DNA of 64,000 bases from Methanocella arvoryzae MRE50 (lineage in GTDB: Archaea; Halobacteriota; Methanocellia; Methanocellales; Methanocellaceae), in assembly GCF_000063445.1 (NCBI RefSeq), contig NC_009464.1, forward strand, positions 1,550,001 to 1,614,000. The letters are read 5' to 3'. Below the pieces are notes generated by a model that saw only the letters and a program-made list of their open reading frames with translations, had not been told where the DNA came from and made no database searches. Shown here in pieces: positions 1 through 64,000 of the stretch; the first letter of the stretch is position 1; every line of letters starts with the position of its first letter. Position numbers and translations under genes: made by a program.

Positions 1-61
1 CTGCACAGAATGCGGCACATGCAAGGGATACTGCCCGATAGGCGCCATCAGGGAGGACTGA
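1..61 (+). CDS. C-terminal end of a 4Fe-4S ferredoxin-type protein (partial)
   Basis: The first bases read in frame 2 as the end of an iron-sulfur domain: CTECGTCKGYCPIGAIRED then stop at 59-61. The spacing C-x2-C-x2-C-x3-CP is the classic 4Fe-4S ferredoxin motif. Only about 19 residues lie in the window, so the full protein may be a small ferredoxin or the ferredoxin tail of a larger enzyme. The stop is two bases before the TTG start of the next gene, and the bases coding its last residues form that gene's GGAGG ribosome site. The two are probably one operon, with the ferredoxin a plausible electron partner of the flavoprotein. Confidence 0.75.
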   Translation, partial: CTECGTCKGYCPIGAIRED

Positions 62-63
62 AG

Positions 64-1287
64 TTGAAGATAGCAGTGATCGGCGCCGGGCTGGGCGGCC
101 TGCTCTCTGCGGCCGCCCTGTCTAAAGAGCACGACGTCACGGTATACGAGCAGCTGGACATGTACGGCGGCCGTTTCACAAACCTGCCTTACAAGGGTTT
201 CCAGCTCACCACGGGCGCTTTCCACATGATACCCCATGGCCCGACCGGCCCGCTGGCTCTTCTGCTGAAAGACGTGGGCGCCGACGTCGAGATCGTCAGG
301 TCGAAGCCTGAGGGTACCGTCCTGATGCAGGACGGCAAGCTGGTCAGCGCCATGAACTTCGTCGACGTGCTGTCGCCGGCGACCAAGCTGAAGGTGCCGC
401 TGCTGGCGATGAAGGCTCTCGGCCAGAAAACAGGCACCGCCGCAGATTTCCTCAAAGGCTTCCCGGACATGCTGCCCCTCGCAGACAGCTTCTGCGGATG
501 GGCGCTCTCGGCTACCGCCGCTAACACTCCGATGGAAGAGATCGCCGCGATCCTGAAGAACATGCAGAAGTACGGTATGCCTGGAATACCCATGGGAGGC
601 TGCAGCGGCGTCGTCGACGCGCTCGCAGGCGTGGTAGAGGACAACGGCGGCCGCATCAACCTGAGCACCAGGGTGGACGCGGTCAAGGTAGAGGACGGCA
701 GGGCTACGGGCGTATCCGTGGCCGGACAGAATGTCCCGGTCGACGCGGTCATCTCCAACATCGGGCACCAGCTGACCTCTAAGCTTTACGACCGGAAGTA
801 CCTGGAGCCGAAGTACGCCGAAGTGCTGACGAAGGTAAAGCCTTCGGCCGGCATCAAGATCTGCCTCGCGGCGGAAGAGCCCCTCGTCGGCCACCCCGGC
901 GTGCTGTTCACCCCGTATACCAGGAGGGTGAACGGCATCAACGAGGTCACCCACACGGATCCTTCTTTAGCCCCGAAGGGCATGCACCTCACCATGTCCC
1001 ACCAGACCTTGCGGAGTGCCGACATGCAGCAGGAAATTAAGCTCGGCCTGGAGGACTTGAAGAAGATTTTCCCCGGCAAGAAGTACTCGGTGCTTATGGT
1101 CCAGTCCTACAAGGACGACTGGCCGGTCAACCGCATTTCCTCCGGCTACGACCTCGGCAACCTGACGCCGGTCAAAGGCCTCTTCGTGGTAGGCGACGGC
1201 GCCAAGGGCAAGGGAGGCATTGAGGTAGAGGGCGTCGCGCTCGGCGTGCGGAACATGCTCGAATTATTCGAGAAAGCGTACGGATAG
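64..1287 (+). CDS. FAD-dependent oxidoreductase of the phytoene desaturase-like family
   Basis: A 407-residue flavoprotein. Residues 3-16 form the N-terminal FAD-binding beta-alpha-beta fold (IAVIGAGLGGLLSA). The C-terminal stretch GLFVVGDGAKGKGGIEVEG closes the FAD site. This arrangement is typical of NAD(P)/FAD amine-oxidase or phytoene-desaturase-like enzymes, which oxidise or reduce isoprenoid chains; the substrate here is unknown. I chose the TTG at 64 because GGAGG lies 7 bases upstream and because starting there places the dinucleotide-binding fold at residue 3. An ATG at 10 would add 18 residues that overlap the ferredoxin gene. It probably forms an operon with the ferredoxin-type gene just upstream. 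In methanogens such enzymes are candidates for membrane lipid or carotenoid-like saturation steps; that is inference. Confidence 0.8.
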   Translation: MKIAVIGAGLGGLLSAAALSKEHDVTVYEQLDMYGGRFTNLPYKGFQLTTGAFHMIPHGPTGPLALLLKDVGADVEIVRSKPEGTVLMQDGKLVSAMNFVDVLSPATKLKVPLLAMKALGQKTGTAADFLKGFPDMLPLADSFCGWALSATAANTPMEEIAAILKNMQKYGMPGIPMGGCSGVVDALAGVVEDNGGRINLSTRVDAVKVEDGRATGVSVAGQNVPVDAVISNIGHQLTSKLYDRKYLEPKYAEVLTKVKPSAGIKICLAAEEPLVGHPGVLFTPYTRRVNGINEVTHTDPSLAPKGMHLTMSHQTLRSADMQQEIKLGLEDLKKIFPGKKYSVLMVQSYKDDWPVNRISSGYDLGNLTPVKGLFVVGDGAKGKGGIEVEGVALGVRNMLELFEKAYG

Positions 1288-1355
1288 ATGGAATCCGGGC
1301 TCCTGGCCTCGATTGAGCCAGCCTGCGAGCACGAGCGGGCAATGTCCGCCCGTTT

Positions 1356-2075
1356 TCACGCCTGCGCTTCCTTTCTGGCCGACTGTGCCGGCTCCGCTTC
1401 GCCGTGTGCCTTTGGCACGTAGTTATGGAACTCGTTGACCTCGTGCTCTATCGTGAGATACCAGCCCCAGGCCTCGCCCTGCTCGATGTTTGCCTTGATC
1501 CAGCCCGGCACGGTTTCTTTGCGGGCCCAGTCCCGCTGGAGTTCGCATCCGACCCCGTTCCACGTCGTCAGCTGTGCCCCGGCCTGAACCGCGCGGTTCA
1601 GGGCTGCCTGATGCGATTCTATCGAGGTGCCTCCCAGGCAATCGATGACCGGATACACTTCGTAGCCTTCCTTCAAAGCGTCGAGCGCGGGGAATATCAG
1701 GCAGGCTTCCGTCCACAGCGCAGCCATGAGCAGCTTCTTGCGGCCGGTCGCCTTGACCGCGTTAACAAATTCCTCGTCCTCCCACGAGTTTATGGTCGTC
1801 CTGTCGATCTCCCGCACTTCCGGGATTATGCTGCGTAGCTGTGGAATCGTTGGCGGGTTCACGCCGTTAGTGACGTTGACCGTGGTGAGGATAATCGGAA
1901 GCCCGAAGTTCTTCGCGATTTTTGTGAGCGCGACGACGTTGTCAATCATTCGCTGGCGGTCCATCGACTTTGTCGTAAATATTTGCGGAGGCTGGTAGTC
2001 GATGAGGATCAGCACACAGTTTTTCGGCGTAAGGAGGTGATCTTCCTCCTGATTTCGGACAGGTAGAGACGTCAT
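1356..2075 (-). CDS. Isochorismatase-family cysteine hydrolase (YcaC-like)
   Basis: About 239 residues. It has the isochorismatase-like fold: the catalytic Asp in LILIDYQ (residue 26), a Lys in the GRKKLL strand and the nucleophilic Cys in LWTEACL. The start MTSLPVRNQEEDHLLTP resembles the N-terminus usual for YcaC-type members; a frame extension to 2090 adds only five residues. These enzymes hydrolyse amide or related bonds of small molecules, and YcaC itself has no settled substrate. The C-terminal tail is Ala/Glu rich. The gene converges on the flavoprotein and stands alone. Function beyond the family is not supported. Confidence 0.8.
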   Translation of the reverse strand: MTSLPVRNQEEDHLLTPKNCVLILIDYQPPQIFTTKSMDRQRMIDNVVALTKIAKNFGLPIILTTVNVTNGVNPPTIPQLRSIIPEVREIDRTTINSWEDEEFVNAVKATGRKKLLMAALWTEACLIFPALDALKEGYEVYPVIDCLGGTSIESHQAALNRAVQAGAQLTTWNGVGCELQRDWARKETVPGWIKANIEQGEAWGWYLTIEHEVNEFHNYVPKAHGEAEPAQSARKEAQA

Positions 2076-2270
2076 AGAATCATCATGCAATAAACAGTGC
2101 CTGAAATGTTAATTTTAAGCCCAATTTTCTCATTTCTCGCTTGCCCTGACCGTAAGGCCATGCTCCGGGCGGGCATGGCTTTCACAGGGTCCCGTGGTGG
2201 CACAGCGATGCCTTGAGAAGGCCGGAGCATTTAACTCCTGAGAGCCCGGGAGTGCCGGAGAAGGATCAGG

Positions 2271-2432
2271 ATAAGCTCAGACGATTTACCGCTATGCCCC
2301 GAGTGCGTCGCCAGGCCTGCAGACGGCAAGACCTACAAGGATAAGTACGGCGAGAGTCTGGCCTTGGAGTTCGATATTGAGCGATCTCGGCCGGCAGTGA
2401 CTCCGAACATTTGTCGCCAAGGTTGTTCCTGA
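2271..2432 (+). pseudogene. Possible decayed reading frame with a CxxC motif in a 430-base intergenic region
   Basis: The stretch from 2091 to 2503 has no convincing gene. One frame is open from upstream of 2271 to a TGA at 2430-2432 and contains LCPECVARPADGKTYKDKYG, which looks like half of a small zinc-binding protein. I find no ATG, GTG or TTG in frame with it. It may be a relic or chance. Confidence 0.2.
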
Positions 2433-2466
2433 GCAGCCGGTCGCCCGGGTAAAACGCAACTCAAAG

Positions 2467-2474
2467 TTTATATC
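2467..2474 (+). promoter_or_regulatory. Archaeal TATA box of the tRNA-Arg gene
   Basis: TTTATATC lies about 33 bases before the 5' end of tRNA-Arg. That spacing fits an archaeal TATA box with transcription starting a few bases upstream of the tRNA. Confidence 0.55.
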
Positions 2475-2503
2475 TAAGTGAGTGCATTAGTGATCGTCAA
2501 AAC

Positions 2504-2575
2504 GCCCCTATAGGGTAGTGGATATCCTTGGAGCCTCCGGAGCTCTAGACCGGGGTTCGAATCCCCGTGGGGGCG
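2504..2575 (+). tRNA. tRNA-Arg (anticodon CCG)
   Basis: The 72-nt sequence folds as a tRNA. Its 7-bp acceptor is GCCCCTA with TGGGGGC, and the T arm is CGGGG-TTCGAAT-CCCCG. The anticodon arm is GGAGC-CTCCGGA-GCTCT, giving anticodon CCG that reads CGG. The discriminator is G and CCA is not encoded. The D stem is weak and can pair in two registers (GGGT with ATCC, or AGGG with TCCT), and the variable loop has only four bases. The identity rests on the anticodon loop, where U33 is in place. Confidence 0.78.
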
Positions 2576-2598
2576 CTAAAAGTTTTAAAGGGGCTCTC

Positions 2599-2622
2599 GG
2601 GGGACTTTTTCAAAAGTCCCCC
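2599..2622 (+). terminator. Hairpin just 3' of tRNA-Arg
   Basis: GGGGGACTTTT and AAAAGTCCCCC form a near-perfect stem with a two-base loop, 24 bases after the tRNA. It could act as a terminator or be a mobile palindromic repeat. Similar G-run/T-run hairpins occur at 2690 and 16561. Confidence 0.5.
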
Positions 2623-2689
2623 TGAGTCTCGACACTCGAATAAGCCCTGAAAGGGCACTTTTATAGTGATGTTTTTGAGGGGGTGACGA

Positions 2690-2717
2690 GGGGGGGCTTT
2701 TTACAAAAAGCCCCCCT
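2690..2717. terminator. Second G-rich hairpin between tRNA-Arg and the convergent lipoprotein gene
   Basis: A run of seven G, CTTTTT, a short loop, AAAAAG and seven C form a long stable stem. It lies between convergent genes, where it could end transcription from both sides. Its make-up matches the hairpin at 2599-2622. Confidence 0.5.
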
Positions 2718-2764
2718 AACACCATACAGGGATAACTTTTTTAAATGACTCCCGGGTGCAGCTT

Positions 2765-3457
2765 TCAGTCTCTCTTTCTCCCGGCGGCCATCAGCCCGTA
2801 CCCGCACAGCACTGCCAGCAGCGCTACGATCGCCCCGAATCCGGGCGCCTTAGGCACTTCACTCTTCGCGTACAGGCGATCCATGCTGGCCATGGTCTTG
2901 CCGTTGAAGTGCCACTCTGCCTTGTTGCCCTTGATCTCGTTGGCGTTGGAGTCCACGATCTTGCCCGGCATCTCCAGGTAGTAGTCGAAGGTGATGGCGC
3001 TCAGCATCGCGTCGGACATGTTGGCGAATTCTGAGCTGGAGGGCATCTGGCCGGACGAATCGTCGTCGCCCATGGACATCTCGTAGAGGAGGAAGTCTCC
3101 GTCCCGGCTTATCTTAATGCCGCTGTCTGCGGAGGGAACGATCGAGCCCTTGAGGTCGATGATCATCTTCACATGGTCGCCGGACCATTCCTCGCTGTAG
3201 TCCACGGTATTGCCGGCCGTGCTTCCGTCCAGAGATTTAGTGTAGTTGGAGAGGATGTATTCTTTCATGCTGGAATACCCCTCGCTCTGGATGTTCTGGG
3301 CCATCAGGTTGTAGACGTACGAGGTCGTGTTGATCTCCATCTTCAGGTTGCTGATGTTGCCGCTTTTGTCGACTTTCGTGTACATGGCCACGTTCAGGCA
3401 CCCGCTGATCAGGACGACTGCCAGCAGGACTGGTATGAGTAATAGGAGCTTTTTCAT
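2765..3457 (-). CDS. Surface lipoprotein with a C-terminal PGF-CTERM-like anchor
   Basis: A 230-residue exported protein. Residues 1-20 are a lipoprotein signal ending in the lipobox LISGC, so Cys20 is the likely lipidated residue. The middle is hydrophilic, rich in Ser, Asp and N-glycosylation sequons, and matches nothing I recognise. The last 28 residues read APGFGAIVALLAVLCGYG plus a short basic tail: Pro-Gly-Phe, a hydrophobic helix, then RKR. That is the layout of PGF-CTERM signals cut by archaeosortase A in other archaea. A protein with both a lipobox and a PGF-like C-terminus is unusual, because either alone would hold it at the membrane. No operon partner is seen. Confidence 0.75.
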   Translation of the reverse strand: MKKLLLLIPVLLAVVLISGCLNVAMYTKVDKSGNISNLKMEINTTSYVYNLMAQNIQSEGYSSMKEYILSNYTKSLDGSTAGNTVDYSEEWSGDHVKMIIDLKGSIVPSADSGIKISRDGDFLLYEMSMGDDDSSGQMPSSSEFANMSDAMLSAITFDYYLEMPGKIVDSNANEIKGNKAEWHFNGKTMASMDRLYAKSEVPKAPGFGAIVALLAVLCGYGLMAAGRKRD

Positions 3458-3624
3458 TAACCCACCACAGAATCATAGGTCATGCTGGGAAATAAACGCT
3501 TCCCAGGTCAGGTCACGTTCCCCGCGTTGCATTGGGCCGTGAAAAACCGGGCGATGTTTTGTTGGCATGCAGGGCATTCTTCCGTATGATCAATATCCGT
3601 GTTGCAGATACTCAGGAGGTTATT

Positions 3625-4167
3625 ATGGAGAACGTGGATAGTTCGGCGGTCAGGAAGGACCCGTCCGAAAAGGTAGCGAAACCGCTGGCACCTGGTGCCA
3701 GAGCGCCAGATTTCGCCTTGCGTGCCGGGCATGACCAGATTGTGAAGCTGAGCGACTACAAGGGCAGGCCGTTGGTCCTCGTGTTCTACCCGGCAGATTT
3801 CAGCCCGGTCTGCACGGATGAGCTGGCGCTGTTCAATGAGGTGCTCCCCGAGTTCGAGCGGTACGGGGCCTCGATCGTGGGCATTTCGGTGGATGGCATC
3901 TGGAGCCACCAGGCCTTTGCGAAAAGCCGGAACCTCCGCTTTCCTTTGTTATCCGATTTCGAGCCGAAGGGGGAAGTTTCCCGGGCTTACGGCGTCTACA
4001 GGGAGACGGATGGGATGAGCGAGCGGGCGCTGTTCTTGATCGACGGCGACGGCATCATCCGGTGGAGCTACATATCCCCGCTGAAGGTGAACCCGGGCGC
4101 CGACGGGGTCCTCAAGGCGCTGGAAGACCTGAAGGCCGGAGGCGAGAGGGCTGCCGCAACAGTATGA
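3625..4167 (+). CDS. Peroxiredoxin (AhpC/TSA, BCP-like)
   Basis: A 180-residue thioredoxin-fold peroxidase that would reduce hydrogen peroxide or organic peroxides. The active-site stretch PADFSPVCTDELALF carries the peroxidatic Cys within the P-x3-T/S-x2-C pattern. I chose the ATG at 3625 because AGGAGG lies just upstream; a longer frame from 3532 lacks such a site and has no family similarity. The gene ends at TGA 4165-4167, inside a perfect 22-bp palindrome. A DsbA-like thioredoxin domain follows in another frame with no normal start. The two may be a natural pair, with the DsbA protein as reductant or partner, or one fused gene split by a +1 shift. Confidence 0.85.
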   Translation: MENVDSSAVRKDPSEKVAKPLAPGARAPDFALRAGHDQIVKLSDYKGRPLVLVFYPADFSPVCTDELALFNEVLPEFERYGASIVGISVDGIWSHQAFAKSRNLRFPLLSDFEPKGEVSRAYGVYRETDGMSERALFLIDGDGIIRWSYISPLKVNPGADGVLKALEDLKAGGERAAATV

Positions 4168-4714
4168 GGCGCCTCATACTGAGGCGCCGAGGCTCGTCCG
4201 GCCGGTCGGCCCGGAAGACCATACGCATGGGCCGGAAAACGCCCCCGCCACTCTCGTAGAGTACGGCGATTTCGAGTGCCCGCACTGTGGGAGGGCTCAT
4301 CCGGTCATCAAAGAGGTCCGGCGCAGGCTTGGCGACAGGCTGCGCTTTGCCTTCCGCCACTTTCCCATGACACAGGTGCACCCGCACTCCATGCTGGCGG
4401 CAGAGGCCGCTGAGGCTGCTGCAGCGCAGGGAAAGTTCTGGGAGATGCACGACGTGCTCTTCGAGCACCAGGATGCCCTGGAAGCCGAAGACCTGAAGCG
4501 CTATGCCGCAGGCCTGAAGCTGGACACGGGCAGATTCAACGGCGAGCTTGATAGCCATGTCTATGAAGAAGGAATCCGCAGGCAGTTCCTGGAGGGCGTG
4601 CGCAGCGGAGTAAATGGCACCCCGTCGTTCTTTATCAACGGGGCGCGGTACGACGGCCCCCCGGAAAGGGATTCACTGATAAAGGCGATTGAGGAATGTA
4701 TCGCCGGCAAATGA
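4151..4714 (+). CDS. DsbA-family thioredoxin-fold protein, start uncertain
   Basis: The frame codes for a DsbA-like domain. The redox motif CPHC sits in LVEYGDFECPHCGRAHPV, followed by FRHFPMTQVHPHS, a helical insert and the cis-proline stretch GVNGTPSFFING. It would exchange disulfides, probably in the cytoplasm, since no signal peptide is seen. The homologous region begins at least 60 residues before the first in-frame ATG (4367). Upstream the frame is open only back to a TGA at 4130-4132 and holds no ATG, GTG or TTG. A CTG at 4151 with GGAGG 8 bases upstream is the only plausible start. Otherwise a one-base shift near 4133-4164 would fuse it to the peroxiredoxin. The ATG at 4164, which overlaps the previous stop, is in a wrong frame that ends at 4259. 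Confidence 0.65.
   Translation: MPQQYEAPHTEAPRLVRPVGPEDHTHGPENAPATLVEYGDFECPHCGRAHPVIKEVRRRLGDRLRFAFRHFPMTQVHPHSMLAAEAAEAAAAQGKFWEMHDVLFEHQDALEAEDLKRYAAGLKLDTGRFNGELDSHVYEEGIRRQFLEGVRSGVNGTPSFFINGARYDGPPERDSLIKAIEECIAGK
4160..4181. repeat. Perfect 22-bp palindrome over the peroxiredoxin stop codon
   Basis: CAGTATGAGGC is followed directly by its reverse complement GCCTCATACTG. The palindrome spans the peroxiredoxin stop and the expected start of the DsbA-like gene. It could be a regulator site or an RNA hairpin. Confidence 0.85.
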
Positions 4715-4735
4715 GGCGGCCGGCCTGTTACGCGA

Positions 4736-4743
4736 AACTATAT
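4736..4743 (+). promoter_or_regulatory. TATA box of the MFS exporter gene
   Basis: ACTATATA lies 37 bases before the exporter ATG, giving a predicted short leader of about ten bases. Confidence 0.45.
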
Positions 4744-4779
4744 ACTCTATCGTGCCGTTTGCTGTGATAGAGTGACGGT

Positions 4780-6198
4780 ATGCAGCAGGCACAGCAGGAG
4801 CAGATCCCGGAACAGGTGTACAGAAACAGGTACAAGATCATGCTGGTGGTGCTCCCCAGCATCTTCATGTCGGTCATAGACGGCACGGTTACCAATATCG
4901 CGCTTCCTACGATCACTTCCTACTTCAACGTAGACGTCGCGCTGTCGCAGTGGGTGATCACCGGTTACCTCCTCACCATCACCAGCCTGTTGCTCGTGTT
5001 CGGCAAGATCTCCGAGCGCACAGGTAAAATCCCCATATTCATCGCAGGCTTCGCGATCTTCACCGTCAGCTCTCTGGCCTGTGGCCTGGCGCCTAACCTC
5101 CCGGTGCTCATCGGCTGCCGGGTACTGCAGGCCGTCGGCGGTGCCATGGTGTTCAGCATCAGCGGCGCCATCCTCTTTCAGGCTTTCCCCGTCAAAGAGA
5201 GGGGCAGGGCTATGGGCTACATCGGCTCAACCGTCGCAATAGGCGGCATCATGGGCCCGGTGGTCGGCGGGTTCCTGGTCAGCACCCTGGGCTGGCAGTA
5301 CATTTTCCTGATCAACGTGCCCATCGGCGTTGTCGTGCTCCTGGCCGCGCTGGCTTACCTGCGGATGCCGGAGACGAAGTACGAAGAGGCCGGGTTTGAC
5401 TGGGCGGGCACCGGGGCCCTCGTCACCGCGATGACCTCGCTGGTCCTGTGCCTGGGACAGCTGGCGGATACGGCAGCCATCACCCCGCCCATCGTCGCGC
5501 TCGCCGCCATTTTCGCCGTCTCCCTCACCGCCTTCGTGTGGATCGAGAGCCGGGCCAGATCGCCTATCCTCGACCTGGAAGTGTTCCGGATCAAGAACTT
5601 CACCCTGCCCTGCCTGAGCATGCTCCTCTTCTTCGTCGGCAGCTTTACTGTTACAATAGTGGGGCCGTTCTACTTCGAGGGCGTCATGGGCTTCACCCCT
5701 GCACAGGTAGGCATGTTTTTCCTGATCAACCCCATCATCATGATGATCGGGGCGCCGATCGGCGGGTGGCTCTACGACAAGCACCACTCGAAGTACTACA
5801 GCACTGCTGGCATGCTGATCATCACGGCGGCGATGTTCCTCTACGCCTACGCAGCTTACATTGCGAGCATCCCGGCCATCATCGCCGGCATGGTCCTCCT
5901 CGGCATTGGCGGCGCCCTGTTCCAGAGCCCCAACAATACGGAGCTGATGAGCGCCCTCCCCCGCCAGAAGCTCGGCATCGCCTCCAGCGTCTCCAGTACC
6001 GTGAGAAACCTCGGCTTCACCCTGGGCACGTCGTTCGCCGTACTGCTCCTGACAGTACAGTTCAGCCTCGCCGGCTACCATGGCCAGATCCTCGAAGCCG
6101 ACCACAGCCTCCTCATCCCCGTCGTCGCGATCACAATGGCCGCCGGCGGCGTAATATGCCTGATGTCCGCCATAGCTTCGCTGCTAAGGAACGTCTGA
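4780..6198 (+). CDS. MFS drug-type exporter, DHA2 (EmrB/QacA) family
   Basis: A 472-residue integral membrane protein whose hydrophobicity fits 14 transmembrane helices, the usual number for DHA2 exporters. The first helix carries the family signature SVIDGTVTNIALPTI. Next come LSQWVITGYLL and a loop resembling motif A (FGKISERTGKIPIF), then RVLQAVGGAM in helix 4 and a conserved GPVVGGFL motif in helix 5. Such proteins expel toxic compounds by proton antiport; the substrate cannot be read from sequence. It is preceded by its own TATA box and followed by a repeat block, so it is probably transcribed alone. Confidence 0.88.
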   Translation: MQQAQQEQIPEQVYRNRYKIMLVVLPSIFMSVIDGTVTNIALPTITSYFNVDVALSQWVITGYLLTITSLLLVFGKISERTGKIPIFIAGFAIFTVSSLACGLAPNLPVLIGCRVLQAVGGAMVFSISGAILFQAFPVKERGRAMGYIGSTVAIGGIMGPVVGGFLVSTLGWQYIFLINVPIGVVVLLAALAYLRMPETKYEEAGFDWAGTGALVTAMTSLVLCLGQLADTAAITPPIVALAAIFAVSLTAFVWIESRARSPILDLEVFRIKNFTLPCLSMLLFFVGSFTVTIVGPFYFEGVMGFTPAQVGMFFLINPIIMMIGAPIGGWLYDKHHSKYYSTAGMLIITAAMFLYAYAAYIASIPAIIAGMVLLGIGGALFQSPNNTELMSALPRQKLGIASSVSSTVRNLGFTLGTSFAVLLLTVQFSLAGYHGQILEADHSLLIPVVAITMAAGGVICLMSAIASLLRNV

Positions 6199-6224
6199 AA
6201 AACAAACCACGGCGGGCACGGCGA

Positions 6225-6535
6225 CGGTTCACCACAGAGGCACAGAGAAACACAGAGAACGGTTCACCACAGAGGCACAGAGAAACACAGAGAACGGTTC
6301 ACCACAGAGGCACAGAGAAACACAGAGAACGGTTCACCACAGAGGCACAGAGAAACACAGAGACTTTCTAATTAGACAATTGAAGTATAATCGCCATGTT
6401 GAAATTCTCTGTGAGCCTCTGTGCCTCTGTGGTGAACCAATAACTCTGTGAGCCTCTGTGCGTCTCTGTGCCTCTGTGGTAAAACAGTACTCTATGAGCC
6501 TCTGTGCCTCTGTGGTAACTAGTTCGCTGTTTGCC
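6225..6535. repeat. Fold-back repeat of the CACAGAGGCACAGAG family
   Basis: Four exact tandem copies of a 35-bp unit start at 6225, 6260, 6295 and 6330 (core CACCACAGAGGCACAGAG). After an AT-rich centre near 6365-6395 come three degenerate copies in inverted orientation (CTCTGTGCCTCTGTGGT), so the whole block can fold back on itself. There are no unique spacers, which rules out CRISPR. The same design recurs at 57043 and 58111. Confidence 0.9.
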
Positions 6536-6562
6536 TCGGTGGTGAGTAATAAGGAGCTTGTT

Positions 6563-7453
6563 TTATTCGAGGAGCCACCCGATGTCGATGCCGTACTCGT
6601 CGGCCTCCATCCCGGGCTCGCCGTTTTTGGCGTGGTAGTCGGAGCAGGCGGTGAGTTTCAGGCCATAGCGTCGGGCCATTTCTATCGTTTTCATGTTGAG
6701 CTGCCTTTCCATCGTCAGGCGGGCGTATGGCTCGATGTTTCTTATAAACCGCATTTTGGTCTTCTGCCGGTACTTGCAGAGCTCGACTCCGGTGCCGCCG
6801 AGCTTTTTGAACTTCTTCAACACTGCGTCGGGCCGGGCGTATTCGAAGGGGTGGGCGAGGACGGGCAGGCCTCCTGCCGCTTTGATCAGCTCGATGCATT
6901 CGGCCATGGTGAGTTCGTAGGCTTTTTTAGTCTCCACTTCGGGGAGCCGGAAGATGGCGTACAGCTCTTCCTCGGGTATCTCGATGCCTGATCTGCGGGC
7001 GGTTTCGATGATCTCTGCGGCGATGTGGGGCTTGCCCACGATGGTGCCAGACACCCGCTTCCTGACGCTCTCGAATTTTACGGGCTCGATGCCCTCGTAT
7101 TTTTCGGCCAGGTAGGCGTTGACCCGGTCGAGGAGCCGCATCCGGGCTTCTACCCGGGCGTCCGCGAGCAGTTTGAGCTCGGTTTGCAGGGGGGCGTAGT
7201 CAGGGTCGATCCTCAGTCCCACTACGTGGACGTCGACGTGGCCGTCTTCGTTCCTGGTTGAGAACTCTACTCCGGGAATCAGGCGAATGCCGTGCTTTTC
7301 CGCTTCCCCGAAGGCTGCGGGGTAGCCGGCGACGGTGTCGTGATCGGTGATCGAGAGCAGGCGAATGCCAAGCTCTGAGGCCAGCTGAAATACTTCCGGG
7401 ACAGTCTTGCGGCCGTCAGAACAGGTAGTGTGGATGTGTGTGTCGATCTTCAT
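6563..7453 (-). CDS. PHP-domain metal-dependent phosphoesterase
   Basis: A 296-residue protein with the four PHP metal-binding motifs: DTHIHTTCSDG at the N-terminus, LSITDHDT, LAHPFEY in the last third and CSDYHAKNG near the C-terminus. An insert of about 100 residues lies between the second and third motifs. This is the layout of nucleoside 3',5'-bisphosphate phosphatases (YciV/RnaAM type), though a histidinol-phosphatase-like substrate cannot be excluded. I start at the internal ATG 7453, which puts the first His motif at residue 3 and has GAGG just upstream, rather than at 7471. The 3' end abuts the CACAGAG repeat block. Confidence 0.82.
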   Translation of the reverse strand: MKIDTHIHTTCSDGRKTVPEVFQLASELGIRLLSITDHDTVAGYPAAFGEAEKHGIRLIPGVEFSTRNEDGHVDVHVVGLRIDPDYAPLQTELKLLADARVEARMRLLDRVNAYLAEKYEGIEPVKFESVRKRVSGTIVGKPHIAAEIIETARRSGIEIPEEELYAIFRLPEVETKKAYELTMAECIELIKAAGGLPVLAHPFEYARPDAVLKKFKKLGGTGVELCKYRQKTKMRFIRNIEPYARLTMERQLNMKTIEMARRYGLKLTACSDYHAKNGEPGMEADEYGIDIGWLLE

Positions 7454-7535
7454 GAGCCCTCGCCGAGGCATCTAAAGATTAAGCATGATCAGACATATAT
7501 ATTTATGTCCGGCTCAGGGAGGAATGAAAAAGTGG

Positions 7536-8162
7536 TCAGTTCCTCTGGCTGCATGGCTGACAATAGTAACCGTCTATGGTTTTCCGCGCTTTGTCCGAGC
7601 TCACCGGCTCGCCGCAGCGGGCACAAATCACGTTACCGGCCCCGGGCTCACGGCCGGGGAAATCTATGGCCACTTCCCGGATGTCGAAGACTACGTCGCC
7701 CGACGTCTCCAGGATAGCCCGGCAGATTCGCTCGACGCGGCGGGGCAGATCGACGGTTTCTCCGGCTTTCGCTTCTCCGGCTGAGGTCTTTTCCCACAGG
7801 GCGGCGATTTCGGGGTCTATCCGTTCGAGGGTGTACTCAGGCCTCAGGGAGATGCGCAAGCCTTTGCCGGTGCCTTTGATCATGAAAGTGTAGACCTGTT
7901 TACCATAGTCATAGACGATCAGGTTTCCGTTGCCGATGGTTCGCCCGGTGATCACCTGCACTGCGTCCACTGCACAGCCCGCGTTCTCGACCATCACCAT
8001 GACCTCGCTGTCGTCGCCGATGTGGCTGTGCAGCCAGCGCATGCCGATGTGAGAGGCGTAGTAGCCGATGGCCAGCCCCGGGCAGATGTGCCCGTGGAAC
8101 TTCACCGCGCTGGAAAACGGCAGGATTAAGCCGCTCTTTTCAGGGTCGCTCTGGTAGCCCAT
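7536..8162 (-). CDS. FmdE-family protein (formylmethanofuran dehydrogenase subunit E-like)
   Basis: A 208-residue protein. The N-terminal FmdE domain has FHGHICPGLAIG, with the Cys and His thought to bind metal, and ENAGCAVDAVQ further on. The last 40 residues form a zinc ribbon, CARC near the start and CQPC at the end. In methanogens FmdE co-occurs with formylmethanofuran dehydrogenase, but its role is not settled and the catalytic subunits are not in this window. The gene stands alone between a PHP gene and a divergent HTH-CBS gene. The conserved Cys/His suggest a metal-binding or redox role. Confidence 0.85.
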   Translation of the reverse strand: MGYQSDPEKSGLILPFSSAVKFHGHICPGLAIGYYASHIGMRWLHSHIGDDSEVMVMVENAGCAVDAVQVITGRTIGNGNLIVYDYGKQVYTFMIKGTGKGLRISLRPEYTLERIDPEIAALWEKTSAGEAKAGETVDLPRRVERICRAILETSGDVVFDIREVAIDFPGREPGAGNVICARCGEPVSSDKARKTIDGYYCQPCSQRN

Positions 8163-8461
8163 GGTCTCTCGACTGTCAGTACACCGTCATATTATAAACA
8201 CTTGATGTGAGCAGGGGAGTCTATGGCATGATAGGGCCTGAGGATACTAAATCCCCGATTCCCGCGGCGGTACTTCGATCATCGACACTTTTATAATCCG
8301 GGGCGACAGCTTTACACACGTCGTTTGGACGGCGTTTGCCGACCAGCGCCCCCTGTATTTGTGAACGTTGGCAAGGCTCGTTTAGCAAAGTATATAATGA
8401 TAAAACATTATAATCTGGAAGGTTAGAGAAACGCAGTAATTCGGCAATTGACGTGATAATA

Positions 8462-9340
8462 ATGGTTGAACTGACGGTAATCCAGAGAGAAATTTTATCT
8501 GCGCTGATCAACTTATTCCGGGAGAAGGGCCGTGCTATCAAGGGAGAGGAGATCTCGGAGCGGATCGACCGCAACCCGGGCACCGTCCGTAACCAGATGC
8601 AGTCGCTGAAAGCGCTGGGCCTCGTGGAAGGAGTGCCGGGACCCAAGGGCGGCTACAAGGCGACAAGCGCAGCATACCAGGCGTTGAACCTCTCGCACAT
8701 GGACAAAGAGGCGGAAGTGCCCATCTACCGCAACGGCGAGCGAGTCCTGAACACCAACGTGGCGGACATCGATCTTAACACGGTAAGGCATCCAGACATG
8801 TGCAGGGCCAGCATCCAGATACTTGGAGACATAAGGAACTTCGACGTCGGCGACACCATTCAGATCGGCCCCACGCCAGTCAACAAGCTGATGGTCAGAG
8901 GCGACGTGGTCGGCAGGGACGACATCAGCGGCATAGTTCTGCTGAGCATCAACGAGATGATCTCGCTGCCGAAGAAGCCCGTCAAAGACTACATCAACCA
9001 CAAGTTGATCACAGTCCCGTCCACCTCGACGGTCAAGGACGCTCTCGTCGCCCTCGCGAGGAACGACATCCACGGCGTCCCCGTAGAAGAGGGGGGCAAG
9101 ATCGTGGGCATCATCACCTACACGGACATCGGCCGCGCCATCTCCGCAGACAAGGGCAACAGCAGGGTTACCGAGTTCATGACGCCCAGAGTCATCACCA
9201 TCGAGTCGGACAAGCCCATGTATGAGGCGGTCGCCCTCATGAACAGGAACAAGATCGGCAGGCTCCTCGTCACCGAGGACGGCAGGCCCAAGGGCATGAT
9301 CACCCGCGTGGACGTCATCAGCAGGCTGACGTCCTATTAA
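8462..9340 (+). CDS. HTH and CBS-domain transcriptional regulator
   Basis: About 292 residues. Residues 1-70 form a winged helix (VIQREILSALINLFREKGRA, then a recognition helix near NPGTVRNQMQSLKALG). The middle has an SH3-like domain of unknown role. The C-terminal 120 residues are two CBS repeats (VKDYINHKLITVPSTSTVKD and VTEFMTPRVITIESDKPMYE), which usually bind adenosine ligands such as AMP, ATP or SAM. The protein is therefore a likely ligand-sensing DNA-binding regulator; target genes are unknown. I prefer ATG 8462 over GTG 8453. A TATA-like stretch TATATAATG near 8390 lies upstream. Confidence 0.82.
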   Translation: MVELTVIQREILSALINLFREKGRAIKGEEISERIDRNPGTVRNQMQSLKALGLVEGVPGPKGGYKATSAAYQALNLSHMDKEAEVPIYRNGERVLNTNVADIDLNTVRHPDMCRASIQILGDIRNFDVGDTIQIGPTPVNKLMVRGDVVGRDDISGIVLLSINEMISLPKKPVKDYINHKLITVPSTSTVKDALVALARNDIHGVPVEEGGKIVGIITYTDIGRAISADKGNSRVTEFMTPRVITIESDKPMYEAVALMNRNKIGRLLVTEDGRPKGMITRVDVISRLTSY

Positions 9341-9406
9341 AAACAATTGCTGCCGGGCCTGGCGCCAGAATACGCCGGGACACCGGGAAGCTTTTTCTTT
9401 TCTTGC

Positions 9407-10444
9407 TTACTCTATGACTCCGGTCGCCCTGGCCACTTTCTCCGCGGCTTCGAGGGTGATCCCGGTATCGCCGAGGATGGTGTACCGCTCGGGCCGGATC
9501 TTGTGGGCTTCCGTCATCGCCTGGAGGATGTACTTGTCCTCGATGCCCATTTCTCTGGCGGTGACCGGGGCGCCTATCGTGTTCAGGGCGTCGCGGATCT
9601 TCTCCCAGTCGCCTCCGTGGAGGTACATCATCAGGATGGTGCCTACGCCACACTGCTCGCCATGCAGTGCAGGCTTCGGGGCGATCCGGTCCAGCACGTG
9701 GGAGAACTTGTGCTCGCTGCCGCTGGCGGGGGCGGAAGATCCGGCTATGCTCATGGCCACGCTGGACGAGACCAGCGCCTTGACCACTTCCTGTGCGGAT
9801 TCCTCCAGGCCGGGCCGGATCATGTGGGCAGAGTTGACCACTATTTCCGCCGTCATCTGGGACAGAGCCGCGGCGTACTCGGAGAAATAGATGTTCCGCA
9901 GCCGCGAGGCCAGCTTCCAGTCGAGGACCGCGGTGTAGTTGGAGATGACGTCGCCGCAGCCTGCTGCCAGCAGCTTGTATGGCGATCTCACGATGATGCT
10001 GGTATCGGCCAGGACGCAGAGAGGCGCCTCGGCCTGCATGGAGACGGTCTCGCCGTCATGGCGGATGGATGCCCGGGAAGAGGCGATGCCATCGTGGGAT
10101 GCTGCCGTCGGGATGCTCAGGTAGTACATGTTAAGCCGGGTCGAGGCTATCTTGGCAATGTCGATGGATTTGCCTCCGCCCACGCCCAGCAGGAACTCGG
10201 CTTTCAGCTCTCTGGCGAGGGCCTCCGCTTTCTCCACGTTCTCCATGGTCGCGTTCTCTACGAGCAGAAAGTCCGCGCCATAACCCGCTTCCCTGAGCGA
10301 ATCGGCAACTATGTCGCCGGCAATCTGTTTAGTGGTCTTGCCGGTAACGATGAGACCCCGGCCCTTGAGGCGCATGCTCCTGCACAGGTCGCCCACGCTC
10401 CGGATGGCGCCAGGCCCCGCTATGACGTTCCGGGGAAGCTGCAT
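9407..10444 (-). CDS. egsA: sn-Glycerol-1-phosphate dehydrogenase
   Basis: A 345-residue enzyme that reduces dihydroxyacetone phosphate to sn-glycerol-1-phosphate, the backbone of archaeal ether lipids. It is an iron-alcohol-dehydrogenase-like fold. The NAD(P)-binding loop GVGGGKSID is at residues 87-95 and [11 protein letters not shown] at 112-122. Likely zinc ligands are Asp165 ([11 protein letters not shown]), a His in SEHKFSH (about 245-249) and His261 (ALHGEQCG). Length and motif order match the archaeal family. It is divergent from the DUF63 gene and convergent with the HTH-CBS gene. This is one of the strongest signs that the DNA is archaeal. Confidence 0.95.
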
Positions 10445-10530
10445 CCACCGCTCGCTATGCTTGGAGACGCCTGTTTCCCCTTTGGATACATTTATGTCAC
10501 TGTTGCTCGTATTAACACCCCAAGGTGAAC

Positions 10531-11373
10531 ATGTTGTCGTTTGACATTGGCGAGTTCGTCTACAAGTATTACATTCATCCCATCGTGTATGCCGGTGAGG
10601 GATACAATCCGGTAAACACCGTCACCTATGCCATTATCCTTGGTATAAGCCTCTTCGCCATATTAAAGGTAATGGACATGCTGAAAGTCAGGATCGACGA
10701 GAAGTTCGTCGTCTCCACCGTGCCGTTCATCATCGTGGGCGCCTCGCTCCGGGTCGTGCAGGACGTACAGCTCGTGCAGCCGCCCCTGAGCTACATGTTT
10801 ATCACCCCGTTCGTCTACGTCCTTGCCTTCGTCATCACAGCCGCAGTGCTGCTGATCTGCCTCGGCCTGCAGCGGGCGGGCGTCGTCAAGGACTACTCTA
10901 AGCCCTACTTCTGGACCGGAGTCGCCGGCATCGTCATCGTTCTAGGCATGCTGTTCACCCAGGAGGTCCGGCTGTGGTGGGCCCCAGTACTCATCGTACT
11001 GCTGGCAGCCACCTTCACCGCCTCCATATACGTCATAGCAAGGCACCTGAAGCTCGACTTCCTCACCAACAAGCTGAACATCGCCATCCTCGCCGCCCAC
11101 ATGTTCGACGCCAGCTCCACCTTCACGGCGATCGACCTCGTCGGCGGGTGGTACGAGGAACACGTCGTCCCGGTATTCTTCATCGACCTGTTCGGCACCT
11201 CGTTCGTCATGTACGCGCTGAAGCTGGCAGTCTTCATCCCTGTCATCTACATCATCGAGAAGTATTTCAAAGATGACCCGCAGATGTACTACGGCATCAA
11301 GTTCGTGCTCCTGGTCCTCGGCGCAGGCCCCGGCATCCGGAACACACTACATATGACGTTCGTATCAGCATGA
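10531..11373 (+). CDS. DUF63 integral membrane protein
   Basis: About 280 residues with seven or eight predicted membrane helices. The protein shows the archaeal DUF63 pattern: a short N-terminal part with [29 protein letters not shown] in an early helix, and [16 protein letters not shown] near residue 190, which holds polar residues within the membrane. The function of DUF63 is not known. The ATG at 10531 has AAGGTG just upstream; the GTG inside that site (10525) is less likely. It overlaps the following SpoIIM-like gene by four bases (ATGA), so the two are translationally coupled and probably act together. Confidence 0.85.
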
Positions 11374-11981
11374 CACGAAAAACGATACTTCCCGGGCCAC
11401 GGACATTCGTGGCCTACCTTTACCATATCAGGGCCTACATCCTGGTGATAGCCGCGCTGTGGATTTTCTCCAGCCTCATAGGGGCGACTATGGCCCTGGC
11501 CATGCCAGAGGAGAGCCAGCAGTTTGTAGAGGTCATCAGCAACCAGATGAAGCCCCTGCTCTCCGCATCGCAGTTCGATCTGATGATCGGCATATTCCTG
11601 AACAACACCCGGGCCAGCCTGCTCGCGATGGCACTCGGCCTCGGGCTCGGCCTGCTGCCTTTACTGATCATATTCGTCAACGGCCTCGCCATGGGCCTGG
11701 TCATCGCGCTGTCAACCATGACTGCAGGCCCCTTGTTCATCGCAGCAGCCCTGATCCCCCACGGTATCATCGAGGTGCCGGTCGTCGCGATCTCCGCCGC
11801 CATCGGGCTCCGGTTCGGGCACTGCGTACTCATGGCCATCCTCCGGCAGGCTGTAGACCTCAAAAAAGAGCTTATAGAAGGCGTATCGGTCTTCGTCGTC
11901 TGGCTCGTGCCGCTGCTGTTCGTGGCCGCTTTCGTGGAGAGCTACGTGACGCTGGCGCTGGTTTACTTCCTTATGGGCTGA
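11370..11981 (+). CDS. SpoIIM-like (stage II sporulation protein M family) membrane protein, copy 1
   Basis: A 203-residue membrane protein with about five helices. The family signature runs from LNNTRASLLAMALGLGLGLL through NGLAMGLV to IPHGIIEVPVVAISAAIGL. SpoIIM proteins remodel envelopes in sporulating bacteria, but archaeal members have no known role and no sporulation is implied. It is coupled to the DUF63 gene by an ATGA overlap. A second copy follows at 12537; the two share the N-terminal PGPR/PGPRDF motif, the Asn-rich loop and the PHG(I/V)IE(V/M)P helix. They look like an old duplication now separated by a fold-back repeat. Confidence 0.85.
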   Translation: MTRKTILPGPRTFVAYLYHIRAYILVIAALWIFSSLIGATMALAMPEESQQFVEVISNQMKPLLSASQFDLMIGIFLNNTRASLLAMALGLGLGLLPLLIIFVNGLAMGLVIALSTMTAGPLFIAAALIPHGIIEVPVVAISAAIGLRFGHCVLMAILRQAVDLKKELIEGVSVFVVWLVPLLFVAAFVESYVTLALVYFLMG

Positions 11982-12049
11982 CAACGGAGACAGCAAGACG
12001 AACGCTTGACTGTGTGTTTTCTAGTTGCTCCTGTGTAGTGAGAAAGCAA

Positions 12050-12305
12050 TACGAACGCTGCGCTGTGCAAAACCTCACAGATTCCACGGATTGAGACAGA
12101 ATCCACAGATTACGACCGATAGCACAGATAAACAAGAAAAAACTGATCGACTTTACTCTGATGATTGCTATCGGTGATCGATATTATCGTACTTATTCCA
12201 TCTGTGATATCGAGTAGTAATCTGTGGATTCAGCAGCGGAATCTGTGGAATCAAACAGAATCTGTGGCATCTGTGAGGACTGGCACAGCGCAGCGTTCGT
12301 GTACG
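12050..12305. repeat. Imperfect fold-back repeat of the AATCTGTGG family
   Basis: The left end CGAACGCTGCGCTGTGC (from 12052) recurs inverted as GCACAGCGCAGCGTTCG ending near 12301. A third partial copy lies near 12357-12372. Inside, several ATCCACAGATT words on the left face AATCTGTGGATT words on the right, so the whole 250 bp can form an imperfect hairpin. It fills most of the 555-base gap between the two SpoIIM-like genes. Confidence 0.8.
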
Positions 12306-12536
12306 TTCATGAACACAAAGACAACAATATGCCAGTATACCTGTAATGATGGCCAGCACAGCGCAGCGTTCGACAACGTTCACGGGCTCGGGGATAGGAA
12401 GGCATCACATCGACCGCCTGCCTTTCTTCCAGCCTTTTATGCACGTCAATATTATATATATTAATATTTTAATCTAAGTTCGTATGGTCGGCATGGACAG
12501 AGGCAACCGGCTCCCGGTTTCCACGGAGGGGGCACA

Positions 12537-13196
12537 GTGACGTTCGAGAACAGGATACCTGGGCCCCGGGACTTCGCGGGGTACGTCTACAGGCTACGCT
12601 GGCACCTCGGGGCAATCATCTTGCTGTTCGCCCTGTTCATGGCCATGGGCTTTGCGGTCGCCGCCGTTTACCCGGCGTTCACCGAGAGTACCATCTCGGG
12701 ATTTCAGGAGGAAGTGAGCCCGCTCAAGGAAATGTCCGCGCTGGGATTGACGCTGGCCATCTTCGAGAACAACGTCATCAAGTGCTTTTTGACTGTAGTG
12801 CTGGGCCTGGCGCTGGGCATCGCGCCGATCATCTTCATCATCGCCAACGGGTTCGTCATCGGCATCGTGGTCGGGGCCACGTTCGTCAAGACCGGGATAC
12901 TCTACGTGATCGTCGGCATCGTGCCCCACGGGGTCATCGAGATGCCGATGGTGTTCATTTCCGCGGCCATAGGCCTGAAGCTGGGAACGGACATGATGAG
13001 GGCGATCCTGTCCGCGACGGGCTCGGTGTTCAAGATCGACGCGCTGACGAAGCTGGACAGCGGGGCGAAGTACATCTGGAAGGACCTTCGAGAGGCGTTG
13101 CTGGTGTTCATCTTCTGGATCGCGCCACTCCTGCTCATCGCCGCGTTTCTGGAGACCTTCGTGACCGGGACACTGCTGTACCTGCTCACCGCTTAA
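12537..13196 (+). CDS. SpoIIM-like membrane protein, copy 2
   Basis: A 219-residue paralogue of the protein at 11370, with the same order of helices and the motifs FENNVIKCFLTVVLGLALGI, IIANGFVIGIVVG and VPHGVIEMPMVFISAAIGL. It starts at GTG 12537, with GGAGGGGG about 5 bases upstream. The extra 16 residues lie in the loop before the last helix. Its stop codon overlaps the stop of a decayed gene on the other strand (13193). Role unknown, as for copy 1. Confidence 0.85.
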   Translation: MTFENRIPGPRDFAGYVYRLRWHLGAIILLFALFMAMGFAVAAVYPAFTESTISGFQEEVSPLKEMSALGLTLAIFENNVIKCFLTVVLGLALGIAPIIFIIANGFVIGIVVGATFVKTGILYVIVGIVPHGVIEMPMVFISAAIGLKLGTDMMRAILSATGSVFKIDALTKLDSGAKYIWKDLREALLVFIFWIAPLLLIAAFLETFVTGTLLYLLTA

Positions 13197-13381
13197 GAAT
13201 AGCAGACCTCGCCCCTGACCTCTGGCGAATTGATGTCGAAGATCGTCGGATCCTCGCCGTAGAGAGCCTCCTCGCCACTCAGGATGAAGTCGCCGTCCGA
13301 GTCAGCCTCCTGTGGGTTAGTACCGTTCAGAACTTCGTCGCCGTCGCTGATGCCATCGTTGTCGCAGTCGCCGGCATACAG
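13193..13381 (-). pseudogene. Remnant of a calcium-binding (thrombospondin type 3 / EF-hand-like repeat) surface protein
   Basis: On the minus strand a 62-codon frame reads DCDNDGISDGDEVLNGTNP, then EADSDGDFILSGEEALYGED and FDINSPEVRG, ending at a stop that overlaps the SpoIIM stop. The D-x-D-x-D-G loops followed by DGDE and GTNP are typical calcium-binding repeats of archaeal and bacterial surface proteins. There is no start codon: an in-frame TAA lies just upstream at 13382-13384. It looks like the 3' end of a larger gene whose 5' part was lost, possibly replaced by the region holding the nadA promoter. Confidence 0.7.
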
Positions 13382-13438
13382 TTAAGTTTAATGCGTAGCA
13401 CGTCTATTTTACTCCAAAACTCCCAAGAGAAGTGTATT

Positions 13439-14341
13439 ATGAGCCTCGCAGAAGAGATCTTAAAACTTAAAAAAGAGAGGAAGGCGGTCATCCTCGCCCA
13501 CAACTACCAGCGGGGCGAGGTGCAGGATATCGCCGACTACTGTGGCGATTCTTTTGGCCTGAGCCAGAAGGCCGTGGAGGTCGACGCCGAAGTGATAGTG
13601 TTTTGCGGCGTGGACTTCATGGCGGAGTCCGCCGCCATCCTGAACCCGGACAAGATCGTGCTCAACCCTAAGCCTGAGGCGGGCTGCCCGATGTCGGCGA
13701 TGATTACGCCGCTGCAGCTGCAGCTCTTCAAGAAGGAGCACCCAGACGCGGCCGTGGTTTGCTATGTCAATTCTTCCGCGGCGGTCAAGGCGGAGAGCGA
13801 CGTGTGCTGCACGTCCTCCAACTCCATTAAGATCGTCAACGCGCTGGAGCAGGACGAGGTCCTGCACGTGCCGGACTACAACCTGGCGATGTATACCCAG
13901 CGTTTCACTAAGAAGAAGATCTACCCGTGGAACGGCTTCTGCCCGACCCACCACCAGATCACCGCCGGGGACATCCTGATCTCTAAGATGGACCACCCCG
14001 GGGCGGAGGTCATCGTGCACCCGGAGTGCCGGCAGGAGGTCATCGACCTCGCGGACGGCGTCTATTCCACGGACGGCATGCTCAAGTATGCGAAAACGAC
14101 TACGAAGGACCTGGTCATCGGCACCGAGGTGGGCATCATCCACCGGCTCAAGAAGGAGAACCCGGGAAAGAACTTCTACCCCGTCTCCAACTACGTGGTC
14201 TGCCCCAACATGAAGATGAACACTCTGGAGACGATCAGGGACAGCCTCCGGGACATGAAGACCGAGATCAGGATACCGGAAACTATTCGTACCGGGGCGA
14301 AAAAAGCACTGGACAGAATGCTGGAAATCGGCAGAGGCTAG
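13439..14341 (+). CDS. nadA: Quinolinate synthase NadA
   Basis: A 300-residue iron-sulfur enzyme that condenses iminoaspartate with dihydroxyacetone phosphate to quinolinate for NAD synthesis. Three Cys that hold the 4Fe-4S cluster are present in FCGVDFMAE, HPECRQEV and VCPNMK. The N-terminal motif ILAHNYQRGEVQDIADYCGD is intact. The start ATG at 13439 gives the usual length; the frame extends far upstream through the SpoIIM gene by chance. It lies 7 bases before hypD, so the two probably form an operon. No nadB or nadC is in the window; archaea often use aspartate dehydrogenase instead of NadB. Confidence 0.95.
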   Translation: MSLAEEILKLKKERKAVILAHNYQRGEVQDIADYCGDSFGLSQKAVEVDAEVIVFCGVDFMAESAAILNPDKIVLNPKPEAGCPMSAMITPLQLQLFKKEHPDAAVVCYVNSSAAVKAESDVCCTSSNSIKIVNALEQDEVLHVPDYNLAMYTQRFTKKKIYPWNGFCPTHHQITAGDILISKMDHPGAEVIVHPECRQEVIDLADGVYSTDGMLKYAKTTTKDLVIGTEVGIIHRLKKENPGKNFYPVSNYVVCPNMKMNTLETIRDSLRDMKTEIRIPETIRTGAKKALDRMLEIGRG

Positions 14342-14348
14342 AGGAATT

Positions 14349-15422
14349 ATGACAGGACAGGAGCAGGCGGCAAAAGCCCTGGCCGGGCAGATCGAGAAGC
14401 TCGCGGCCGGGAGAGAGATCAAGATCATGCACGTGTGCGGCACCCACGAGTACACCATCACCAAGAGTGGCATTCGCTCGCTGTTGCCGGCCAACGTGAA
14501 GGTAGTCATGGGCCCCGGGTGCCCGGTGTGCGTCACCCCCCAGAGCGAGATCGACGCGTGCGTCGAATTAGCCGAGCAGGGCAAGATCATCTGCACCTAC
14601 GGCGACCTGTTGAGAGTCCCGGGCACTAAGTCCTCGTTATACGACACCGTCGGAGACATCCGCATCGTCCAGAGCATCGCCCAGGCGGTCGACATCGCCA
14701 GGCAGACTCCGGACAGGGAAGTAGTATTCATGGCCGTGGGCTTCGAGACCACCGCCCCGACCACCGCTGCTGTATTATTGTCAAACCCGCCCGAAAACTT
14801 CTCCATCATCGTCTCCCACAGGCTCGTCCCTCCCGCCATGAAGTGGCTGATGCAGCAGGGCGAGGCCAACCTGAACGGCTTCCTCTTACCGGGCCACGTG
14901 TGCACAGTCATGGGCATCCACGAGTATGAGGCGTTCCCCGTGCCCCAGGTCATCGCAGGGTTCGACGCCATGGAAGTCCTGTACGGGCTGTACTTACTGG
15001 TCAAGCAGATCGTCGAGGGCCGTGCGGTCGTGGAGAACGCTTACGCCAGGGCCGTCAAGCCCGAGGGCAACCTAAAGGCGCAGAAGATGATGGCAGAGGT
15101 CTTCGAGCCCTGCGACATCATGTGGAGAGGCTTCCCCGTCATCCCCGATTCGGGCTATAAGCTGAAGCCCCAGTTCGAGAAGTACGACGCCCTGAAGAAG
15201 TTCGGCATCGAGCTCAAAGACGTCAAGTGCACCACCGGATGCCTGTGCAACGAACTGCTGAGGGGAGTAAAAGAGCCGACCGACTGCAAGCTGTTCGGCA
15301 AGGCCTGCACCCCCCTGAAGCCAGTGGGCGCATGCATGGTCTCGACCGAGGGCGCCTGCCGCATATGGTACACCTACGGCAAGGCACACAAGATAGTCCA
15401 GACCACCCCGACGAGCCCCTGA
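14349..15422 (+). CDS. hypD: Hydrogenase maturation protein HypD
   Basis: A 357-residue iron-sulfur scaffold for building the Fe(CN)2CO group of [NiFe]-hydrogenases with HypC, HypE and HypF. Family motifs are intact: HVCGTHEYTI at residue 28, GPGCPVCVTP near 57-66 and VGFETTAPTTAA in the middle. Cys-rich motifs TTGCLCNEL and CKLFGKAC follow near the C-terminus. GAGGAAT precedes the ATG. The partner hyp genes are not next to it. Its presence implies active [NiFe]-hydrogenases, consistent with a hydrogen-using methanogen. Confidence 0.95.
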   Translation: MTGQEQAAKALAGQIEKLAAGREIKIMHVCGTHEYTITKSGIRSLLPANVKVVMGPGCPVCVTPQSEIDACVELAEQGKIICTYGDLLRVPGTKSSLYDTVGDIRIVQSIAQAVDIARQTPDREVVFMAVGFETTAPTTAAVLLSNPPENFSIIVSHRLVPPAMKWLMQQGEANLNGFLLPGHVCTVMGIHEYEAFPVPQVIAGFDAMEVLYGLYLLVKQIVEGRAVVENAYARAVKPEGNLKAQKMMAEVFEPCDIMWRGFPVIPDSGYKLKPQFEKYDALKKFGIELKDVKCTTGCLCNELLRGVKEPTDCKLFGKACTPLKPVGACMVSTEGACRIWYTYGKAHKIVQTTPTSP

Positions 15423-15569
15423 AAAGAGGGCTTCGTCTTATCCTTTTTATAAGATTTAGGGCATAAGAAGCGGATGCTCTTTGCCTGCCTGTAAGATTTC
15501 GTAGAAAAAAAGAATCAGGAGGAGCCTTGAAATAAGGCCCCCTGTTTAGACCTTAAACTTTTATGGCCA

Positions 15570-16505
15570 TCAGGCCTTGATGAACCGCCAGGAGTCAGTC
15601 ATGTCTTTGACGCAGGTGTTCAGATCACCCTTTGCGTTCAGGATCATATAGTCGCCCTGGTAGTTGATCTGGTACGCGTCAAAGCCGGCTATGGTGTTCC
15701 CGATGAGCTCGTACTGGTTCTTGTACTGCTGCTTCTCGGTCTCGTTGAGCGTCCGGTTAAAGTGGAGCACGGCCTGGTAGTGGTACTTGCCCTCTTCGGC
15801 AGCAGGGGTGATGCCTGCGTAGTACCGGTCAGAGGCGTTGAGCAGGGACGTGGTGCCCACGACCGCCAGGCGGGCGTCGGTGGCGTTGACCGGGTAGCCC
15901 TTCAGCTGTACGATGAGATCGTAGTAGTTATCGTAGGAGCTCCGGTTGCCGGGGTTGGACCAGTACAGGATCATGTCGGCGACATTCTGGATCCTGCCGC
16001 TCACGGTAGGCCTCGTCTCCGAGTAGGTGTAGAGCGAGTTGATAGCCCGCATGGGAACGCCCTGGTAGGTGGTCTGGTTGGGGTTCTTGATGACGTACTT
16101 AGGCCCGAAGTCGGTGATCGACACCCACTGCTCTGCGAAGGGGCCGAAATATTCCTCGGGGTAGTTGACCAGCAGGTCTTTCTGCGGCTGGCCGCCGAAC
16201 GTGTTCGGGTCCGGAATGCTGCCGCTCAGGTTACTCATAGTCCAGTCGCCAATTCCGGCGTCAGACTGGATGTCCGCATACCTGACGTAGTCCGCTCCCG
16301 GAGGTACGATCACAAGGCCATCCACGATGGAGTTGAACCTGATCTCAGTGACAGGGTTATCCGATACGTCGGAGGGGGGACTGGTGAAGATCGCGAAGAT
16401 CGATAACACCATGATCAGTATGAGGAAAACCGGTATGGCTACCTTCATCCAGTTCTTTTTGCCTGCGCCCTTCTGAGGGGCCTTTTTACCGCCTTTTGAT
16501 GCCAT
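15570..16505 (-). CDS. Membrane-anchored extracellular protein of unknown function
   Basis: About 311 residues. A Lys/Gly-rich cytoplasmic start (KGGKKAPQKGAGKKNW) is followed by one helix at about residues 22-42 (VAIPVFLILIMVLSIFAIF), and the rest would lie outside. The outer part has about 270 residues with several N-x-S/T sequons, repeated Tyr-rich segments and no cysteine pattern; I recognise no family. I start at ATG 16505 rather than 16511. A long G+C-rich hairpin and tRNA-Ala lie upstream, so transcription probably starts in the short AT stretch at 16510-16560. Confidence 0.65.
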   Translation of the reverse strand: MASKGGKKAPQKGAGKKNWMKVAIPVFLILIMVLSIFAIFTSPPSDVSDNPVTEIRFNSIVDGLVIVPPGADYVRYADIQSDAGIGDWTMSNLSGSIPDPNTFGGQPQKDLLVNYPEEYFGPFAEQWVSITDFGPKYVIKNPNQTTYQGVPMRAINSLYTYSETRPTVSGRIQNVADMILYWSNPGNRSSYDNYYDLIVQLKGYPVNATDARLAVVGTTSLLNASDRYYAGITPAAEEGKYHYQAVLHFNRTLNETEKQQYKNQYELIGNTIAGFDAYQINYQGDYMILNAKGDLNTCVKDMTDSWRFIKA

Positions 16506-16560
16506 AATCATTGCCTCTGATGCAACGGGAATAACAGGAACGGCATAATAGATAAATTTT

Positions 16561-16613
16561 GGGAGGGTCTGTCAGGGAGCCTTTTTGAAAAAGGCTCCCT
16601 GGCAGACCCTCCC
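16561..16613. terminator. Long hairpin just 3' of tRNA-Ala
   Basis: GGGAGGGTCTGTCAGGGAGC and its near-perfect inverse enclose a CTTTTT-GAAAAAG core. The stem has about 25 pairs with one mismatch. On the minus strand it begins 10 bases after tRNA-Ala. Its core resembles the two hairpins that follow tRNA-Arg. Confidence 0.6.
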
Positions 16614-16622
16614 AAAACTTAG

Positions 16623-16694
16623 TGGACCCTGCGGGAATTGAACCCGCGGCATCTACGTTGCGAACGTAGCACTCTACCCCTGAGTTAAGAGCCC
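16623..16694 (-). tRNA. tRNA-Ala (anticodon CGC)
   Basis: The 72-nt sequence forms a full cloverleaf. The acceptor is GGGCTCT paired with AGGGTCC and contains the G3-U70 wobble pair that marks alanine tRNAs. The anticodon arm is CTACG-TTCGCAA-CGTAG, giving anticodon CGC that reads GCG. The T arm is CGGGTTCAATTCCCG and the discriminator is A. CCA is not encoded. A TATA-like ATTTATA (minus strand) lies about 33 bases upstream, near 16727. Confidence 0.92.
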
Positions 16695-16828
16695 AGTTTT
16701 GCAAATACAAATAACATTTGTACTATAAATACTATTCGCGGGCATTTACGCCCTCTGCAAGCGAGCGAGGCGAGCGCATAAAAGGCGAAGCCTGTAGGAC
16801 CTCTCAATGATCCCCAGGCGCCCTTTCT

Positions 16829-16853
16829 GCCTTAGCCTTAGCCTTAGCCTTAG
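16829..16853. repeat. Four tandem hexamers (GCCTTA) at the end of the aEF-1 beta gene
   Basis: Four exact copies of GCCTTA, which read GGC-TAA on the coding strand. The first TAA is the stop of the aEF-1 beta gene, and the next copies give three more in-frame stops. Confidence 0.9.
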
Positions 16854-17119
16854 AATGCCCTGCCGGTGGCTTCGACGTTGACGCTCTCGACGCCGGGTAC
16901 CTTCGACCAGGCTTCTTCGACTGGCTCGGTGCCGCCTTCGCTGTCGTCGACGGTGACGGTGGCCATGATCGCCTTCAGGCCGAAAGCGATGGGCTTGAGT
17001 TCGAATTTCTGGAATTTGGTGCCTGCCGGCACTGCTGCCTTGAGCGCATCCATGAGCTCGTTTAAGTCACGGTCTGCGCTGTCCGGCATGACTCTGATAG
17101 ACGCTACTACGTCTGCCAT
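16850..17119 (-). CDS. ef1b: Translation elongation factor aEF-1 beta
   Basis: An 89-residue protein, the standard length of the archaeal guanine nucleotide exchange factor for aEF-1 alpha. It has the alpha/beta core with MADVVASIRVMPDSADRDL at the start and PIAFGLKAIMATVTVDD in the middle, and ends in a strand around SVNVEATGRAF. It follows a zinc-ribbon gene by six bases, a pairing common in archaea, and is likely co-transcribed with it. The stop codon is the first of a tandem GGCTAA repeat. Confidence 0.95.
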   Translation of the reverse strand: MADVVASIRVMPDSADRDLNELMDALKAAVPAGTKFQKFELKPIAFGLKAIMATVTVDDSEGGTEPVEEAWSKVPGVESVNVEATGRAF

Positions 17120-17125
17120 AGTGGC

Positions 17126-17299
17126 TCACGGCCCCTGGAAACCGCACTTCGGGCATACGTACGGGTTGGACTGCTGCCTGCACTTTCCGCACCGGCCCAT
17201 GTCTTCTCCGCATATGGGGCACTTGAACTGGGCTGCGCCTTCGCCGGTCAGGTTGACCTTGCAGGAGACACACTTGCTTACCTGTTTACCTTCTGCCAT
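17126..17299 (-). CDS. Small zinc-ribbon protein (HVO_2753-like)
   Basis: A 57-residue protein made of four CxxC motifs: CVSC, CPIC, CGKC and CPKC, with the ending CPKCGFQGP. This pattern binds two zinc ions and matches the archaeal HVO_2753-like zinc finger family, commonly found just before aEF-1 beta. The ATG at 17299 has GGAGA about 8 bases upstream; an ATG at 17305 is too close to that site. The molecular role is not established; the link to a translation factor suggests a ribosome or RNA partner, which is inference. A TATA-like CTTATAAG (minus strand) lies near 17355. Confidence 0.85.
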   Translation of the reverse strand: MAEGKQVSKCVSCKVNLTGEGAAQFKCPICGEDMGRCGKCRQQSNPYVCPKCGFQGP

Positions 17300-17375
17300 G
17301 TTCATTTCTCCTTTAAATAATCATGATGCGACTTGCGTATAGTACACACTCTCTTATAAGCGTTACTGTACTACT

Positions 17376-18563
17376 TTAACGTTTTTCGTTCAGCTTCTTG
17401 TACAGCCGGGCCTGGAAGCCGTGGAACTTGCAGTAGCCTTCCGCGTCCTTCTGGTCCAGCGTCTTGCCGTCGAAGGACACCAGCTCTTCGCTGTACAGCG
17501 CCGTCTTCGACTCTCTGGCGACCACCATGCAGCTGCCTTTGTAGAGCTTTACCTTAACGGTGCCGTTCACTCTCTCCTGGGTGCGGTCGATGAAGGCGTT
17601 CAGGTCGTCGAACAGCGGCTCGTCGACGAGGCCCATGTAGCCGAGCTCCGCCCACTGGGAGTCCACGGTTTCCTTGAACTTGAGCTCCGCCCTGGTGAGG
17701 CAGAACTTTTCGAGGTCCTTGTGTGCCGTTAGCAGTACTGTGGCCGCGGGGTGCTCGTAGTTTTCCCTCGCTTTCAGGCCGAGCACCCGGTCTTCCATCA
17801 TGTCGGTCCTGCCGACGCCGTGCTTGCCGGCGATCTTCTGCAGCGCCTGGATGAGGGCTACGCCGCCCATCTTTTTGCCGTTGAGCGACACGGGGACGCC
17901 TTTTGCGAAGCCGATCGAGACGATCTCGGGCTTTTCCGGGGCCTTTAAGGGGTCCTGGGTCCACTCGTAGATGTCTTCGGGGGGTATGAATCCCGGGTCC
18001 TCCAGTTTACCGCCTTCTATGCTGCGGGACCAGATGTTCTCGTCCACGCTCCAGGGCTTGGCCTTGGTCGCTACTACGGGGATCTTGTGCTTCTTAGCGT
18101 ACTCGATCTCCCACTCCCTGGTGAGGTTCATCTCCCTCATGGGGGCGACGACGGGAAGGTCGGTCTGGCGGAAGACGGCCTCGAACCGGAGCTGGTCGTT
18201 GCCCTTGCCGGTGCAGCCGTGGCCGAAGGCGTCGGCCTTCTCCTTTTTGGCGATCTCGACGCACTTCTTCGCGATGAGGGGGCGGGCCATGCTGGTGCCG
18301 ATCACGTAGCCCTCGTACATTGCGTTGGCCTTGATCATCGGGAAAATGTAGTCGCGGACGAACTCGTCCTTGGCATCTATAGTATAGTGCTTGTCAGAGA
18401 TCAGTTTGGCTTTCTTCGTCGCGGTCTCGATCTCTCCGGGGGGCTGGCCCACGTCGACGGTGACCGTGATCACCTTGTCAAAGCCATAGTTCTCCTTCAG
18501 CAGGGGGATGCACACGGAGGTATCCAGGCCTCCGGAATACGCTAAAACGACCTTCTTGACCAT
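17376..18563 (-). CDS. argG: Argininosuccinate synthase
   Basis: A 395-residue enzyme that joins citrulline and aspartate with ATP to form argininosuccinate in arginine synthesis. The ATP-pyrophosphatase loop [16 protein letters not shown] is at residues 7-22. [15 protein letters not shown] near 120 and the substrate-binding region near [11 protein letters not shown] are intact. Length is normal. It stands alone; the carbamoyl-phosphate synthase that supplies the pathway lies about 4 kb away on the same strand. About 930 bases without a clear gene lie upstream. Confidence 0.96.
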
Positions 18564-18852
18564 AGTCTTCCTTCGACATCGTAAATAATGTTAGAGAAGA
18601 TAAAACTTTGGGCAGCGGCTTCGCCGCAGAGAGATCTGGTTCGATATTATACACGGGCCGAAGGCCCGGGCCCGCCCGGGAAAAAGCTGTAAAATGGGAG
18701 GTACTGTATAAAACAGTTTCGCACAAAAGGGTTATAAGTACAGCGATTTTCTTCAGGCACGGATAAAAATAATGATATAATCTACCATTGGAAAGACTTT
18801 TACAGCTAGTAACGAAAACTATATATACTAAGGCTTGCATTTGGAATCATCC

Positions 18853-18918
18853 ATGAAGCCGCAGGGTCAGTGCTTCAAGGACAATTTCAGAACTCCATAC
18901 ATACCAACTCCGAAGTAA
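18853..18918 (+). CDS. Possible 21-residue small protein
   Basis: ATG at 18853 opens a frame MKPQGQCFKDNFRTPYIPTP plus Lys and stop. A clear TATA box (ACTATATATACTAA, about 18819-18832) lies about 30 bases upstream, so the transcript would be nearly leaderless. No ribosome site is seen. A GGGAA-loop-TTCCC hairpin follows near 18936-18953. It could be a real small protein or the start of a non-coding RNA. Confidence 0.35.
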   Translation: MKPQGQCFKDNFRTPYIPTPK

Positions 18919-19492
18919 AAACGAAAAACAAAAACGGGAAACAAGGTTCCCTAACCAAAATATACCGCAACCATATATACCCCATGGAGATCGTATGAGG
19001 GCCGAGAACACCTAACCGCCGGCCCATACGTTATCCTCCGGTACTGGCTCCATAAATGCAGGTGGATGCCTACTCTTACCAGCTGATGTGCGCAGGCTGG
19101 TCGCTGCAAGCTAAACTATCCGGCGGCCAAACCCTCCTCCCGTATGCATGCGCCGTCCGCTAAAAACGCCAAACACGCAAACACCGACACCCAAGTCCGC
19201 ACGGACCTCATGTCCGTCATAATTATACCTCACCTCAAAAACGGACTTAGCCATCATCCACTGACTCAATGACGAGCCACCTGCAATGGTAAAGCTAGTA
19301 CGGGAGTTTTTTCTTATGTTTAGAGCCTTTGGCTCGGGCTATTTTGAAGCTATTTTGAACTTTCCATCGCCACTTGATTTTGAGCCAAATGCTCCAGGCG
19401 CCAGTAATTTATTTATACTTAGAGTCATACAGTATGGTACGTCACACAAGCATATGTGTAGTATATAGTAGTATCATTTAGAGTGATGTACA
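18919..19492. other. Gene-poor region with a second TATA box, hairpins and a 35-codon frame
   Basis: No standard gene is visible. A TATA box (CCATATATACC, near 18970) is followed by a stem of CGTATG-a-GGGCC with its complement (about 18993-19030). A second hairpin is ACCAGCTG with CAGGCTGGT (about 19078-19106), and a third is ACGGAC-ctcat-GTCCGT (about 19200-19217). A frame from ATG 19056 to TAA 19163 codes for 35 residues including Cys and Trp. The set of stems suggests a structured RNA; I matched it to no known RNA family. The PadR promoter probably lies at 19440-19480. Confidence 0.35.
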
Positions 19493-19837
19493 ATGGCCGA
19501 TATAATGGATCGGTTTGAGACCGAAGTGAAGAGAGGCGTCATTCAGGTGGCCGTGATGTGCCTCCTGGAAAAAGAGCTGTATGGCTACGATATCATCAAG
19601 CATCTCAAGGATGTCGGCCTGGCGGTGGAGGAGGGTACGCTGTACCCGATTCTGCGGAGGCTCGACGACGAGAAGATCCTCACCAGCCGGTGGGAGACCA
19701 GCGGCCCGAGGCCGAGGAAGTACTACGTGATTACGGAAAATGGCAGGGTTATCAGAGAAAAGCTGCTGGAGTCACTGAAGTCGGTTACCCAGGCGCTGGA
19801 TACCCTGGAATCGCAGATGACGGCAGGTGATGCGTAG
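19493..19837 (+). CDS. PadR-family transcriptional regulator
   Basis: A 114-residue winged-helix protein. The PadR signature is clear: LLEKELYGYDIIKHLKDVGL, then EEGTLYPILRRLDDEKILTS and the wing RPRKYYVITENGR. A C-terminal helix (residues 88-110) would form the dimer. Its stop directly abuts the ATG of the next gene. PadR regulators next to HAAS/DUF4097 genes usually control that operon, so this one probably represses its own transcription and that of the two surface proteins. Confidence 0.92.
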   Translation: MADIMDRFETEVKRGVIQVAVMCLLEKELYGYDIIKHLKDVGLAVEEGTLYPILRRLDDEKILTSRWETSGPRPRKYYVITENGRVIREKLLESLKSVTQALDTLESQMTAGDA

Positions 19838-20974
19838 ATGTACGACAGGCTGATTGACGATTATCTAAACAAAGTTACCAAAGGCATGGGGCACAAGCAG
19901 CGGGACGATGTCAGGAACGAGCTGCGGTCCCACATTCTGGACAGCGCGGACGCACTCGCGGCGGAGCGGAACACCGCGGTGAACGAATCTATCGTACGCG
20001 AGGTCCTCGCGAGGATGGGGCCCGCCGAAAAGATCGCGGCAGGCTACCCGGTGAAGGATGGCGGAGTATTCAGAGACAGGTTCGTCCTCATAATAGGAGG
20101 CATCATTGCCCTGGTCCTGATCCTGGCAGTACTGGCAGTACTGGCGGCAGCGGCGGGAGCCTGTGCGTTCCTCTCTTTAGCCCCGGTGCAGAACGTCGGC
20201 TTGGCGGGCTTCGCAATTGAGCAGAAGGAGTATAATGCCAGCCACGCGGCAGCGGACAGAATAGAGCTGGACGTTAGCACGTTCAACGGCGCTGTGGAAG
20301 TGCTCCCGTCGGACGGAGACACGGTAGACGTAAAGGTAGTTATGCATGCCCCAGAGGGACGCATCGGGGAGATCACTGCTGACGCTAATTTCGGGGGAGA
20401 CAACGAGAGCATGAAGGTCAACGTCGACGTCAGGCGCCTGACTTCTGACGTGGTCGCCGCCGGCTTCGGCAACCTCGGCGGCAACGTATACGTTTACGTT
20501 CCGGAGGAGTCGCTGTACGATATAAACGTGCGGACATCGAACGGCCGGGTTCACGTTGGCAATTTCAGCGGCGAGGCGCTGAAGCTCCAGACCAGCAACG
20601 GCGGCATCACGGTTGAGGGCGGCGACTACAGCCGCATCGATGCGAAGACCAGTAACGGCAGGATCGTCGCTAAGTACAACGCTACGGATGTCGTGTTCGA
20701 GACCTCCAACAGCGGCATCGACCTTGACACCACGCAGCCGGCCGGCAGCCTGAGGGCGATCACCTCCAACGGCAGGATATCGGTCGATCTGCCGGATACG
20801 GCAGGCTTCTCGATCGAAGCGTCGACTTCGAACGGCCGCATCAGGCACGCTGCCTTCCCGATGGTGCTGACCACAGAGGAGAGCAACCGTATCGCCGGGC
20901 ATACGGCAGGCAACTATACAGAGGCCTTCTCTGTGTACTTGCGCACATCCAACGGCGGGATAGAGATCGTTTAA
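19838..20974 (+). CDS. HAAS-domain membrane protein with DUF4097 beta-repeat domain
   Basis: A 378-residue protein in three parts. Residues 1-70 form the cytoplasmic HAAS/permease-prefix-like helical domain (RLIDDYLNKVTKGMGHKQRD). One membrane helix at about 84-110 follows. The outside part is a DUF4097 beta-solenoid. There the short motif TSNGRI or TSNGGI recurs about eight times at 18-25 residue steps, each turn ending a rung. In bacteria, HAAS domains are known to recruit PadR-type partners to membranes. The start ATG follows the PadR stop without a gap. The partner gene at 21006 has a similar outer domain but a TMGG motif. Confidence 0.85.
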   Translation: MYDRLIDDYLNKVTKGMGHKQRDDVRNELRSHILDSADALAAERNTAVNESIVREVLARMGPAEKIAAGYPVKDGGVFRDRFVLIIGGIIALVLILAVLAVLAAAAGACAFLSLAPVQNVGLAGFAIEQKEYNASHAAADRIELDVSTFNGAVEVLPSDGDTVDVKVVMHAPEGRIGEITADANFGGDNESMKVNVDVRRLTSDVVAAGFGNLGGNVYVYVPEESLYDINVRTSNGRVHVGNFSGEALKLQTSNGGITVEGGDYSRIDAKTSNGRIVAKYNATDVVFETSNSGIDLDTTQPAGSLRAITSNGRISVDLPDTAGFSIEASTSNGRIRHAAFPMVLTTEESNRIAGHTAGNYTEAFSVYLRTSNGGIEIV

Positions 20975-21005
20975 GAGTTTCAATACAGATCAGAGGAAGT
21001 AATAA

Positions 21006-21884
21006 ATGATAGATAAGGTCATCTTCGCCATTCTGGCGATCATCGGAATCCTGGTCCTGCTCTTCGGAGGAATCGGATTCTGCGGGCTGTGCATGTTCGC
21101 GAACAACGTCCAGACAAACACGTTTAATGTAGATCACAGGGAAGTCACGACCAGTCACGCTGCGGCCGAGAACGTCGAGATATACGTCGATACACTCGGG
21201 GGCAACGTCGTCATCGAAGAGTCTGCTGGAGACAGGATCGAGGTCACCTATGATGTGTACGCGCCTGCAGGGAGGCTGGACGACATGCTGGCCAGCACGA
21301 AGAGCGTGCGGGTAGACGACAACACGACCCGCATCACCGCTGTGGTAGAGCGCAGGCCGGGCACATCGATCATCTCAGGCAACTGGGGCGCCCACGTCAC
21401 CGTAACGGTCCCCCGGAACTCCTCGTATGCCCTCGACCTCCACACCATGGGCGGCGACATCACTGTGCCTTCTCTCCACGGTAAGAAGGTTTACATGGAT
21501 ACCATGGGCGGCAAGCTCAGGCTCGACGGCGGCAGGTACGAGACAGTGTACATGAACACTATGGGCGGAGATATCATCGCAACTTACGAGGCGTCTAACG
21601 TGACCCTCCGTACTCTCGGCGGCAGGATCGACGTCGATGCATCCCAGACCACGGGCAAGCTCGATGTGGACACAATGGGCGGAGACATAGATGTCAGGCT
21701 GCCGGCAGGCACGTTGTTCACCGTCGACGCCTCGACCATGGGCGGCAAAGTGTCCCACGGCTCCATCCAGATGAACGCTACTGAGAAGACTAAAACGAAG
21801 CTGGTCGGCCAGACCTACGGCGGCGCAGGCTCGCTGGATATCAGGCTGAGCACGATGGGCGGAGATATCGAGATAAGCTACTGA
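21006..21884 (+). CDS. DUF4097-family surface protein
   Basis: A 292-residue protein with an N-terminal membrane helix (residues 5-30), no HAAS domain, and a DUF4097 beta-solenoid outside. The rung motif TMGGDI or TMGGKL recurs about seven times, in place of TSNGRI in the upstream partner. AGAGGAAGTA lies before the ATG. The gene is 31 bases after the HAAS protein and is probably in the same operon. It likely folds as a rod that packs against, or stands in for, its neighbour. Function is unknown. Confidence 0.85.
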   Translation: MIDKVIFAILAIIGILVLLFGGIGFCGLCMFANNVQTNTFNVDHREVTTSHAAAENVEIYVDTLGGNVVIEESAGDRIEVTYDVYAPAGRLDDMLASTKSVRVDDNTTRITAVVERRPGTSIISGNWGAHVTVTVPRNSSYALDLHTMGGDITVPSLHGKKVYMDTMGGKLRLDGGRYETVYMNTMGGDIIATYEASNVTLRTLGGRIDVDASQTTGKLDVDTMGGDIDVRLPAGTLFTVDASTMGGKVSHGSIQMNATEKTKTKLVGQTYGGAGSLDIRLSTMGGDIEISY

Positions 21885-21984
21885 GCTTATCTCCTTCTTT
21901 TTTAAGAGTAAGAATTTGGAGAGGCTATCGGCCTGCGGCCGAAAGCTGGTAAAAACAGATGACTGCCACCCTATACGCAGTATT

Positions 21985-22173
21985 TTACTTCTTGACCATA
22001 TCGAGGTTGGAGTACAGCGTGAACGAGTACACCAGGCACCCGATGCATGCTATGGCAGCGGCGCCGCCTAAGTAACCATCCAGGCCAAGGATAGGAGACT
22101 GAGGTGAGATTAGCAAAGCTGCCGATCCGATAAACAAAACTGTGGCCAGAGGCACTCGTATCCATGATATCAT
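21985..22173 (-). CDS. Small two-helix membrane protein
   Basis: A 62-residue protein with two hydrophobic helices (about residues 5-23 and 34-55) separated by a short loop (SPQSPILGLDG), with a basic C-terminus MVKK. No family is recognised. It converges with the DUF4097 gene and lies downstream of the carAB operon on the same strand, about 250 bases beyond carB. No clear ribosome site is seen, so it may be leaderless. Confidence 0.5.
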   Translation of the reverse strand: MISWIRVPLATVLFIGSAALLISPQSPILGLDGYLGGAAAIACIGCLVYSFTLYSNLDMVKK

Positions 22174-22430
22174 AATTGTTACTACCCGGGCCGTCAGTGT
22201 GCACGGCCGCTAAATAGACATTATAGGAGGAAGTACAAATTCTTTTTTATTTTCCGGCCGTTTTTTATCATATTATCAAGCGTTCCGGAGAAAATCTTCG
22301 AGAGCCGCTCCTGAACAGAAAATCGCCAGACTGAACAGGGATCTGCATACGGAAGGTGGAGAGACAGGCTGCTCTGCCTGGAAAAATCGAAAAAGTGGTG
22401 TGGGGCGAATACCCGCCCCTATTGCTAATT

Positions 22431-25400
22431 TTACTCTTTGGCGGCGTCTATGACGGGGGCAACGGGCCTGTCCATGTCCAGGTACTCGTTGAGAGACCTG
22501 ATGGTGGGCTTGCGTCTGCCCATGGCGTTGATGGCGTCGGCGGATGCCTTCGCAGCCTGCAGGGTGGTGGCGTACGGCACCTCGTAGTCGACTGCCGCGC
22601 GGCGGATCTGGAAGCCGTCCATCCTGGCCTGCTTGGACGTCGGGGTGTTGATGACCAGCTGGACCTTGCCTTCCCTCATCAGGTCGATGACGTTGGGGCT
22701 GCCTTCGGAGACCTTGAGCACCTGCCTGATGGGTATTCCGTGGGACTCGAGGAACTCCTTGGTGCCGGCGGTGCCGATTAGTTGCAGGCCGTTGTCGTGG
22801 AGGATCTTGGCGATCTTCACCATGTGCTCCTTGTCTGCGTCCCGGACGGACATGAAGATGGTGCCCTCCTGAGGCAGCGAGTTGAAGGCTGACAGTTCGG
22901 CTTTGAAGAACGCCCTGCCGAAGTCGAGGTCGATGCCCATGACTTCTCCCGTGGACTTCATCTCGGGGCCGAGCACCGGGTCTGCGCCGGGCAGCTTGTC
23001 GAAGGGCAGCACGACTTCTTTGACGGAGACGTGCCTGGGCTTCGGCTCTTCCGTGTAGCCCAGGTCCTTTAGCGAGTGGCCGATGATGGCCTTTGCAGCC
23101 AGCTTTGCGAGGGGGGCTCCGGTGGCCTTGCTGACGAACGGGATCGTCCTCGAGGACCGGGGGTTTGCCTCCAGCACGTAGACCTTGCCATCCTTGTAGG
23201 CCATCTGCAGGTTGATGCAGCCCACTACCCGGAGGGCGAGCGCGATCTTCCTCACGATGACCCGGACCTGGTCCATTACATCGGGGGACAGCGACTGGGG
23301 CGGGATGACACAAGCGGAGTCGCCGGAGTGGATACCGGCCTCCTCGATGTGCTCCATGATGGCGCCGATCAGGACGTCCTTGCCGTCGCACACCGCGTCC
23401 ACGTCGATCTCTACTGCGTTCTCCAGGAAGTCGTCGATAAGGACGGGATGCTTGCGGCTGACCTTGACCGCTTCGGTCATGTACCGCTCGAGGTCGGCCT
23501 CGTCGTAGACGACCTCCATGGCCCTGCCGCCCAGCACGTACGACGGCCTCACGAGGATGGGGAAGCCGATTCTGCGGGCGACCGCCTTAGCATCGTCGAT
23601 GGAGTAGGCGATGCCGCTTTCCGGCTGAAGGATGCCCTGCTCCTTCATCAACCGGCTCCACAGGTCCCGGTCTTCGGCGATGTTCATGTCGTCCGGGCTG
23701 GTGCCTATGATGACGGTATTAAGGTCTTTCCTGCGGTTCAGCTCCATCTGGAGGGGGATGGCCAGGTTTACTGAGGTCTGGCCGCCGAACTGGACCATGA
23801 CGCCGAAGGGACGCTCCTTCTCGATGATGTTCATCACGTGCTCCAGCGTGATCGGCTCGAAGAAGAGCTTGTCAGACGTGTCGAAGTCGGTCGACACGGT
23901 CTCGGGGTTGTTGTTGATGATGTGCGCCTCGATGCCCGATTCCCTGAGAGCCTGGACAGCGTGCACAGTACAGTAGTCGAACTCGATGCCCTGGCCGATT
24001 CTAATCGGGCCGGCGCCGATGATGAGCACCTTCTTCCTGTCCGAGGGCGCGAGCTCGCATTCCTGCTCGTAGCAGGAATAGTAGTAGGGCGTGCTGGCCG
24101 CGAACTCCGCGGCGCAGGTGTCCACCATCTTGTACGTGGGGATGATGCCGAGCTTATGCCTCAGGTCGCTGATCTCCTCCTGGGTGACTCCCCGGATCTC
24201 GGCGATCCACTCGTCCGTAAACCCTAACCGCTTCGCCTTCAGCAGGAGGTCCCGGTCGAGCGGGGCGGACTTCAGCTTCTCGGCCATGTCGACGATGTTC
24301 TTGATCTTGAGGATGAACCATGGGTCTATGTTGGAGAGCTTAGCGATCTCCTCCACGGTGAACGCTCCGGTGCGGAGCGCCTTGAAGATGACGAACATGC
24401 GCTCGTGGGTAGGTTTCGACAGGATCTCCGCCATCTCGTCCTTGGACCAGTTGCCGTAGCCCCAGAACTCGCTGATGTCCAGGGAGTTGAGCGCCTTCTG
24501 CAGCGCCTCTTCGTAGGAGCGGCCGATCGCCATGACTTCTCCGGTGGACTTCATCGAGGTGGTGAGGTGCTTGTCCGCGGTCTTGAACTTGTCAAAGGGC
24601 CAACGCGGGATTTTTACAACCACGTAGTCGATGGTCGGCTCGAAGGAGGCAGGGGTCTCCATGGTGACCTTGTTCCTGATCTCGTCCAGCCGCAGGCCGA
24701 TGGCGATCTTGGCGGCGATCCGGGCTATTGGATAGCCCGTGGCCTTGCTGGCCAGCGCGGAAGACCTTGAGACACGGGGGTTGACTTCCACTATGCGGTA
24801 GTCCCCGTCCTTCCAGGCGAACTGGATGTTGCACCCGCCCTCGATTCCCAGGGCCCTGATGATCTTGATTGCCGCCGTGCGCAGCTTCTGGTGGTCTGCG
24901 TCGGACAGCGTCTGGGACGGCGTCACGACGATGGACTCGCCGGTGTGAATCCCCATCGGGTCGACGTTCTCCATGTTACAGATAGTGATGCAGGTGTCGC
25001 TGGCGTCCCTCATGACCTCGTACTCGAACTCCTTCCACCCGAGGATGCTCTCCTCGACGAGGATCTGGTGAATGCGGGAGCGCTTGATGCCGATCTCTGC
25101 GATCTGCCTTACCTCTTCTATGGTGCGGGCGACGCCGCTGCCGGTGCCGCCTAAAGTGAAGGCGGAGCGGATGATCATCGGCAGGCCCAGCGTTTCGACC
25201 GCCTTGACCGCCTCTTCTACGGAGTGGCAGGGGATGGACCTCGGCACCTTCTCGCCGATGCTCTCCATCGCGTGCTTGAACCGGTCCCGGTCCTCGGTAT
25301 CGTAGATTGCCTTGAGCGGCGTTCCCAGCAGTTTGACGTTGAACTTCTCCAGCACGCCCATCTCGGCCAGCTCGCTGGTGATGTTGAGGCCGGTCTGACC

Positions 25401-25673
25401 TCCGAGGCCCGCGATGATGCCGTCGGGGCGCTCCTTCTCGATGATCTGGGCGACGACCTGCGGCGTAATAGGCTCGACGTACACGGCGTCGGCCATCTCC
25501 GGGTCAGTCATGATGGTCGCCGGGTTGGAGTTGACCAGGACGACCTGGATGCCCTCTTCCCTCAACGAGCGGCAGGCCTGGCTGCCGCTAAAGTCGAACT
25601 CGGCGGCCTGGCCGATGAGGATGGGCCCCGAGCCTATTAATAATACTTTCTTGATGTCCGTTCTCTTAGGCAT
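22431..25673 (-). CDS. carB: Carbamoyl-phosphate synthase large subunit
   Basis: A 1080-residue enzyme that makes carbamoyl phosphate from ammonia, bicarbonate and two ATP, for arginine and pyrimidine synthesis. The two homologous halves are both intact, each with a glycine-rich start: VLLIGSGPILIGQAAEFD at about residue 12 and VLIIGAGPIRIGQGIEFDYC at about 555. ATP-grasp sequences such as EVNPRVSRSSALASKATGYP and EANPRSSRTIPFVSKATGAP follow. The last 150 residues form the MGS-like regulatory domain. I start at ATG 25673, which overlaps the end of carA by eight bases and has AGGTGG upstream; a GTG at 25682 is the alternative. Confidence 0.97.
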   Translation of the reverse strand: MPKRTDIKKVLLIGSGPILIGQAAEFDFSGSQACRSLREEGIQVVLVNSNPATIMTDPEMADAVYVEPITPQVVAQIIEKERPDGIIAGLGGQTGLNITSELAEMGVLEKFNVKLLGTPLKAIYDTEDRDRFKHAMESIGEKVPRSIPCHSVEEAVKAVETLGLPMIIRSAFTLGGTGSGVARTIEEVRQIAEIGIKRSRIHQILVEESILGWKEFEYEVMRDASDTCITICNMENVDPMGIHTGESIVVTPSQTLSDADHQKLRTAAIKIIRALGIEGGCNIQFAWKDGDYRIVEVNPRVSRSSALASKATGYPIARIAAKIAIGLRLDEIRNKVTMETPASFEPTIDYVVVKIPRWPFDKFKTADKHLTTSMKSTGEVMAIGRSYEEALQKALNSLDISEFWGYGNWSKDEMAEILSKPTHERMFVIFKALRTGAFTVEEIAKLSNIDPWFILKIKNIVDMAEKLKSAPLDRDLLLKAKRLGFTDEWIAEIRGVTQEEISDLRHKLGIIPTYKMVDTCAAEFAASTPYYYSCYEQECELAPSDRKKVLIIGAGPIRIGQGIEFDYCTVHAVQALRESGIEAHIINNNPETVSTDFDTSDKLFFEPITLEHVMNIIEKERPFGVMVQFGGQTSVNLAIPLQMELNRRKDLNTVIIGTSPDDMNIAEDRDLWSRLMKEQGILQPESGIAYSIDDAKAVARRIGFPILVRPSYVLGGRAMEVVYDEADLERYMTEAVKVSRKHPVLIDDFLENAVEIDVDAVCDGKDVLIGAIMEHIEEAGIHSGDSACVIPPQSLSPDVMDQVRVIVRKIALALRVVGCINLQMAYKDGKVYVLEANPRSSRTIPFVSKATGAPLAKLAAKAIIGHSLKDLGYTEEPKPRHVSVKEVVLPFDKLPGADPVLGPEMKSTGEVMGIDLDFGRAFFKAELSAFNSLPQEGTIFMSVRDADKEHMVKIAKILHDNGLQLIGTAGTKEFLESHGIPIRQVLKVSEGSPNVIDLMREGKVQLVINTPTSKQARMDGFQIRRAAVDYEVPYATTLQAAKASADAINAMGRRKPTIRSLNEYLDMDRPVAPVIDAAKE

Positions 25674-26739
25674 GGTGACCACCTATCCTCTGTAACATTG
25701 AGTCGAAGAACCAGTTCGTGTCCTGCGGCCCCGGGTTGGCTTCGGGGTGGTACTGGACGCTCCAGACCTTCAGCGCGTCGTTCTTCATACCTTCGACTGT
25801 GCCGTCGTTGGCGTTGACGTGGGTGATTTTGATGTCCCTGCCATCGATGCTCGCGGGGTCCACCGCGTAGCCGTGGTTCTGGCTGGTGATGTAGACCTTG
25901 CCGGTCTCGAGGTCGATGACCGGCTGGTTGGCGCCCCTGTGACCGAATTTTAACTTGTAGGTGCTGGCGCCGAGGGCCAGGGAGGCGATCTGGTGGCCGA
26001 GGCAGATGCCGAAAATCGGGAGCTGGCCGGCCAGCTTTTTTGCGACCGCTATGCCGTTGGTCGCGTTCTCCGGGTCGCCCGGCCCGTTGGAGAGCAGTAT
26101 GGCATCGGGCTGGTAGCCCATGACCTGTTCGGCGGACGTGGTGGCAGGTACTACGATGGTGTGGGCGCCCCTGTGGGCCAGGTTGTCGACGATGGACCGC
26201 TTCACGCCGAAGTCCATGACCACCACCCTCGGGCCGTTGCCCGGTATCTCGTAAGGCTGCCTGCAGGTGACCTGGTTGACGATGTCCTTCGGGAACTGCC
26301 ACTTTCTGGCCAGTTCGCAGGCCTTCTCCCCATCATCGCTACCCACGATCATGGCCGCGCGCATGGTGCCTGCCGTCCTGATCCGGATGGTCAGCATGCG
26401 GGTATCGACCTCGCATATGCCCGAGGCGTTCTCGTCGTCCAGGAACTGGCTCAGGTTACGGGTAGAAAGGTTATGAGAAGGATGATCGCAGCGCTCCCGG
26501 ATCACGAGGCCTTCGGCCTTGATGCCGGAAGACTGAAAACTGGCTTTATTAACGCCGTAATTGCCGATAAGAGGATATGTAAAAAGCAGTATCTGGCCTT
26601 TGTACGAAGGATCTGTAAGCGCTTCTTCGTAGCCCGTGGTTGGTGTAGCGAAGACCAGTTCGCCGCACGTCACGCCCTCTTTTCCGAAACCATCACCGAC
26701 CACATAAGTCCCGTCTTCCAGTCCTAATACTGCCTTCAT
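25666..26739 (-). CDS. carA: Carbamoyl-phosphate synthase small subunit (glutaminase)
   Basis: A 357-residue glutamine amidotransferase subunit that delivers ammonia to CarB. The N-terminal CPSase domain carries GYEEALTDPSYKGQILLFTY. The C-terminal class I amidotransferase has the nucleophile Cys in FGICLGHQIASLALGA, and the His and Glu partners in VQYHPEANPGP. It overlaps carB by eight bases. A TATA box (minus strand) near 26774-26784 gives a short leader. Confidence 0.97.
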   Translation of the reverse strand: MKAVLGLEDGTYVVGDGFGKEGVTCGELVFATPTTGYEEALTDPSYKGQILLFTYPLIGNYGVNKASFQSSGIKAEGLVIRERCDHPSHNLSTRNLSQFLDDENASGICEVDTRMLTIRIRTAGTMRAAMIVGSDDGEKACELARKWQFPKDIVNQVTCRQPYEIPGNGPRVVVMDFGVKRSIVDNLAHRGAHTIVVPATTSAEQVMGYQPDAILLSNGPGDPENATNGIAVAKKLAGQLPIFGICLGHQIASLALGASTYKLKFGHRGANQPVIDLETGKVYITSQNHGYAVDPASIDGRDIKITHVNANDGTVEGMKNDALKVWSVQYHPEANPGPQDTNWFFDSMLQRIGGHHA

Positions 26740-26773
26740 TGTAGTGTACCTGTGGTAGATACTAGCATTTTGG

Positions 26774-26784
26774 TTATATATTTT
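26774..26784 (-). promoter_or_regulatory. TATA box of the carAB operon
   Basis: AAAATATATAA on the minus strand lies about 40 bases before the carA ATG. A small inverted repeat (ATTCGC-ttc-GCGAAT, about 26787-26801) lies directly upstream and may bind a regulator. The rest of the gap to 27103 shows no gene I can support. Confidence 0.5.
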
Positions 26785-27103
26785 GCGATTCGCTTCGCGA
26801 ATATAAGAGCCGATTTTGAAATACGGCCGCCGACAGTCGAAATTTTAGGAAATGGCTTGCATAAAGTCGATTTAAGCTGATGCTGGACAGTTATACAGGG
26901 CCAGATAGATACATGGAACTGAAATACTGGACCGGACGCGTTTTAGAGCGTAAGTTTTCTTCCGCATACTGAAAAATAGGCTAAATTGCGTACTATTGAC
27001 GATAAGCGCGATAGTGTTGACTCAGATAGGAAATAGGGCCGAAGACTTGCGGTCGTTTGAAAAGACCCGAGCTTGATCAAGGAGTCGAGGATGAGACATG
27101 CGA

Positions 27104-27568
27104 TTATGTATCGCTCCGGGTAGCCGGCCTTTTTCGGAACATGTCGAATATTTTTGGCGCAAGACAAAGCAAAATCACCACATATCCAGGCAGGATGACA
27201 GTTTTACTATCTACAGGAACGTTAAGTATTCCCAGGAAGATTAATCCGATAAACCATATGATAATGCCCGATACGACTGGTATGAGATAACTGATGTCAC
27301 GTTTCAGCATCGCTGCCCGTTCAGTTCCTCTCAGATACAACATCATGAACGCAGTGTGACAAAGGATGGAGATCACCGCGATCATTCCAAAAGCAACCCA
27401 TAGCATCACTGCCCACAGGTTGATCGTATTAATGATAACAGGAGTTTTATCAGCATCACCATAAACGCTGATAGTCGCAATCAGGATGCTTATCAGCCAG
27501 AGATAGCATATGATTAATGCTACCAGCTGGCTTGCAATTTCTACCAATACCACTTTTATGTTAGCCAT
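27104..27568 (-). CDS. Four-helix membrane protein of unknown function
   Basis: A 154-residue protein with four clear hydrophobic helices: about residues 8-33, 50-75, 93-115 and 123-140, the last followed by a basic tail FRKRPATRSD. I recognise no family. It lies on the same strand as the small genes at 29433-30235, and before the IS element inserted it would have been their downstream neighbour. Base composition is lower in G+C than the core genes, as for that group. It may be part of the same accessory unit. Confidence 0.6.
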   Translation of the reverse strand: MANIKVVLVEIASQLVALIICYLWLISILIATISVYGDADKTPVIINTINLWAVMLWVAFGMIAVISILCHTAFMMLYLRGTERAAMLKRDISYLIPVVSGIIIWFIGLIFLGILNVPVDSKTVILPGYVVILLCLAPKIFDMFRKRPATRSDT

Positions 27569-27813
27569 TATTTACCACATCATTATCACAGTTGATCTGT
27601 CGAATAAAAATGTAAACCATGATACAATTAGTACCATGGTTTATTTTACTTATTATCTAATATGGATCACTAATACCGGCATTATTCCATTCAGTATATC
27701 CACAAATCCTGAAATAATCGGGGAAGAAGGAATATGTGAAGTACACCCATTGGAAAGCCCAGTGTTTTGCATAGAAGAACCAAATACAGTTCTGTTCATC
27801 GGTACATCCTGAG

Positions 27814-29479
27814 TTCCCGGTTTTTGGTAATATCCTGATTTTTTAATGTAGTTAGTGTATGCCGATCTATCTATCCGTAACCTTTATCATGTTATGTTAT
27901 CAATTGGTAACATGTGGAGAGTTTTGTGCAGGTGCGGAAACGGGGAGGGCAGGAGTACCTCTATGAAGTAACCCCGTATTATGATAAAGAGAAGAAACAG
28001 ATACGGCAGACGGTGAAATACCTGGGCAAGAATGTTGACGGTAAACCGGTGAAGGTCAGAGAGACAGCCAAAAAGCCTCGGAGGGCTCTAGGTTACGGGG
28101 AATTCCAACCACTCCTAAAGATCGTTGAGGAGCTGGGATTAAAAGAGATCCTGCAGGATGAACTCCCTGATAGGGATGTTAAAACCGCTCTGTTGTTAGC
28201 TTTTAACCGTGTCCTCAGGCCGGTCAGCATGAGGAACGTGGAATCATGGTACGAGGCATCTTATCTCTCGGAGCAATCCGAGTTCCGGGATCTCCAGACT
28301 ACGAGTCAACGGTTGAGCGAATTCCTGGAACGTATCGGTGAAAGCGACGCCTCTACAGGATTGTTCAAAGGTATGATCCAACGGTTTTCCACCGGTGCTT
28401 TGATCTACGATCTTACCAGTCTCAGCAGTTACTCTAAACTGATCAACATGTTGGAGTATGGGTATAACCGGGATGGATTGAGCACTGCACAGGTCAATCT
28501 CAGCATTGTTACAGATAAGGACTCGGGCATCCCCCTCATGTACGATGTTTACCCGGGTAGCATCGTCGATGTATCCACCCTGTTCAATACCGTCCGAAGG
28601 ATCAAGGATCTGGGAATCGCCAGGTATACCATGATTATTGACAGGGGTTTCTTTAGTAAAGATAATCTCCAACTGCTCTTTGATGAAAATGTAGTATTTG
28701 TCATTCCTGCCAGCACCACTCTGAAATCGGTTAAAGAAATGATCACCAGTTTGCATGATGATATCAAGGACCCGGACAACCTTCGGAAGTACCATGACAC
28801 GGTCATCTTCGTCAAACCGGTATCCATTGACGTTGACGGCCTCGTGGTGAAGGGCTATTATTATTACGACAGGAACCGGGAGAATCTGGATACCAACCTG
28901 TTTTACAAACGATTGTATAATGTCGTGGACGAACTGAAAAACAGGCATATCAAAAATCCATATGATACTGAACGGATCGTGCGCAGTATCGCGGGCAAAC
29001 TGTACAATTACATCGAAGTTCAACGAAACATCGATTCCAGCCTCACCGTCACGATCAAGAAGAACGCGGTGAGTCAGCGGATCAACCGGATGGGCAGGTA
29101 CATCCTCTGCTATCACGGGGAGATGACCTGGGAAGAATGCCTCCGCACATACAAGGAACGGGATCAGGTCGAGAAACGATTCCACCACTTGAAGAACGAT
29201 CTTGATGCTGTGCCTTTGAATGTGAGAAAAGAATCTACGATGAAAGGATTCCTATTCATCTGCTTCCTCGCCTTGATATTGAGAATGCGCCTTCAGAAAC
29301 ACCTCGAAGAAACCCGACTCGATAAAAAGTATTGCGTCGAGGACCTGATCCTGGAACTCGAAAAAATACACATGATCAAACTCGAGGACGGAGACTGGCT
29401 ACTGTCAGAACTGACCAAGAAACAGAAAGACATCATCGAACGCATGAGCCTTGAATCATGTTACCAAAAAACCGGGAAG
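27814..29479 (+). mobile_element. IS1634-like insertion sequence with terminal inverted repeats and a 4-bp target duplication
   Basis: The left end TTCCCGGTTTTTGGTAA (27814-27830) matches the inverse of the right end, TTACCAAAAAACCGGGAA (29461-29478), with a single extra A. TGAG flanks both ends (27810-27813 and 29480-29483) as a direct repeat, with the element then ending at G 29479. A shorter definition would end at 29478 with a 4-of-5 match. The element holds one transposase gene and interrupts the 3' end of a minus-strand lipoprotein gene. Confidence 0.85.
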
Positions 29480-29482
29480 TGA
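27914..29482 (+). CDS. IS1634-family transposase (IS4-like DDE)
   Basis: A 522-residue transposase that appears full length and intact. The N-terminal part (YLYEVTPYYDKEKKQIRQTV, then KYLGKNVDGKPV) is typical of the IS1634 group. DDE residues are likely Asp in LIYDLTSLSS, Asp in MIIDRGFFS and Glu in KERDQVEKRFHHLK, with the usual beta-rich insert before the Glu. The reading frame runs through the right terminal repeat, and its TGA stop (29480-29482) lies in the flanking target copy, not in the element. A new insertion elsewhere would need another stop supplied by its target. Confidence 0.93.
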   Translation: MESFVQVRKRGGQEYLYEVTPYYDKEKKQIRQTVKYLGKNVDGKPVKVRETAKKPRRALGYGEFQPLLKIVEELGLKEILQDELPDRDVKTALLLAFNRVLRPVSMRNVESWYEASYLSEQSEFRDLQTTSQRLSEFLERIGESDASTGLFKGMIQRFSTGALIYDLTSLSSYSKLINMLEYGYNRDGLSTAQVNLSIVTDKDSGIPLMYDVYPGSIVDVSTLFNTVRRIKDLGIARYTMIIDRGFFSKDNLQLLFDENVVFVIPASTTLKSVKEMITSLHDDIKDPDNLRKYHDTVIFVKPVSIDVDGLVVKGYYYYDRNRENLDTNLFYKRLYNVVDELKNRHIKNPYDTERIVRSIAGKLYNYIEVQRNIDSSLTVTIKKNAVSQRINRMGRYILCYHGEMTWEECLRTYKERDQVEKRFHHLKNDLDAVPLNVRKESTMKGFLFICFLALILRMRLQKHLEETRLDKKYCVEDLILELEKIHMIKLEDGDWLLSELTKKQKDIIERMSLESCYQKTGK

Positions 29483-29729
29483 GGTTATTATCAATAGGTG
29501 TAACGGTGGTTTTTGTTATATATGAATTGTTTTCATTATTTGTCACAGAAAAAGTTATTTGTGTTTGCATTATGTTATTTTTGGTCAGATCAACGTATTC
29601 TGAATGGTAGATATATTCACCGTCATTTAAGTTATATTCTTGACCATCCATGGCGATTTGTGCTGCAATGCACCCACATATAAGGATAGTTAATAATATC
29701 CCGATCAGTATCGTAATTTTATAGTTCAC
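29433..29729 (-). CDS. Small lipoprotein, 3' end replaced by the IS element
   Basis: A signal peptide with lipobox LICGC near residue 20 starts this protein. The mature part is rich in Asn, Thr and Tyr and has several N-glycosylation sequons; no family is recognised. The frame enters the IS right end after residue 83, so the last 15 residues (TSRFFGNMIQGSCVR) are IS-coded. Joining the flanks without the element would end the protein after only four further residues. The mature domain is therefore nearly complete and may still work. It overlaps the upstream membrane-protein gene by four bases. Confidence 0.6.
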   Translation of the reverse strand: MNYKITILIGILLTILICGCIAAQIAMDGQEYNLNDGEYIYHSEYVDLTKNNIMQTQITFSVTNNENNSYITKTTVTPIDNNLTSRFFGNMIQGSCVR

Positions 29730-30061
29730 TTATGATTCCCCCTATAGATCCTTATAATCATTAATACGATTACGATTAATATGCTAAATATTAATATTGA
29801 TAATAGTGAGTCTTCAACGTTAGTTGACCTAGATATGCCAATATAAAATGAAATTAATATGCACATTAATCCTAAAAATAATAAGGATTTATTAATAAGT
29901 TTATTTTTGATTTGCATGGGATTTTTAATGTGTATTAAAATTATTATATATCCAATTGATGCAAATAATATATATAAATTATAAAATATAATACTATACA
30001 TAAATAAAATAAGTAATATAACAAATATAAAATAATAAAAAATTTTAAAAGTTTTACTCAT
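29726..30061 (-). CDS. AT-rich four-helix membrane protein
   Basis: A 111-residue protein, almost all hydrophobic, with four predicted helices and a basic loop in the middle (KNPMQIKNKLINKS). The coding DNA is extremely AT-rich, using mostly ATA, AAT and TTA codons. That differs strongly from the G+C-rich core genes and suggests transfer or low selection. It is coupled to the lipoprotein gene by a four-base overlap and follows a 47-codon Cys-rich gene by 30 bases. Small four-helix proteins beside small secreted peptides can be immunity or export factors; this is inference only. Confidence 0.6.
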   Translation of the reverse strand: MSKTFKIFYYFIFVILLILFMYSIIFYNLYILFASIGYIIILIHIKNPMQIKNKLINKSLLFLGLMCILISFYIGISRSTNVEDSLLSILIFSILIVIVLMIIRIYRGNHK

Positions 30062-30091
30062 ATTATTCCTCGATTTATATTCATTGAGTAT

Positions 30092-30235
30092 TTACCCACA
30101 ATCATGGCTATCGTACTGATCACATCCCCACTGATTGCCAGTACTGCATAGGTAATCTGAACATGTACATCCAGCTATCCAACCAGATGCTCCAAATCCG
30201 AATACAAGCGCTACGCAAAGGCGCTGTAGCCTCAT
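30092..30235 (-). CDS. 47-residue Cys-rich lipopeptide-like protein
   Basis: On the minus strand ATG 30235 opens a frame that ends at TAA 30092-30094. Residues 1-22 resemble an export signal: MRLQRL, a hydrophobic stretch, then the lipobox WIAGC, making Cys23 the likely lipidated residue. The mature part is only 25 residues, with five Cys in CTCSDYLCSTGNQWGCDQ and HDCG. Such a short Cys-rich mature chain suggests a peptide held by disulfides, an Fe-S site or a metal site. A TATA box and a doubled AAGTACTT site lie upstream. It is first in a minus-strand set with the 111-residue membrane protein and the lipoprotein. Confidence 0.5.
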   Translation of the reverse strand: MRLQRLCVALVFGFGASGWIAGCTCSDYLCSTGNQWGCDQYDSHDCG

Positions 30236-30262
30236 GAATATCAGATCAGATGCTTGCAAGAA

Positions 30263-30291
30263 AAGTACTTAGATTTCAAGTACTTATATTT
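30263..30291 (-). promoter_or_regulatory. Promoter of the AT-rich operon with two AAGTACTT boxes
   Basis: The palindromic octamer AAGTACTT occurs at 30263-30270 and 30278-30285, 15 bp apart. The second overlaps a minus-strand TATA box (AAATATAAGTA). This fits an operator that would block transcription of the 47-residue gene. The FilR1-like regulator encoded just upstream is a candidate ligand. The remaining gap to 30454 shows no other gene. Confidence 0.45.
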
Positions 30292-30454
30292 ATCACATCA
30301 TAATTTTTGCGAAAAAAATACTCGCTTATTAATGCATTATAAACAATTATGATACGAGTATAATATCATGTAACATTAGAGCCGCCATGATAATACGTTA
30401 TTATTCAAGTGCATGAAGCCGTTGAAGATAATTCAAATAAAAAGAGCTTATTCA

Positions 30455-31234
30455 TCAGGGATTTCTTATCTCCCGCGACTTTTGTCGGTAATGCTCGAAA
30501 AGCTCCTCTCCCCACCTTATCGCCGGCGGCCCGAAGCTCATCAGGCTGGTCGAGACATCGAAAGCTCCGTTTTTACACAGGGACAGGGTCGTGAAGGTGT
30601 CCGTGACGGCAAACGCCAGCCGTGCGTCATCCGTCACATACAGCCGAGCATTATCATGCTCTAAATATGCTTCGAGTGCATCGGCATACTCCTTCTCCAG
30701 TACCTCGAAAATGTTCTCGGTAACAATAACTGAAACGGGTACTTTTCTGCCTGCCATCGATAAAACGAGCTCTGGATAACGCGAGTCAAAAACCGAAGAG
30801 ATGACTGAGATCTTTTCCGACTTTGACAGCTTATCAACTACCTCGCTGAAGGTTGCCGTTATGTTCTCCAAACTATTCTCAATCAGCGTGCAGTCACCCA
30901 GATCCTCGATCCTGTGTAGCAAGCTCTCAGGTACCGGGGATAAGTCGTGCTCGTTTAAAAACTGCTCGTTTTTCCCGATAAGCCTCGCAAGAGCATCTAG
31001 CCTACGCAGATTTTTCGCCAGGATCGATCCGGTAGAGGTTAAGCGGAACTTACCATCATTCTTGATAACCAGATTATTACTTTTAAGCTTGTTAAGCTGC
31101 GGAATCAGGTTCGAAGGCCTCACGTTTAAATATTCTTCCAGCTCTGTCAACGCTGATGGCCTTTCCAGCAACTGAAGCACAAGATTTTTTCTCACTTCAG
31201 AGTTAAGGACTAATTTTTGCAAGCATTCGGACAT
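30455..31234 (-). CDS. FilR1-type winged-helix transcriptional regulator
   Basis: A 259-residue protein. Residues 8-75 form a winged helix (VRKNLVLQLLERPSALTELE, then NLIPQLNKLKSNNLVIK). The rest resembles the FilR1 middle domain (former DUF1724), common in methanogens, for example SKSEKISVISSVFDSRYPEL and VSVIVTENIFEVLEKEY. In Methanothrix, FilR1 takes part in filament and methanogenesis control; the ligand and targets here are unknown. It lies on the same strand and just upstream of the AT-rich peptide operon, but its own composition is closer to the core genome. Confidence 0.8.
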   Translation of the reverse strand: MSECLQKLVLNSEVRKNLVLQLLERPSALTELEEYLNVRPSNLIPQLNKLKSNNLVIKNDGKFRLTSTGSILAKNLRRLDALARLIGKNEQFLNEHDLSPVPESLLHRIEDLGDCTLIENSLENITATFSEVVDKLSKSEKISVISSVFDSRYPELVLSMAGRKVPVSVIVTENIFEVLEKEYADALEAYLEHDNARLYVTDDARLAFAVTDTFTTLSLCKNGAFDVSTSLMSFGPPAIRWGEELFEHYRQKSREIRNP

Positions 31235-31618
31235 AATTATCTACCAGCCTCACCTTTTTCCACAGAAAGAATTTACTTCAATGGCCTACCGGGTTATTTA
31301 CAATTATTTGTATAACAAGCAGTTGTTTATAAATTATGGTCAATCTGGTAAAATTTATAAAAAGCGATTCCGCATATGCCGATCTCTCCTGTAAACAGCT
31401 TAAGGATACGGTGAAGAAGGGCCGTAAAAACTGGCGATTTCCCGCCATGTTCCGTTTTAGTCCCCGGAATCGTAGATCAAGTTTTAAATGCCCGCGCAGT
31501 AAAACTTATTAGTGAAAATAACTGCCATAATAGCCAGTCGCTTAGGCTACAAACGATTAATATATTCGACCTTCATAGATAGACATATCAGTGAAACGAA
31601 CCCACGGAGAATAATCCT

Positions 31619-32542
31619 ATGACGTTTGCTACTTTAAAGGAAGTGCTGGACACGGCCAAGGCCGGCAAGTACGGTGTTGGCGCTTTTAATATTAACAACA
31701 TGGAGATCGCCAAGGCGATCGGTAACGCGGCCAAAGAAGAGAAGTCGCCGGTAATTCTGGCAGTATCTCCGAGTGCCATCAAATACGCGGGCATCGAGTA
31801 CATCTACGAGATCGCCAGGGTCACCGCCGTGAAGTCCAAAGTGCCCACAGTGCTCCATTTAGACCACGGCACCGAGTTCAAGGACTGCGTCCAGTGCATC
31901 AGGCACGGCTGGTCCTCCGTCATGTACGACGGCTCAAAGCTGCCCTTCCAGGAAAATATTGCGATGACGAAGAAGATCGTCGAGTTCGCCCACGCAGCCG
32001 GCGTCTCCGTCGAGGCCGAGCTGGGCAAGCTGGCCGGAGTCGAGGGCCACGTCTCGGTATCGGAGAAGGATGCCATTTTTACCAACCCTGAAGAGGCCAA
32101 GATCTTCGTCGAGCAGACCGGCGTGGACGCTCTCGCAGTAGCCATCGGCACGTCCCACGGAGCATTCAAGTTTAAGGGCGAAGCCAACCTCGACTTCGAG
32201 CGGCTGCAGAAGATCGAGAAGCTGGTCGGCATCCCCATAGTGCTCCACGGCGCATCGGGCGTCCCCAAGGAAGTGCTGGAGAAGGCAGCGAAGTATGGGG
32301 CCAAGCTTCCGGGAGCCGCAGGCGTCCCGAACGACGCCATCCAGAAGGCCATCAGCCTCGGCGTGGCCAAGATCAACATCGACACCGACATCAGGCTCAC
32401 CATGACCGCGGCCATCAGGCAGGTGCTCACTGAGCACCCGGAGGAGTTCGACCCCAGGAAGATCTTCGGCCCCGCGGAAGAGGCGATGAAAGAAGTGGCG
32501 AAGGGCAAGATGAGGCTCTTCGGCAGCTCCGGAAAAGCCTGA
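31619..32542 (+). CDS. fba: Class II fructose-1,6-bisphosphate aldolase
   Basis: A 307-residue zinc-dependent aldolase that interconverts fructose 1,6-bisphosphate with two triose phosphates. Metal-binding and catalytic motifs are in place: VLHLDHGTEFKDCVQCI (residues 80-96), EAELGKLAGVEGH and LHGASGVPKEV, then KINIDTDIRL binding the phosphate. Most archaea use class I or bifunctional FBP enzymes instead, so a bacterial class II type suggests ancient transfer. It is followed after 16 bases by a PPi-type phosphofructokinase gene, which would supply its substrate; the two form an operon. Confidence 0.93.
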   Translation: MTFATLKEVLDTAKAGKYGVGAFNINNMEIAKAIGNAAKEEKSPVILAVSPSAIKYAGIEYIYEIARVTAVKSKVPTVLHLDHGTEFKDCVQCIRHGWSSVMYDGSKLPFQENIAMTKKIVEFAHAAGVSVEAELGKLAGVEGHVSVSEKDAIFTNPEEAKIFVEQTGVDALAVAIGTSHGAFKFKGEANLDFERLQKIEKLVGIPIVLHGASGVPKEVLEKAAKYGAKLPGAAGVPNDAIQKAISLGVAKINIDTDIRLTMTAAIRQVLTEHPEEFDPRKIFGPAEEAMKEVAKGKMRLFGSSGKA

Positions 32543-32558
32543 TCACAGGGTGATTTTC

Positions 32559-33596
32559 ATGGCAGACATCAAAAAGATAGGCATTTTAACCGGCGGCGGC
32601 GACTGCCCGGGCCTCAACGCAGTAATAAGAGCTGTGGTGTTCAAGGCCATCGACAACGGCTGGGAAGTAGCAGGCGTCAAGTACGGCTGGAAGGGCATGC
32701 TCAACGCCGATACCGTTCCTCTCACTAAGAAGGACGTCGAGGGTATCCTGCCGCTGGGCGGCACCATCCTTAAAACCAGCAGGACTAACCCGTTCAAGGT
32801 CGAGGGTGGAGCGGAGAAAGTCATCGAGAACGCGAAGAAGATGGGCATCGACTGCCTCGTCGCCGTGGGTGGAGAGGATACCCTCGGCGTGGCCAATAAA
32901 TTAACAAAGATGGGTTTCGCCTGCGTGGGCGTGCCCAAGACCATCGACAACGACCTCGGCGCTACCGACTACACGTTCGGCTACCAGACTGCGGTGCAGA
33001 TCGCGTCCGACGCGATGGACAGACTGCACACTACAGCGAAGAGCCACGATCGAGTGATTGTGTGCGAGGTCATGGGCAGACATGCGGGCTGGATGACCAC
33101 GGACGCCGGCATGTCGGCCAGCGCTCACTGGATCTTCATCCCCGAAGTCAAGGGCAGCGTCGACGAGTGCTGCAAGATGCTCAAAGCCCGGTACGAGAGA
33201 GGCGACCGGTACGGCATCATCGCCGTCTCCGAGGGCGCGCTGTTCTCCGACTTCGACGTGGAGGCGGCATCCAGGGAAACGGACGCCTTCGGCCACGTCA
33301 AGCTGGGCGGAGTCGCCAAGGCCCTGGCAAAGGAGATCGAGAAGCGCACCGGTTTAGAGACCAGAGAAGTCGTGCTCGGCCACACGCAGAGAGGCGGCTC
33401 CCCGCTTGCCTACGACCGGGTGCTGGGAACGAGGCTAGGCTACAAGGCCGTGGAGATGATCGAGAAGGGCCAGTTTGCCATGATGGCCTCTCTACGAGGC
33501 GAAAAGGTCGAGGCCGTGCCTATAGAGGAAGCGGTCAAGGAACTGAAGACCGTGCCGGAAGGCTACTACAAGGTCTCGAAGACGTTCTTTAATTAA
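32559..33596 (+). CDS. pfp: 6-Phosphofructokinase, PPi-dependent type predicted
   Basis: A 345-residue bacterial-type phosphofructokinase (PfkA fold). The nucleotide-site loop reads LVAVGGEDTLGVANKL, and the next active-site loop PKTIDNDL. In ATP enzymes the residues after GG(D/E) and before TIDND are both usually Gly; here they are Asp and Lys, the pair that marks pyrophosphate-dependent enzymes such as that of Amycolatopsis. MGRHAGWMT and the fructose-6-phosphate site GHTQRGGSPLAYDR are intact. I start at ATG 32559, which has GGGTG upstream. With the aldolase it forms a reversible PPi-linked step useful in both glycolysis and gluconeogenesis. Confidence 0.9.
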   Translation: MADIKKIGILTGGGDCPGLNAVIRAVVFKAIDNGWEVAGVKYGWKGMLNADTVPLTKKDVEGILPLGGTILKTSRTNPFKVEGGAEKVIENAKKMGIDCLVAVGGEDTLGVANKLTKMGFACVGVPKTIDNDLGATDYTFGYQTAVQIASDAMDRLHTTAKSHDRVIVCEVMGRHAGWMTTDAGMSASAHWIFIPEVKGSVDECCKMLKARYERGDRYGIIAVSEGALFSDFDVEAASRETDAFGHVKLGGVAKALAKEIEKRTGLETREVVLGHTQRGGSPLAYDRVLGTRLGYKAVEMIEKGQFAMMASLRGEKVEAVPIEEAVKELKTVPEGYYKVSKTFFN

Positions 33597-33613
33597 AGAG
33601 GGCGGAGGCTGGT

Positions 33614-33648
33614 GGAGGCTTTATCATTGAGGCCTCCCATTCTTTTTC
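33614..33648 (+). terminator. Terminator of the fba-pfp operon
   Basis: GGAGGC and GCCTCC form a short stem that is followed by a T-rich stretch (TTCTTTTT). Confidence 0.4.
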
Positions 33649-33657
33649 CAGGGTAGC

Positions 33658-34326
33658 ATGAGTGACAGGTTCTTCATTTCTACGTGTGCAATAACTCTGG
33701 TATTCCTGGCGTGTCTGGCAGTGGTTATAGCCGGCGGAACCGGCCAGGATGGCGGATGGCAAACTTCGTCAGGGGACTACAGGCCAGCCTATACCCTGGA
33801 CGCTCACCGATCGCATGCCGCAGACGCTTATTATCTGGAATGCGGCGCTATCCGGGAACGATTGACACTCGATGACTTAGCGACCCGGGTCCGGGAGCAG
33901 GGCGGCTTTACGTACAACCCCCTCTACGGCGCGACGCCGAAAAGCGGCTACGCTGTCTCGCTGCAGGGGTACAGCAGGGTCTTCGACAACAATGAGGCCG
34001 TGAGTGTGGAGCTGCGACAATACATGCTGGAGACCTGGCAGGAGATGGCTGACCCGGCACGGTACGCGGGCGGCTGGGCCGACGGCGGCAGGCTTTACCT
34101 CGACGTCAGCATCGTCCTGCAGGACGAGAGGGAAGCCCGGAAGACAGGCCGAGCCAATAACCAGACAGCCATCTACAGCCTGGGGACCAGCGAGTCAATA
34201 TACCTGCAGGGCCCGGATGGCAGCTGGCTCATCGACGCCGAGGGAAACTGGCTGCCGGGGACCGGTTATTCGGGCAGCCAGAGCACCCTGGAAGAGCCCT
34301 CGCAGGCTGGACAGGGTGCGGCCTGA
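33658..34326 (+). CDS. Exported or membrane-anchored protein of unknown function
   Basis: A 222-residue protein with an N-terminal hydrophobic segment (residues 8-27, ITLVFLACLAVVIAG) that is a signal peptide or anchor. The remainder is hydrophilic and has no recognised fold. Its C-terminal 40 residues are Gly/Ser/Gln-rich. The single exported Cys (ECGAIRERL) has no partner. It follows the fba-pfp terminator and precedes a beta-propeller surface gene by about 115 bases. Confidence 0.6.
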   Translation: MSDRFFISTCAITLVFLACLAVVIAGGTGQDGGWQTSSGDYRPAYTLDAHRSHAADAYYLECGAIRERLTLDDLATRVREQGGFTYNPLYGATPKSGYAVSLQGYSRVFDNNEAVSVELRQYMLETWQEMADPARYAGGWADGGRLYLDVSIVLQDEREARKTGRANNQTAIYSLGTSESIYLQGPDGSWLIDAEGNWLPGTGYSGSQSTLEEPSQAGQGAA

Positions 34327-34441
34327 GCGGCGAATTCAAAAACTGCCCGGGTGACGAATCGGGGAGGCCGATACCTGCCGGATATACGGTGCAGATCTGT
34401 CAAGTATAATCTATTTATAGGATAGGGCTCGAGTCTGTTTA

Positions 34442-35584
34442 ATGGCCGGACGCCGCCTGCTCATCCTGATCGCTTTAGCAATCGTATCGGCTGCCTTATT
34501 TTCGGCGATAGCTGCCGCCGATCAGACTTATTCAGTCACAGAGTACCCGCTGCCCGCAGAGAATGCCGGCGCCACCGCGATGGCCATCGATGCCTCTGGA
34601 GACGTGTGGCTAATCCAGGACAGCCCGCCCGTAATTTACCGCTTATCCCGGGAGAACGGGAGCTTTAGCCAGTATACGATCAAGGGCTTCGAGAACGCCG
34701 GCTTCTCCGGCCTGAGCGTCGACGCCGAGGGCAATGCGTGGTTCGCAGACCTGAAAGGCAACCGGGTGGGCGCCTACACGCCTGCTACGAACCACACTGC
34801 CACCTTCACGTTCCCCGGCCCAATGGCGCCTTCCAGCGTCATCAGGGAAGGCGACACGCTCTGGATAGGCTGCAAGGAAGAAGTCGGAGAGCTGAACCTG
34901 GTCACGAACGAGTTTTCCGACCACTTCGCCTACAAGATGGACTCGTACCTCTTCGACATCCACATCGACCGCCTCAGGAACGTGTGGTTCGTGGAGAACA
35001 AGGCAAACAAGGTCGGCACCTACTACCGCATGTACGACACAGTGCCTGAGTTCGAGATCCCGACCCCGGAGGCATATCCGACCTGCCTGTCCATAGACAG
35101 TGAAGGCAGGCTTTGGTTCGTCGAATCGGGCCCGAACAAGCTGGGCATGTTCGACACCGACCTGTTCAGCTTTGAAGAGTACAACATGACGACAGTGGAC
35201 GGCCGGCTGCCGAAACTGGCATACCTGACCACGGTCAACGACAGCATCTGGGTGACTGACTCAGCCAATGGCAGAGTGCTCAAGTTCTACCCGGACGATG
35301 GCAGGTTCGCCGCTGCAGAACTCGGTAACGGCACCGTGCCGACGTTCATAGAGGCAGACGGCGAGGGTATTTTGTGGGTGTACGAAGCGAGCGGCAAAAA
35401 GCTTGCTTCCGTGAAAATCTTTGATGGATTCGGAGTGCCCACGCCGACACCGGCCCCGACGCCCGCTGCAACGCCTTTGCCCGCTACCACGCCGACCGCC
35501 ATGCCAGCGCCTGCCCCTGGCTTTGAGTTCCTGATAGCAACCAGTGTACTGCTTGCTCTGATGCTGGTAAAAGCCAGAAGATAA
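34442..35584 (+). CDS. Vgb-like beta-propeller surface protein with PGF-CTERM-like anchor
   Basis: A 380-residue protein. Residues 1-27 are a cleavable signal ending AIAAA. About seven blades follow, each with a strand like AMAIDASGDVWLIQD, LSVDAEGNAWFADL or LSIDSEGRLWFVES. This NHL/virginiamycin B lyase-like pattern is widely used in extracellular binding domains; lyase activity is not implied. After a Thr/Pro-rich linker (PTPTPAPTPAATPLP) comes APGFEFLIATSVLLALMLV and the basic tail KARR: the PGF, helix and basic layout of archaeosortase targets. Confidence 0.8.
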   Translation: MAGRRLLILIALAIVSAALFSAIAAADQTYSVTEYPLPAENAGATAMAIDASGDVWLIQDSPPVIYRLSRENGSFSQYTIKGFENAGFSGLSVDAEGNAWFADLKGNRVGAYTPATNHTATFTFPGPMAPSSVIREGDTLWIGCKEEVGELNLVTNEFSDHFAYKMDSYLFDIHIDRLRNVWFVENKANKVGTYYRMYDTVPEFEIPTPEAYPTCLSIDSEGRLWFVESGPNKLGMFDTDLFSFEEYNMTTVDGRLPKLAYLTTVNDSIWVTDSANGRVLKFYPDDGRFAAAELGNGTVPTFIEADGEGILWVYEASGKKLASVKIFDGFGVPTPTPAPTPAATPLPATTPTAMPAPAPGFEFLIATSVLLALMLVKARR

Positions 35585-35592
35585 ACATGGTC

Positions 35593-35965
35593 CCGGCGCC
35601 ATGACGCCTTGTTTTTAATTCGCCAGGACGCAAAGGCGCAGCGACGCAAAGGGATCTCTGAAAAACCTTTGCGCCTTTGTGTCATATGAAAACTCGTTGT
35701 TACGGCGAGGGTTGCAAGGCCGCCAAGCACTCGCTGGATGATAAATGGGGATTTTCAGGTAGAGACTATGAAAAATCGAAAGTTGGCCCTGTGTGAGTCG
35801 AAAATACCGCCAAGCCCGCCAAGGAGCCAAGCTAGCCAAGAGCTAATTTTTTATGGAACGCCAAGAATCCAGGCACGCCAAGGACTTTATCGATAGGAAT
35901 CGCACCGATCATCAAAAATTATAGCTTGGCGTGCTTGGCCCCTTGGCGAGCTTGGCGGTGATATA
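35593..35965. repeat. Fold-back repeat of the CTTGGCG/CGCCAAG family, copy 1
   Basis: Between convergent genes lie words such as AACGCCAAG, GCACGCCAAGG and CCGCCAAGCCCGCCAAGG on the left. Their inverses, GCTTGGCGTGCTTGGCCCC and GAGCTTGGCGG, lie on the right. GACGCAAAGGCG/CGCCTTTG words and a segment AGTTGGCCCTGTGTG are also present. Much of the block recurs in inverted orientation at 40168-40430. No gene is seen in this 490-base gap. Confidence 0.8.
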
Positions 35966-36072
35966 TGCGCAGATCAGGGAAACAGCCAGATATTCATCTC
36001 TTATACCTGGTCAAGACTCAGATCATCATCCGACTCTTTGCGAACTAAAAACAAGGCTGCCCGGGGCCGAAG

Positions 36073-36918
36073 TTATAATATTTTAGCGTCCACGACCACA
36101 TGCCACACGCCCGGGGAGTACTTCTTGATCTTGATGGTCTGCAGTACCTCAGCCCTCCGGCCCTGGGCCGCTGCGGCGGCCGTGATGTACTGGCCGGGCC
36201 GCTCGTACATGATCTTTTCGGGCACTGTCTCGTGGTAGTGTATGATACCGCCTGGCTTCAGGGCTTTAATACCCCAGGGCAGGTACTCGTGCGTCGTGCC
36301 CACGTAGCCCATGAGGACCCGGTCTGCGACTCCTTCGGGCGTTTTTTCCCGGCAGTCGCCGTGTACCGGGTGGACGATGCCATCGACCTTGTTGAGACGG
36401 ACGTTCTCGGAGAGGTATCCGAAGGATACAGGATTGATCTCGATGGCGTCGATCCGCTTCGGCCTGGAGTGGACGGCCATGGGCAGGGTGAAGTACCCGA
36501 TGCCGGCGAACATGTCGACGACGTATTCGTCTTTGCCGACGGTGGACATGCGCCTGCGCTCGTAGAAGTTGCCCTGGCTGTACATGATCCGGGCCACGTC
36601 CAGCTTGAAGAGGACGTAGTTTTCCTTGTGGATGGTCTCGGTGCCGTTGCCGGCTATGATATCTATGATCGGCTCCCGGTACTCCCCCGCTATGCGCTTC
36701 GTCTCGACCACGGTCTTGCAGCGCGGGTACAGGCTTAACAACGCTTCACCCAGCTCCGCCCTGCGGGGCCGGAGCACCTCCGGTATATGGACGAGCAGGA
36801 CTTCGCCGATCAGCTGCCAGCCTCTCGGCAGTGCCGCCTCTTCTTCGGGCGTGAGATCTTTTAGAACAGATTTCAAAGGATTGGAGGGGATGGGCTTTCC
36901 CCTGTGAGCGTTCATCAT
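36073..36918 (-). CDS. taw2: Trm5/TYW2-family tRNA enzyme, Taw2 type (wyosine acp-transferase)
   Basis: About 281 residues (288 if a GTG at 36939 is used). The N-terminal half fits the TYW2/Trm5 pattern, with VLFKLDVARIMYSQGNFYER close to the TYW2 form SxGNxxEKxR rather than to Trm5. The C-terminal SAM-binding core has DMFAGIGYFTLPMAV and AIEINPVSFGYLSENV. Taw2 transfers the aminocarboxypropyl group from SAM to the wyosine base at position 37 of tRNA-Phe. The gene follows NMD3 in an operon of RNA-related functions. Confidence 0.85.
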   Translation of the reverse strand: MMNAHRGKPIPSNPLKSVLKDLTPEEEAALPRGWQLIGEVLLVHIPEVLRPRRAELGEALLSLYPRCKTVVETKRIAGEYREPIIDIIAGNGTETIHKENYVLFKLDVARIMYSQGNFYERRRMSTVGKDEYVVDMFAGIGYFTLPMAVHSRPKRIDAIEINPVSFGYLSENVRLNKVDGIVHPVHGDCREKTPEGVADRVLMGYVGTTHEYLPWGIKALKPGGIIHYHETVPEKIMYERPGQYITAAAAAQGRRAEVLQTIKIKKYSPGVWHVVVDAKIL

Positions 36919-36925
36919 TTTAGAG

Positions 36926-38002
36926 TTATTCTTTCCCACGGCCGCCTCCGGGCAGTATGAAAAGTCCGTCTTTCGTTTTGATCACGGGCACCTCGTCGCC
37001 GGGCCCGGCCTTCAGGAAAGCCGGCCTGCGGATAGTGACCGCCTGGTAGGTCTCGGGATCGAGAAGCTGGACGGAGTCGCCCTCCTCGGATACGATCACC
37101 ACTTTCGTGGCCTCGGAGCGGTTCGCGATCTTTTCAAGTTTCAGGTCTTCAGGCGCTGAGGTGTTCTGGCCGGTGGTCAGGTCGACGCCGGACGTGCGCT
37201 TGCCCAGCTTTTCCACCAGGACTACCTGGTTGCGCATGCGGACGATGTCCCCGGCGACGATCTCGGGCAGCCTCACCGCGAAGGTGACCCGGTAGACTCC
37301 TTTTCCGCCCACGGCGCCCACGAGCTTGGGCGACTCGATGAGGGACCCGCCGTACTCGTCGATGATGGTGCGTGACGCCTGCCGGGCGCATGTCGTGGAG
37401 CCCACGTAGAGGTCCGCGCCTTCGGGCAGCGGGAAGACGTCGGTGATGAAGGCGAGCCGGTCCCCGGCTTTCGACGCCCGGACGAACACGTTCTCTATAA
37501 TTTTGAGGCACCGGTCGACTTCCTGTTTGGTCGGCAGCCTGCCCTCTGCCCTGATCTGGATGACCGCCTCGTAGTAGCCGCCTGCCATGCGGGAGCAGAT
37601 GTCGCAGGTCTCCTTCCGGATCCTGCCCTCGACGTCCGCCGAGGTCGAGACAGGCCTGCCCTCGATCGAGCCGGTGACGGTCACGTGAATAACTAAGACG
37701 TAGGGGCCGGTAAACTCGGGCACGACGGTGATCTGGGGGTGGTCCACCTCTTTGCTCACCGACAGGGCCGCGCGGACTGTCTTGGCGGCCGCCTTCTTCG
37801 CCAGGTCCTCGTAGTTGTCGAGGCTGGTCTCTACCCATAGCTCTCCGATCTTGTAGGAGGGGCATTTGGCGCAGATCTTTACGTCCAGGGTCTGTGGCAC
37901 CTGGAAAACCACGTATTTCTCCGCAAAGCAGGCATTACACAAGCCCTCGGCCTCTGTCTCCTTACCGCACTTCGGGCAGAAAAGCTTCGATGTCGTGACC
38001 AT
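36926..38002 (-). CDS. NMD3-family ribosome-associated protein
   Basis: A 358-residue archaeal homologue of the 60S export factor NMD3. Two zinc motifs start the protein (CPKCG...CNACF), then CAKCPSYKIGELW and CDICSRMAGGYYEAVIQIR, the hallmark NMD3 stretch. The C-terminal part has OB-like and SH3-like beta domains. In archaea, which lack nuclear export, NMD3 is thought to act in late large-subunit maturation; that is known only by analogy. It is co-directional with the Taw2 gene and precedes it. Confidence 0.9.
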   Translation of the reverse strand: MVTTSKLFCPKCGKETEAEGLCNACFAEKYVVFQVPQTLDVKICAKCPSYKIGELWVETSLDNYEDLAKKAAAKTVRAALSVSKEVDHPQITVVPEFTGPYVLVIHVTVTGSIEGRPVSTSADVEGRIRKETCDICSRMAGGYYEAVIQIRAEGRLPTKQEVDRCLKIIENVFVRASKAGDRLAFITDVFPLPEGADLYVGSTTCARQASRTIIDEYGGSLIESPKLVGAVGGKGVYRVTFAVRLPEIVAGDIVRMRNQVVLVEKLGKRTSGVDLTTGQNTSAPEDLKLEKIANRSEATKVVIVSEEGDSVQLLDPETYQAVTIRRPAFLKAGPGDEVPVIKTKDGLFILPGGGRGKE

Positions 38003-38100
38003 TCATGGTAAAAAAGGGCATCCAGGTACAAAAAGATGATGGCAACCGCTACCACTGAGTAATACGTCTCAGTCGAATAAAGAGCGCGATGTTATCGCGC

Positions 38101-38787
38101 TCAGAACAGCATCAGGAAGCCTTCGCAGGTGGCCGGGTCGACGTCCGCTATGCAGTACTCGCCGGTCAGGAAGGCTTCCTTAAGGCGGCTGATACCGGCC
38201 TCTTTTCCGTCTGCCTCGATCGCCCGGTCGATGAACGCCCTCACCGAGTTGTGCTTGCAAGCTATGGCGACAAAAGCCCTGGCGCTCTCCCGGATCGTGA
38301 GTAGCCTCGCCGTCAGGTCCGCCGCATCGGCCCCGGACAGCTCCGCCACTTTCCCTCCGATCTCACCGATCTCCCCGTCGCTCAGGAAAGACACCATATA
38401 AATGTCGTAGTCGAACAGCTGTTTCTTGATCTCAGGCAGAGCCGGGGTTAGATCGGCTTTACTGCCATACAGGATCATCTCGGCCATCGACTCGAGCAGT
38501 TCGTCGTTGTAGACCATCTCGCCGACCCTTCGGGGGGCAATAGCTGCCTTAAGATTCGGCTTCGGCTTCGGCTTTGCCGTCGAAGTCTGTGTCTTCGCTG
38601 AAGCCTTAGGCTTAGCCGAAGTCTTAGGCTTCGCGGTTGTAGTTGTCTTCTTTGGCTTCGAAGTCTGCGTCTTCGAAGCTGCAGTCTCTGATGCTGTTGT
38701 CTTTGCCTTTGCAGTAGCCTTAGGCTTCGCAGTTACCGCCTTTACCTTAGTAGCAGATGCCTCAGGCTTTTTGCTCCCTGTTACCAT
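38101..38787 (-). CDS. Protein with a histone-H1-like Lys/Ala/Thr tail and an unknown helical domain
   Basis: About 228 residues. Residues 4-85 are a low-complexity tail of Lys, Ala, Thr, Ser and Pro (repeats such as KPKTSAKPKASAKT), like histone H1 or bacterial AlgP/H1-type DNA-binding tails. The last 140 residues are mostly helical and acidic (RRVGEMVYNDELLESMAEMI). Parts vaguely recall DNA-3-methyladenine glycosylase I, but the catalytic residues cannot be placed. I start at ATG 38787 with GGAG about eight bases upstream. The tail suggests nucleic acid binding; the activity is not known. Confidence 0.6.
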   Translation of the reverse strand: MVTGSKKPEASATKVKAVTAKPKATAKAKTTASETAASKTQTSKPKKTTTTAKPKTSAKPKASAKTQTSTAKPKPKPNLKAAIAPRRVGEMVYNDELLESMAEMILYGSKADLTPALPEIKKQLFDYDIYMVSFLSDGEIGEIGGKVAELSGADAADLTARLLTIRESARAFVAIACKHNSVRAFIDRAIEADGKEAGISRLKEAFLTGEYCIADVDPATCEGFLMLF

Positions 38788-38958
38788 AGGATCAACTCCA
38801 TGGGTTTGTAATAAAAGAGTTTGGGAGTACACATATTTAACCTAATCGGGGGTGTTTCGACGATAAATCTGGCCGGTAACGAGGATGGAGAAAACGAGAC
38901 GGCCAGTGCCGACGGCAACGGCGCCGGGTTCTAAAGAAGGTGAATGGGATACGATCTT

Positions 38959-39681
38959 TTAATCTCTCTGGACGTAGTCCTCGTACTCAGTCTTATGTAA
39001 CTTGAAGATCTGGAACCCGAGCCTCCGGTTCTGGGTCTGCTCGAACAGGTCCATATAGTATTTCAGCGTTCCGTAGAGGCCGTCCTTTTCGAGGCGCCTG
39101 GACGAGGTGATCGTTTTCCGCCGGGCGATATACCTTGTGCGGCCTATACGCCGGAGCTTGATGCTCATGTCAAGGTCTTCCAGGTGGCACAGGCGGAAGC
39201 CGCCGAGCTTCTCGAAGACTTCTCTTCTGATGCACACGTTGAACCCGGGCAGGGTGGCGCCGCGGAACACGCTTCTCAGAATATAGTAAGAGTTTGTCAC
39301 ATACTCAGCGAACAGCAGCTTCGGGCTCCTCTTGCTGAACTTGAACGCGCATGAGCAGGCGATCAGATCCCTGTTCTCGAAGGCTTTCCCGATCGTGTCG
39401 AGGTAGCCGGGCAATAGTACCGTGTCAGAGTCGATGAAGACCAGGACCTCGCCTTCGGCGAGCCTGGCGCCCTCATTGCGGGCACGGGCGGTGCCCTTTT
39501 CGGCGCACACGTGCACCTTATCAGTGTACTCTCTGGCGATCTCCACGGTCCGGTCGGTGCTGCCCGAGTCAGAGACAATCAGCTCCCAGGACCGGGAGGT
39601 CTTCTGGGCCCTGATCGAGTCGAGGCACTGGCGAATCCGCTTCTCTTCGTTCAGCGCGGGCACGATGATGGAAAAGTCCAT
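38959..39681 (-). CDS. Family 2 glycosyltransferase
   Basis: A 240-residue GT-A fold enzyme. FSIIVPALNEEKRIRQCLDS starts the nucleotide-sugar-binding fold, WELIVSDSGSTDRT follows, and the metal-binding DxD motif is FIDSDT near residue 94. GFNVCIRREVFEKLGGF and HLEDLDMSIKLRRIG complete the acceptor site. There is no membrane anchor beyond a possible amphipathic segment. Donor and acceptor are unknown; surface-glycan synthesis is likely. It stands alone beside a large repeat block. Confidence 0.88.
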   Translation of the reverse strand: MDFSIIVPALNEEKRIRQCLDSIRAQKTSRSWELIVSDSGSTDRTVEIAREYTDKVHVCAEKGTARARNEGARLAEGEVLVFIDSDTVLLPGYLDTIGKAFENRDLIACSCAFKFSKRSPKLLFAEYVTNSYYILRSVFRGATLPGFNVCIRREVFEKLGGFRLCHLEDLDMSIKLRRIGRTRYIARRKTITSSRRLEKDGLYGTLKYYMDLFEQTQNRRLGFQIFKLHKTEYEDYVQRD

Positions 39682-39853
39682 ACTATCAGTGATATCGTTA
39701 CAGGCGTTACAGTGGATAAAGTTTTTGTTTTAATCTTAGTCCGCAAGCCAAATGCATGAAAAGTTCGGCGCCCCGCCGCCTTGATTTTTATTCGCAAGGG
39801 CGCAAGGTCGGAAAGAGTCGGGTGATGATCGGAACCTTGATCAGGCATAAGTG

Positions 39854-40172
39854 ATGAAAACTGGTTTTTCTATTTAAGCCGATGAAAAACTCCTGGAGGT
39901 CGGGGAGTTCCCGGAAGGTCTGGGAGGATTTTCAGGCTGGGAGGTTTGAGAGGGCGGAGAGGTCTGAGAGGAGGTTGGAGAGTGTGGAAAGGTTTGGGAG
40001 GTTTTTTTAAGTTAATTCTCTCAGACCTCAGGGTACCTCACATAACCTCCTCTCTGACCTCCATGACCTCCATGACCTCCCAGCTTGAACGTTCTCGCTA
40101 AACTCCATGAACCTCTCCGACCTCCCCTCCGACCTCTCAACACCTCCCGGACCCAGATGTTCATGGAACGCC
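39854..40172. repeat. Fold-back repeat of the GGAGGTC family, copy 1 (about 319 bp)
   Basis: It begins ATGAAAACTGGTTTTTCTAT and ends TCATGGAACGCC. The left arm is purine-rich, with many GGGAGG and GAGGTC words. The right arm is pyrimidine-rich, with CCTCC and GACCTC words that pair with it around a TTTTTTTAAG centre near 40002. A second copy of nearly the same length and highly similar sequence, in the same orientation, lies at 61636-61952. Confidence 0.9.
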
Positions 40173-40430
40173 AGGCAATAATTTTAGTGATCGGTGTGGT
40201 TCCGATCGAGAAAGCCCCTGACGTGTCCGGCCTCCTGGCATTCCATGAAAAATTATCTCTTGGCGAGCTTGGCTTCTTGGCGGGCTTGGCGGTATTTTCA
40301 ACCCATACAGGGCCAACTATTAATTTCTCATAGCCTCTACCTGAAGATCCCATTTTTCATAAGGCGAGTGCCTGGCGTCTTTGCGCCCTTGCGCCTTTGC
40401 AAACTAAGTACAAGGCGTCCCGGCGCCGAG
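40168..40430. repeat. Fold-back repeat of the CTTGGCG family, copy 2
   Basis: It directly follows the GGAGGTC repeat. GGAACGCCAGGC on the left matches GCCTCCTGGCATTCC on the right. The segment CTTGGCGGGCTTGGCGGTAT, AGGGCCAACT, CTCTACCTGAAGATCCC and GCGCCTTTGC corresponds in inverted order to 35600-35840. Confidence 0.8.
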
Positions 40431-40490
40431 GGTAGAACGTTTTCGGGATGCATGGGCAAGTTTCCGCTACAGAACATGATTCCACAGGCA

Positions 40491-42971
40491 CTATTTCCCG
40501 GACTGCCAGCTCTTAAACTTCCACATCTTCACCAGTTCCTGCCAGAAGATCATGCAGAAGGCGAACGCTATCACCCCGGCGAGGGGGACGGGCGGGACGG
40601 GCGCGAGTTTGATGCTCTCGGCGAGGCCGGGCAGGCCTATGACTGCGACGGTGATGCCTGCTATGAGGAGGAGCATCAGGTTGAGCATGCGGTTGGAGAA
40701 GACTCCCAGGCTCAATAACGGCTCATGATCGGATCTGGCGACGTAGGCGAGGGAGACCTGGCCGGCCAGCCACGCGAAGAAGGCGATGCTCCTGGCGGTC
40801 TGTAGCTCGACGCCGGAGGCCAGCGCCAGGGAATAGGGCACCATTACGGCCAGGAAGAGGCTGATGCCGGAGAAGGCGATCCGCTTCATCATGGGCCGGT
40901 CCACCAGCGTCTTTTTGGGGTCCCGGGGAGGCCGGGTGTAGATGGTCTTCTCCGCGGGCTCTACTACGAAGGTGCTGGTCGCCATCAGGTCCAGGGTCAG
41001 CTCAAGGATTATGATGTTGATAGGCGAGAACGGGAAGGGCGCGTTGAAGACGACGGGGATCAGGAAGATCAGGATGAGGGCGGACTTGACCGAGAGGTAG
41101 TATTTGACGCCCTTGCTGAGGTTGTCAAAGAACTTCCGGCCCTCGAAGATGCCGTCTCCGATTGTCCGGTAATTGTCGTCCGCGACGATGATGTCGGCCG
41201 CCTCCTTCGCTGCGTCCGTGCCCCTGACGCCCATGGCGATGCCGATGTCGGCGCCCTTTAGCGCGAGCGCATCGTTTACCCCGTCGCCTGTGACAGCTAC
41301 GACTTCGCCGTTCTGGTGCAGCGCCCTGACCAGGCGGTACTTGTGCTCGGGGGTGGTGCGGGCGAACACTGAGACGGTCTTTATCGCTTCCATGAGCTGT
41401 GCGTCTGACATCGCGTCCAGATCTTCCCCGGTGAGTACCTTTTCTGCGGGGATGCCGACTGCGCCGGCGATCTGCCGTGCCGTAAGGGGATGGTCCCCCG
41501 TCACCATGATGGTCTGCACCCCGGCTCTCCGGGCCCGGGCGATTGCTTCGCCGGCTTCCTTCCGGGGCGGGTCCTCGATCGAGATGAGCCCGGCGAGTGC
41601 AAGGTCTCTTTCCAGCTCCGGGAAGGGCAGGGGTCGATCAGCGGCAGGCACGGTGCGCCTTGCGATGGCGATGACTCGCCGGCCTTCGCCAGTCTCTTTC
41701 GCTATGGCTTCCAATACTTCGGGGCCCGGGGTGCCACTGGCCGACCCCAGGATTTCTTCTGGCGCCCCGGATACGAAGAGCTCCAGACGGCCGTCGATCT
41801 CCCGGAGGACGGCACGTGACTTCTTCCCCGAAGCCAGGCCACGCTGCCTGATCACCGGGCCTTCGGGGGGCTGTACGCCTTCCTGCTGGCATTTCTCCCG
41901 TATGGCCCGGTCGGTCGGAGACGTGGAAGTCTCTGTCTGCGCCCCCATAGCTGCCTCCAGTACTGCCTTCGTGCCTTCGGCCGGGTATATGTTCGCGACC
42001 CTCATCCGGTTGTAAGTGATGGTGCCGGTCTTGTCCGTCAGAATCACCGTGGCGTTGCCGAGCACTTCCGCGGCCTTGATCTTCTTCACCAGCAGGTTCT
42101 TCCGGGATAGGGTGAAGGCGCCTACCCCGAGTACGATCGTGATGATGAGCGGGAGCTCTTCCGGCACGGTGGCGAACACGAGGGACAGGGCAGTCAGGAT
42201 CATCTGCCGGGGCTCCTCTCCCCGGAGGAAGCCGAGCAGCGGGATGGTCACGCTGAAGAACACTGCCACGACCACCAGCTTCTTGGCCAGCGACTTCATC
42301 GATTTCTGGAGCGGGGTCTTAGGCTGCTCGATGGTCTTTGCAGAGCTGGATATCCGGCCCATGCGCGTCTCCTTCCCGGTGGCCAGGGCTTCGGCCTTGC
42401 CCTCCCCGCCTATAATCATGGTGCCCGCAAAAATCTGGTCGCCGTCAGACTTGTCCCGGGGCATCGATTCCCCCGTCAGGGCGGACTCGTCGGCCTGCAG
42501 GCCGTACGACCGGATAACTTTTCCATCCGCAGTGACCAGCGTACCCGGCGTCAGCACGAGCAGGTCCCCGGGCACCACGGTTTCGGTCTCGATGGTCTGA
42601 ACCGTGCCATCCCGTATCACCCGGGTTACCGGGGAGGCGAGCCTGGCCAGCGAGTGTATCGCCTTTTTGGCCCGGAACTCGTTACCGATCTCTACTGCCA
42701 GCAGCAGCACTATGACAACGACGATGGTGGCCGCATCCTCCAGGTCTCCCCACAGGCTGTACAGGACGCCCACGCCCAGTAACAGCAGCATCAGCGGCTC
42801 CCGAATCTCTTTGATCGCTATCCTGAAAAAGGAGATTTCCTCGACCTTCGAGAAGATGTTCCGCCCGTAAACCTGCAGCCTCCGGGCCGCCTCATCGCTG
42901 CTCAGCCCGGCGAATGACGGGCTATCGGTGACTTCTACTGCCATTTCTTCAGCCGTTGCCTCCTTTTCCAT
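40491..42971 (-). CDS. P-type cation-transporting ATPase (P2-like)
   Basis: An 826-residue ATP-driven cation pump. The cation-ATPase N-terminal domain (FAGLSSDEAARRLQVYGRNI), the actuator TGES (SALTGESMP) and the phosphorylation motif ILTDKTGTITYNRM are all present. MVTGDHPLTARQIA and the hinge VTGDGVNDALALKGADIG complete the cytoplasmic domains. Helix M4 has VPEELPLI, close to the PEGLP of calcium pumps, so calcium or another divalent cation is likely but not proven. About ten helices fit. It is divergent from the iron-regulated dtxR-feoB operon, with an AT-rich promoter at 43005-43024. Confidence 0.92.
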   Translation of the reverse strand: MEKEATAEEMAVEVTDSPSFAGLSSDEAARRLQVYGRNIFSKVEEISFFRIAIKEIREPLMLLLLGVGVLYSLWGDLEDAATIVVVIVLLLAVEIGNEFRAKKAIHSLARLASPVTRVIRDGTVQTIETETVVPGDLLVLTPGTLVTADGKVIRSYGLQADESALTGESMPRDKSDGDQIFAGTMIIGGEGKAEALATGKETRMGRISSSAKTIEQPKTPLQKSMKSLAKKLVVVAVFFSVTIPLLGFLRGEEPRQMILTALSLVFATVPEELPLIITIVLGVGAFTLSRKNLLVKKIKAAEVLGNATVILTDKTGTITYNRMRVANIYPAEGTKAVLEAAMGAQTETSTSPTDRAIREKCQQEGVQPPEGPVIRQRGLASGKKSRAVLREIDGRLELFVSGAPEEILGSASGTPGPEVLEAIAKETGEGRRVIAIARRTVPAADRPLPFPELERDLALAGLISIEDPPRKEAGEAIARARRAGVQTIMVTGDHPLTARQIAGAVGIPAEKVLTGEDLDAMSDAQLMEAIKTVSVFARTTPEHKYRLVRALHQNGEVVAVTGDGVNDALALKGADIGIAMGVRGTDAAKEAADIIVADDNYRTIGDGIFEGRKFFDNLSKGVKYYLSVKSALILIFLIPVVFNAPFPFSPINIIILELTLDLMATSTFVVEPAEKTIYTRPPRDPKKTLVDRPMMKRIAFSGISLFLAVMVPYSLALASGVELQTARSIAFFAWLAGQVSLAYVARSDHEPLLSLGVFSNRMLNLMLLLIAGITVAVIGLPGLAESIKLAPVPPVPLAGVIAFAFCMIFWQELVKMWKFKSWQSGK

Positions 42972-43107
42972 GTCGACCGGCCACCAGCCTCCTTACTTTA
43001 TTTTATTAAAATAAATATATATGTGTATTATTCCGCCAGTCATTCCGCCAATCGGCCCATATGTTGCTCGATGTGCATGCCCTCAACTTACATAGGAAAG
43101 TATTAAT

Positions 43108-43140
43108 ATTAGGCAGGCCTAATCATTAGGCATACCTAAT
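43108..43140. promoter_or_regulatory. Two tandem DtxR/MntR-type operators
   Basis: ATTAGGCAGGCCTAAT (43108-43123) and ATTAGGCATACCTAAT (43125-43140) are near-perfect 16-bp palindromes separated by one base. They resemble the TTAGG-n-CCTAA boxes bound by DtxR and IdeR regulators. They lie just before the DtxR-family gene, downstream of a TATA-like GTATTAATA (about 43100), so metal-loaded repressor would block this promoter. Confidence 0.8.
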
Positions 43141-43154
43141 TGCATCTGATTGTT

Positions 43155-43823
43155 ATGAGGAAAAACATCACAGAAGAGTACCTGGAGACAATCCTGTACC
43201 TCACGAGGGGCGGAGCCCGGGCAAAAACTCGCGACATCGCGCAGGCCATGGGCATCAAGCCTCCCAGCGTAAGCGAGATGCTGCTGAAGCTGCGGGACCA
43301 GGGGTACATCGACTACATGCCCTACGAAGGCGCCGCGCTCACCGAAGAAGGCCGCGCCGAGGCGATAAGGATGGAGCGCAAGCACCAGCTGCTGGAAACG
43401 TTTCTGGTAGGCACGCTCGGCGTTGACACCGACACCGCCCACGACGAGGCGTGTGAGCTGGAGCACTCTGTATCAGATAACACGATGGAGAGGATCTGCT
43501 CGTACCTCGGGCACCCCCGGTACTGCCCTGACGACCACCCCATCACTAAGGGCGAATGCTGTGAGAAGGCAGACAGCGTTTCGATGCCCTTGCTCGAGCT
43601 GAACGAGGGCGAGGAGGGCGTCATCAGGGTGATCACCTTAGACAACAACACCCGGGACTACATGCTTTCGTTAGGCTTTCTGCCCGACGTGCCGGTGTAC
43701 GTCAAGAAAAAGCTCCCCTCCAACAGCCTGCTGGTCAGGATCAAGGGATCGGAAATTGCAATCGGCAGGGACATCGCCTGCAAGATTTTAGTCTCGAAGA
43801 CCGCGCCTAAAGTGATACCATGA
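43155..43823 (+). CDS. DtxR-family iron-dependent repressor with fused FeoA domain
   Basis: A 222-residue regulator. The N-terminal winged helix (EEYLETILYLTRGGARAKTR, recognition helix PPSVSEMLLKLRDQGYID) is followed by the metal-binding dimer domain, with metal ligands likely in HDEACELEHSVS and HPRYCPDDHP. The last 75 residues form a FeoA/SH3-like domain (LNEGEEGVIRVITL, IGRDIACKILV). It overlaps feoB by four bases (ATGA) and has twin operators upstream, so it probably represses itself and feoB when iron or manganese is plentiful. I start at ATG 43155; the frame extends to 43140 over the operator. Confidence 0.9.
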   Translation: MRKNITEEYLETILYLTRGGARAKTRDIAQAMGIKPPSVSEMLLKLRDQGYIDYMPYEGAALTEEGRAEAIRMERKHQLLETFLVGTLGVDTDTAHDEACELEHSVSDNTMERICSYLGHPRYCPDDHPITKGECCEKADSVSMPLLELNEGEEGVIRVITLDNNTRDYMLSLGFLPDVPVYVKKKLPSNSLLVRIKGSEIAIGRDIACKILVSKTAPKVIP

Positions 43824-45727
43824 GGCCCGAAAAAGCGCTCAAGGTAGCGCTCATTGGCAACCCCAGCGTGGGCAAGAGCACACTGTTTTCCAGGCTGACC
43901 GGCATCGGCGTCCTGATTTCGAACTACCCCGGCACCACCATGGAAGTGGCCCACGGCCGGGTGGTGCACGACGACATCCTGCTCGATCTTACGGATTTGC
44001 CGGGCATCTACTCGCTGGACACCCTGAACCCGGAAGAGAAGACTGTCCTCAACTACCTGAAAGAGGAAAAGCCCGACATCATCCTCAACGTGATCGACTC
44101 CACGAGGCTGGAGCGCAACCTTTACCTGACGCTGGAGCTGCTGGAGCTGGATACCCCGGTCATCGTCGCCCTCAACATGGTAGACGAGGCGGCCATGATA
44201 GGCATACAGATCGACCATGAGCAGTTCGCCGGCCTGCTGGGCACCGCCGTCATCCCGACCTCGGCCCAGAAAGGCACGGGCCTCGAAGAGCTGATGCACG
44301 CGTTCCGTACGCCGCACGCTGCCGACGGCCAGCGCCACGTGCGCTACGATCGCCACGTCGAGTCATACATAGAACAGCTCAAGGCCATGGGCCTGCGGCG
44401 GAATGAGGCCGTCCTCCTGCTATCCCACGGCAACACGGAGGGGCGCTCTGAAGACATAGCGACGGCTGTGGCGATCATGAGGGACGAGATCACCAGCTCT
44501 CACGAAGCGCCAGTTCTGGAAATCCTGGCCGGCAACAGGTACAGCGAAGCCGGCCTCATCGCCCGGAGCGTCATGCGGCACAAGCCCGCCTCTCAGATGT
44601 CGCTGCGGGAGCGCATCGACGACCTGCTGGTCAGCCCCCTGTGGGGCTTCGCCATCCTGGCAGCCATCATGCTGGCCATGCTCCTGACGGTCTTCTTCGT
44701 GGGCGGCTTCCTCGAAGAGCTGATCGTCGGCACCTTCGATCAATACATACTTCAACCGGTTACGGCCGCGCTGTCGGCGCACCCACTCATACAGGTCATC
44801 GTCGAGTACACCCTCATCGGGGTGCAGGCAGGCTTCGGCATCGTGGTGCCGTACATCATGACCTTCTACGTGCTCATGGCGCTGCTTGAAAACTCCGGCT
44901 ACCTGACCCGGGCAGCGTTCCTGCTGGACGAGATCATGCACAGGTTCAAGCTGCACGGCCGGGCCATGATCCCCATGATCCTCGGGTTCGGGTGCAGCGT
45001 GCCTGCCATCATGTCGACCAAGGCGCTGCAGACCCGCAGAGAACGGATTGTCACCTCGACGCTGGTCTGCCTGGTGCCCTGCTCCGCGAGAAGCATCGTC
45101 ATCCTCGACCTGGTCGCCAGCTTCGTCTCCATCTGGGCCGGGCTGTCGATCTACGTCCTCATGCTGATCATCGCCGTCGTCGTCGCCTGGCTTCTCGGGC
45201 GCATAGTGAAGGGCGAGGAAATGGGGCTGGTGCTGGAAATGGTGCCGCTCCGGGTTCCGGGGGTCAAGGACGTTGTGGAGAAGACGTGGATGCAGATGAA
45301 GGAGTTCATCTACGTCGCCTTCCCGCTGCTCATCGCTGGCAGCGCGGTCCTCGGCGTGCTCCAGTACGTCGGCTTCCTGGACTTGATGAACAGCCTGCTC
45401 TCCCCGATCACCACCGGCTGGCTGGGCCTCCCGGACTTCACCGCCACCGCGCTGATCTTCGGCATCCTCAGGAAAGAGATGGCGCTGGAGACGCTGGCCA
45501 TCATGGCGGGCACCGCAAACTTCAGCCTGGCGATGACGCCGCTGCAGATGTACGTGTTCGCGGTCTTCACCACGATCTACATGCCCTGCATCGCCTCGAT
45601 CGCCATGCTCAAAAGAGTCCTCGGCTGGAAGGACACCGCCTGGATCACCCTCCTGACCGTCGTCCTCGCGCTGCTCGTCAGCGGGCTGATAGCGCAGATC
45701 GTGCCCGTGATCATGAGCCTGCTATAA
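43820..45727 (+). CDS. feoB: Ferrous iron transporter FeoB
   Basis: A 635-residue Fe(II) importer. The N-terminal G domain has VALIGNPSVGKSTLFSRLTG (P loop), the switch NYPGTTME, DLPGIYSL and ALNMVDEA. The membrane part has the Gate motifs, with FGCSVPAIMSTKALQTRRER and VPCSARS in the first and ALIFGILRKEMALETLAIM in the second. Length is close to archaeal FeoB. No separate feoA gene is seen; the FeoA domain is fused to the regulator upstream. A hairpin with T6 follows at 45735-45766. Confidence 0.95.
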   Translation: MRPEKALKVALIGNPSVGKSTLFSRLTGIGVLISNYPGTTMEVAHGRVVHDDILLDLTDLPGIYSLDTLNPEEKTVLNYLKEEKPDIILNVIDSTRLERNLYLTLELLELDTPVIVALNMVDEAAMIGIQIDHEQFAGLLGTAVIPTSAQKGTGLEELMHAFRTPHAADGQRHVRYDRHVESYIEQLKAMGLRRNEAVLLLSHGNTEGRSEDIATAVAIMRDEITSSHEAPVLEILAGNRYSEAGLIARSVMRHKPASQMSLRERIDDLLVSPLWGFAILAAIMLAMLLTVFFVGGFLEELIVGTFDQYILQPVTAALSAHPLIQVIVEYTLIGVQAGFGIVVPYIMTFYVLMALLENSGYLTRAAFLLDEIMHRFKLHGRAMIPMILGFGCSVPAIMSTKALQTRRERIVTSTLVCLVPCSARSIVILDLVASFVSIWAGLSIYVLMLIIAVVVAWLLGRIVKGEEMGLVLEMVPLRVPGVKDVVEKTWMQMKEFIYVAFPLLIAGSAVLGVLQYVGFLDLMNSLLSPITTGWLGLPDFTATALIFGILRKEMALETLAIMAGTANFSLAMTPLQMYVFAVFTTIYMPCIASIAMLKRVLGWKDTAWITLLTVVLALLVSGLIAQIVPVIMSLL

Positions 45728-45734
45728 CTCCGGT

Positions 45735-45766
45735 GCTGGCGTTCCGGCGCCGGCGTCAGCTTTTTT
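45735..45766 (+). terminator. Terminator of the dtxR-feoB operon
   Basis: GCTGGCG...CGTCAGC forms a G+C-rich stem, followed directly by six T. Confidence 0.6.
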
Positions 45767-45828
45767 CATCCGTAGTTACGGAGACTTAAGGACAGGCGGC
45801 TATAAATTAACCGATTATGATAGAAGCC

Positions 45829-45837
45829 TTATATATA
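45829..45837 (+). promoter_or_regulatory. TATA box of the surface protein gene at 45869
   Basis: TTATATATA lies about 36 bases before the ATG, so the mRNA would have a leader of only a few bases. Confidence 0.5.
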
Positions 45838-45868
45838 CAGAATTATTTACAGGTATGCGACGATAAAT

Positions 45869-46894
45869 ATGACTGGCCTGTCGAAAATTACCCCCGTCAC
45901 CCTGGTGCTGCTTCTGATCATGACCGGGCTGAGCCCTGCATTTGCCGTAAACTCAGTTGAACTGGTCAGCCCCCCGCCCATGGATCCGGCATACCCGAAC
46001 CATGGTTCGGTCACCGGCAGAGTGATCACACAGAATGCCGGCCAGGGCATACCAGGAGCGTACGTGGCGATCGTGAACGGGGCGAACATATCCCAGGCGT
46101 ACTACGAGGGGCAGGCGGATGAGGACGGCTATTTCCAGTTCCCCCATGTCAATAACACTGTGGCAGGGGACTACCCCCGTCCCGTCTACCGGGTTTATGC
46201 CAGCCTGGCAGGATATGGCGAAGGCATGTCCGACCTGTTCGGCGTCGGAGAAAGATCGACGACCAGGGCTGATGTCGTCATAGCTGACTCTGGCAGGGCC
46301 TCGTCGGGCTTCGTCGTCCAGCACGTGCCCATGCCGGATGAGGTCAGGCTGAGCGCGCACCCTGACACGATCATGGCAGGAGGCAACCTGTCGGTGATTA
46401 CGGCTCAGCTGTACCTGAACGGCGCTCCGTATTCACGGTCGGGGGTCGTGATTACGTTCTTCGCCGATAACGACACGATCGGATACCTGCCTGCTGAAAA
46501 GAAGATAGCGACCGACTCGGACGGCCGGGCTACCATTAACCTGACCTCAGGCAATACCTCCGGCCAGGTCAACGTGACAGGGTATAGTAAGATCGGCATC
46601 AGCCGGAACATCACAGGCTCCTGTACGGTCTGCGTTGAGGGAACTACGGGCAGGGAGGTGTCGGTTACCGATATAAACGATACGGAAGCCTCTAACGTCA
46701 CTGAAATAGCGAACGGTAGCCACGAGAACGTTACATCGGAGACTACGCCAGGAAACCTCACGGAGGCCGACATCTCTGCGGCGCCAGAACCCACGCCTTC
46801 CTCGACAACGGGACTTTTATACCCGGCACTTCTGATACTACTGGTTGCAGTAGCAGGCTTTACCGTCTATATGCTGGCGTTCAGGAAAAAATAG
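45869..46894 (+). CDS. Surface protein with carboxypeptidase-regulatory-like and Ig-like domains
   Basis: A 341-residue exported protein. Residues 1-26 are a signal peptide ending PAFA. Residues 40-140 form a carboxypeptidase-regulatory-like beta-sandwich (VTGRVITQNAGQGIPGAYVA). A second, Ig-like (Big-type) domain follows (VRLSAHPDTIMAGGNLSVIT and SDGRATINLTSG). After a Thr/Asn-rich, heavily N-glycosylatable linker, one helix and the tail RKK anchor the C-terminus. It is the first of four adjacent surface-protein genes. It likely builds the cell envelope or binds ligands; no enzyme signature is seen. Confidence 0.7.
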   Translation: MTGLSKITPVTLVLLLIMTGLSPAFAVNSVELVSPPPMDPAYPNHGSVTGRVITQNAGQGIPGAYVAIVNGANISQAYYEGQADEDGYFQFPHVNNTVAGDYPRPVYRVYASLAGYGEGMSDLFGVGERSTTRADVVIADSGRASSGFVVQHVPMPDEVRLSAHPDTIMAGGNLSVITAQLYLNGAPYSRSGVVITFFADNDTIGYLPAEKKIATDSDGRATINLTSGNTSGQVNVTGYSKIGISRNITGSCTVCVEGTTGREVSVTDINDTEASNVTEIANGSHENVTSETTPGNLTEADISAAPEPTPSSTTGLLYPALLILLVAVAGFTVYMLAFRKK

Positions 46895-47071
46895 CCGATC
46901 AGCAGCCAGATGTCACATCATGCGGCCGGCCGGGCTATCCGTTATTTTTTTGGCCCCGGCCCTTTTCCTCCACACTTTTCGGGAAACGACGCCGCCAGCC
47001 TGTTAAATATCATGTAATTATTATATAAATGTTTAGCGTAGAGTAGCTTGTCGGATAAGCGGAGGCAGACG

Positions 47072-47968
47072 ATGAGCAAAGCGATCAATGTTACTCTAAT
47101 TACAGCGTTGATAGTCGTAACCGTTTGGGGCAGCATTATGCCCCACGCGTTCGCCGAGGAAACTTCGGGCAGCGTCAGGGGCTGCATCACAGTGAACGGC
47201 GTTCCGCAGCACGGCGTTTACGTCAGCGGCTTCGGCCTTTTCGACGTCACAGATGAGCAGGGCAGATACGAGCTGCCGTCCATCCCTAATGGCAGCAAGG
47301 GCACCATTACTGCAACATTTGCCGGATACTCGGTGGAAAGCGGAGAGCTGACATTCCTGAATCCGCCCTACCCCGAAGTGAACCTGAACATCGTCATGCC
47401 AGTAGTAACGCCCACCCCCACGCCCGTTATAACACCCACCCCAATTATTACCCCTGCTCCCACCATCACACCCACGCCCACCGTTACGCCAACTCCGACA
47501 ATTACACCTACGCCAACAGCCACGCATGCTCCGACCGCAACACCTACCCCAACTATAACACCCACGCCCACACCTACACCTACAATTACTCCTTCGCCAA
47601 CAGCCACGCCTGTTCCGACCGATACGCCTGTCGCCGGATACTCATTACCTGTGGGAACGGTGGTGTGGCCTCCGGCTGACATCTCGTGGGCCATGACAAG
47701 GGATAACGCAGGCGGAAACAATACGTTAGCACTGCAGGATAACCAGTCAAATGCCACCACTGCTGCTGAGGTAACGGATGCAGGCCTGTCCGGAGGCGGT
47801 TCTGCTCTGGCCCAGGACGCCGGCGCTCTATCATGGAAGCCAAATACCAGTTCTGGAACTGCTGCCAGTTTACCAGCCCTGCCTGTGGATATCCCGCTGT
47901 TCGCGCTGATCGTTGCCTGTGCAGCCTACGTCGGGTTTGTGGCCTACTCGGTGATAAGAAAGGGCTGA
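47072..47968 (+). CDS. Surface protein with carboxypeptidase-regulatory-like domain and long Thr-Pro linker
   Basis: About 298 residues. Signal peptide at residues 1-27 (ending PHAFA), then one carboxypeptidase-regulatory-like beta domain ([20 protein letters not shown] and [17 protein letters not shown]). A linker of about 80 residues is built from TPTP, TPTI and TPAPT repeats and is likely O-glycosylated. The C-terminus has one helix with [21 protein letters not shown] start at ATG 47072, which has GGAGG upstream; a TATA box (ATTATATAAAT, about 47018) precedes it. The C-terminal helix is like that of the next gene. Confidence 0.7.
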
Positions 47969-48129
47969 AAGCTGCGGTACTACCGCCGCCGGCCTAATAT
48001 ATTGGGTTTTTATTTAATAACATTTATAAAGTTGTTTTATACTAAATGTTCGTTAGCTAACGTATGTCTGCGACAGCGCATGCTGATCTTTGACTGCTTC
48101 AGCGGTCCGTGTGCTAAGGGAGGTTCATT

Positions 48130-48963
48130 ATGATCAGGGCAAGATATGTGACACTACTTATCGTCGGGGCACTTCTTCTCGGCACACTGGCCCAGCCGGC
48201 GGCCATCGCCAAACACACCGGCTACGACGGCGACGGCAGCCGCCTCGTAAGCTTCCTTACATCTCTGATCACCGACCATGAACCGGACGATAGAGAAGAG
48301 ACCAAAGTAAAGGACAGAGAAGACAAAGATAAAGAGAAGAGGGAGGAGAAGGACAACCACGACAGGAAGGGGGATGAAGAGACCAAAGTTAAGGACATGG
48401 GGGACATAGACGACGGTGAGGACGATAAGGAAGAGACCAAAGTAAAGGACGGGAAAGACAATGCATATAAGGATAGGCAGAAGGGCAGGAAAGGGCCCCG
48501 AGTAACACCGGCTCCAGCCCCATCGACTGCTCCTTCGCCTACGCCCACACCTGCCGCGACACCAGTGCCAACACCAGCGCCTACACCAGCGCCCACTCCA
48601 ACATCTACACCGGTGCCGGCACCAGCCCTGGCTCAGGAGCCGCCCGGCTTACGGGCACCCAATACGCCTCCGCTTAGCATCTCTTACCGGGAGCTGAACC
48701 CGCCCCCTCTGGAGTCAGAAACTGAAGCGGCGGATGACCAGGACAATTTGACCGGGAATCGTACTGCGGTAAGGGCGGACACGGTTTTGCCAGACGGTGC
48801 GTTGCTGGACGCCGTGAATCTCCCCGGCTGGAAAGCTAACGTGAGCGCCCAGCCTCCGGCATATGCAAGCGTGGACTTGCCAGCCGGAGCGCTTCTTTTT
48901 CTGACCCTCGCCTGTGCGGCGATAGTGGGCTACGTAGCTTATTCCATGATCTGGAAGGGGTAG
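48130..48963 (+). CDS. Surface protein with charged repeat region and Pro-rich linker
   Basis: A 277-residue protein. Signal peptide in residues 1-28, then about 75 residues of alternating Lys, Asp and Glu containing three EETKVKD repeats. This acidic-basic stretch could form a single charged alpha-helix or bind cations. A Pro/Thr/Ala-rich linker follows, and the C-terminal helix reads LTLACAAIVGYVAYSMIWKG, close to the previous protein. No carboxypeptidase-regulatory-like domain is seen here. GGGAGG lies upstream of the ATG. Confidence 0.65.
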   Translation: MIRARYVTLLIVGALLLGTLAQPAAIAKHTGYDGDGSRLVSFLTSLITDHEPDDREETKVKDREDKDKEKREEKDNHDRKGDEETKVKDMGDIDDGEDDKEETKVKDGKDNAYKDRQKGRKGPRVTPAPAPSTAPSPTPTPAATPVPTPAPTPAPTPTSTPVPAPALAQEPPGLRAPNTPPLSISYRELNPPPLESETEAADDQDNLTGNRTAVRADTVLPDGALLDAVNLPGWKANVSAQPPAYASVDLPAGALLFLTLACAAIVGYVAYSMIWKG

Positions 48964-48975
48964 TGGAGGCATGAA

Positions 48976-49509
48976 TTGACAGGAATATGGAGGGTGGCAA
49001 CTGCCGTAATACTGGTACTGCTTACATGCAGCGCGGTAGCACAGGTGGCTGCGGCAGATCAGCCCAGCATAATTCTGGGGCGGGTCACCGTCGACGGCCA
49101 TCCCCAGGAAAACGTCGTCGTCACAGGCTTCGGCTCGACCGCCATCACCGGGCCTGACGGCATGTACGTCCTGAAATTCCAGTCAGCCGGAGCAGGCGTG
49201 ATCAACGCCACCTACGACAACCACACTGCAAGCAGCGGCCTGATAGTCACCCCCACCAGCCCGGTGATCAGGGTAAAAGACCTTAACATCATCATTAATG
49301 GCATCGGCGCAGGCGCCATGACGGATAGCTCCTCCGCCGCTCATTCCCTCTACACCAAAGTCCTCGCCCCGACAGGCAATATCGATGACCTGAAGCCCGC
49401 AGGCCAGCAGCATCAGCCCTTCGACATTTCCAGATCCGGCATATACATCGCAGGAGCGATCAGTATTCTGTTTATCTGCTTCCTGGCCTACGTGATGATC
49501 AGAAAATAA
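48976..49509 (+). CDS. Surface protein with carboxypeptidase-regulatory-like domain
   Basis: A 177-residue protein starting at TTG 48976, with GGAGG seven bases upstream and only 12 bases after the previous stop. It has a signal peptide (ending VAAAD), one carboxypeptidase-regulatory-like beta domain (ILGRVTVDGHPQENVVVTG, ITGPDGMYVLKF), a short linker and a C-terminal helix ending YVMIRK. It is the shortest of the four surface proteins and lacks the Pro-rich linker. The tight spacing suggests the last three genes are co-expressed. Confidence 0.7.
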   Translation: MTGIWRVATAVILVLLTCSAVAQVAAADQPSIILGRVTVDGHPQENVVVTGFGSTAITGPDGMYVLKFQSAGAGVINATYDNHTASSGLIVTPTSPVIRVKDLNIIINGIGAGAMTDSSSAAHSLYTKVLAPTGNIDDLKPAGQQHQPFDISRSGIYIAGAISILFICFLAYVMIRK

Positions 49510-49511
49510 GG

Positions 49512-50255
49512 CTACAGCTCGATGATCATGTCGTCATGGCTGATCGTGACGTTGTCCGCCTCCCGGCCGACGAAGGCCTGCACCTGCCGCCGGCTCTCCG
49601 CCGTCGGGTAGAGCGAGGCGTTGAAGTGCACCAGCACCACCCTTTTTGCCCCCGACTTCTTCGAGACGACGACCGCGTCCTCCGGCGCCAGGTGGGGCCA
49701 GGAGGAACGCTGCTGGCCGGAGAGTGCCGAGCACTCTGTGATGAGAATGTCTGCATCCCTGCCCAATTCGATCAGGTTGTCGCACAATCCGGTGTCCGTG
49801 CAGTATGTGATGACCTTGCCCCCGAGCCGGAACCGGAAGCCCGTGCACGGGGAAACGTGCACCAGCGGCCTGAAGTCCTCGAGGAAAGGCACTGCCGCAA
49901 GGTCTTCGGGGAGCTCCCGGATATCGACTTTGAAGGGCATGCCGTCGATCGGCACCGAGTACGGCTGCCGCAGGACATCGCCGAGAATCTTCCGGGTGCC
50001 CTCCTGGCCGAAGATTTGCAGGCCCCGGGGGAAATTTAGCCGGACGATGGTGTGCAGGCCCCCGATGTGGTCGAGGTGGAAGTGGCTCAGAAAAAGATAG
50101 GCGGGCTTATCCTCGGTCATGTACCGGTCCAGCTTGTGGATGCCGTTGCCCGCGTCAAGGAGGATGTAGCCCTCCGGGGCGTCGATCAGCACGCAGACGG
50201 TGTTGCCGGTCTCGTTGTCGTACCAGCCGTTGGTCCCGAGGAAAATAACCTTCAT
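49512..50255 (-). CDS. MBL-fold metallo-hydrolase
   Basis: About 247 residues with the metallo-beta-lactamase fold. The metal-binding HxHxDH motif is FLSHFHLDHIGG, followed by the Asp in CTDTGLCDN and a His in VLVHFNASLY. The tRNase Z/phosphodiesterase-like variant lacks long inserts, so it may hydrolyse a nucleotide, RNA or metabolite. I start at ATG 50255, 9 bases after AAGGT; ATG 50261 is too close. A decayed partial copy lies at 54712-54853. It converges with the surface protein gene at 48976. Confidence 0.85.
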   Translation of the reverse strand: MKVIFLGTNGWYDNETGNTVCVLIDAPEGYILLDAGNGIHKLDRYMTEDKPAYLFLSHFHLDHIGGLHTIVRLNFPRGLQIFGQEGTRKILGDVLRQPYSVPIDGMPFKVDIRELPEDLAAVPFLEDFRPLVHVSPCTGFRFRLGGKVITYCTDTGLCDNLIELGRDADILITECSALSGQQRSSWPHLAPEDAVVVSKKSGAKRVVLVHFNASLYPTAESRRQVQAFVGREADNVTISHDDMIIEL

Positions 50256-50311
50256 GAACATTGACCTTGTATAAAGTTGTTCCCCCGGGATATTAGCTCT
50301 TCTGTCAGCAG

Positions 50312-50683
50312 TCAGGTGAACTGCTCGATAATCGCTCTTACACTCCGGTTAAACTCAGGTGTGGTACATATAAGGAGGACATAGGCCCTGCCCTTTTCAG
50401 TTAAAGTATAGGTCGTGACATTAGAATTAATATCTCCGGACAGCCGGGCGACCAGGCCTCTGGCAAGCAGCGAGCTCTCAGCATTATACCGCTTTCCCAT
50501 GCCCCACATAGCCCCCCTGACATGGGAGGGCCACGTGCCTACTACATTCGTGATCTGCTGAATATTGCGGGGCTCGCCGCAGACGAACAGGTAGACGAGA
50601 ATTTTCATACGAACGACGCTCTTTCGCATTGCATACATGATCTGGCAGTAGTCCTCATAATCGCTTTCTTCACCCATTGGCAT
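50312..50683 (-). CDS. Small winged-helix transcriptional regulator
   Basis: A 123-residue protein with a single winged helix: SVVRMKILVYLFVCGEPRNIQ leading into a recognition helix near WPSHVRGAMWGMGKRY, then TTYTLTEKGRAYVLL as the wing. It belongs to the archaeal type of small wHTH regulators; ligand and targets are unknown. It is divergent from the secreted-protein operon at 51079 and is the best candidate for its regulator. Start ATG at 50683 or 50677. Confidence 0.65.
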   Translation of the reverse strand: MPMGEESDYEDYCQIMYAMRKSVVRMKILVYLFVCGEPRNIQQITNVVGTWPSHVRGAMWGMGKRYNAESSLLARGLVARLSGDINSNVTTYTLTEKGRAYVLLICTTPEFNRSVRAIIEQFT

Positions 50684-51078
50684 CAGTTTGGTGTATAAAA
50701 GTAGGTAGCCATATAATTTATGTCACAAAACGTTAACGATTAAATAATTATTTTAAAAGCGGCATTTTCAGCCCTTGGAGGAAAACGACGGCATACGATT
50801 TTACGGCTTTTAACAATTGCAAAAGTATCTGCCCTCCCCGATATAAATACCAGAGAAGCCATAACAAGTACATGCAACCCGAGCGCATGATGTAATGCTT
50901 GCCACGAGAGTTGCACATCAAAAGGAGGGGATTAAAGAGACATAAAAGCGATGTGAGTGCATTTGAGATGCTACGAATAGGCCGGAAGGCTCAGGCCGCC
51001 AGACAGAGGTCCAATATCGGCCTGGCAGGCGTAAGCCATCCGAGACAAAAGACTGAATACCCCCAAAGGAGGAATTCA
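50684..51078. promoter_or_regulatory. Divergent promoter region and long leader of the secreted-protein operon
   Basis: A TATA box (GATATAAAT, about 50858) directs a rightward transcript with a predicted leader of about 190 bases. The leader holds two strong ribosome sites, AAAAGGAGGGG (about 50921) and AAAGGAGGAA (51065). The second serves the ATG at 51079; the first has no good start after it, though a 16-codon frame runs from 50895 across it. A leftward TATA-like box (about 50713) serves the regulator gene. Confidence 0.45.
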
Positions 51079-51546
51079 ATGCTTAAGTACAAACTACCAT
51101 TAGTGATCATATCAGCATTATTACTTTCGGTGATTGCAAGCGGAAACGCGTTTGCATACTCCTGGAGTAGTAATGACGGAATAGAAAAATCAAGAGCAAA
51201 CGACTTCAACAGTCCGCAGTGGAGAAGTACCATCAGTCAGACGATCTCCGTCAGCAACGGCGTAACCCTGTCGTGGGGAAACGAATGGAAGAATGACTAC
51301 TCCGCTCCACTGTTTTACAAATGCCAGTGGAGTTCTGGATGTGCAGGTGGCGGCTCCTTCGAATCTTCAGGCACATTGCCAGCGTATTACGGTGTAAGTA
51401 GTACGGTGTCTATGTATTCCGGTGCAGTGAATATGCCCTACTCGGGATACACTGATACGTTAAACAACAACCACCTGTATAAAGACGATAACCCGTACTG
51501 GAAGGGTACCGACTTCAACACAGCGCAGCGTATGACCAGATCTTAA
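51079..51546 (+). CDS. Secreted protein of unknown function
   Basis: A 155-residue protein. Residues 1-25 are a clear signal peptide (YKLPLVIISALLLSVIASG, cleaved after AFA). The 130-residue mature part is rich in Ser, Tyr, Trp, Asn and Gly, with two Cys (FYKCQWSSGCAGGG) that could form one disulfide. No helix or anchor is seen, so it is probably released. I recognise no family. AAAGGAGGAA precedes the ATG. T-rich runs follow the stop, so its mRNA may be made in excess over the permease genes downstream. Secreted proteins placed before ABC-2 permeases are often exported effectors or bacteriocin-like; that is inference. Confidence 0.7.
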   Translation: MLKYKLPLVIISALLLSVIASGNAFAYSWSSNDGIEKSRANDFNSPQWRSTISQTISVSNGVTLSWGNEWKNDYSAPLFYKCQWSSGCAGGGSFESSGTLPAYYGVSSTVSMYSGAVNMPYSGYTDTLNNNHLYKDDNPYWKGTDFNTAQRMTRS

Positions 51547-51548
51547 TA

Positions 51549-51572
51549 TTTTTTCTTTTTTCTTTTTTCGGA
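51549..51572 (+). terminator. T-rich terminator between the secreted-protein and permease genes
   Basis: Three runs of six T lie within 24 bases, which is an archaeal intrinsic terminator pattern. Partial read-through would give less permease than secreted protein. Confidence 0.55.
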
Positions 51573-51580
51573 GGCTAAAC

Positions 51581-52426
51581 GTGAGCAACTTGGGTAGTAT
51601 CGCAAAAAAAGAGTGCGTTGACCTTATCAACAGTAAAATTGTACTGCTGGGCGCTGCGGTGTTGCTACTTTACGTCGGCGTAAACCTGTACGAATATCAT
51701 CATGCCCTTTCGAGCGGCCTGATAAAAAACATAGAGTTCAGTAGTTCCGTTCTTTCAGCCATGTGCACGCTGACGCTTTACGGCAGCTTTTTCTCCGTTA
51801 TCATCGGGTTCTCCAGCATAGCTAACGAAAAGAAAAATCACGCCCTAAATACTCTAATCGTCAAGCCGCTGTACAGAGACACGATCATAAACGGAAAGCT
51901 CCTCGGGGCCTGCTGCTTTATGTCTCTCGTTTTCGGGTTCGCCCTGCTCATATACGTATCGGGGCTGCTCATGCTTTCCGGGGAATATATCTCTACCTTC
52001 ATCCTCGACTTCGCGGCAAAGATCGCTTTTGTCTACCTGCTGTCGCTGATCTACGATCTCATCTTTGTCACGCTTTCGATGACCGTCGCGATCATCGTAG
52101 ACAAACAGGCGATTGCGTTAATCATATCCACATTGATAGTTGAGATGTTCGATTTCATAGTCGGTGTTAACGTAACTCAAACCATATCTCACATAATAAA
52201 TTCAATTATGCCAGTAAACATGGATGCAATTGAATACTTCATCGTCCTGTTATCACCGAAAGGAGTTATAGGCTTAATAATTAATAACAGTAACATTTTC
52301 AGCCCGATTTACGGCGTCTGTGATGTTATCGGATCGTTGAGCAGTTACGTCATCAGGCTATGCCTTTACCTCTTTTTATCGGTCATAGTATGCTACATGG
52401 TATTTATGAGGAGGGATATAGTATGA
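51581..52426 (+). CDS. ABC-2-type permease, subunit A
   Basis: A 281-residue membrane protein with about six helices and the ABC-2 signature NEKKNHALNTLIVKPLYRDT followed by IINGKLLGACCF. GTG 51581 follows GGAGG. It overlaps the second permease by four bases. No nucleotide-binding protein is encoded nearby, so the ATPase must lie elsewhere or is missing. Permeases of this type (NosY/GldF-like) move peptides, lipids or polysaccharides. G+C is lower than in core genes. Confidence 0.8.
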   Translation: MSNLGSIAKKECVDLINSKIVLLGAAVLLLYVGVNLYEYHHALSSGLIKNIEFSSSVLSAMCTLTLYGSFFSVIIGFSSIANEKKNHALNTLIVKPLYRDTIINGKLLGACCFMSLVFGFALLIYVSGLLMLSGEYISTFILDFAAKIAFVYLLSLIYDLIFVTLSMTVAIIVDKQAIALIISTLIVEMFDFIVGVNVTQTISHIINSIMPVNMDAIEYFIVLLSPKGVIGLIINNSNIFSPIYGVCDVIGSLSSYVIRLCLYLFLSVIVCYMVFMRRDIV

Positions 52427-53247
52427 CGGGCAATCAAAATGTAACGGGCATCATAGCAAAAATAGCCCTCAACGAGCTTGGCAGGATATATAAGAGCCCA
52501 TTTGTGATCATTATATACATAATATTTATTGTTAACATTTTTTTAACTGGTTACGGAAGCCAATTTTTTGATCAAGCATGGGTAAGCCAGCCAGGAGAAG
52601 GGGATGTGTTTATACGCATTGCTATCGGAGACGTATTTTATTACACATCGTTATTTTGCGCCATCACCGCCATGTTTTTTGGTGTATTATCAGTGCTTGA
52701 CGATAAAAATTCGCACGCTTTGAACGTATTACTCTCCAAACCGGTATATCGCCGAGACGTCCTGATTGGAAAATTCGTCGGCATCAACCTATTTTCGATT
52801 ATTCTAATCACTGTCACTCTGGCAGGCTCGTTATTAATGCATATGCTATTCAACGGGATACCCGGCTTGATGGACGAATTATTGATCAGGGCTGTATCGT
52901 TGATCGCGATACTTTCGATGGAGTGTGCTCTGGTGTCCGGGATCACCATGCTGTTCGGGCTGGCGTGTAAAAATTTGCTCGAGGGAGTTGCCGTTACGAT
53001 AACGTTCTTATTCGTCGAATGGGAAGGGAGCCTGACCAGGTACCTGGGGTCGTTTAAGATACTGAGCCCGCACGAGCTGTATTTTACGATTTTTCACGTC
53101 GACAAAGCTAAGCTGCTTATCGATACGACGGTGCCGTACTATGTCTGGCTCAGCGCTGCAGCCCCGTATATTTTATTCATGCTGCTGGAGATCATCGCCA
53201 TCGTAGCGTTAAATTGCATCATCTTCTCCAGATCAGACGAGGTGTAA
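52423..53247 (+). CDS. ABC-2-type permease, subunit B
   Basis: A 274-residue membrane protein related to the gene just upstream, with the same signature DDKNSHALNVLLSKPVYRRD and VLIGKFVGINLF. About six helices. ATG 52423 overlaps the previous stop (ATGA) and has AGGAGG upstream; a longer frame from 52360 is unlikely. The two permeases would form a heterodimer. Five bases separate it from the RCC1 gene, so the three are one operon. Confidence 0.8.
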   Translation: MTGNQNVTGIIAKIALNELGRIYKSPFVIIIYIIFIVNIFLTGYGSQFFDQAWVSQPGEGDVFIRIAIGDVFYYTSLFCAITAMFFGVLSVLDDKNSHALNVLLSKPVYRRDVLIGKFVGINLFSIILITVTLAGSLLMHMLFNGIPGLMDELLIRAVSLIAILSMECALVSGITMLFGLACKNLLEGVAVTITFLFVEWEGSLTRYLGSFKILSPHELYFTIFHVDKAKLLIDTTVPYYVWLSAAAPYILFMLLEIIAIVALNCIIFSRSDEV

Positions 53248-53251
53248 GACC

Positions 53252-54607
53252 ATGAGTAAGACATATCTTTGTGTTATCGGAAAAATACTATGCATCACAG
53301 TATTGCTATCTGCATTCGTCATCCTGATGCCTGCCACGGCATTTTCAAAGGTGGTGTCGATCGATGCACAAGCGGATGTTTCTGTCGCCCTGAATGACAA
53401 TGGTACGGTGTTCATGTGGGGCGATACCAGGGATGGCACGTTCCGGTCTGATGAACCGGTCTTAGTCGACATCACTAACATAACTGCGGCTTCTGCAGGC
53501 GTTTTTAACGCGTTGTTCCTCAAGGACGACGGAACCGTGTGGGCGATTGGTGACAACGAATACGGCCAGCTAGGAGACGGGACGAGAGTCGACAGTTCGA
53601 AAGCGGTTCAAGTACAGTGCCTGAGCGAGGTGGTTGCCATTTCCGCAGGCGATTGCCACAACCTGGCGCTGAAGAGAGACGGGACCGTATGGGCCTGGGG
53701 GTGTAATCTTTTCGGGCAGATTGGTAACGATAATGTCGGCCATGACGAATTGACACCGGTACAAGTCCCAGGACTGTCCGGCGTCAAAGAAATTTCTGCA
53801 GGCTACATGGGCTCTAAAGCCATTACAGGTGACGGCACCGTATGGGCCTGGGGCATAAACGAATACGGTCAGATCGGGGACGGGACTAAAGAGATCAGGA
53901 GCCTGCCAGTCAGGATATCCATCAATAACGTATCTGCGATAGATACCGGGGAATACGGCACTTCGATAGCTTTGAAAAGCGATGGATCCGTGTGGACATG
54001 GGGTAACAATGGGCAGGGTCAGCTCGGAGATCCTGCGGAAGACACCTTAAGCATGATGTTGCCCGTATCAAACTTAGGCAGCGAGAGGCTTGTCCCCGGG
54101 AAAACGGGTGGCCTGTACAACGTCACCTCAGTCTCTGCAGGTGCCCGGAACTCGCTGGCCGTGAAAGATGATGGTACGCTCTGGGTATGGGGTGAGAACC
54201 AGGAGGGCCGCTTTGGCAACGGGCTGAAATTCGGCCGGGATAGTATCCGGCCCGTGATAGTACCTGGTTTAAACAATATAGTATCGGTCAAGGCAGGAGC
54301 TTCGTATATGCTTGCACTGTCAGATGATGGGACGGTATATGGATGGGGAAAGAACATTTTCGGCGCTGTCGGTAACGGTGAAAGATCAGAAACTGTCGTC
54401 AAGCCTTTGATAGTAATCAAAGGCACAGTCGATTCACAGGATTCTAATACTACGGAACTCCCCGTGACTGAGGATAAACTATCTGTAGACAGTAACGATG
54501 GAAGTAGTCAGTCACAGCCAGATTTGAACCTTGGCCTTGCAGGTATGGCCGTATTTATTGTCACGGTTCTCCTCGGCATAGTAATTCTCATACGGACGAG
54601 AAAATGA
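53252..54607 (+). CDS. Surface-anchored RCC1-repeat beta-propeller protein
   Basis: A 451-residue exported protein. The signal peptide covers residues 1-30. About seven RCC1-type repeats follow, each with DDGTVWAIGDNEYGQLGDGT-like turns (DGTVWAWG, DGSVWTWGNNGQGQLGD, DGTLWVWGENQEGRFGNG). They close a seven-bladed propeller outside the cell. A Ser/Asp-rich linker, a helix (AGMAVFIVTVLLGIVILI) and the tail RTRK anchor it. Because it is in one operon with two ABC-2 permeases, it may dock the exported substrate. Confidence 0.8.
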   Translation: MSKTYLCVIGKILCITVLLSAFVILMPATAFSKVVSIDAQADVSVALNDNGTVFMWGDTRDGTFRSDEPVLVDITNITAASAGVFNALFLKDDGTVWAIGDNEYGQLGDGTRVDSSKAVQVQCLSEVVAISAGDCHNLALKRDGTVWAWGCNLFGQIGNDNVGHDELTPVQVPGLSGVKEISAGYMGSKAITGDGTVWAWGINEYGQIGDGTKEIRSLPVRISINNVSAIDTGEYGTSIALKSDGSVWTWGNNGQGQLGDPAEDTLSMMLPVSNLGSERLVPGKTGGLYNVTSVSAGARNSLAVKDDGTLWVWGENQEGRFGNGLKFGRDSIRPVIVPGLNNIVSVKAGASYMLALSDDGTVYGWGKNIFGAVGNGERSETVVKPLIVIKGTVDSQDSNTTELPVTEDKLSVDSNDGSSQSQPDLNLGLAGMAVFIVTVLLGIVILIRTRK

Positions 54608-54711
54608 AAAAATGTCAGGGCAGTCAACATAAAAACACCTTACGGGAGCGATATAACAAATAGTCAGCCGCCGTCTGCTCCGAGGCCTATGCAGCATCCT
54701 TGGCGGTGGTT

Positions 54712-54853
54712 GCCGGGTGCCCGCCGGCAGCTCGTCAAGGGATACTTTGAAGGGCATGCCATCGATGGGAACGGTGTGCAGCTACCGCAGGATACCTCTC
54801 AAAATTTCCGTCATCACGGCCTGCCTGAAGATCTGTAGGCCCCGGAATTCGTT
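54712..54853 (-). pseudogene. Fragment of an MBL-fold hydrolase gene
   Basis: The minus strand reads FRGLQIFRQAVMTEILRGIL, an in-frame TAG, then LHTVPIDGMPFKVSLDELP. This matches residues of the intact MBL hydrolase at 49512 (RGLQIFGQEGTRKILGDVLR and SVPIDGMPFKVDIRELPED), with the stop in place of a Gln. Both ends are lost, so it is a relic of an old duplication. Confidence 0.75.
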
Positions 54854-54875
54854 AAAAGAAGTACAGATGCCCCGG

Positions 54876-55628
54876 CTACTTTCTGCCCGGGTGCATCTCC
54901 TCTAAGGTTGCGTCGTGGTCATCCACGTTGAAGTAGTACATGCGGGGCGAATAGTGAGAATCCCGGAGCTTGCGGATCTGCAGCACGTCCCGGGGATTGT
55001 CCTCCATGTCCACCTTGGAAACCCAGATTACCCCGTCCACGATGTGCTCCAGCGCCTTGACCAGCTCGGGCCTATGCGCTCCCATGTGAATCGTAAACAG
55101 AGAAGTGGTGCCGTTGTTCTTCTGGGTGGCCATCTGGTGGTGGATGTAGTGCAGGATGGCCCGCTCGGAGTCGCTCGACAGCAGCAGCGTCGTCAGCGAG
55201 TCCACGATGCCGCGCAGGTTGTTGTACGGCTCGACCTCGGCCGTCGCCTGCTTGACCGCGTCCCTGACCTCGTTGATGTTGGACAGGTCGTGGCACACGT
55301 ACTTCCACTTGGAGACGAACTCTCCCCACCCAAAGGCATCGGTGAAACCATCGATGACGATCAGCTGCCCGTTGGTGATGTGCTCCTCCGGCTCCAGCCC
55401 GAAGGTGCTCAGAGAGTTGATGATCGCCTGGGGCGGGTGCTCCATGTTGAACAGGTAACAGTACTCGTTATTCAGCAGGCCCTCCGCGACGAACTTGGTC
55501 TGCAGGATGCCCGACCTGGCGCCCGTGTCCTCTTCCAGCAGGATCAGCGAGCCTCTCGGGATGCCCCCGTCGAGAGCGTTGTCAAGGTCAGCGATACCGA
55601 AGCTGGCGCGGTTCTTGATCTCGGTCAT
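54876..55628 (-). CDS. KaiC-like RecA-fold protein with a degenerate Walker A
   Basis: A 250-residue single-domain RecA/KaiC-like protein. The fold starts with the usual GIADLDNALDGGIPRGSLIL, but the P loop reads EEDTGARSGIL and lacks the Lys-Thr/Ser that binds ATP phosphate. A Walker B-like DSLTTLLLSS follows near residue 147, and a late strand ends at LRDSHYSPRMYYF. It is probably a non-hydrolysing or sensory relative of archaeal KaiC/GvpD-type ATPases. It sits alone between a surface operon and a lipoprotein gene. Confidence 0.75.
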   Translation of the reverse strand: MTEIKNRASFGIADLDNALDGGIPRGSLILLEEDTGARSGILQTKFVAEGLLNNEYCYLFNMEHPPQAIINSLSTFGLEPEEHITNGQLIVIDGFTDAFGWGEFVSKWKYVCHDLSNINEVRDAVKQATAEVEPYNNLRGIVDSLTTLLLSSDSERAILHYIHHQMATQKNNGTTSLFTIHMGAHRPELVKALEHIVDGVIWVSKVDMEDNPRDVLQIRKLRDSHYSPRMYYFNVDDHDATLEEMHPGRK

Positions 55629-55859
55629 AAAATCCCCTGTATCTCGTACTGTAATACTCGCCGCTGTAAGATATTATACGTGTCGGTAAGTTTTGGAAAG
55701 GGTGCCGGGAAAACCTTTTCCGGAAAAGTTTTCCTGACTTTCGACACTGGATCGTACCTTGTGTCGACAACTATTATCGTCACCGGACCCGGATCACTTT
55801 GCCTGCAAGCGTCTTACACAATACCGAATGGCAGCGAATCGATACCTTGTTTCTACGTA

Positions 55860-56477
55860 ATGTTTATATCTCAGGCGTGGTTTCCCTATATAGACGGGGG
55901 CTATATACTGAAAAAAGCACTGATAATCGCACTGGTTCTGGGAATTGCGGCGCTATCTGTTTCGGCGGGCGGCTGCACGGACATCGTCAATCCGCTGAGC
56001 AAGCCGAGCCCGACCCCGTACGTGATCTACGGCCCGGTATCCCCCACTCCAACCCCCACCCCGGCACCAAACTCAGCAGCTACCCACGCTCCCCAGGTAG
56101 TGGTGACGAACTCCCGGGCCAGCGAAGCCGTGGAGCTGATCATCGCCCCGGTGGACACTAAGGTTTTCACCGCCGAGAGGGGCATCAACGGCCAGTACGA
56201 AAACTTCACCATGTTCGTCTGGAACCACGACAGCAAGGACGTGAAGAACGTCAACATCATCCTGACCATCCGGGACAACGGCGGCAGCAACATCCACTAC
56301 CAGATCTTCGACGTCGGCGACTTCGCCCGGGGAGAGCAGAGGCAGGTCTGGCTGGTGACCGACGAACACCAGGATGTGGACTTCATGATAGTCAAGTTCA
56401 AGGTAGTCTGGGGCGAAAATGGCGAGTACTACTCCCCGCAGGAATACCAGAAAAACCTGCGGTCCTTCGTCTACTAG
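55860..56477 (+). CDS. Exported lipoprotein-like protein of unknown function
   Basis: About 205 residues. A signal region (KKALIIALVLGIAALSVSAG) ends in GGC, a weak lipobox whose Cys would be near residue 40. A Pro/Thr linker (PVSPTPTPTPAPNS) and a beta-sandwich-like domain follow (VFTAERGINGQYENFTMFVW, NVNIILTIRDNGG). The start is uncertain: ATG 55860 gives an overlong signal, while a CTG at the basic part would be better placed. It is followed after seven bases by the DUF429 gene. Confidence 0.55.
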   Translation: MFISQAWFPYIDGGYILKKALIIALVLGIAALSVSAGGCTDIVNPLSKPSPTPYVIYGPVSPTPTPTPAPNSAATHAPQVVVTNSRASEAVELIIAPVDTKVFTAERGINGQYENFTMFVWNHDSKDVKNVNIILTIRDNGGSNIHYQIFDVGDFARGEQRQVWLVTDEHQDVDFMIVKFKVVWGENGEYYSPQEYQKNLRSFVY

Positions 56478-56484
56478 CGGCTAC

Positions 56485-57015
56485 GTGGGCGTAGACCTCG
56501 CGGCGCTCCCCAAAAACCAGACGGGCGCCTGCACCCTTTCTGACGGCGAGTACAGCTGTACCACCCTGAGGTCCGACGAGGAGATTCTACAGTACATCCG
56601 GGACGCTAATCCTGCGGTGATCGCCTTCGACGCTCCCCTCACCCTTCCCCGGGGCCGGTGCTGCTTCGACGACGCCTGCTGCGGCACTCGCAAGATCAGA
56701 GAATGCGACCGCATGCTCATCAGCCGGGGGCACAGGGTCTTCCCGCCCGGCTTCTCCTTCATGAAACAGCTCACCCTCAGAGGCGTCGCCCTCAGAAAAA
56801 TCCTGGAGGCCGAAGGATACCGGCTTATAGAAGTCCACCCCAGAACCAGCATGCGCATCCTCGGCCACGCAGACTTCGGGGCTTCGCCCAGAACAGAGCA
56901 TGAGCGAGACGCCTGCGCGGCTGCGCTGGTAGCGAAGCTATACGACGAAGGGCTGGCCGAAGAGCTGGGGGATGATGAAGGCGTGATCGTCATACCTAAA
57001 GCGCCTATGAAATAA
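56485..57015 (+). CDS. DUF429 (RNase H-like fold) protein
   Basis: About 176 residues. VGVDLA starts the fold and VIAFDAPLTLPRG gives the second acidic motif, as in DUF429 proteins. Later parts include RVFPPGFSFMKQLTLRGVAL, EVHPRTSMRILG and HERDACAAALVAKLY, where a Glu/Asp pair could complete an RNase H-like metal site. GTG 56485 gives the usual family start; an ATG at 56419 would overlap the upstream gene. A nuclease role is plausible but unproven. The 3' end is next to a CACAGAG repeat. Confidence 0.7.
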   Translation: MGVDLAALPKNQTGACTLSDGEYSCTTLRSDEEILQYIRDANPAVIAFDAPLTLPRGRCCFDDACCGTRKIRECDRMLISRGHRVFPPGFSFMKQLTLRGVALRKILEAEGYRLIEVHPRTSMRILGHADFGASPRTEHERDACAAALVAKLYDEGLAEELGDDEGVIVIPKAPMK

Positions 57016-57042
57016 CCGCAGCGGACGGCGCTCTATTTCTCA

Positions 57043-57215
57043 CCACAGAGTACACAGAGACTCACAGAGTAATAGTTACCACAGAGTGCACAGAGTGCAC
57101 AGAGACTTATTCAATAAGAGATTGATGGCCAGTTATTTAAAGAAAAATCTCTGTGTTTCTCTGTGCCTCTGTGGTAAACCGTTTCTCTGTGCGTCTCTGT
57201 GGTGAAAAGTCTCCA
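57043..57215. repeat. Fold-back repeat of the CACAGAG family, second locus
   Basis: Words such as CACCACAGAGTACACAGAGA and ACCACAGAGTGCACAGAG on the left face TCTGTGTTTCTCTGTGCC and GTCTCTGTGGTG on the right, around an AT-rich centre near 57110-57140. Confidence 0.85.
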
Positions 57216-57238
57216 GTTATAGTGGTTCGAACTTCGGT

Positions 57239-58024
57239 TCAAACGTTTTCCCATAAATCTCTGAACAGGTCTTTGCTGATCTCAAGGTACTGCCGGTTGT
57301 GGGTGAAGACTTCGAAGGTGACGGTGTGTTTGTACCCGGCCGCTTTTAGCGCTCTGACTACCCGGGGCCAGTCGATGTTGCCCATGCCCAGCGCCAGGTG
57401 TAGGTCGGCTTCGACGTTGTGGCCGCCTTTGTTGTCGTGGGCGTGTACGTGGTATAAGCGGTCTTTGAAGGCCTCGATGAAGGCGACGATGTTGTTGCAG
57501 CCCGTGCATGAGATGTTGGCGTGGCCGATGTCGAGGTGGAACCTGGCCCGGGGCTCGAGTTCGAACAGCTTTTTGAAGTCTTCGGGTGCCTGGTCGACGT
57601 TTTCCACTGTGATCGCGAGCCCGCTCTTCTCCGCCCGGTCGCATAAAACGGTGAGCGAGGAGGCCATGTTCCTGATTAGCTCTCGCCGGTCGTACAGGCC
57701 GAACCGGGTGTGCATGTGGACGGTGACCAGCCTTGCCTCGACGGCTTCGGCGAACTCGATCACTTCGAGCACCTGCCGTACTGTGGCCTCCCGGATCTTA
57801 GGGTACGGGTTGCCGATGTTCCAGCCCCAGGGAGTGTGGCAGGTGTAGAACAGCCCATACTCATCCTTGAGCTTCTTCAGGCCGGGCGCACCGGGGCTGA
57901 GCTTCTCTATGGTGCTGTTCGGCCCTTCCATGCTGATCTCGACGTAGTCGAAGCCAGCGTCTCTGGCGTAGACGATTTCCTGCCCGATGTCACCACGGGG
58001 ATCGGCGAGCGAACCTGCGTACAT
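57239..58024 (-). CDS. Sugar phosphate isomerase/epimerase (AP endonuclease 2-like TIM barrel)
   Basis: A 261-residue TIM-barrel enzyme of the xylose isomerase-like family. Metal-binding residues are likely the Glu in ITVENVDQAP, Asp/His in HLDIGHANI and HVHAHDNKGGH, and the Glu in VTFEVFTHN. HTPWGWNIGNP is near residue 62. The substrate is unknown. It lies between two CACAGAG repeat blocks and is transcribed alone. Confidence 0.8.
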   Translation of the reverse strand: MYAGSLADPRGDIGQEIVYARDAGFDYVEISMEGPNSTIEKLSPGAPGLKKLKDEYGLFYTCHTPWGWNIGNPYPKIREATVRQVLEVIEFAEAVEARLVTVHMHTRFGLYDRRELIRNMASSLTVLCDRAEKSGLAITVENVDQAPEDFKKLFELEPRARFHLDIGHANISCTGCNNIVAFIEAFKDRLYHVHAHDNKGGHNVEADLHLALGMGNIDWPRVVRALKAAGYKHTVTFEVFTHNRQYLEISKDLFRDLWENV

Positions 58025-58110
58025 TAATCATACTGTTCGCCTGCAACCATTATAACGTTTACCGGGAAGGAGAACAGATATTTACAACAGATTGCGGGGC
58101 GTACTGCTGA

Positions 58111-58290
58111 CCACAGAGGTTCACAGAGAACGGTTTACCACAGAGGCACAGAGAAACACAGAGAACGGCTCACCACAGAGGCACAGAGGGCACAGAGATT
58201 TTTCTATAAATAATGAGGTAGTAATCCCTCAATAATTAAGCCTCTGTGCGTCTCTGTGTATCTCTGTGCCTCTGTGGTGAATTACAGCCG
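58111..58290. repeat. Fold-back repeat of the CACAGAG family, third locus
   Basis: ACCACAGAGGTTCACAGAGA and ACCACAGAGGCACAGAGAAA on the left pair with TCTGTGCGTCTCTGTG and CTCTGTGCCTCTGTGGTG on the right, with an AT-rich centre near 58205-58235. The second left unit is almost identical to the 35-bp unit at 6225. Confidence 0.85.
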
Positions 58291-58318
58291 TACTACGATG
58301 GGGATCCTATATCCCTCA

Positions 58319-58657
58319 TTAGGTCGGTGTAGGAGCGCTTTCCACGACGGCTTTCAGCTCATCGTATCGCTCTCGCACTATATGTTTGAAGTCTATGGGG
58401 TTCTCCCTGATCCGCTCTGCCACCTCTCGGTCTCCCAGATACTCCAGCCACGAGGCGACCCACAGGCCTTCCTCGCCGGTGAAGGCCACGAGGTAGTCGA
58501 CAAGCTCCTGTAAATTTAGTAAAGGCTTGCCGTTAAAATAGTAGGGTTTTTTGTCCTTAGGGCTGAAGAGGGCCTCTGCAATAGCCCTCTCCGGCCCGGG
58601 TTTCCCTGATCTTGCGGGCACAGCCGGCCTCTTTTTGCTGCGAGATGCTTTGCTCAT
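58319..58657 (-). CDS. Small DUF5752-like protein coupled to a glycosyltransferase
   Basis: About 112 residues with a basic N-terminus (SKASRSKKRPAVPARSGK) and a helical domain (LLNLQELVDYLVAFTGEEGL, WVASWLEYLGDREVAERI). The second half recalls the DUF5752-like tail of the GH57 enzyme at the window end (SLDDFADLL, DYSSWIRDV), so the two may be related. I start at ATG 58657, eight bases after the glycosyltransferase stop. A helper or regulator of sugar-polymer enzymes is plausible. Confidence 0.55.
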   Translation of the reverse strand: MSKASRSKKRPAVPARSGKPGPERAIAEALFSPKDKKPYYFNGKPLLNLQELVDYLVAFTGEEGLWVASWLEYLGDREVAERIRENPIDFKHIVRERYDELKAVVESAPTPT

Positions 58658-58665
58658 CTGCTCAG

Positions 58666-59931
58666 TCACTTCCTTCTGCCGCGATGGTATGACTCTACCA
58701 GGCCTTCGTATACGTCCATGGTCTGCCGGGCGGCCTTCTCCCACGTGAAGTAGTCGATGACCCGCTGCCGGGCATTGCGGCCCCACTGCTTTGCTTTTAC
58801 GGGACTGGAGAGGATCTGGCGGAGGCCCCAGGCGATGTCGGAGGGGCTGCCGCCGTCCACGTGTATGCCGGTCTGGCCGGGCTCACTGATGACCACCTGC
58901 TCTCGCAGCCCGGAGACGCCCCGGGCGCCGACGAGGATGGGCTTCTCCAGCGCCATGGCTTCGAGGCTGACGATGCCGAACGGCTCGTAGACCGAGGGAA
59001 AAGCGCCGAGGTCGCAGGCGGCGTAGTGGACTATCCGCTCGTGCTCGGGCACGAACTCGAACCGGCAGATCACGTTCTTCTCGATGCCGAGCCGCTTGAT
59101 CAGGTTGCGGATGTTCGCCTCCTCGTCCCCGGTGCCGAGGATGACCAGCTTCGCCTTAGGGTATTCTTTCACTATGGCAGGCATTGCCTGGACCAGGTTG
59201 ATGATCCCCTTCACCCAGTTCAGCCGGCCCACGAACAGGATCATCGACTCATCGTCCTTGATGCCGTACCTGCCGCGGAGCGCCCTGACCTCCGCTTTGC
59301 TCACTGCTCCGGGGCTGTAGACTTCAGGGTCTACTCCGTTCCAGACGACGAAGATCTTCTCCCCCGGCCACCCGTGGTTGACGAGGTCCTCCTTCATGGC
59401 GTAGCTGACGGTGATGATGCGATCGGCCACGACGGAGGTCTGGTACTCGATGTCGTTGACCACTTTGCTTCCCATGCCCTTGCTTCTCCCCCACTCAGTA
59501 GAATGGACGTGGAAGACCACCGGCAGGTCGGTCTCTGACTTGACGATGGACGCCGCCATGCCCCCGAGCCAGTCGTGGACGCATACCATGTCGAAGTGGA
59601 CCCCGTCCTTGCGGATCAGGCTGTTCACGAACTTGGAGGTGCACAGGATGTCGTTGGTGAAGATCGAGCTGAAAAACCTGAGCTGGTCACCCCACGACTG
59701 GAGTTCGTTGCCCACGAACAGCCTCAGCACGCTCGACGCGTCCACGTTGAGAGGCCGGTGGACCTCTACCCCGTGGATGACTTCGCTGGTCTTGAGCTGT
59801 CCGGGGTTCAGGGTGAACACCACCACGTCCTGGCCCATCTTCACCAGGTCCCGGGTGATGTACTCCGCATACGTACCCAGCCCGCCGATCAGCCTCGGGG
59901 GGTATTCCCAGACGAAAAAGCCTATTCTCAT
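58666..59931 (-). CDS. Family 4 glycosyltransferase (glycogen synthase-like)
   Basis: A 421-residue GT-B enzyme. RIGFFVWEYPPRLIGGLGTY starts the acceptor domain, VHDWLGGM follows, and FVGRLNWVKGIINLVQAM opens the donor domain. The E-x7-E motif EPFGIVSLE near residue 315 marks the retaining nucleotide-sugar site. It resembles archaeal glycogen or starch synthase-like GT4 enzymes. A second GT4 gene and a GH57 gene lie 2 kb away, suggesting a role in polyglucose or trehalose-like metabolism. Confidence 0.88.
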   Translation of the reverse strand: MRIGFFVWEYPPRLIGGLGTYAEYITRDLVKMGQDVVVFTLNPGQLKTSEVIHGVEVHRPLNVDASSVLRLFVGNELQSWGDQLRFFSSIFTNDILCTSKFVNSLIRKDGVHFDMVCVHDWLGGMAASIVKSETDLPVVFHVHSTEWGRSKGMGSKVVNDIEYQTSVVADRIITVSYAMKEDLVNHGWPGEKIFVVWNGVDPEVYSPGAVSKAEVRALRGRYGIKDDESMILFVGRLNWVKGIINLVQAMPAIVKEYPKAKLVILGTGDEEANIRNLIKRLGIEKNVICRFEFVPEHERIVHYAACDLGAFPSVYEPFGIVSLEAMALEKPILVGARGVSGLREQVVISEPGQTGIHVDGGSPSDIAWGLRQILSSPVKAKQWGRNARQRVIDYFTWEKAARQTMDVYEGLVESYHRGRRK

Positions 59932-60054
59932 GCCATCAGCATATTTATCCGCTTTAAATAATAAAATAAGTCCTCCGTTTCTATCGGGCGCGGGCCGAAT
60001 GTCGACAATGATTTTAAACCAGCCCGCCCAACTATCAATGAAGGAGCAATTGAC

Positions 60055-60951
60055 ATGACATCAGACATTATCGCCGGCTCGTCCGTGCCCGGGCTCGCCA
60101 AAAGCATTGCCAGACGGATGGGCACTAAAGCCCACTTCCCCAGCATCGAGAAGTTTCCGGACGGCGAGATTCACGTGGTGGAGGGCGACTATACGCCGGC
60201 TCAGACCGTCGTCTACGTCCAGACCATGCACCCCCACCCGAACGACATGCTGGTCGAGATGATGCTGACAGTCGACCTGCTGAAAGAGCTGGGCGCGGAG
60301 CGGGTGATCGCCGTGATCCCGTACGTCGGCTACATGAGGCAGGATGCCCGGCACGTCAAAGGCGAAGCCGTCGCCATCAGGACCATGCTCAAGATGCTGG
60401 ACTTCGCCGGCGTAAATGATATAGTCGGCGTCGACATGCACCTGCACCGCCTCGGCATCGAAGAGCTGGCCAGCTTCAGCCGCATCAAAATCCACGAGGT
60501 CAGCGCCGTCGAGCTGCTGGCGGCCAGGGCGGGCAAAGGCCTGACCACGCCGCTGGTCGTGGGGCCTGACTCCGAGTCCGAGCGGTGGGCAGCAGCGGCG
60601 GCCAGGGTGCTGGGCACAGATTACGACGTGCTGGAGAAGCACAGGCTTTCGGCCAGGGAGATCGAGCACCGGCCCCGGAGCATGGCAGTCAAAGGCAGGG
60701 ACGTGCTGATCATCGACGACATCGTGAGCACCGGCGGCACAATCAAGGACGTGATCAAGTCGCTGAAGGCCCAGGGAGCCGGACAGGTCAACGTGGCCTG
60801 CACTCACGCCGTGCTCAGCGATATAGACTCGCTGACCGGATTGTACCGGACGGGCATGGAAGAAATCGTTTCCACCAACACGATCAACAACGAGTCCGGC
60901 ATAGTGGACGTATCGGAGATCATAGCCGGGAAGCTGAAAGAGCTTCTTTAA
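60055..60951 (+). CDS. prs: Ribose-phosphate pyrophosphokinase
   Basis: A 298-residue enzyme that makes PRPP from ribose-5-phosphate and ATP for nucleotide, His and Trp synthesis. EKFPDGEIHVVEGDY lies near the N-terminus and VIPYVGYMRQDARH near residue 85. The PRPP-binding loop DVLIIDDIVSTGGTIKDV is at about 217-234. The length and lack of inserts match the archaeal class. AAGGAGC precedes the ATG. A hairpin with a T-run follows at 60958. Confidence 0.96.
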   Translation: MTSDIIAGSSVPGLAKSIARRMGTKAHFPSIEKFPDGEIHVVEGDYTPAQTVVYVQTMHPHPNDMLVEMMLTVDLLKELGAERVIAVIPYVGYMRQDARHVKGEAVAIRTMLKMLDFAGVNDIVGVDMHLHRLGIEELASFSRIKIHEVSAVELLAARAGKGLTTPLVVGPDSESERWAAAAARVLGTDYDVLEKHRLSAREIEHRPRSMAVKGRDVLIIDDIVSTGGTIKDVIKSLKAQGAGQVNVACTHAVLSDIDSLTGLYRTGMEEIVSTNTINNESGIVDVSEIIAGKLKELL

Positions 60952-60957
60952 GCCACA

Positions 60958-60983
60958 GCGGCCTCACGGCCGCCCCTCTTTTT
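60958..60983 (+). terminator. Terminator of prs
   Basis: GCGGCC-TCAC-GGCCGC is a perfect six-pair hairpin followed by CCCTCTTTTT. Confidence 0.6.
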
Positions 60984-61072
60984 ACAATAGTTTCACGTGC
61001 CTGAACATAAGCTATAAATGCAAGGCAAACTTTCTCTGTTATATATAATTCCAGCATATTCGGGGGGTTAAG

Positions 61073-61603
61073 ATGGAAGAGAAGAAGATCGAGATAGTGC
61101 TCACTGTAGTAGCCACCGTGTTCATCGTGGCGCTCGTGGGCACCGCAGCCTGGTGGATCGGGCACCAGGATACTGGTTCGCTGCCGGGTGATAGCGACAG
61201 TGAGACAACTACAGCCCGCACCGGTATCGCGGGCCTCTTCCCGACGCCGGACAGGTCAAACGAGGCGGAGAAGACGCAGATGTACGGCCGGGTCACATTG
61301 AACGGGCAGCCGCCGTCCATGGAGAGGAGAGCGCTGGCAGACGGGACCGCATACGGTGGCGTGGTCAGGCTCAACTACTCACAGGAGCAGAAGTACGCGC
61401 CGCTCACCGTCGGCGCTGCCTCTACCGGCGGGCTGATCGACATGTCGGGGAACTACAGTATCGACGACGTCTATGAGGGCGTGCCATTCACGGCAACGGT
61501 GACCCTGTACCTGGAAACCGGGGAGGAGCCGCTGATCCAGGAGATGCCCGGCCAGCATACTCTTGACGGCCCGACAGTACGGGATTTCGACCTTAGCGCC
61601 TGA
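61073..61603 (+). CDS. Membrane-anchored protein with carboxypeptidase-regulatory-like beta domain
   Basis: A 176-residue protein with a single N-terminal helix (residues 7-29, IVLTVVATVFIVALVGTAAW) and an outer part of about 145 residues. The latter begins with a Ser/Thr-rich stretch and has YGRVTLNGQPPSMERRALAD, like a carboxypeptidase-regulatory-like strand pattern. SGNYSIDDVYEGVPFTATVT follows. GGGGGG lies before the ATG. No family is certain. It resembles the outer domains of the surface cluster at 45869. Confidence 0.6.
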   Translation: MEEKKIEIVLTVVATVFIVALVGTAAWWIGHQDTGSLPGDSDSETTTARTGIAGLFPTPDRSNEAEKTQMYGRVTLNGQPPSMERRALADGTAYGGVVRLNYSQEQKYAPLTVGAASTGGLIDMSGNYSIDDVYEGVPFTATVTLYLETGEEPLIQEMPGQHTLDGPTVRDFDLSA

Positions 61604-61635
61604 CAGCGGTGAACAATTGACGCAGCACTCGCCTC

Positions 61636-61952
61636 ATGAAAACTGGTTTTTCTATTTAAGCCGATGAAAAACTCCTGGAGGTCGGGGAGTTACCGGGAGG
61701 CGGGGGAGGATTTTCAAGCTGGGAGGTTCGAGAGGGTAGCGAGGTCTGAGAGGAGGATTGGGAGTGTGGAAAGGTTGGGGAGGATTTTTTAAGTTATTTC
61801 TCTCTGACCTCCGGGTACTCACATAACCTCCTCTCTGAACTCAATGGCCTCCCTGACCTCCCAGCTTGAACGTTCTCTCTGAACTTCGTGAGCCTCTCCG
61901 ACCTCCCCTCCGACCTCTCAACACCTCCCTGACCCAGATTTTCATGGAACGC
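61636..61952. repeat. Fold-back repeat of the GGAGGTC family, copy 2
   Basis: It begins ATGAAAACTGGTTTTTCTAT and ends TCATGGAACGC, and matches the 319-bp copy at 39854 over its whole length with scattered base changes and small indels. The orientation is the same. It fills the space between the gene at 61073 and the GT4 gene. Confidence 0.9.
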
Positions 61953-61961
61953 TAACCGCCT

Positions 61962-63098
61962 CTATTGCAGTGCTTTCCGGTAGACGTCCAGCATTTTGCC
62001 GGCTACGACGCTCCACAGGAAGTGGCGCTCGACCTTTCTCCGGCCGTTCCTGCCATATGCGGCGGCGCGGGAAGGATCGCTCAGCACGTAGTTGATACCC
62101 CAGGCGATGGAGGCGGGATCCAGGTACACTTTCACGCCGTCGGTAAAGTTGGTGACGTTCTCCGAAAGGCCGCCCACGTCAGCGACGACCGGGCACCTTC
62201 TGGCGCTCCACGCTTCGAGTAAAACCAGGCCGAAGGGCTCGTTTCTGCTGGGGATCACCACCGCGTCCGACGCGTTCAACAGCCGCACGTACTCGGAGTC
62301 CGGGATGTAGCCGGGGAACTGGACCGGAAGGCCGGCGAGCATCTGCTGCAGTTCATACTTCATCGTGCCCTGGCCGGCCATGATGAACCTGGCATCCCAC
62401 CTGTGCCTCAAGACCAGCGGAACCGCTCTGGCCAGCAGGTCGGGGCCTTTCTGGTACTCCATCCGGCCTACGAACAGCACCAGCGGCGCGTAAGGATGAA
62501 TACCGTAGGCCTCTTTCACCCGGCCGGGGTCGATTATCGCCTCGTAGACCTCCGGGTAGATGCCGTTGCTCACCACGTCGATCTTCTCGAAAGGTATGTT
62601 ATACAGCCACATGATCTCGTTCTTGAGGACGTGGGAAACAGCGGTGATGCGCCTGGCGGTGAGCGCGGCGTACCACTCTTTGCCGGAGATCTCCTTCGCT
62701 TCCCACCACTGGCCGATCTGGTTCCCCGCCCGGCCGTACTCGGTGGAGTGAAAGGTGAAGATAGTGGTCCGGTCTTTGAGCTGGTGCAGCGCCTCGGTCA
62801 CGTGCCAGTCGTGAAAGTGCAGGATGTCGAAAGCCGGGGCGTCGAAGTCCCGGAACCGCCGGACCATCAGGTCGCTCATGCTCTTCGAATAGTCCACGAT
62901 GTTGTTGGCGAAGGGCTGCACGTAGTGGTACTGGACTCCTTTGATCGTCCGGTCCGCGCTGCCACGGGTGAAGAAATGGACCTCATGGCCCTTAGCCGCG
63001 AGAGATTCTGCGAGGTAGGTGGCTCCCGGGGAGAGCCCTCCGATGCGCTCTGAGTAGATGGACTCCCAGCAGAAGAAGGCTATCTTGAGCGACTCCAC
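61962..63098 (-). CDS. Family 4 glycosyltransferase, second copy
   Basis: A 378-residue GT-B enzyme related to the one at 58666. IAFFCWESIYSERIGGLSPG starts it, LHFHDWHV follows, FVGRMEYQKGPDLLARAVP opens the donor domain, and NEPFGLVLLE carries the E-x7-E pair. GTG 63098 has GGGAGG upstream; a longer frame to 63149 overlaps the GH57 gene further. It overlaps the end of the GH57 gene by 19 bases, so the two are one operon. Trehalose synthase-like or glycogen synthase-like activity is possible. Confidence 0.87.
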   Translation of the reverse strand: MESLKIAFFCWESIYSERIGGLSPGATYLAESLAAKGHEVHFFTRGSADRTIKGVQYHYVQPFANNIVDYSKSMSDLMVRRFRDFDAPAFDILHFHDWHVTEALHQLKDRTTIFTFHSTEYGRAGNQIGQWWEAKEISGKEWYAALTARRITAVSHVLKNEIMWLYNIPFEKIDVVSNGIYPEVYEAIIDPGRVKEAYGIHPYAPLVLFVGRMEYQKGPDLLARAVPLVLRHRWDARFIMAGQGTMKYELQQMLAGLPVQFPGYIPDSEYVRLLNASDAVVIPSRNEPFGLVLLEAWSARRCPVVADVGGLSENVTNFTDGVKVYLDPASIAWGINYVLSDPSRAAAYGRNGRRKVERHFLWSVVAGKMLDVYRKALQ

Positions 63099-64000
63099 AC
63101 TTCCTCCCTCCGCCGCTCCGCCGGTCCTGCCCCCTTCAGGCGGCTCCACAGTTCCTTTCTCCTCCGGTCTGTCACCTCTAAAAGCTCAATGCGGTTCCCG
63201 CACTTCGACACGTCCTCGGCCAGCCCCGGATCGTTCAGCACGTCCCTGATCCAGGAAGAGTAGTCGTCCCGGCTCAGGTGGTACTGCAGCGAGTCCTCAG
63301 GCACGAAGTTCAGCAGGTCGGCGAAATCGTCCAGGCTATAAGCTGAAAAGCCCGTGTACGCCCGGGGAGTGCGGAACCTGAAAGCCTGCTCGGGAGGCAG
63401 GCACCTCAGCTCCATCGCCACCTGCTTCGGCTTCATCTTCTGCGCCGCCCGCAGCTCGAAATCGGAGAGCACCCGCATGTACATGTCGAACGCCTCGATG
63501 TTGGTGCAGGCCTCCGGGCTGAAGTACGAGTGCACGTCCCCGCACGACCCGAACTTGGAGGCCATATAATAGAAGTGATCGCTGGTCTGCAGGAGCCGCC
63601 AGGTCTTTTTATCGCTGGCGAAAGCCTCGCCCCTCTGGACCTCCTTGATCGCCATGTGCTGCATCGTGTTGCCCAGCCACGCCGAGATGTCCTTCTCCAC
63701 GTCCGCCCAGGACACCGTCTCCTCGACGTTCAGCGCCTCCGCCGCCGGCAAAGAGGCGATCTCCGAGGGCTTCCAGAACTCGACACCACGGGCTTTACAC
63801 TCCCGGGGCAGCCACCGGAGGAACTCGAAGATGCCTGTGTCCTCCCACTGGTGCTCCCCGAACGTCTCGTAGTCGATGAAGACGTTCACGTAATCCCCTG
63901 GCGTCGCCGCCAGCCAGGACGCGTACTTGTCCGCCGTCAGCGGCCACTCCGGCCACTGCCTGTTAGTAAAGCGGAACGCGATGTCGTCCGACAGCTGATA
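63080..64000 (-). CDS. GH57 glycoside hydrolase with DUF5752-like tail (partial)
   Basis: The frame runs off the window end, so the 5' part is missing; 306 residues are visible. QLSDDIAFRFTNRQWPEWP starts the visible part, followed by VNVFIDYETFGEHQW, the GH57 motif with the conserved Asp/Glu region. HMAIKEVQRGEAF and HFYYMASKFG follow. The last 100 residues have YTGFSAYSLDDFADLLNFVP and DYSSWIRDVLND, resembling DUF5752. GH57 enzymes hydrolyse or rearrange alpha-glucans such as glycogen, which fits the neighbouring GT4 genes. Confidence 0.88.
   Translation of the reverse strand, partial: YQLSDDIAFRFTNRQWPEWPLTADKYASWLAATPGDYVNVFIDYETFGEHQWEDTGIFEFLRWLPRECKARGVEFWKPSEIASLPAAEALNVEETVSWADVEKDISAWLGNTMQHMAIKEVQRGEAFASDKKTWRLLQTSDHFYYMASKFGSCGDVHSYFSPEACTNIEAFDMYMRVLSDFELRAAQKMKPKQVAMELRCLPPEQAFRFRTPRAYTGFSAYSLDDFADLLNFVPEDSLQYHLSRDDYSSWIRDVLNDPGLAEDVSKCGNRIELLEVTDRRRKELWSRLKGAGPAERRREEVWSRSR

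What the first reader, a model, noticed from the sequence alone, without database searches (positions are those of the whole stretch)
29433..30291. AT-rich mini-operon with an unlisted 47-residue Cys-rich lipopeptide
Three minus-strand genes sit behind a promoter with two palindromic AAGTACTT boxes: a 47-codon gene with a lipobox and five Cys in a 25-residue mature part, a 111-residue four-helix membrane protein and a small lipoprotein. Their base use is far more AT-rich than the core genes. The layout of small exported peptide, small membrane protein and lipoprotein recalls peptide toxin-immunity or signalling units, but no family is recognised. The gene is too short for usual annotation and may be missed elsewhere.
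Basis: partly seen in the sequence, partly recalled or inferred. Interest (0 to 1): 0.72.

Follow-up and report, generated by a model that had tools for sequence, protein, structure and literature searches.

The report
Decayed archaeal bacteriocin gene cluster remnant
The tiny cysteine-rich gene and its two neighbours are most likely the broken remains of a peptide-toxin and self-protection gene set that other methane-producing archaea carry intact, cut down here by gene loss and a jumping gene.

Summary
The three frames exist but are not three intact genes. The 47-residue peptide matches the cysteine-rich C-terminal core (CxC-DY-C-GNQW-CD) of ~200-225-residue exported precursors in Methanosarcinaceae and other archaea. 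These precede a small membrane protein, a ~270-290-residue lipoprotein and often a thioredoxin/DsbD-like protein. Longer precursors sharing their leader match NCBIfam halocin_C8_dom. The peptide and the adjacent lipoprotein frame each match profiles built without the window (E 3.4e-6, 5.4e-6), above all of 2000 shuffles. The window copy is damaged: about four fifths of the precursor is gone; the lipoprotein is cut after ~81 residues by an IS1634 element that supplies its last ~17; no ccdA-like gene was found. Only the membrane gene is whole, and it is assigned by position, not by profile. The 'lipobox' cysteine is a conserved core cysteine. The cluster sits in a 4.9-kb island between carA and fba, absent from three of three relatives. 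The toxin-immunity hunch fits the ancestry; an active lipopeptide is unlikely. New lead: Rfam sRNA162 lies antisense just upstream of the precursor in 5 of 10 related loci, suggesting that its cis target MM2442, 'unknown function', is such a precursor.

The parts
30092..30235 (-). 47-codon frame; relic of the last ~40 residues (Cys-rich core) of a ~210-aa exported bacteriocin-type precursor
   Evidence: Matches to L003, L051, L056, L059; precursor profile built without the window E 3.4e-6 for the 55-codon form, 22.4 bits for the 47 residues, 0 of 2000 shuffles as high
29726..30061 (-). 111-aa membrane protein with four hydrophobic segments; candidate immunity protein; the only whole gene of the cassette
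   Evidence: Position between peptide and lipoprotein as in relatives; longer than chance; no significant profile match (0.8 bits, 27 of 2000 shuffles as high); pairwise 0 of 500 shuffles reach its score with L051
29433..29729 (-). 98-codon lipoprotein frame: about 81 native residues, then about 17 residues read from the IS end; truncated relative of a ~270-290-aa lipoprotein
   Evidence: Lipoprotein profile built without the window E 5.4e-6; first 79 residues alone 19.9 bits, 0 of 2000 shuffles as high; IS boundary
27808..29484 (+). IS1634-family insertion element (transposase 27914-29482) that cuts the lipoprotein gene
   Evidence: NF033559 E 6.4e-85; terminal inverted repeats; second copy 98.6% identical elsewhere with other flanks
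30263..30285 (.). Two AAGTACTT palindromes 15 bp apart upstream of the peptide frame; possible operator, no counterpart in nine related upstream regions
30455..31234 (-). ArsR-type regulator with FilR1_middle domain, next to the cassette
   Evidence: PF08350 E 1.6e-33; FilR1-type regulators also flank the L051 cassette
26740..31618 (.). Lineage-specific island between carA and fba that holds the cassette relic, the IS, the regulator and a 154-aa membrane protein
   Evidence: carA and fba are 602, 245 and 505 bp apart in three of three relatives, without these genes

Best explanation
The locus is a laterally acquired, partly decayed bacteriocin-type cassette related to the halocin C8 precursors. 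In its intact form in relatives (mechanism inferred) a ~210-aa precursor is exported by its signal peptide, its C-terminal Cys-rich core is folded with disulfides, probably helped by the linked thioredoxin/DsbD-like protein, and is cut off to act on related cells; the small membrane protein and the lipoprotein next to it would protect the producer. In this genome the precursor gene has lost its start, signal peptide and pro-region and only the last ~40 residues survive as the 47-codon frame; an IS1634 insertion, probably with an adjacent deletion, cut the lipoprotein to about 81 native residues; no ccdA-like gene was found in the window. Only the membrane (candidate immunity) gene is whole, so the locus would make no active bacteriocin and at most gives leftover immunity. 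Shown: similarity of peptide and lipoprotein to the family, gene order in relatives, IS boundary, empty sites in relatives. Inferred: toxin activity, immunity role, lateral origin, lack of function of the 47-residue product.
For: Peptide and lipoprotein each match profiles built without the window (E 3.4e-6 and 5.4e-6), with 0 of 2000 shuffles as high, and are the only window frames that hit these profiles at E <= 0.5. The lipoprotein was never used to find the loci, so its match is independent. Same gene order in relatives; all 11 of 392 genomes with the lipoprotein profile are among the 23 of 392 with the precursor profile. IS boundary. No leader upstream in six frames, no lipoprotein continuation left of the IS. 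Empty carA-fba sites in three of three relatives. Intact precursors nearly all have GAGG to GAGGTGAT before the start, the 47-codon ATG only TGATC.
Against: The membrane protein does not match the family profile (0.8 bits; 27 of 2000 shuffles as high), so its membership rests on position and topology. The relatives were found through the peptide's own motif, so the peptide match alone is partly circular. The 47-codon frame is still open and keeps six of eight core Cys and the DY-C-GNQW-CD motif, more than old neutral decay would suggest. The palindrome pair has no counterpart upstream of nine related genes. A FilR1-type regulator was not found by similarity in six other 17-18-kb family loci (L056-L061).
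Confidence: 0.72

Rival explanations
1. Functional mini-gene: the truncation created, or selection kept, a short stand-alone peptide with its own signal-like segment and lipobox, expressed from the palindrome-bearing promoter and active as a toxin, decoy or signal together with the membrane protein.
For: Frame still open with six of eight core Cys and the Trp motif; one hydrophobic segment at residues 6-24; unique palindrome pair about 30-50 bp before the ATG; membrane gene whole.
Against: The signal-like segment and lipobox Cys are explained by alignment to the core; only TGATC, no GGAGG-type site, before the ATG; ORF length within chance; lipoprotein cut and ccdA-like gene missing; no stand-alone short form seen in relatives other than decayed copies.
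Confidence: 0.15
2. Intact-but-orphan immunity: the membrane gene is kept by selection to protect against bacteriocins of neighbouring methanogens, while the peptide and lipoprotein are dead. This is a stronger form of the best explanation.
For: 111-codon frame whole at 19% GC (0 of 1000 shuffles); GAGG before its start; L060 and L069 also keep a whole membrane gene beside a broken precursor.
Against: Few cases; L067's membrane frame is itself broken and L057/L003 has none; no dN/dS possible without close relatives; recent decay would look the same.
Confidence: 0.35
3. Chance resemblance: a short Cys-rich frame matches Cys-rich protein ends by composition only.
For: Short Cys-rich queries give spurious hits: four of the seven genomes matching (G211, G151, G033, G352) were judged chance, and G211 had a better E-value (3.0e-4) than the two kept (0.00108 and 0.0108).
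Against: Ordered CxC-DY-C-GNQW-CD motif and 0 of 2000 composition-preserving shuffles as high; an independent lipoprotein match two genes away in the family's order.
Confidence: 0.04

Closest known systems
Halocin C8 precursor family (NCBIfam TIGR04449 halocin_C8_dom)
   Same: Exported precursor with a Cys-rich C-terminal domain; longer precursors at the same loci that share signal peptide and pro-region with the relatives of this peptide match TIGR04449 (E 8.1e-11, 5.6e-5, 1.2e-4; profile overlap). C-terminal release is known for halocin C8 (passages of PMC12893001 and PMC11509114).
   Different: The NQW-type core itself does not hit TIGR04449. For halocin C8 one gene is reported to give both toxin and immunity (passages); here separate membrane and lipoprotein genes follow. 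The window copy lacks the leader.
M. mazei MM2442 / sRNA162 locus (PMC3510493, abstract and passages seen)
   Same: Rfam RF02792 sRNA162 lies antisense 74-76 nt before the precursor start in four related loci and before a relic in a fifth; an ArsR-type regulator is nearby in M. mazei, as in the window.
   Different: MM2442's sequence was not seen; no sRNA162 match in window 26700-31700.
Lantibiotic immunity lipoproteins (LanI type; recalled)
   Same: A lipoprotein gene beside a peptide bacteriocin gene.
   Different: Analogy only; L051's lipoprotein is nearest to PF21347 DUF3108_like (E 1.3e-5, just below cutoff).
IS1634 family insertion sequences
   Same: Transposase NF033559 E 6.4e-85, terminal inverted repeats, two copies in the genome.
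   Different: No visible target duplication at the window copy.

Membership tests
NQW-type precursor cassette (defined in this work) | C-terminal core motif CxC-x-D-Y-x-C-x2-G-N/S-Q-W-x-C-D | tested here: met
   two of eight core Cys of L051 are lost and four residues are inserted before the last Cys
NQW-type precursor cassette (defined in this work) | Signal peptide and pro-region before the core | tested here: not met
   No leader in six frames of 30081-30460; no precursor-profile match for G000 at E <= 1e-4
NQW-type precursor cassette (defined in this work) | Small membrane protein gene directly downstream | tested here: inconclusive
   Present by position and topology; profile match not significant, pairwise match to L051 above 500 of 500 shuffles
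NQW-type precursor cassette (defined in this work) | Lipoprotein gene after the membrane gene | tested here: met
   Profile E 5.4e-6, but only about 81 of ~270-290 residues remain
NQW-type precursor cassette (defined in this work) | Linked thioredoxin/DsbD-like gene (present in several, not all, loci) | tested here: not met
   Best window frame E 0.45, a different membrane protein
Halocin C8 (TIGR04449) | Match to halocin_C8_dom | tested here: not met
   No match for the window peptide at E <= 1; only longer paralogs in relatives match
Bacteriocin (function) | Antimicrobial activity with specific self-immunity | not testable with these tools
   Needs expression and growth-inhibition assays
Lipoprotein (for the 47-residue peptide) | Signal peptide with lipobox Cys | tested here: inconclusive
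   Pattern present by eye and one hydrophobic segment, but the Cys is a core Cys conserved in non-lipoprotein relatives; no signal predictor was available
IS1634 insertion sequence | Transposase family and terminal inverted repeats | tested here: met

The most novel reading that the evidence does not exclude
Methanogens and relatives carry a polymorphic peptide-warfare system: one exported leader with interchangeable disulfide-rich C-terminal cores (halocin-C8-like, NQW-type and others), paired with fast-diverging membrane and lipoprotein immunity genes and controlled by ArsR/FilR1-type regulators and, in Methanosarcina, by antisense sRNA162. In this genome the weapon is gone but the immunity membrane protein is kept by selection against neighbours' bacteriocins.
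Probability: 0.35. Interest if true: 0.68.

Novelty: new variant of a known kind. Interest (0 to 1): 0.5.

Why it matters
It turns an unlabelled small ORF into a fossil of archaeal antagonism and points to a Cys-rich bacteriocin-type cassette whose precursors gave no match at curated cutoff in Pfam or NCBIfam and which is spread patchily (precursor profile in 23 of 392 genomes of the phylum). [quoted passage not shown] If that holds, sRNA162 links control of methylamine use to an antimicrobial peptide. The family may already be listed in a 2019 survey that I recall but could not read, so no claim of first description is made.

Tried and rejected
Family scans of the window proteins in Pfam, NCBIfam, PHROGs and PADLOC gave nothing at a curated cutoff for the three frames (weak PHROG hits at E 0.04 and 0.13). 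Rfam on 26700-31700: no match at E <= 1. Viral contigs: no relative of the 111-aa protein or of the L051 precursor and no core pattern. Plasmid and phage records: no match to the L051 precursor at E <= 1e-3. Searches of 60 relatives with the 111-aa protein and with 80 lipoprotein residues gave only weak hits besides the window genome (best E 0.0097 and 0.032); these were not pursued.

Core DNA pattern in genome contigs: 5 loci, only L051 accepted; L052, L054 and L055 were inspected and no ORF listed carries the motif; L053 was not inspected; 7 of 392 genomes at E <= 0.02; besides the window genome only G235 (L039) and G017 (L003) were kept, by motif and context, not by rank; G211, G151, G033 and G352 were dropped (stops inside, or no motif); 10 of 392 at E <= 0.01; G014, G166 and G315 dropped, G161 and G329 kept as partial or relic copies.

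Lipoprotein remainder or ccdA relic left of the IS: not found. Palindrome pair upstream of nine related genes: none. A consensus fold of nine leaders shows one 11-pair helix with 6 pairs changed on both sides; a further 5' stem seen by eye was not predicted, and the window has no counterpart. The recalled 2019 mBio survey of archaeal antimicrobial peptides is not held. Literature searches on halocin C8 relatives, archaeal bacteriocins and sRNA162.
Full report
What is in the window. The genome is one contig of 3,179,916 bases, the size I recall for Methanocella arvoryzae MRE50; no tool named it. The three minus-strand frames exist as described. The transposase at 27914-29482 is IS1634 family (NF033559, E 6.4e-85). 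A 98.6% identical copy lies at C1:1495493-1497177. The inverted repeats put the IS ends at 27808 and 29484; the block shared by both copies is 27806-29487, so the end is certain to about three bases. The 98-codon 'lipoprotein' therefore has about 81 native residues and about 17 read from the IS end. Copy 2 seems to have a 5-base target duplication (my reading); the window copy shows none, and no lipoprotein continuation was found left of it. An adjacent deletion is the simplest reading.

What the peptide is. Of 392 genomes of the phylum searched with the 47 residues, 7 match at E <= 0.02. Besides the window genome I kept two by motif and context, although a dropped hit (G211, E 3.0e-4) ranked above them. 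In L039 the motif ends a 214-aa exported protein; in L003 it ends a decayed gene. The L003 match is ungapped over 34 residues with 16 identities; beyond it the window has four extra residues before the last Cys. A profile of the three ends found 10 of 392 genomes at E <= 0.01, of which three were dropped. Among the new ones, L044 and L045 carry the motif at the end of a precursor, followed by a 97- or 125-aa membrane protein and a 269- or 281-aa lipoprotein. A DNA pattern for the core found one named locus, L051, a Methanosarcinaceae archaeon: 212-aa precursor, 122-aa membrane protein, 292-aa lipoprotein, 324-aa thioredoxin/DsbD-like protein, and FilR1-type regulators on both sides.

Tests. 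Profiles of precursors, membrane proteins and lipoproteins were built without the window. The 55-codon form of the window frame hits the precursor profile at E 3.4e-6 and the 98-codon frame hits the lipoprotein profile at E 5.4e-6. Against 2000 shuffles each: 47 residues 22.4 bits, best shuffle 10.0; lipoprotein 22.0 versus 11.9; its first 79 residues alone 19.9 versus 10.8. Among all stop-to-stop window frames of 20 residues or more, only these two hit the two profiles at E <= 0.5. Because the loci were found through the peptide's own motif, the peptide score is partly circular; the lipoprotein score is not. The membrane protein fails its profile test: 0.8 bits, 27 of 2000 shuffles as high. 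Pairwise, 0 of 500 shuffles reach its score with L051 and 3 of 500 with L060, but 15, 42, 66 and 210 of 500 with L059, L068, L070 and L071. I count it by position and topology. By the same crude measure relatives have three or four hydrophobic segments. The membrane proteins of L070 and L071 are not significant hits to the profile either and L068 is weak (E 0.0035), so this gene diverges fast.

Linkage. 13 of 111 genomes of the family of G235 have a precursor match at E <= 0.001. A profile of eight precursors matches 23 of 392 phylum genomes at E <= 1e-4, the lipoprotein profile 11 of 392 at E <= 1e-5. All 11 are among the 23 (about 0.6 expected by chance), and in each the two matches lie within about 2.4 kb of each other. 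The window genome is in neither list, its copies being fragments.

Relation to halocin C8. Longer precursors at L056 and L061 share signal peptide and pro-region with the short ones and match TIGR04449 halocin_C8_dom: L056:15487-16290 E 8.1e-11, above cutoff; L061:13911-14648 E 5.6e-5, at cutoff; L061:4375-5127 E 1.2e-4, just below. The NQW-type proteins scanned do not (L039 and L003, L059, window). What is shared is the leader; the cores differ. Halocin C8 is released from the C-terminus of its precursor (passages of PMC12893001 and PMC11509114).

State of the window copy. (a) The frame starts inside the core and no leader is found upstream in six frames. (b) Six of the eight core cysteines of L051 are kept. 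(c) Before the 47-codon ATG there is only TGATC; before the membrane gene GAGG; before nine of ten precursors compared GAGG to GAGGTGAT, and before L059 AGGTGA only at an internal start (the anti-SD sequence used is recalled). By run length TGATC (5) is not shorter than GAGG (4), so this is suggestive only. (d) The lipoprotein is cut. (e) No ccdA-like gene in the window. (f) The membrane gene is whole: 0 of 1000 shuffles of its interval reach 111 codons, while 428 of 1000 reach 47 in the peptide's interval.

Other decayed copies. L058: precursor split over two frames, possibly a sequencing error. L060: about 20 precursor residues beside a whole 117-aa membrane gene and a short ccdA-like piece. 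L069: precursor with two stops. L057/L003: pro-region missing and no membrane gene downstream. L067: membrane frame itself broken. Precursors complete to the NQW motif: L051, L056, L059, L068. Loss of the toxin with the membrane gene kept is thus seen elsewhere, but in few cases.

Origin. carA and fba are divergent neighbours 602, 245 and 505 bp apart in three of three relatives of the family, with no tblastn match (E <= 1e-3) to the island proteins in the stretches fetched; in the window 4,879 bp separate them. Among the four genomes held the island is specific to this lineage.

Regulation. A FilR1-type regulator stands next to the cassette in the window and in L051. In six other 17-18-kb family loci (L056-L061) no similar regulator was found. 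The palindrome pair is unique in the genome and absent upstream of nine related genes.

Link to a studied locus. Rfam sRNA162 (RF02792) exceeds its gathering score in 5 of 11 sources scanned, which are 10 distinct places (L051 and L064 are one): L065, L066, L067, L068 and L076. It lies on the strand opposite to the precursor, its 5' end 74-76 nt from the TTG start in L065-L068; in L076 it precedes a relic. In M. [quoted passage not shown] 184 minus 65 puts the sRNA end 119 nt from the annotated start, though the same passage also says 150 nt; in L065-L067 the distance to the internal Met15 is 117-118 nt. I infer that MM2442 is a precursor of this family and that its true start may be an upstream TTG with a strong site. 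Its sequence was not seen.

Verdict. The toxin-immunity idea is probably right about its ancestry. The wider value lies in the cassette family and the sRNA162 link.

Noticed in passing
L065:2216-2416, L066:1228-1416, L067:1221-1410, L068:1232-1405, L076:1209-1399: Rfam sRNA162 (RF02792) lies antisense just upstream of bacteriocin-type precursor genes; MM2442 of M. mazei is probably such a precursor, and its start may be mis-called.
   Followed up: partly
Leaders upstream of precursors in L051, L056, L061, L067, L068, L070, L071, L083, L100: A conserved element pairing GGCAAG with CTTGCC before the start: 11 predicted pairs, 6 of them with changes on both sides in at least one sequence. It overlaps or adjoins the sRNA162 region in some loci; function unknown.
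   Followed up: partly
L056:15487-16290, L061:4375-5127, L061:13911-14648, L083-L106: Many further precursors with the same leader and different Cys-rich ends, suggesting a polymorphic bacteriocin superfamily; at L061 each long precursor is followed by a ~100-aa membrane protein and a ~330-340-aa protein, the one scanned being LolA-like.
   Followed up: partly
window 27104-27568: 154-aa membrane protein left of the IS, within the island; no family match at curated cutoff and no match in the carA-fba region of three relatives.
   Followed up: no
G000:C1:2292080-2294714 (L062): Two further FilR1-type regulators 43-46% identical to the window's, flanking a 228-aa frame; no cassette recognised there by the profiles used.
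   Followed up: no

Follow-up and report, generated by a model that had tools for sequence, protein, structure and literature searches.

A permease locus of Methanocella arvoryzae as a probable satellite of a modular ABC system resembling NosFY

We propose that the locus at positions 50312-54607 of a 64-kb window of the Methanocella arvoryzae MRE50 genome (the whole stretch of DNA analysed, whose coordinates are used below) is one satellite unit of a modular ABC system resembling NosFY, whose units would share an ATPase and carry surface cassettes that can be exchanged. We put the probability of this complete layout at about 0.7. The two permeases of the locus, PermA and PermB, would form a heterodimeric membrane core that uses an ATPase encoded elsewhere in the genome (about 1.543 and 2.036 Mb), together with the surface protein SurfC. 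Their ATP-driven motion would be relayed to the surface beta-propeller of the same unit, much as NosD is driven by NosFY. A small secreted protein, predicted to be beta-rich, would leave the cell by the Sec route, a poly-T terminator would allow it to be made in excess, and proteins of the EarA type would regulate the units. If this is correct, several methanogen transporters that seem to lack an engine are not orphans, and a single ATPase feeds many variable surface units. A direct genetic test would be feasible in a tractable Methanosarcina with a single ATPase gene.

The locus and its copies in the genome

All five genes that an earlier note had placed at this locus were confirmed in the same positions and order, and their reading frames are intact. 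A winged-helix regulator of 123 aa (50312-50683, minus strand), with an EarA-like domain well above the Pfam gathering score (PF07381, E = 2.8e-29; 101 bits vs. 22), is divergent from an operon on the plus strand. The first gene of the latter (51079-51546) encodes a secreted protein of 155 aa, SEC, with a Sec-type signal peptide (hydrophobic stretch at residues 8-26) and a mature part of ca. 129 aa. It is followed by a poly-T region (51547-51580) with three runs of six T (51549-51572), a candidate archaeal terminator. Next come two ABC-2 permeases of the NosY family, PermA (281 aa, 51581-52426; PF12679, E = 2.9e-16) and PermB (274 aa, 52423-53247; PF12679, E = 3.5e-16), the start of the second overlapping the stop of the first in an ATGA. 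The last gene (53252-54607) codes for a secreted beta-propeller of 451 aa (PF25390; PF13540 and PF00415, E about 1e-55), with an N-terminal signal and a membrane anchor, a C-terminal transmembrane segment at residues 429-447; its seven PF13540 and six PF00415 stretches place it in the RCC1 family. A scan of this unit and nine related loci with Rfam gave no match. Just upstream (45869-49509), four neighbouring genes encode secreted surface proteins with C-terminal anchors, and some of these proteins have Pro/Thr-rich stalks and CarboxypepD_reg-like domains.

The genome (3,179,916 bp in one contig, G000:C1) contains eight twin-permease units, located at about 1.406, 1.541, 1.602 (the unit of the window), 1.931, 2.024, 2.033, 2.296, and 3.116 Mb. 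They were counted by a PermB search and by reading the neighbourhoods, so that the counts rest on profile searches and retrieved stretches. An RCC1 propeller is encoded 3' of PermB in six of the eight, with a surface protein of 277-280 aa in its place in the other two; the secreted gene is present in six units and missing in two. Nine of the ten PF07381 matches of the genome sit at units of the system. The RCC1 genes that we found are all directly behind a PermB, with the sole exception of a lone one at 1.271 Mb (L062:7024-8583; G000:C1 about 1.2715 Mb), which has no twin permease and whose neighbours look by eye like biotin genes of the BioY and BirA types. The earlier reading of a coherent unit is supported and the gene order recurs. 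The genome has eight variable versions of this surface machine, and the apparently engine-less cluster is one of them. A literature search of limited scope found no description of a twin-permease/propeller system, in line with the previous remark that this was not a known one; the one hit for RCC1 combined with Methanocella and ABC transporters has RCC1 only as the name of a strain.

ATPases encoded away from the unit

Neither an ABC ATPase gene nor a relic of one was found in the 64 kb of the window, where the nearest gene for a nucleotide-binding protein (54876-55628, minus strand) encodes a KaiC-like ATPase, not an ABC one. The genome has only two intact cognate ATPase genes (G000:C1:1543466 and 2035861), each beside another, paralogous unit and at a distance of 57 kb and about 430 kb, respectively; the nearer of them lies ca. 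5.6 kb beyond the left edge of the window. In both cases an operon divergent from the unit encodes the ABC ATPase (ABC_tran plus DrrA1-3_C) and SurfC, a surface protein with CarboxypepD_reg and NEW3 domains that was detected in none of the 393 genomes of the phylum outside the genus at E <= 1e-30, only weaker NEW3 relatives being found elsewhere. The two intact ATPases are 95% identical, while the permeases adjoining them share only 26-27%, and cognate ATPases in general are 66-95% identical among themselves vs. 36-39% to the two other ABC-2 ATPases compared. Copy numbers (eight permease pairs vs. two ATPases) and conservation together make it very probable that the ATPase is shared among units. 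Two counterpoints deserve mention, namely that the 95% identity may come partly from recent gene conversion, and that other ABC ATPases of the genome could serve these permeases. Sharing of this kind has been described for sugar importers, as in the MsmK system of Streptococcus suis (PMC4519317), and for NosY-type systems we found no description. Like the MsmK systems, the units have fewer ATPases than permease sets, and one ATPase would energize several membrane cores; unlike them, they combine permeases of the ABC-2/NosY type with surface propellers.

A third copy of the ATPase in the genome (L024:10544-11938; G000:C1 about 2.0265 Mb) breaks off after residue 121, with a DDE transposase gene behind it, and neither its remainder nor a SurfC was found in that stretch. 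In the sister species Methanocella sp. PtaU1.Bin125, one locus (L027) is a single operon with the order SEC-PermA-PermB-RCC1-ATPase-SurfC, and at another (L028) the ATPase is divergent from the unit. The closest relative of the window's unit is a further locus of this organism (L026, on contig C26; PermA grouping support 97/91), with identities of 38% for the secreted protein, 38% for PermA, 35% for PermB, and 45% for RCC1. Beside it (L026:8599-8926) there is an ATPase relic, reduced to residues 3-62 and 261-312 by an internal deletion of about 199 residues, on a contig that also carries an intact ATPase. The locus had been described as one without an ATPase, and its reading as a system was to be given up if close relatives proved to carry an ATPase gene next to the unit, so that it had merely disappeared at this locus. 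As a description of the window, the absence of an ATPase stands. It does not hold for the system, because ATPases adjoin paralogous units, belong to the operon at L027, and have left a relic at L026, which is the pattern of adjacency and loss that had been named as refuting it; despite the loss beside the window's unit, the ATPase is still encoded at other places of this genome.

The permeases themselves also speak of an ATPase. In PermA, 13 of the 23 highly conserved columns fall within 32 residues (76-107; p = 2e-8) that form the loop between TM2 and TM3, and the same loop is conserved, more weakly, in PermB (p = 0.005). By analogy with the ABC-2/NosY topology this is presumed to be the cytosolic contact with the ATPase, and it is kept in units with and without an adjoining ATPase gene. 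That the system works with no ABC ATPase at all, the literal reading of the earlier note, fits the content of the window and is hardly credible when cognate ATPases adjoin paralogues and relatives and the presumed contact loop is conserved. One could also imagine a decaying copy, which lost its ATPase and no longer works, and for which the relic beside the closest relative and the truncated copy in the genome might be taken as precedents. However, the five reading frames are intact, the loop has been retained, and units without an adjoining ATPase are common in two families, so that we regard decay as very improbable.

Permease pairs and variable cores

In the permease tree, first- and second-position genes separate cleanly, the latter in a clade of their own (support 100/99), and the branching is largely mirrored between PermA and PermB partners. 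By this tree, PermA and PermB are inherited as partners. A counterpoint is the moderate agreement of their distances within Methanocella (Mantel p = 0.02, rho 0.26). Viral contigs contained no relatives of PermA.

The PermA profile aligned from end to end with NosY (7o0y_D; E = 5.1e-10), and that of PermB matched the same chain (E = 9.8e-6); at E <= 0.001, neither profile had any other match in PDB. With NosDFY, the maturation system of nitrous oxide reductase (NosY PDB 7o0y), the units share NosY-family permeases, a surface protein with a repeat fold, a candidate for a secreted client, and a NosF-like ATPase, here probably acting in trans. There are also clear differences. The permeases of NosDFY are a homodimer, whereas those of the units would be a heterodimer, and in the place of NosD, a family absent from our Pfam scan, there is an RCC1 propeller; the two folds are unrelated, which is a counterpoint to the analogy. 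The families of the copper client NosZ and of the chaperone NosL were not among the unit's genes in the same scan. Besides, the ATPase is not encoded with the permeases in the window and would be shared by many units, and the cassettes are variable and present in multiple copies. A cofactor or folding machine in the strict NosDFY sense, whose ABC motion loads or matures a secreted client at the surface, could be defended on the grounds that, among solved structures, only NosY is related to the two permeases, and that client, permease, surface platform, and ATPase co-occur in the sister species. Nevertheless, the secreted proteins have no conserved Cys, His, or Met site, the genes of the unit include no copper chaperone, and the client itself varies strongly and is in many cases absent; we consider such a machine unlikely.

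The tandem units L020 and L024 differ in the whole core. Their flanks are 96-98% identical in DNA, including on one side the regulator, the start of the ATPase, the promoter, and the signal peptide, and on the other the propeller anchor and the downstream genes. The 3.4-kb core between them, with the mature secreted protein, PermA, PermB, and the propeller, is about 43% identical, and its DNA identity of about 40-50% is the level of a forced alignment. One breakpoint coincides with the signal-peptide end, the other with the beginning of the propeller's C-terminal anchor. The core of L024 is similar to the one of L025 (66% in DNA). The pattern can be explained either by replacement of the block or by an old core that had diverged and whose flanks underwent gene conversion, and under both the secreted protein, the permeases, and the propeller stay together. 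In this tandem pair, and with support elsewhere, the variable part consists of these four components, and the constant one of the regulator, the ATPase, and SurfC. If blocks are replaced at domain borders, this would point to a surface function that diversifies, perhaps against competitors or viruses, although here we are speculating.

A parallel situation was found when the PermA profile was searched across 393 genomes of the phylum. Beyond Methanocella, strong matches came from many genomes of one family (f3), which we take to be the Methanosarcinaceae on the assumption that genome G383 is M. acetivorans C2A, and from one genome of another (f30). The other two searched genomes of the window's family (G002 and G003) were without such permease pairs. 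In Methanosarcinaceae, the loci begin with the secreted protein and a WD40/PD40-like propeller, followed by two permeases in a row, a NEW3 protein, and the ATPase, often with a membrane-anchored HTH regulator and a P160 protein nearby. Permeases come in even numbers in this family, their pairs are adjoined by WD40-like propellers in the loci read, and the secreted protein is missing at many of them. The six genomes counted have one cognate ATPase each for 1, 1, 2, 3, 4, and 6 permease pairs; in G383 the single ATPase gene lies at G383:C1:1815800-1816759. First- and second-position permeases separate within each family, and the Methanosarcinaceae pairs group apart from those of Methanocella in a tree whose root is unsure, which suggests that the permeases were duplicated separately in the two families. 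It is tempting to see in all this a new class of ABC machine at the archaeal surface, with a single ATPase that would energize many exchangeable cassettes, each with a permease heterodimer, a surface propeller (RCC1 in Methanocella, WD40-like in Methanosarcinaceae), and often a hypervariable secreted protein, with block swaps from signal peptide to anchor and a layout that arose at least two times. We give this generalization somewhat less than an even chance. Triads of an ATPase, a single NosY-like permease, and a NEW3 protein (L030, L031, L091, L094, L102, and L109) have a related ATPase, permease, and NEW3 surface protein. They differ in that the single permease is larger, there is no adjoining propeller and no small secreted gene, and the ATPase is adjacent in all loci read.

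The secreted protein and the control of expression

SEC has no relative in Pfam, NCBIfam, or PDB, and its homologues adjoin other units. Nine secreted homologues had no Pfam or NCBIfam match, known bacteriocin families such as the lactococcin 972-like one included. An AF2 model from three sequences predicts, at low confidence (mean pLDDT 45), a beta-rich protein. Profiles of the secreted proteins of Methanocella and Methanosarcinaceae align only at the signal-peptide end. Our suggestion that the propeller/permease complex has the secreted protein as its client or ligand is a tentative one, about which we have real doubts; it may not be a substrate, because two of the eight Methanocella units and many Methanosarcinaceae pairs do without it.

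The units also bring to mind the immunity system of lantibiotics, LanFEG, in that two unlike small ABC-2 permeases, PermA and PermB forming distinct clades, are encoded next to a small secreted product and would work with one ATPase, here in trans. The product could then be a bacteriocin-like toxin against related archaea, the ABC-2 unit, energized in trans, a means of self-protection, and the propeller a device to catch the toxin. In favour of this are weak matches to MutE/EpiE and SagH, the rapid divergence of the mature protein, with its swapped core, and the units without a secreted gene, which resemble orphan immunity loci. However, MutE reached E = 0.28 and 10.5 bits vs. a cut-off of 145, and SagH was far below its cut-off, with no significant match of the LanE type, no lantibiotic, modification, or processing genes, and no match to a bacteriocin family. 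Moreover, the units add a propeller and a NEW3 protein, and the homologue at L028 is anchored to the membrane at its C-terminus, unlike a diffusible toxin. We believe that a bacteriocin is improbable, and return to the modular NosFY-like system.

A run of at least five T was present in eight of the nine gaps between secreted gene and permease in Methanocella, vs. 5 of 26 control gaps (Fisher p = 0.0004), and runs of six or seven T in seven of eight such gaps in Methanosarcinaceae. The poly-T after the secreted gene would act as a terminator with partial read-through, and its recurrence lends support to the earlier idea of an abundant product with membrane parts made at low level. In Pyrococcus furiosus, poly-T behind the main archaellin tunes an operon controlled by EarA (PMC10665913). 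As in that archaellum operon, there is an EarA-family regulator and a presumably abundant first product, then poly-T and downstream parts at lower level; the differences are the ABC permeases in the unit and the absence of archaellum genes nearby.

The promoter of the regulator (50684-50760, minus strand) has a motif, TTAACG-N4-GTGACA, directly 5' of a TATA-like box. We rejected this motif as an operator specific to the units, given that it also occurs at unrelated genes (16 matches vs. 9 for the reversed control). In the form TTAAC-N5-RTGASA followed by a TATA box, it is seen in the window at 50700-50740 and in G000:C1 at 1338177, 2585385, 3012885, and 3065040, that is, at several units and at other genes, one of them for a surface protein, and might be the operator of a wider regulon. 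The leader before the window's own secreted gene has no significant hairpin (z = -1.4); strong ones (z from -3.8 to -7.6) are found in the 5' leaders at L020:9254-9310, L023:9230-9302, and L026:8034-8112. Finally, in the two families a secreted P160 protein is repeatedly encoded beside ABC units next to membrane-anchored winged-helix regulators of the P267 type (L020:3290-5523, L027:6619-7829, L030:8245-10042, L145:3277-4448, and L152:11035-12223), and the two are possibly a sensor pair.
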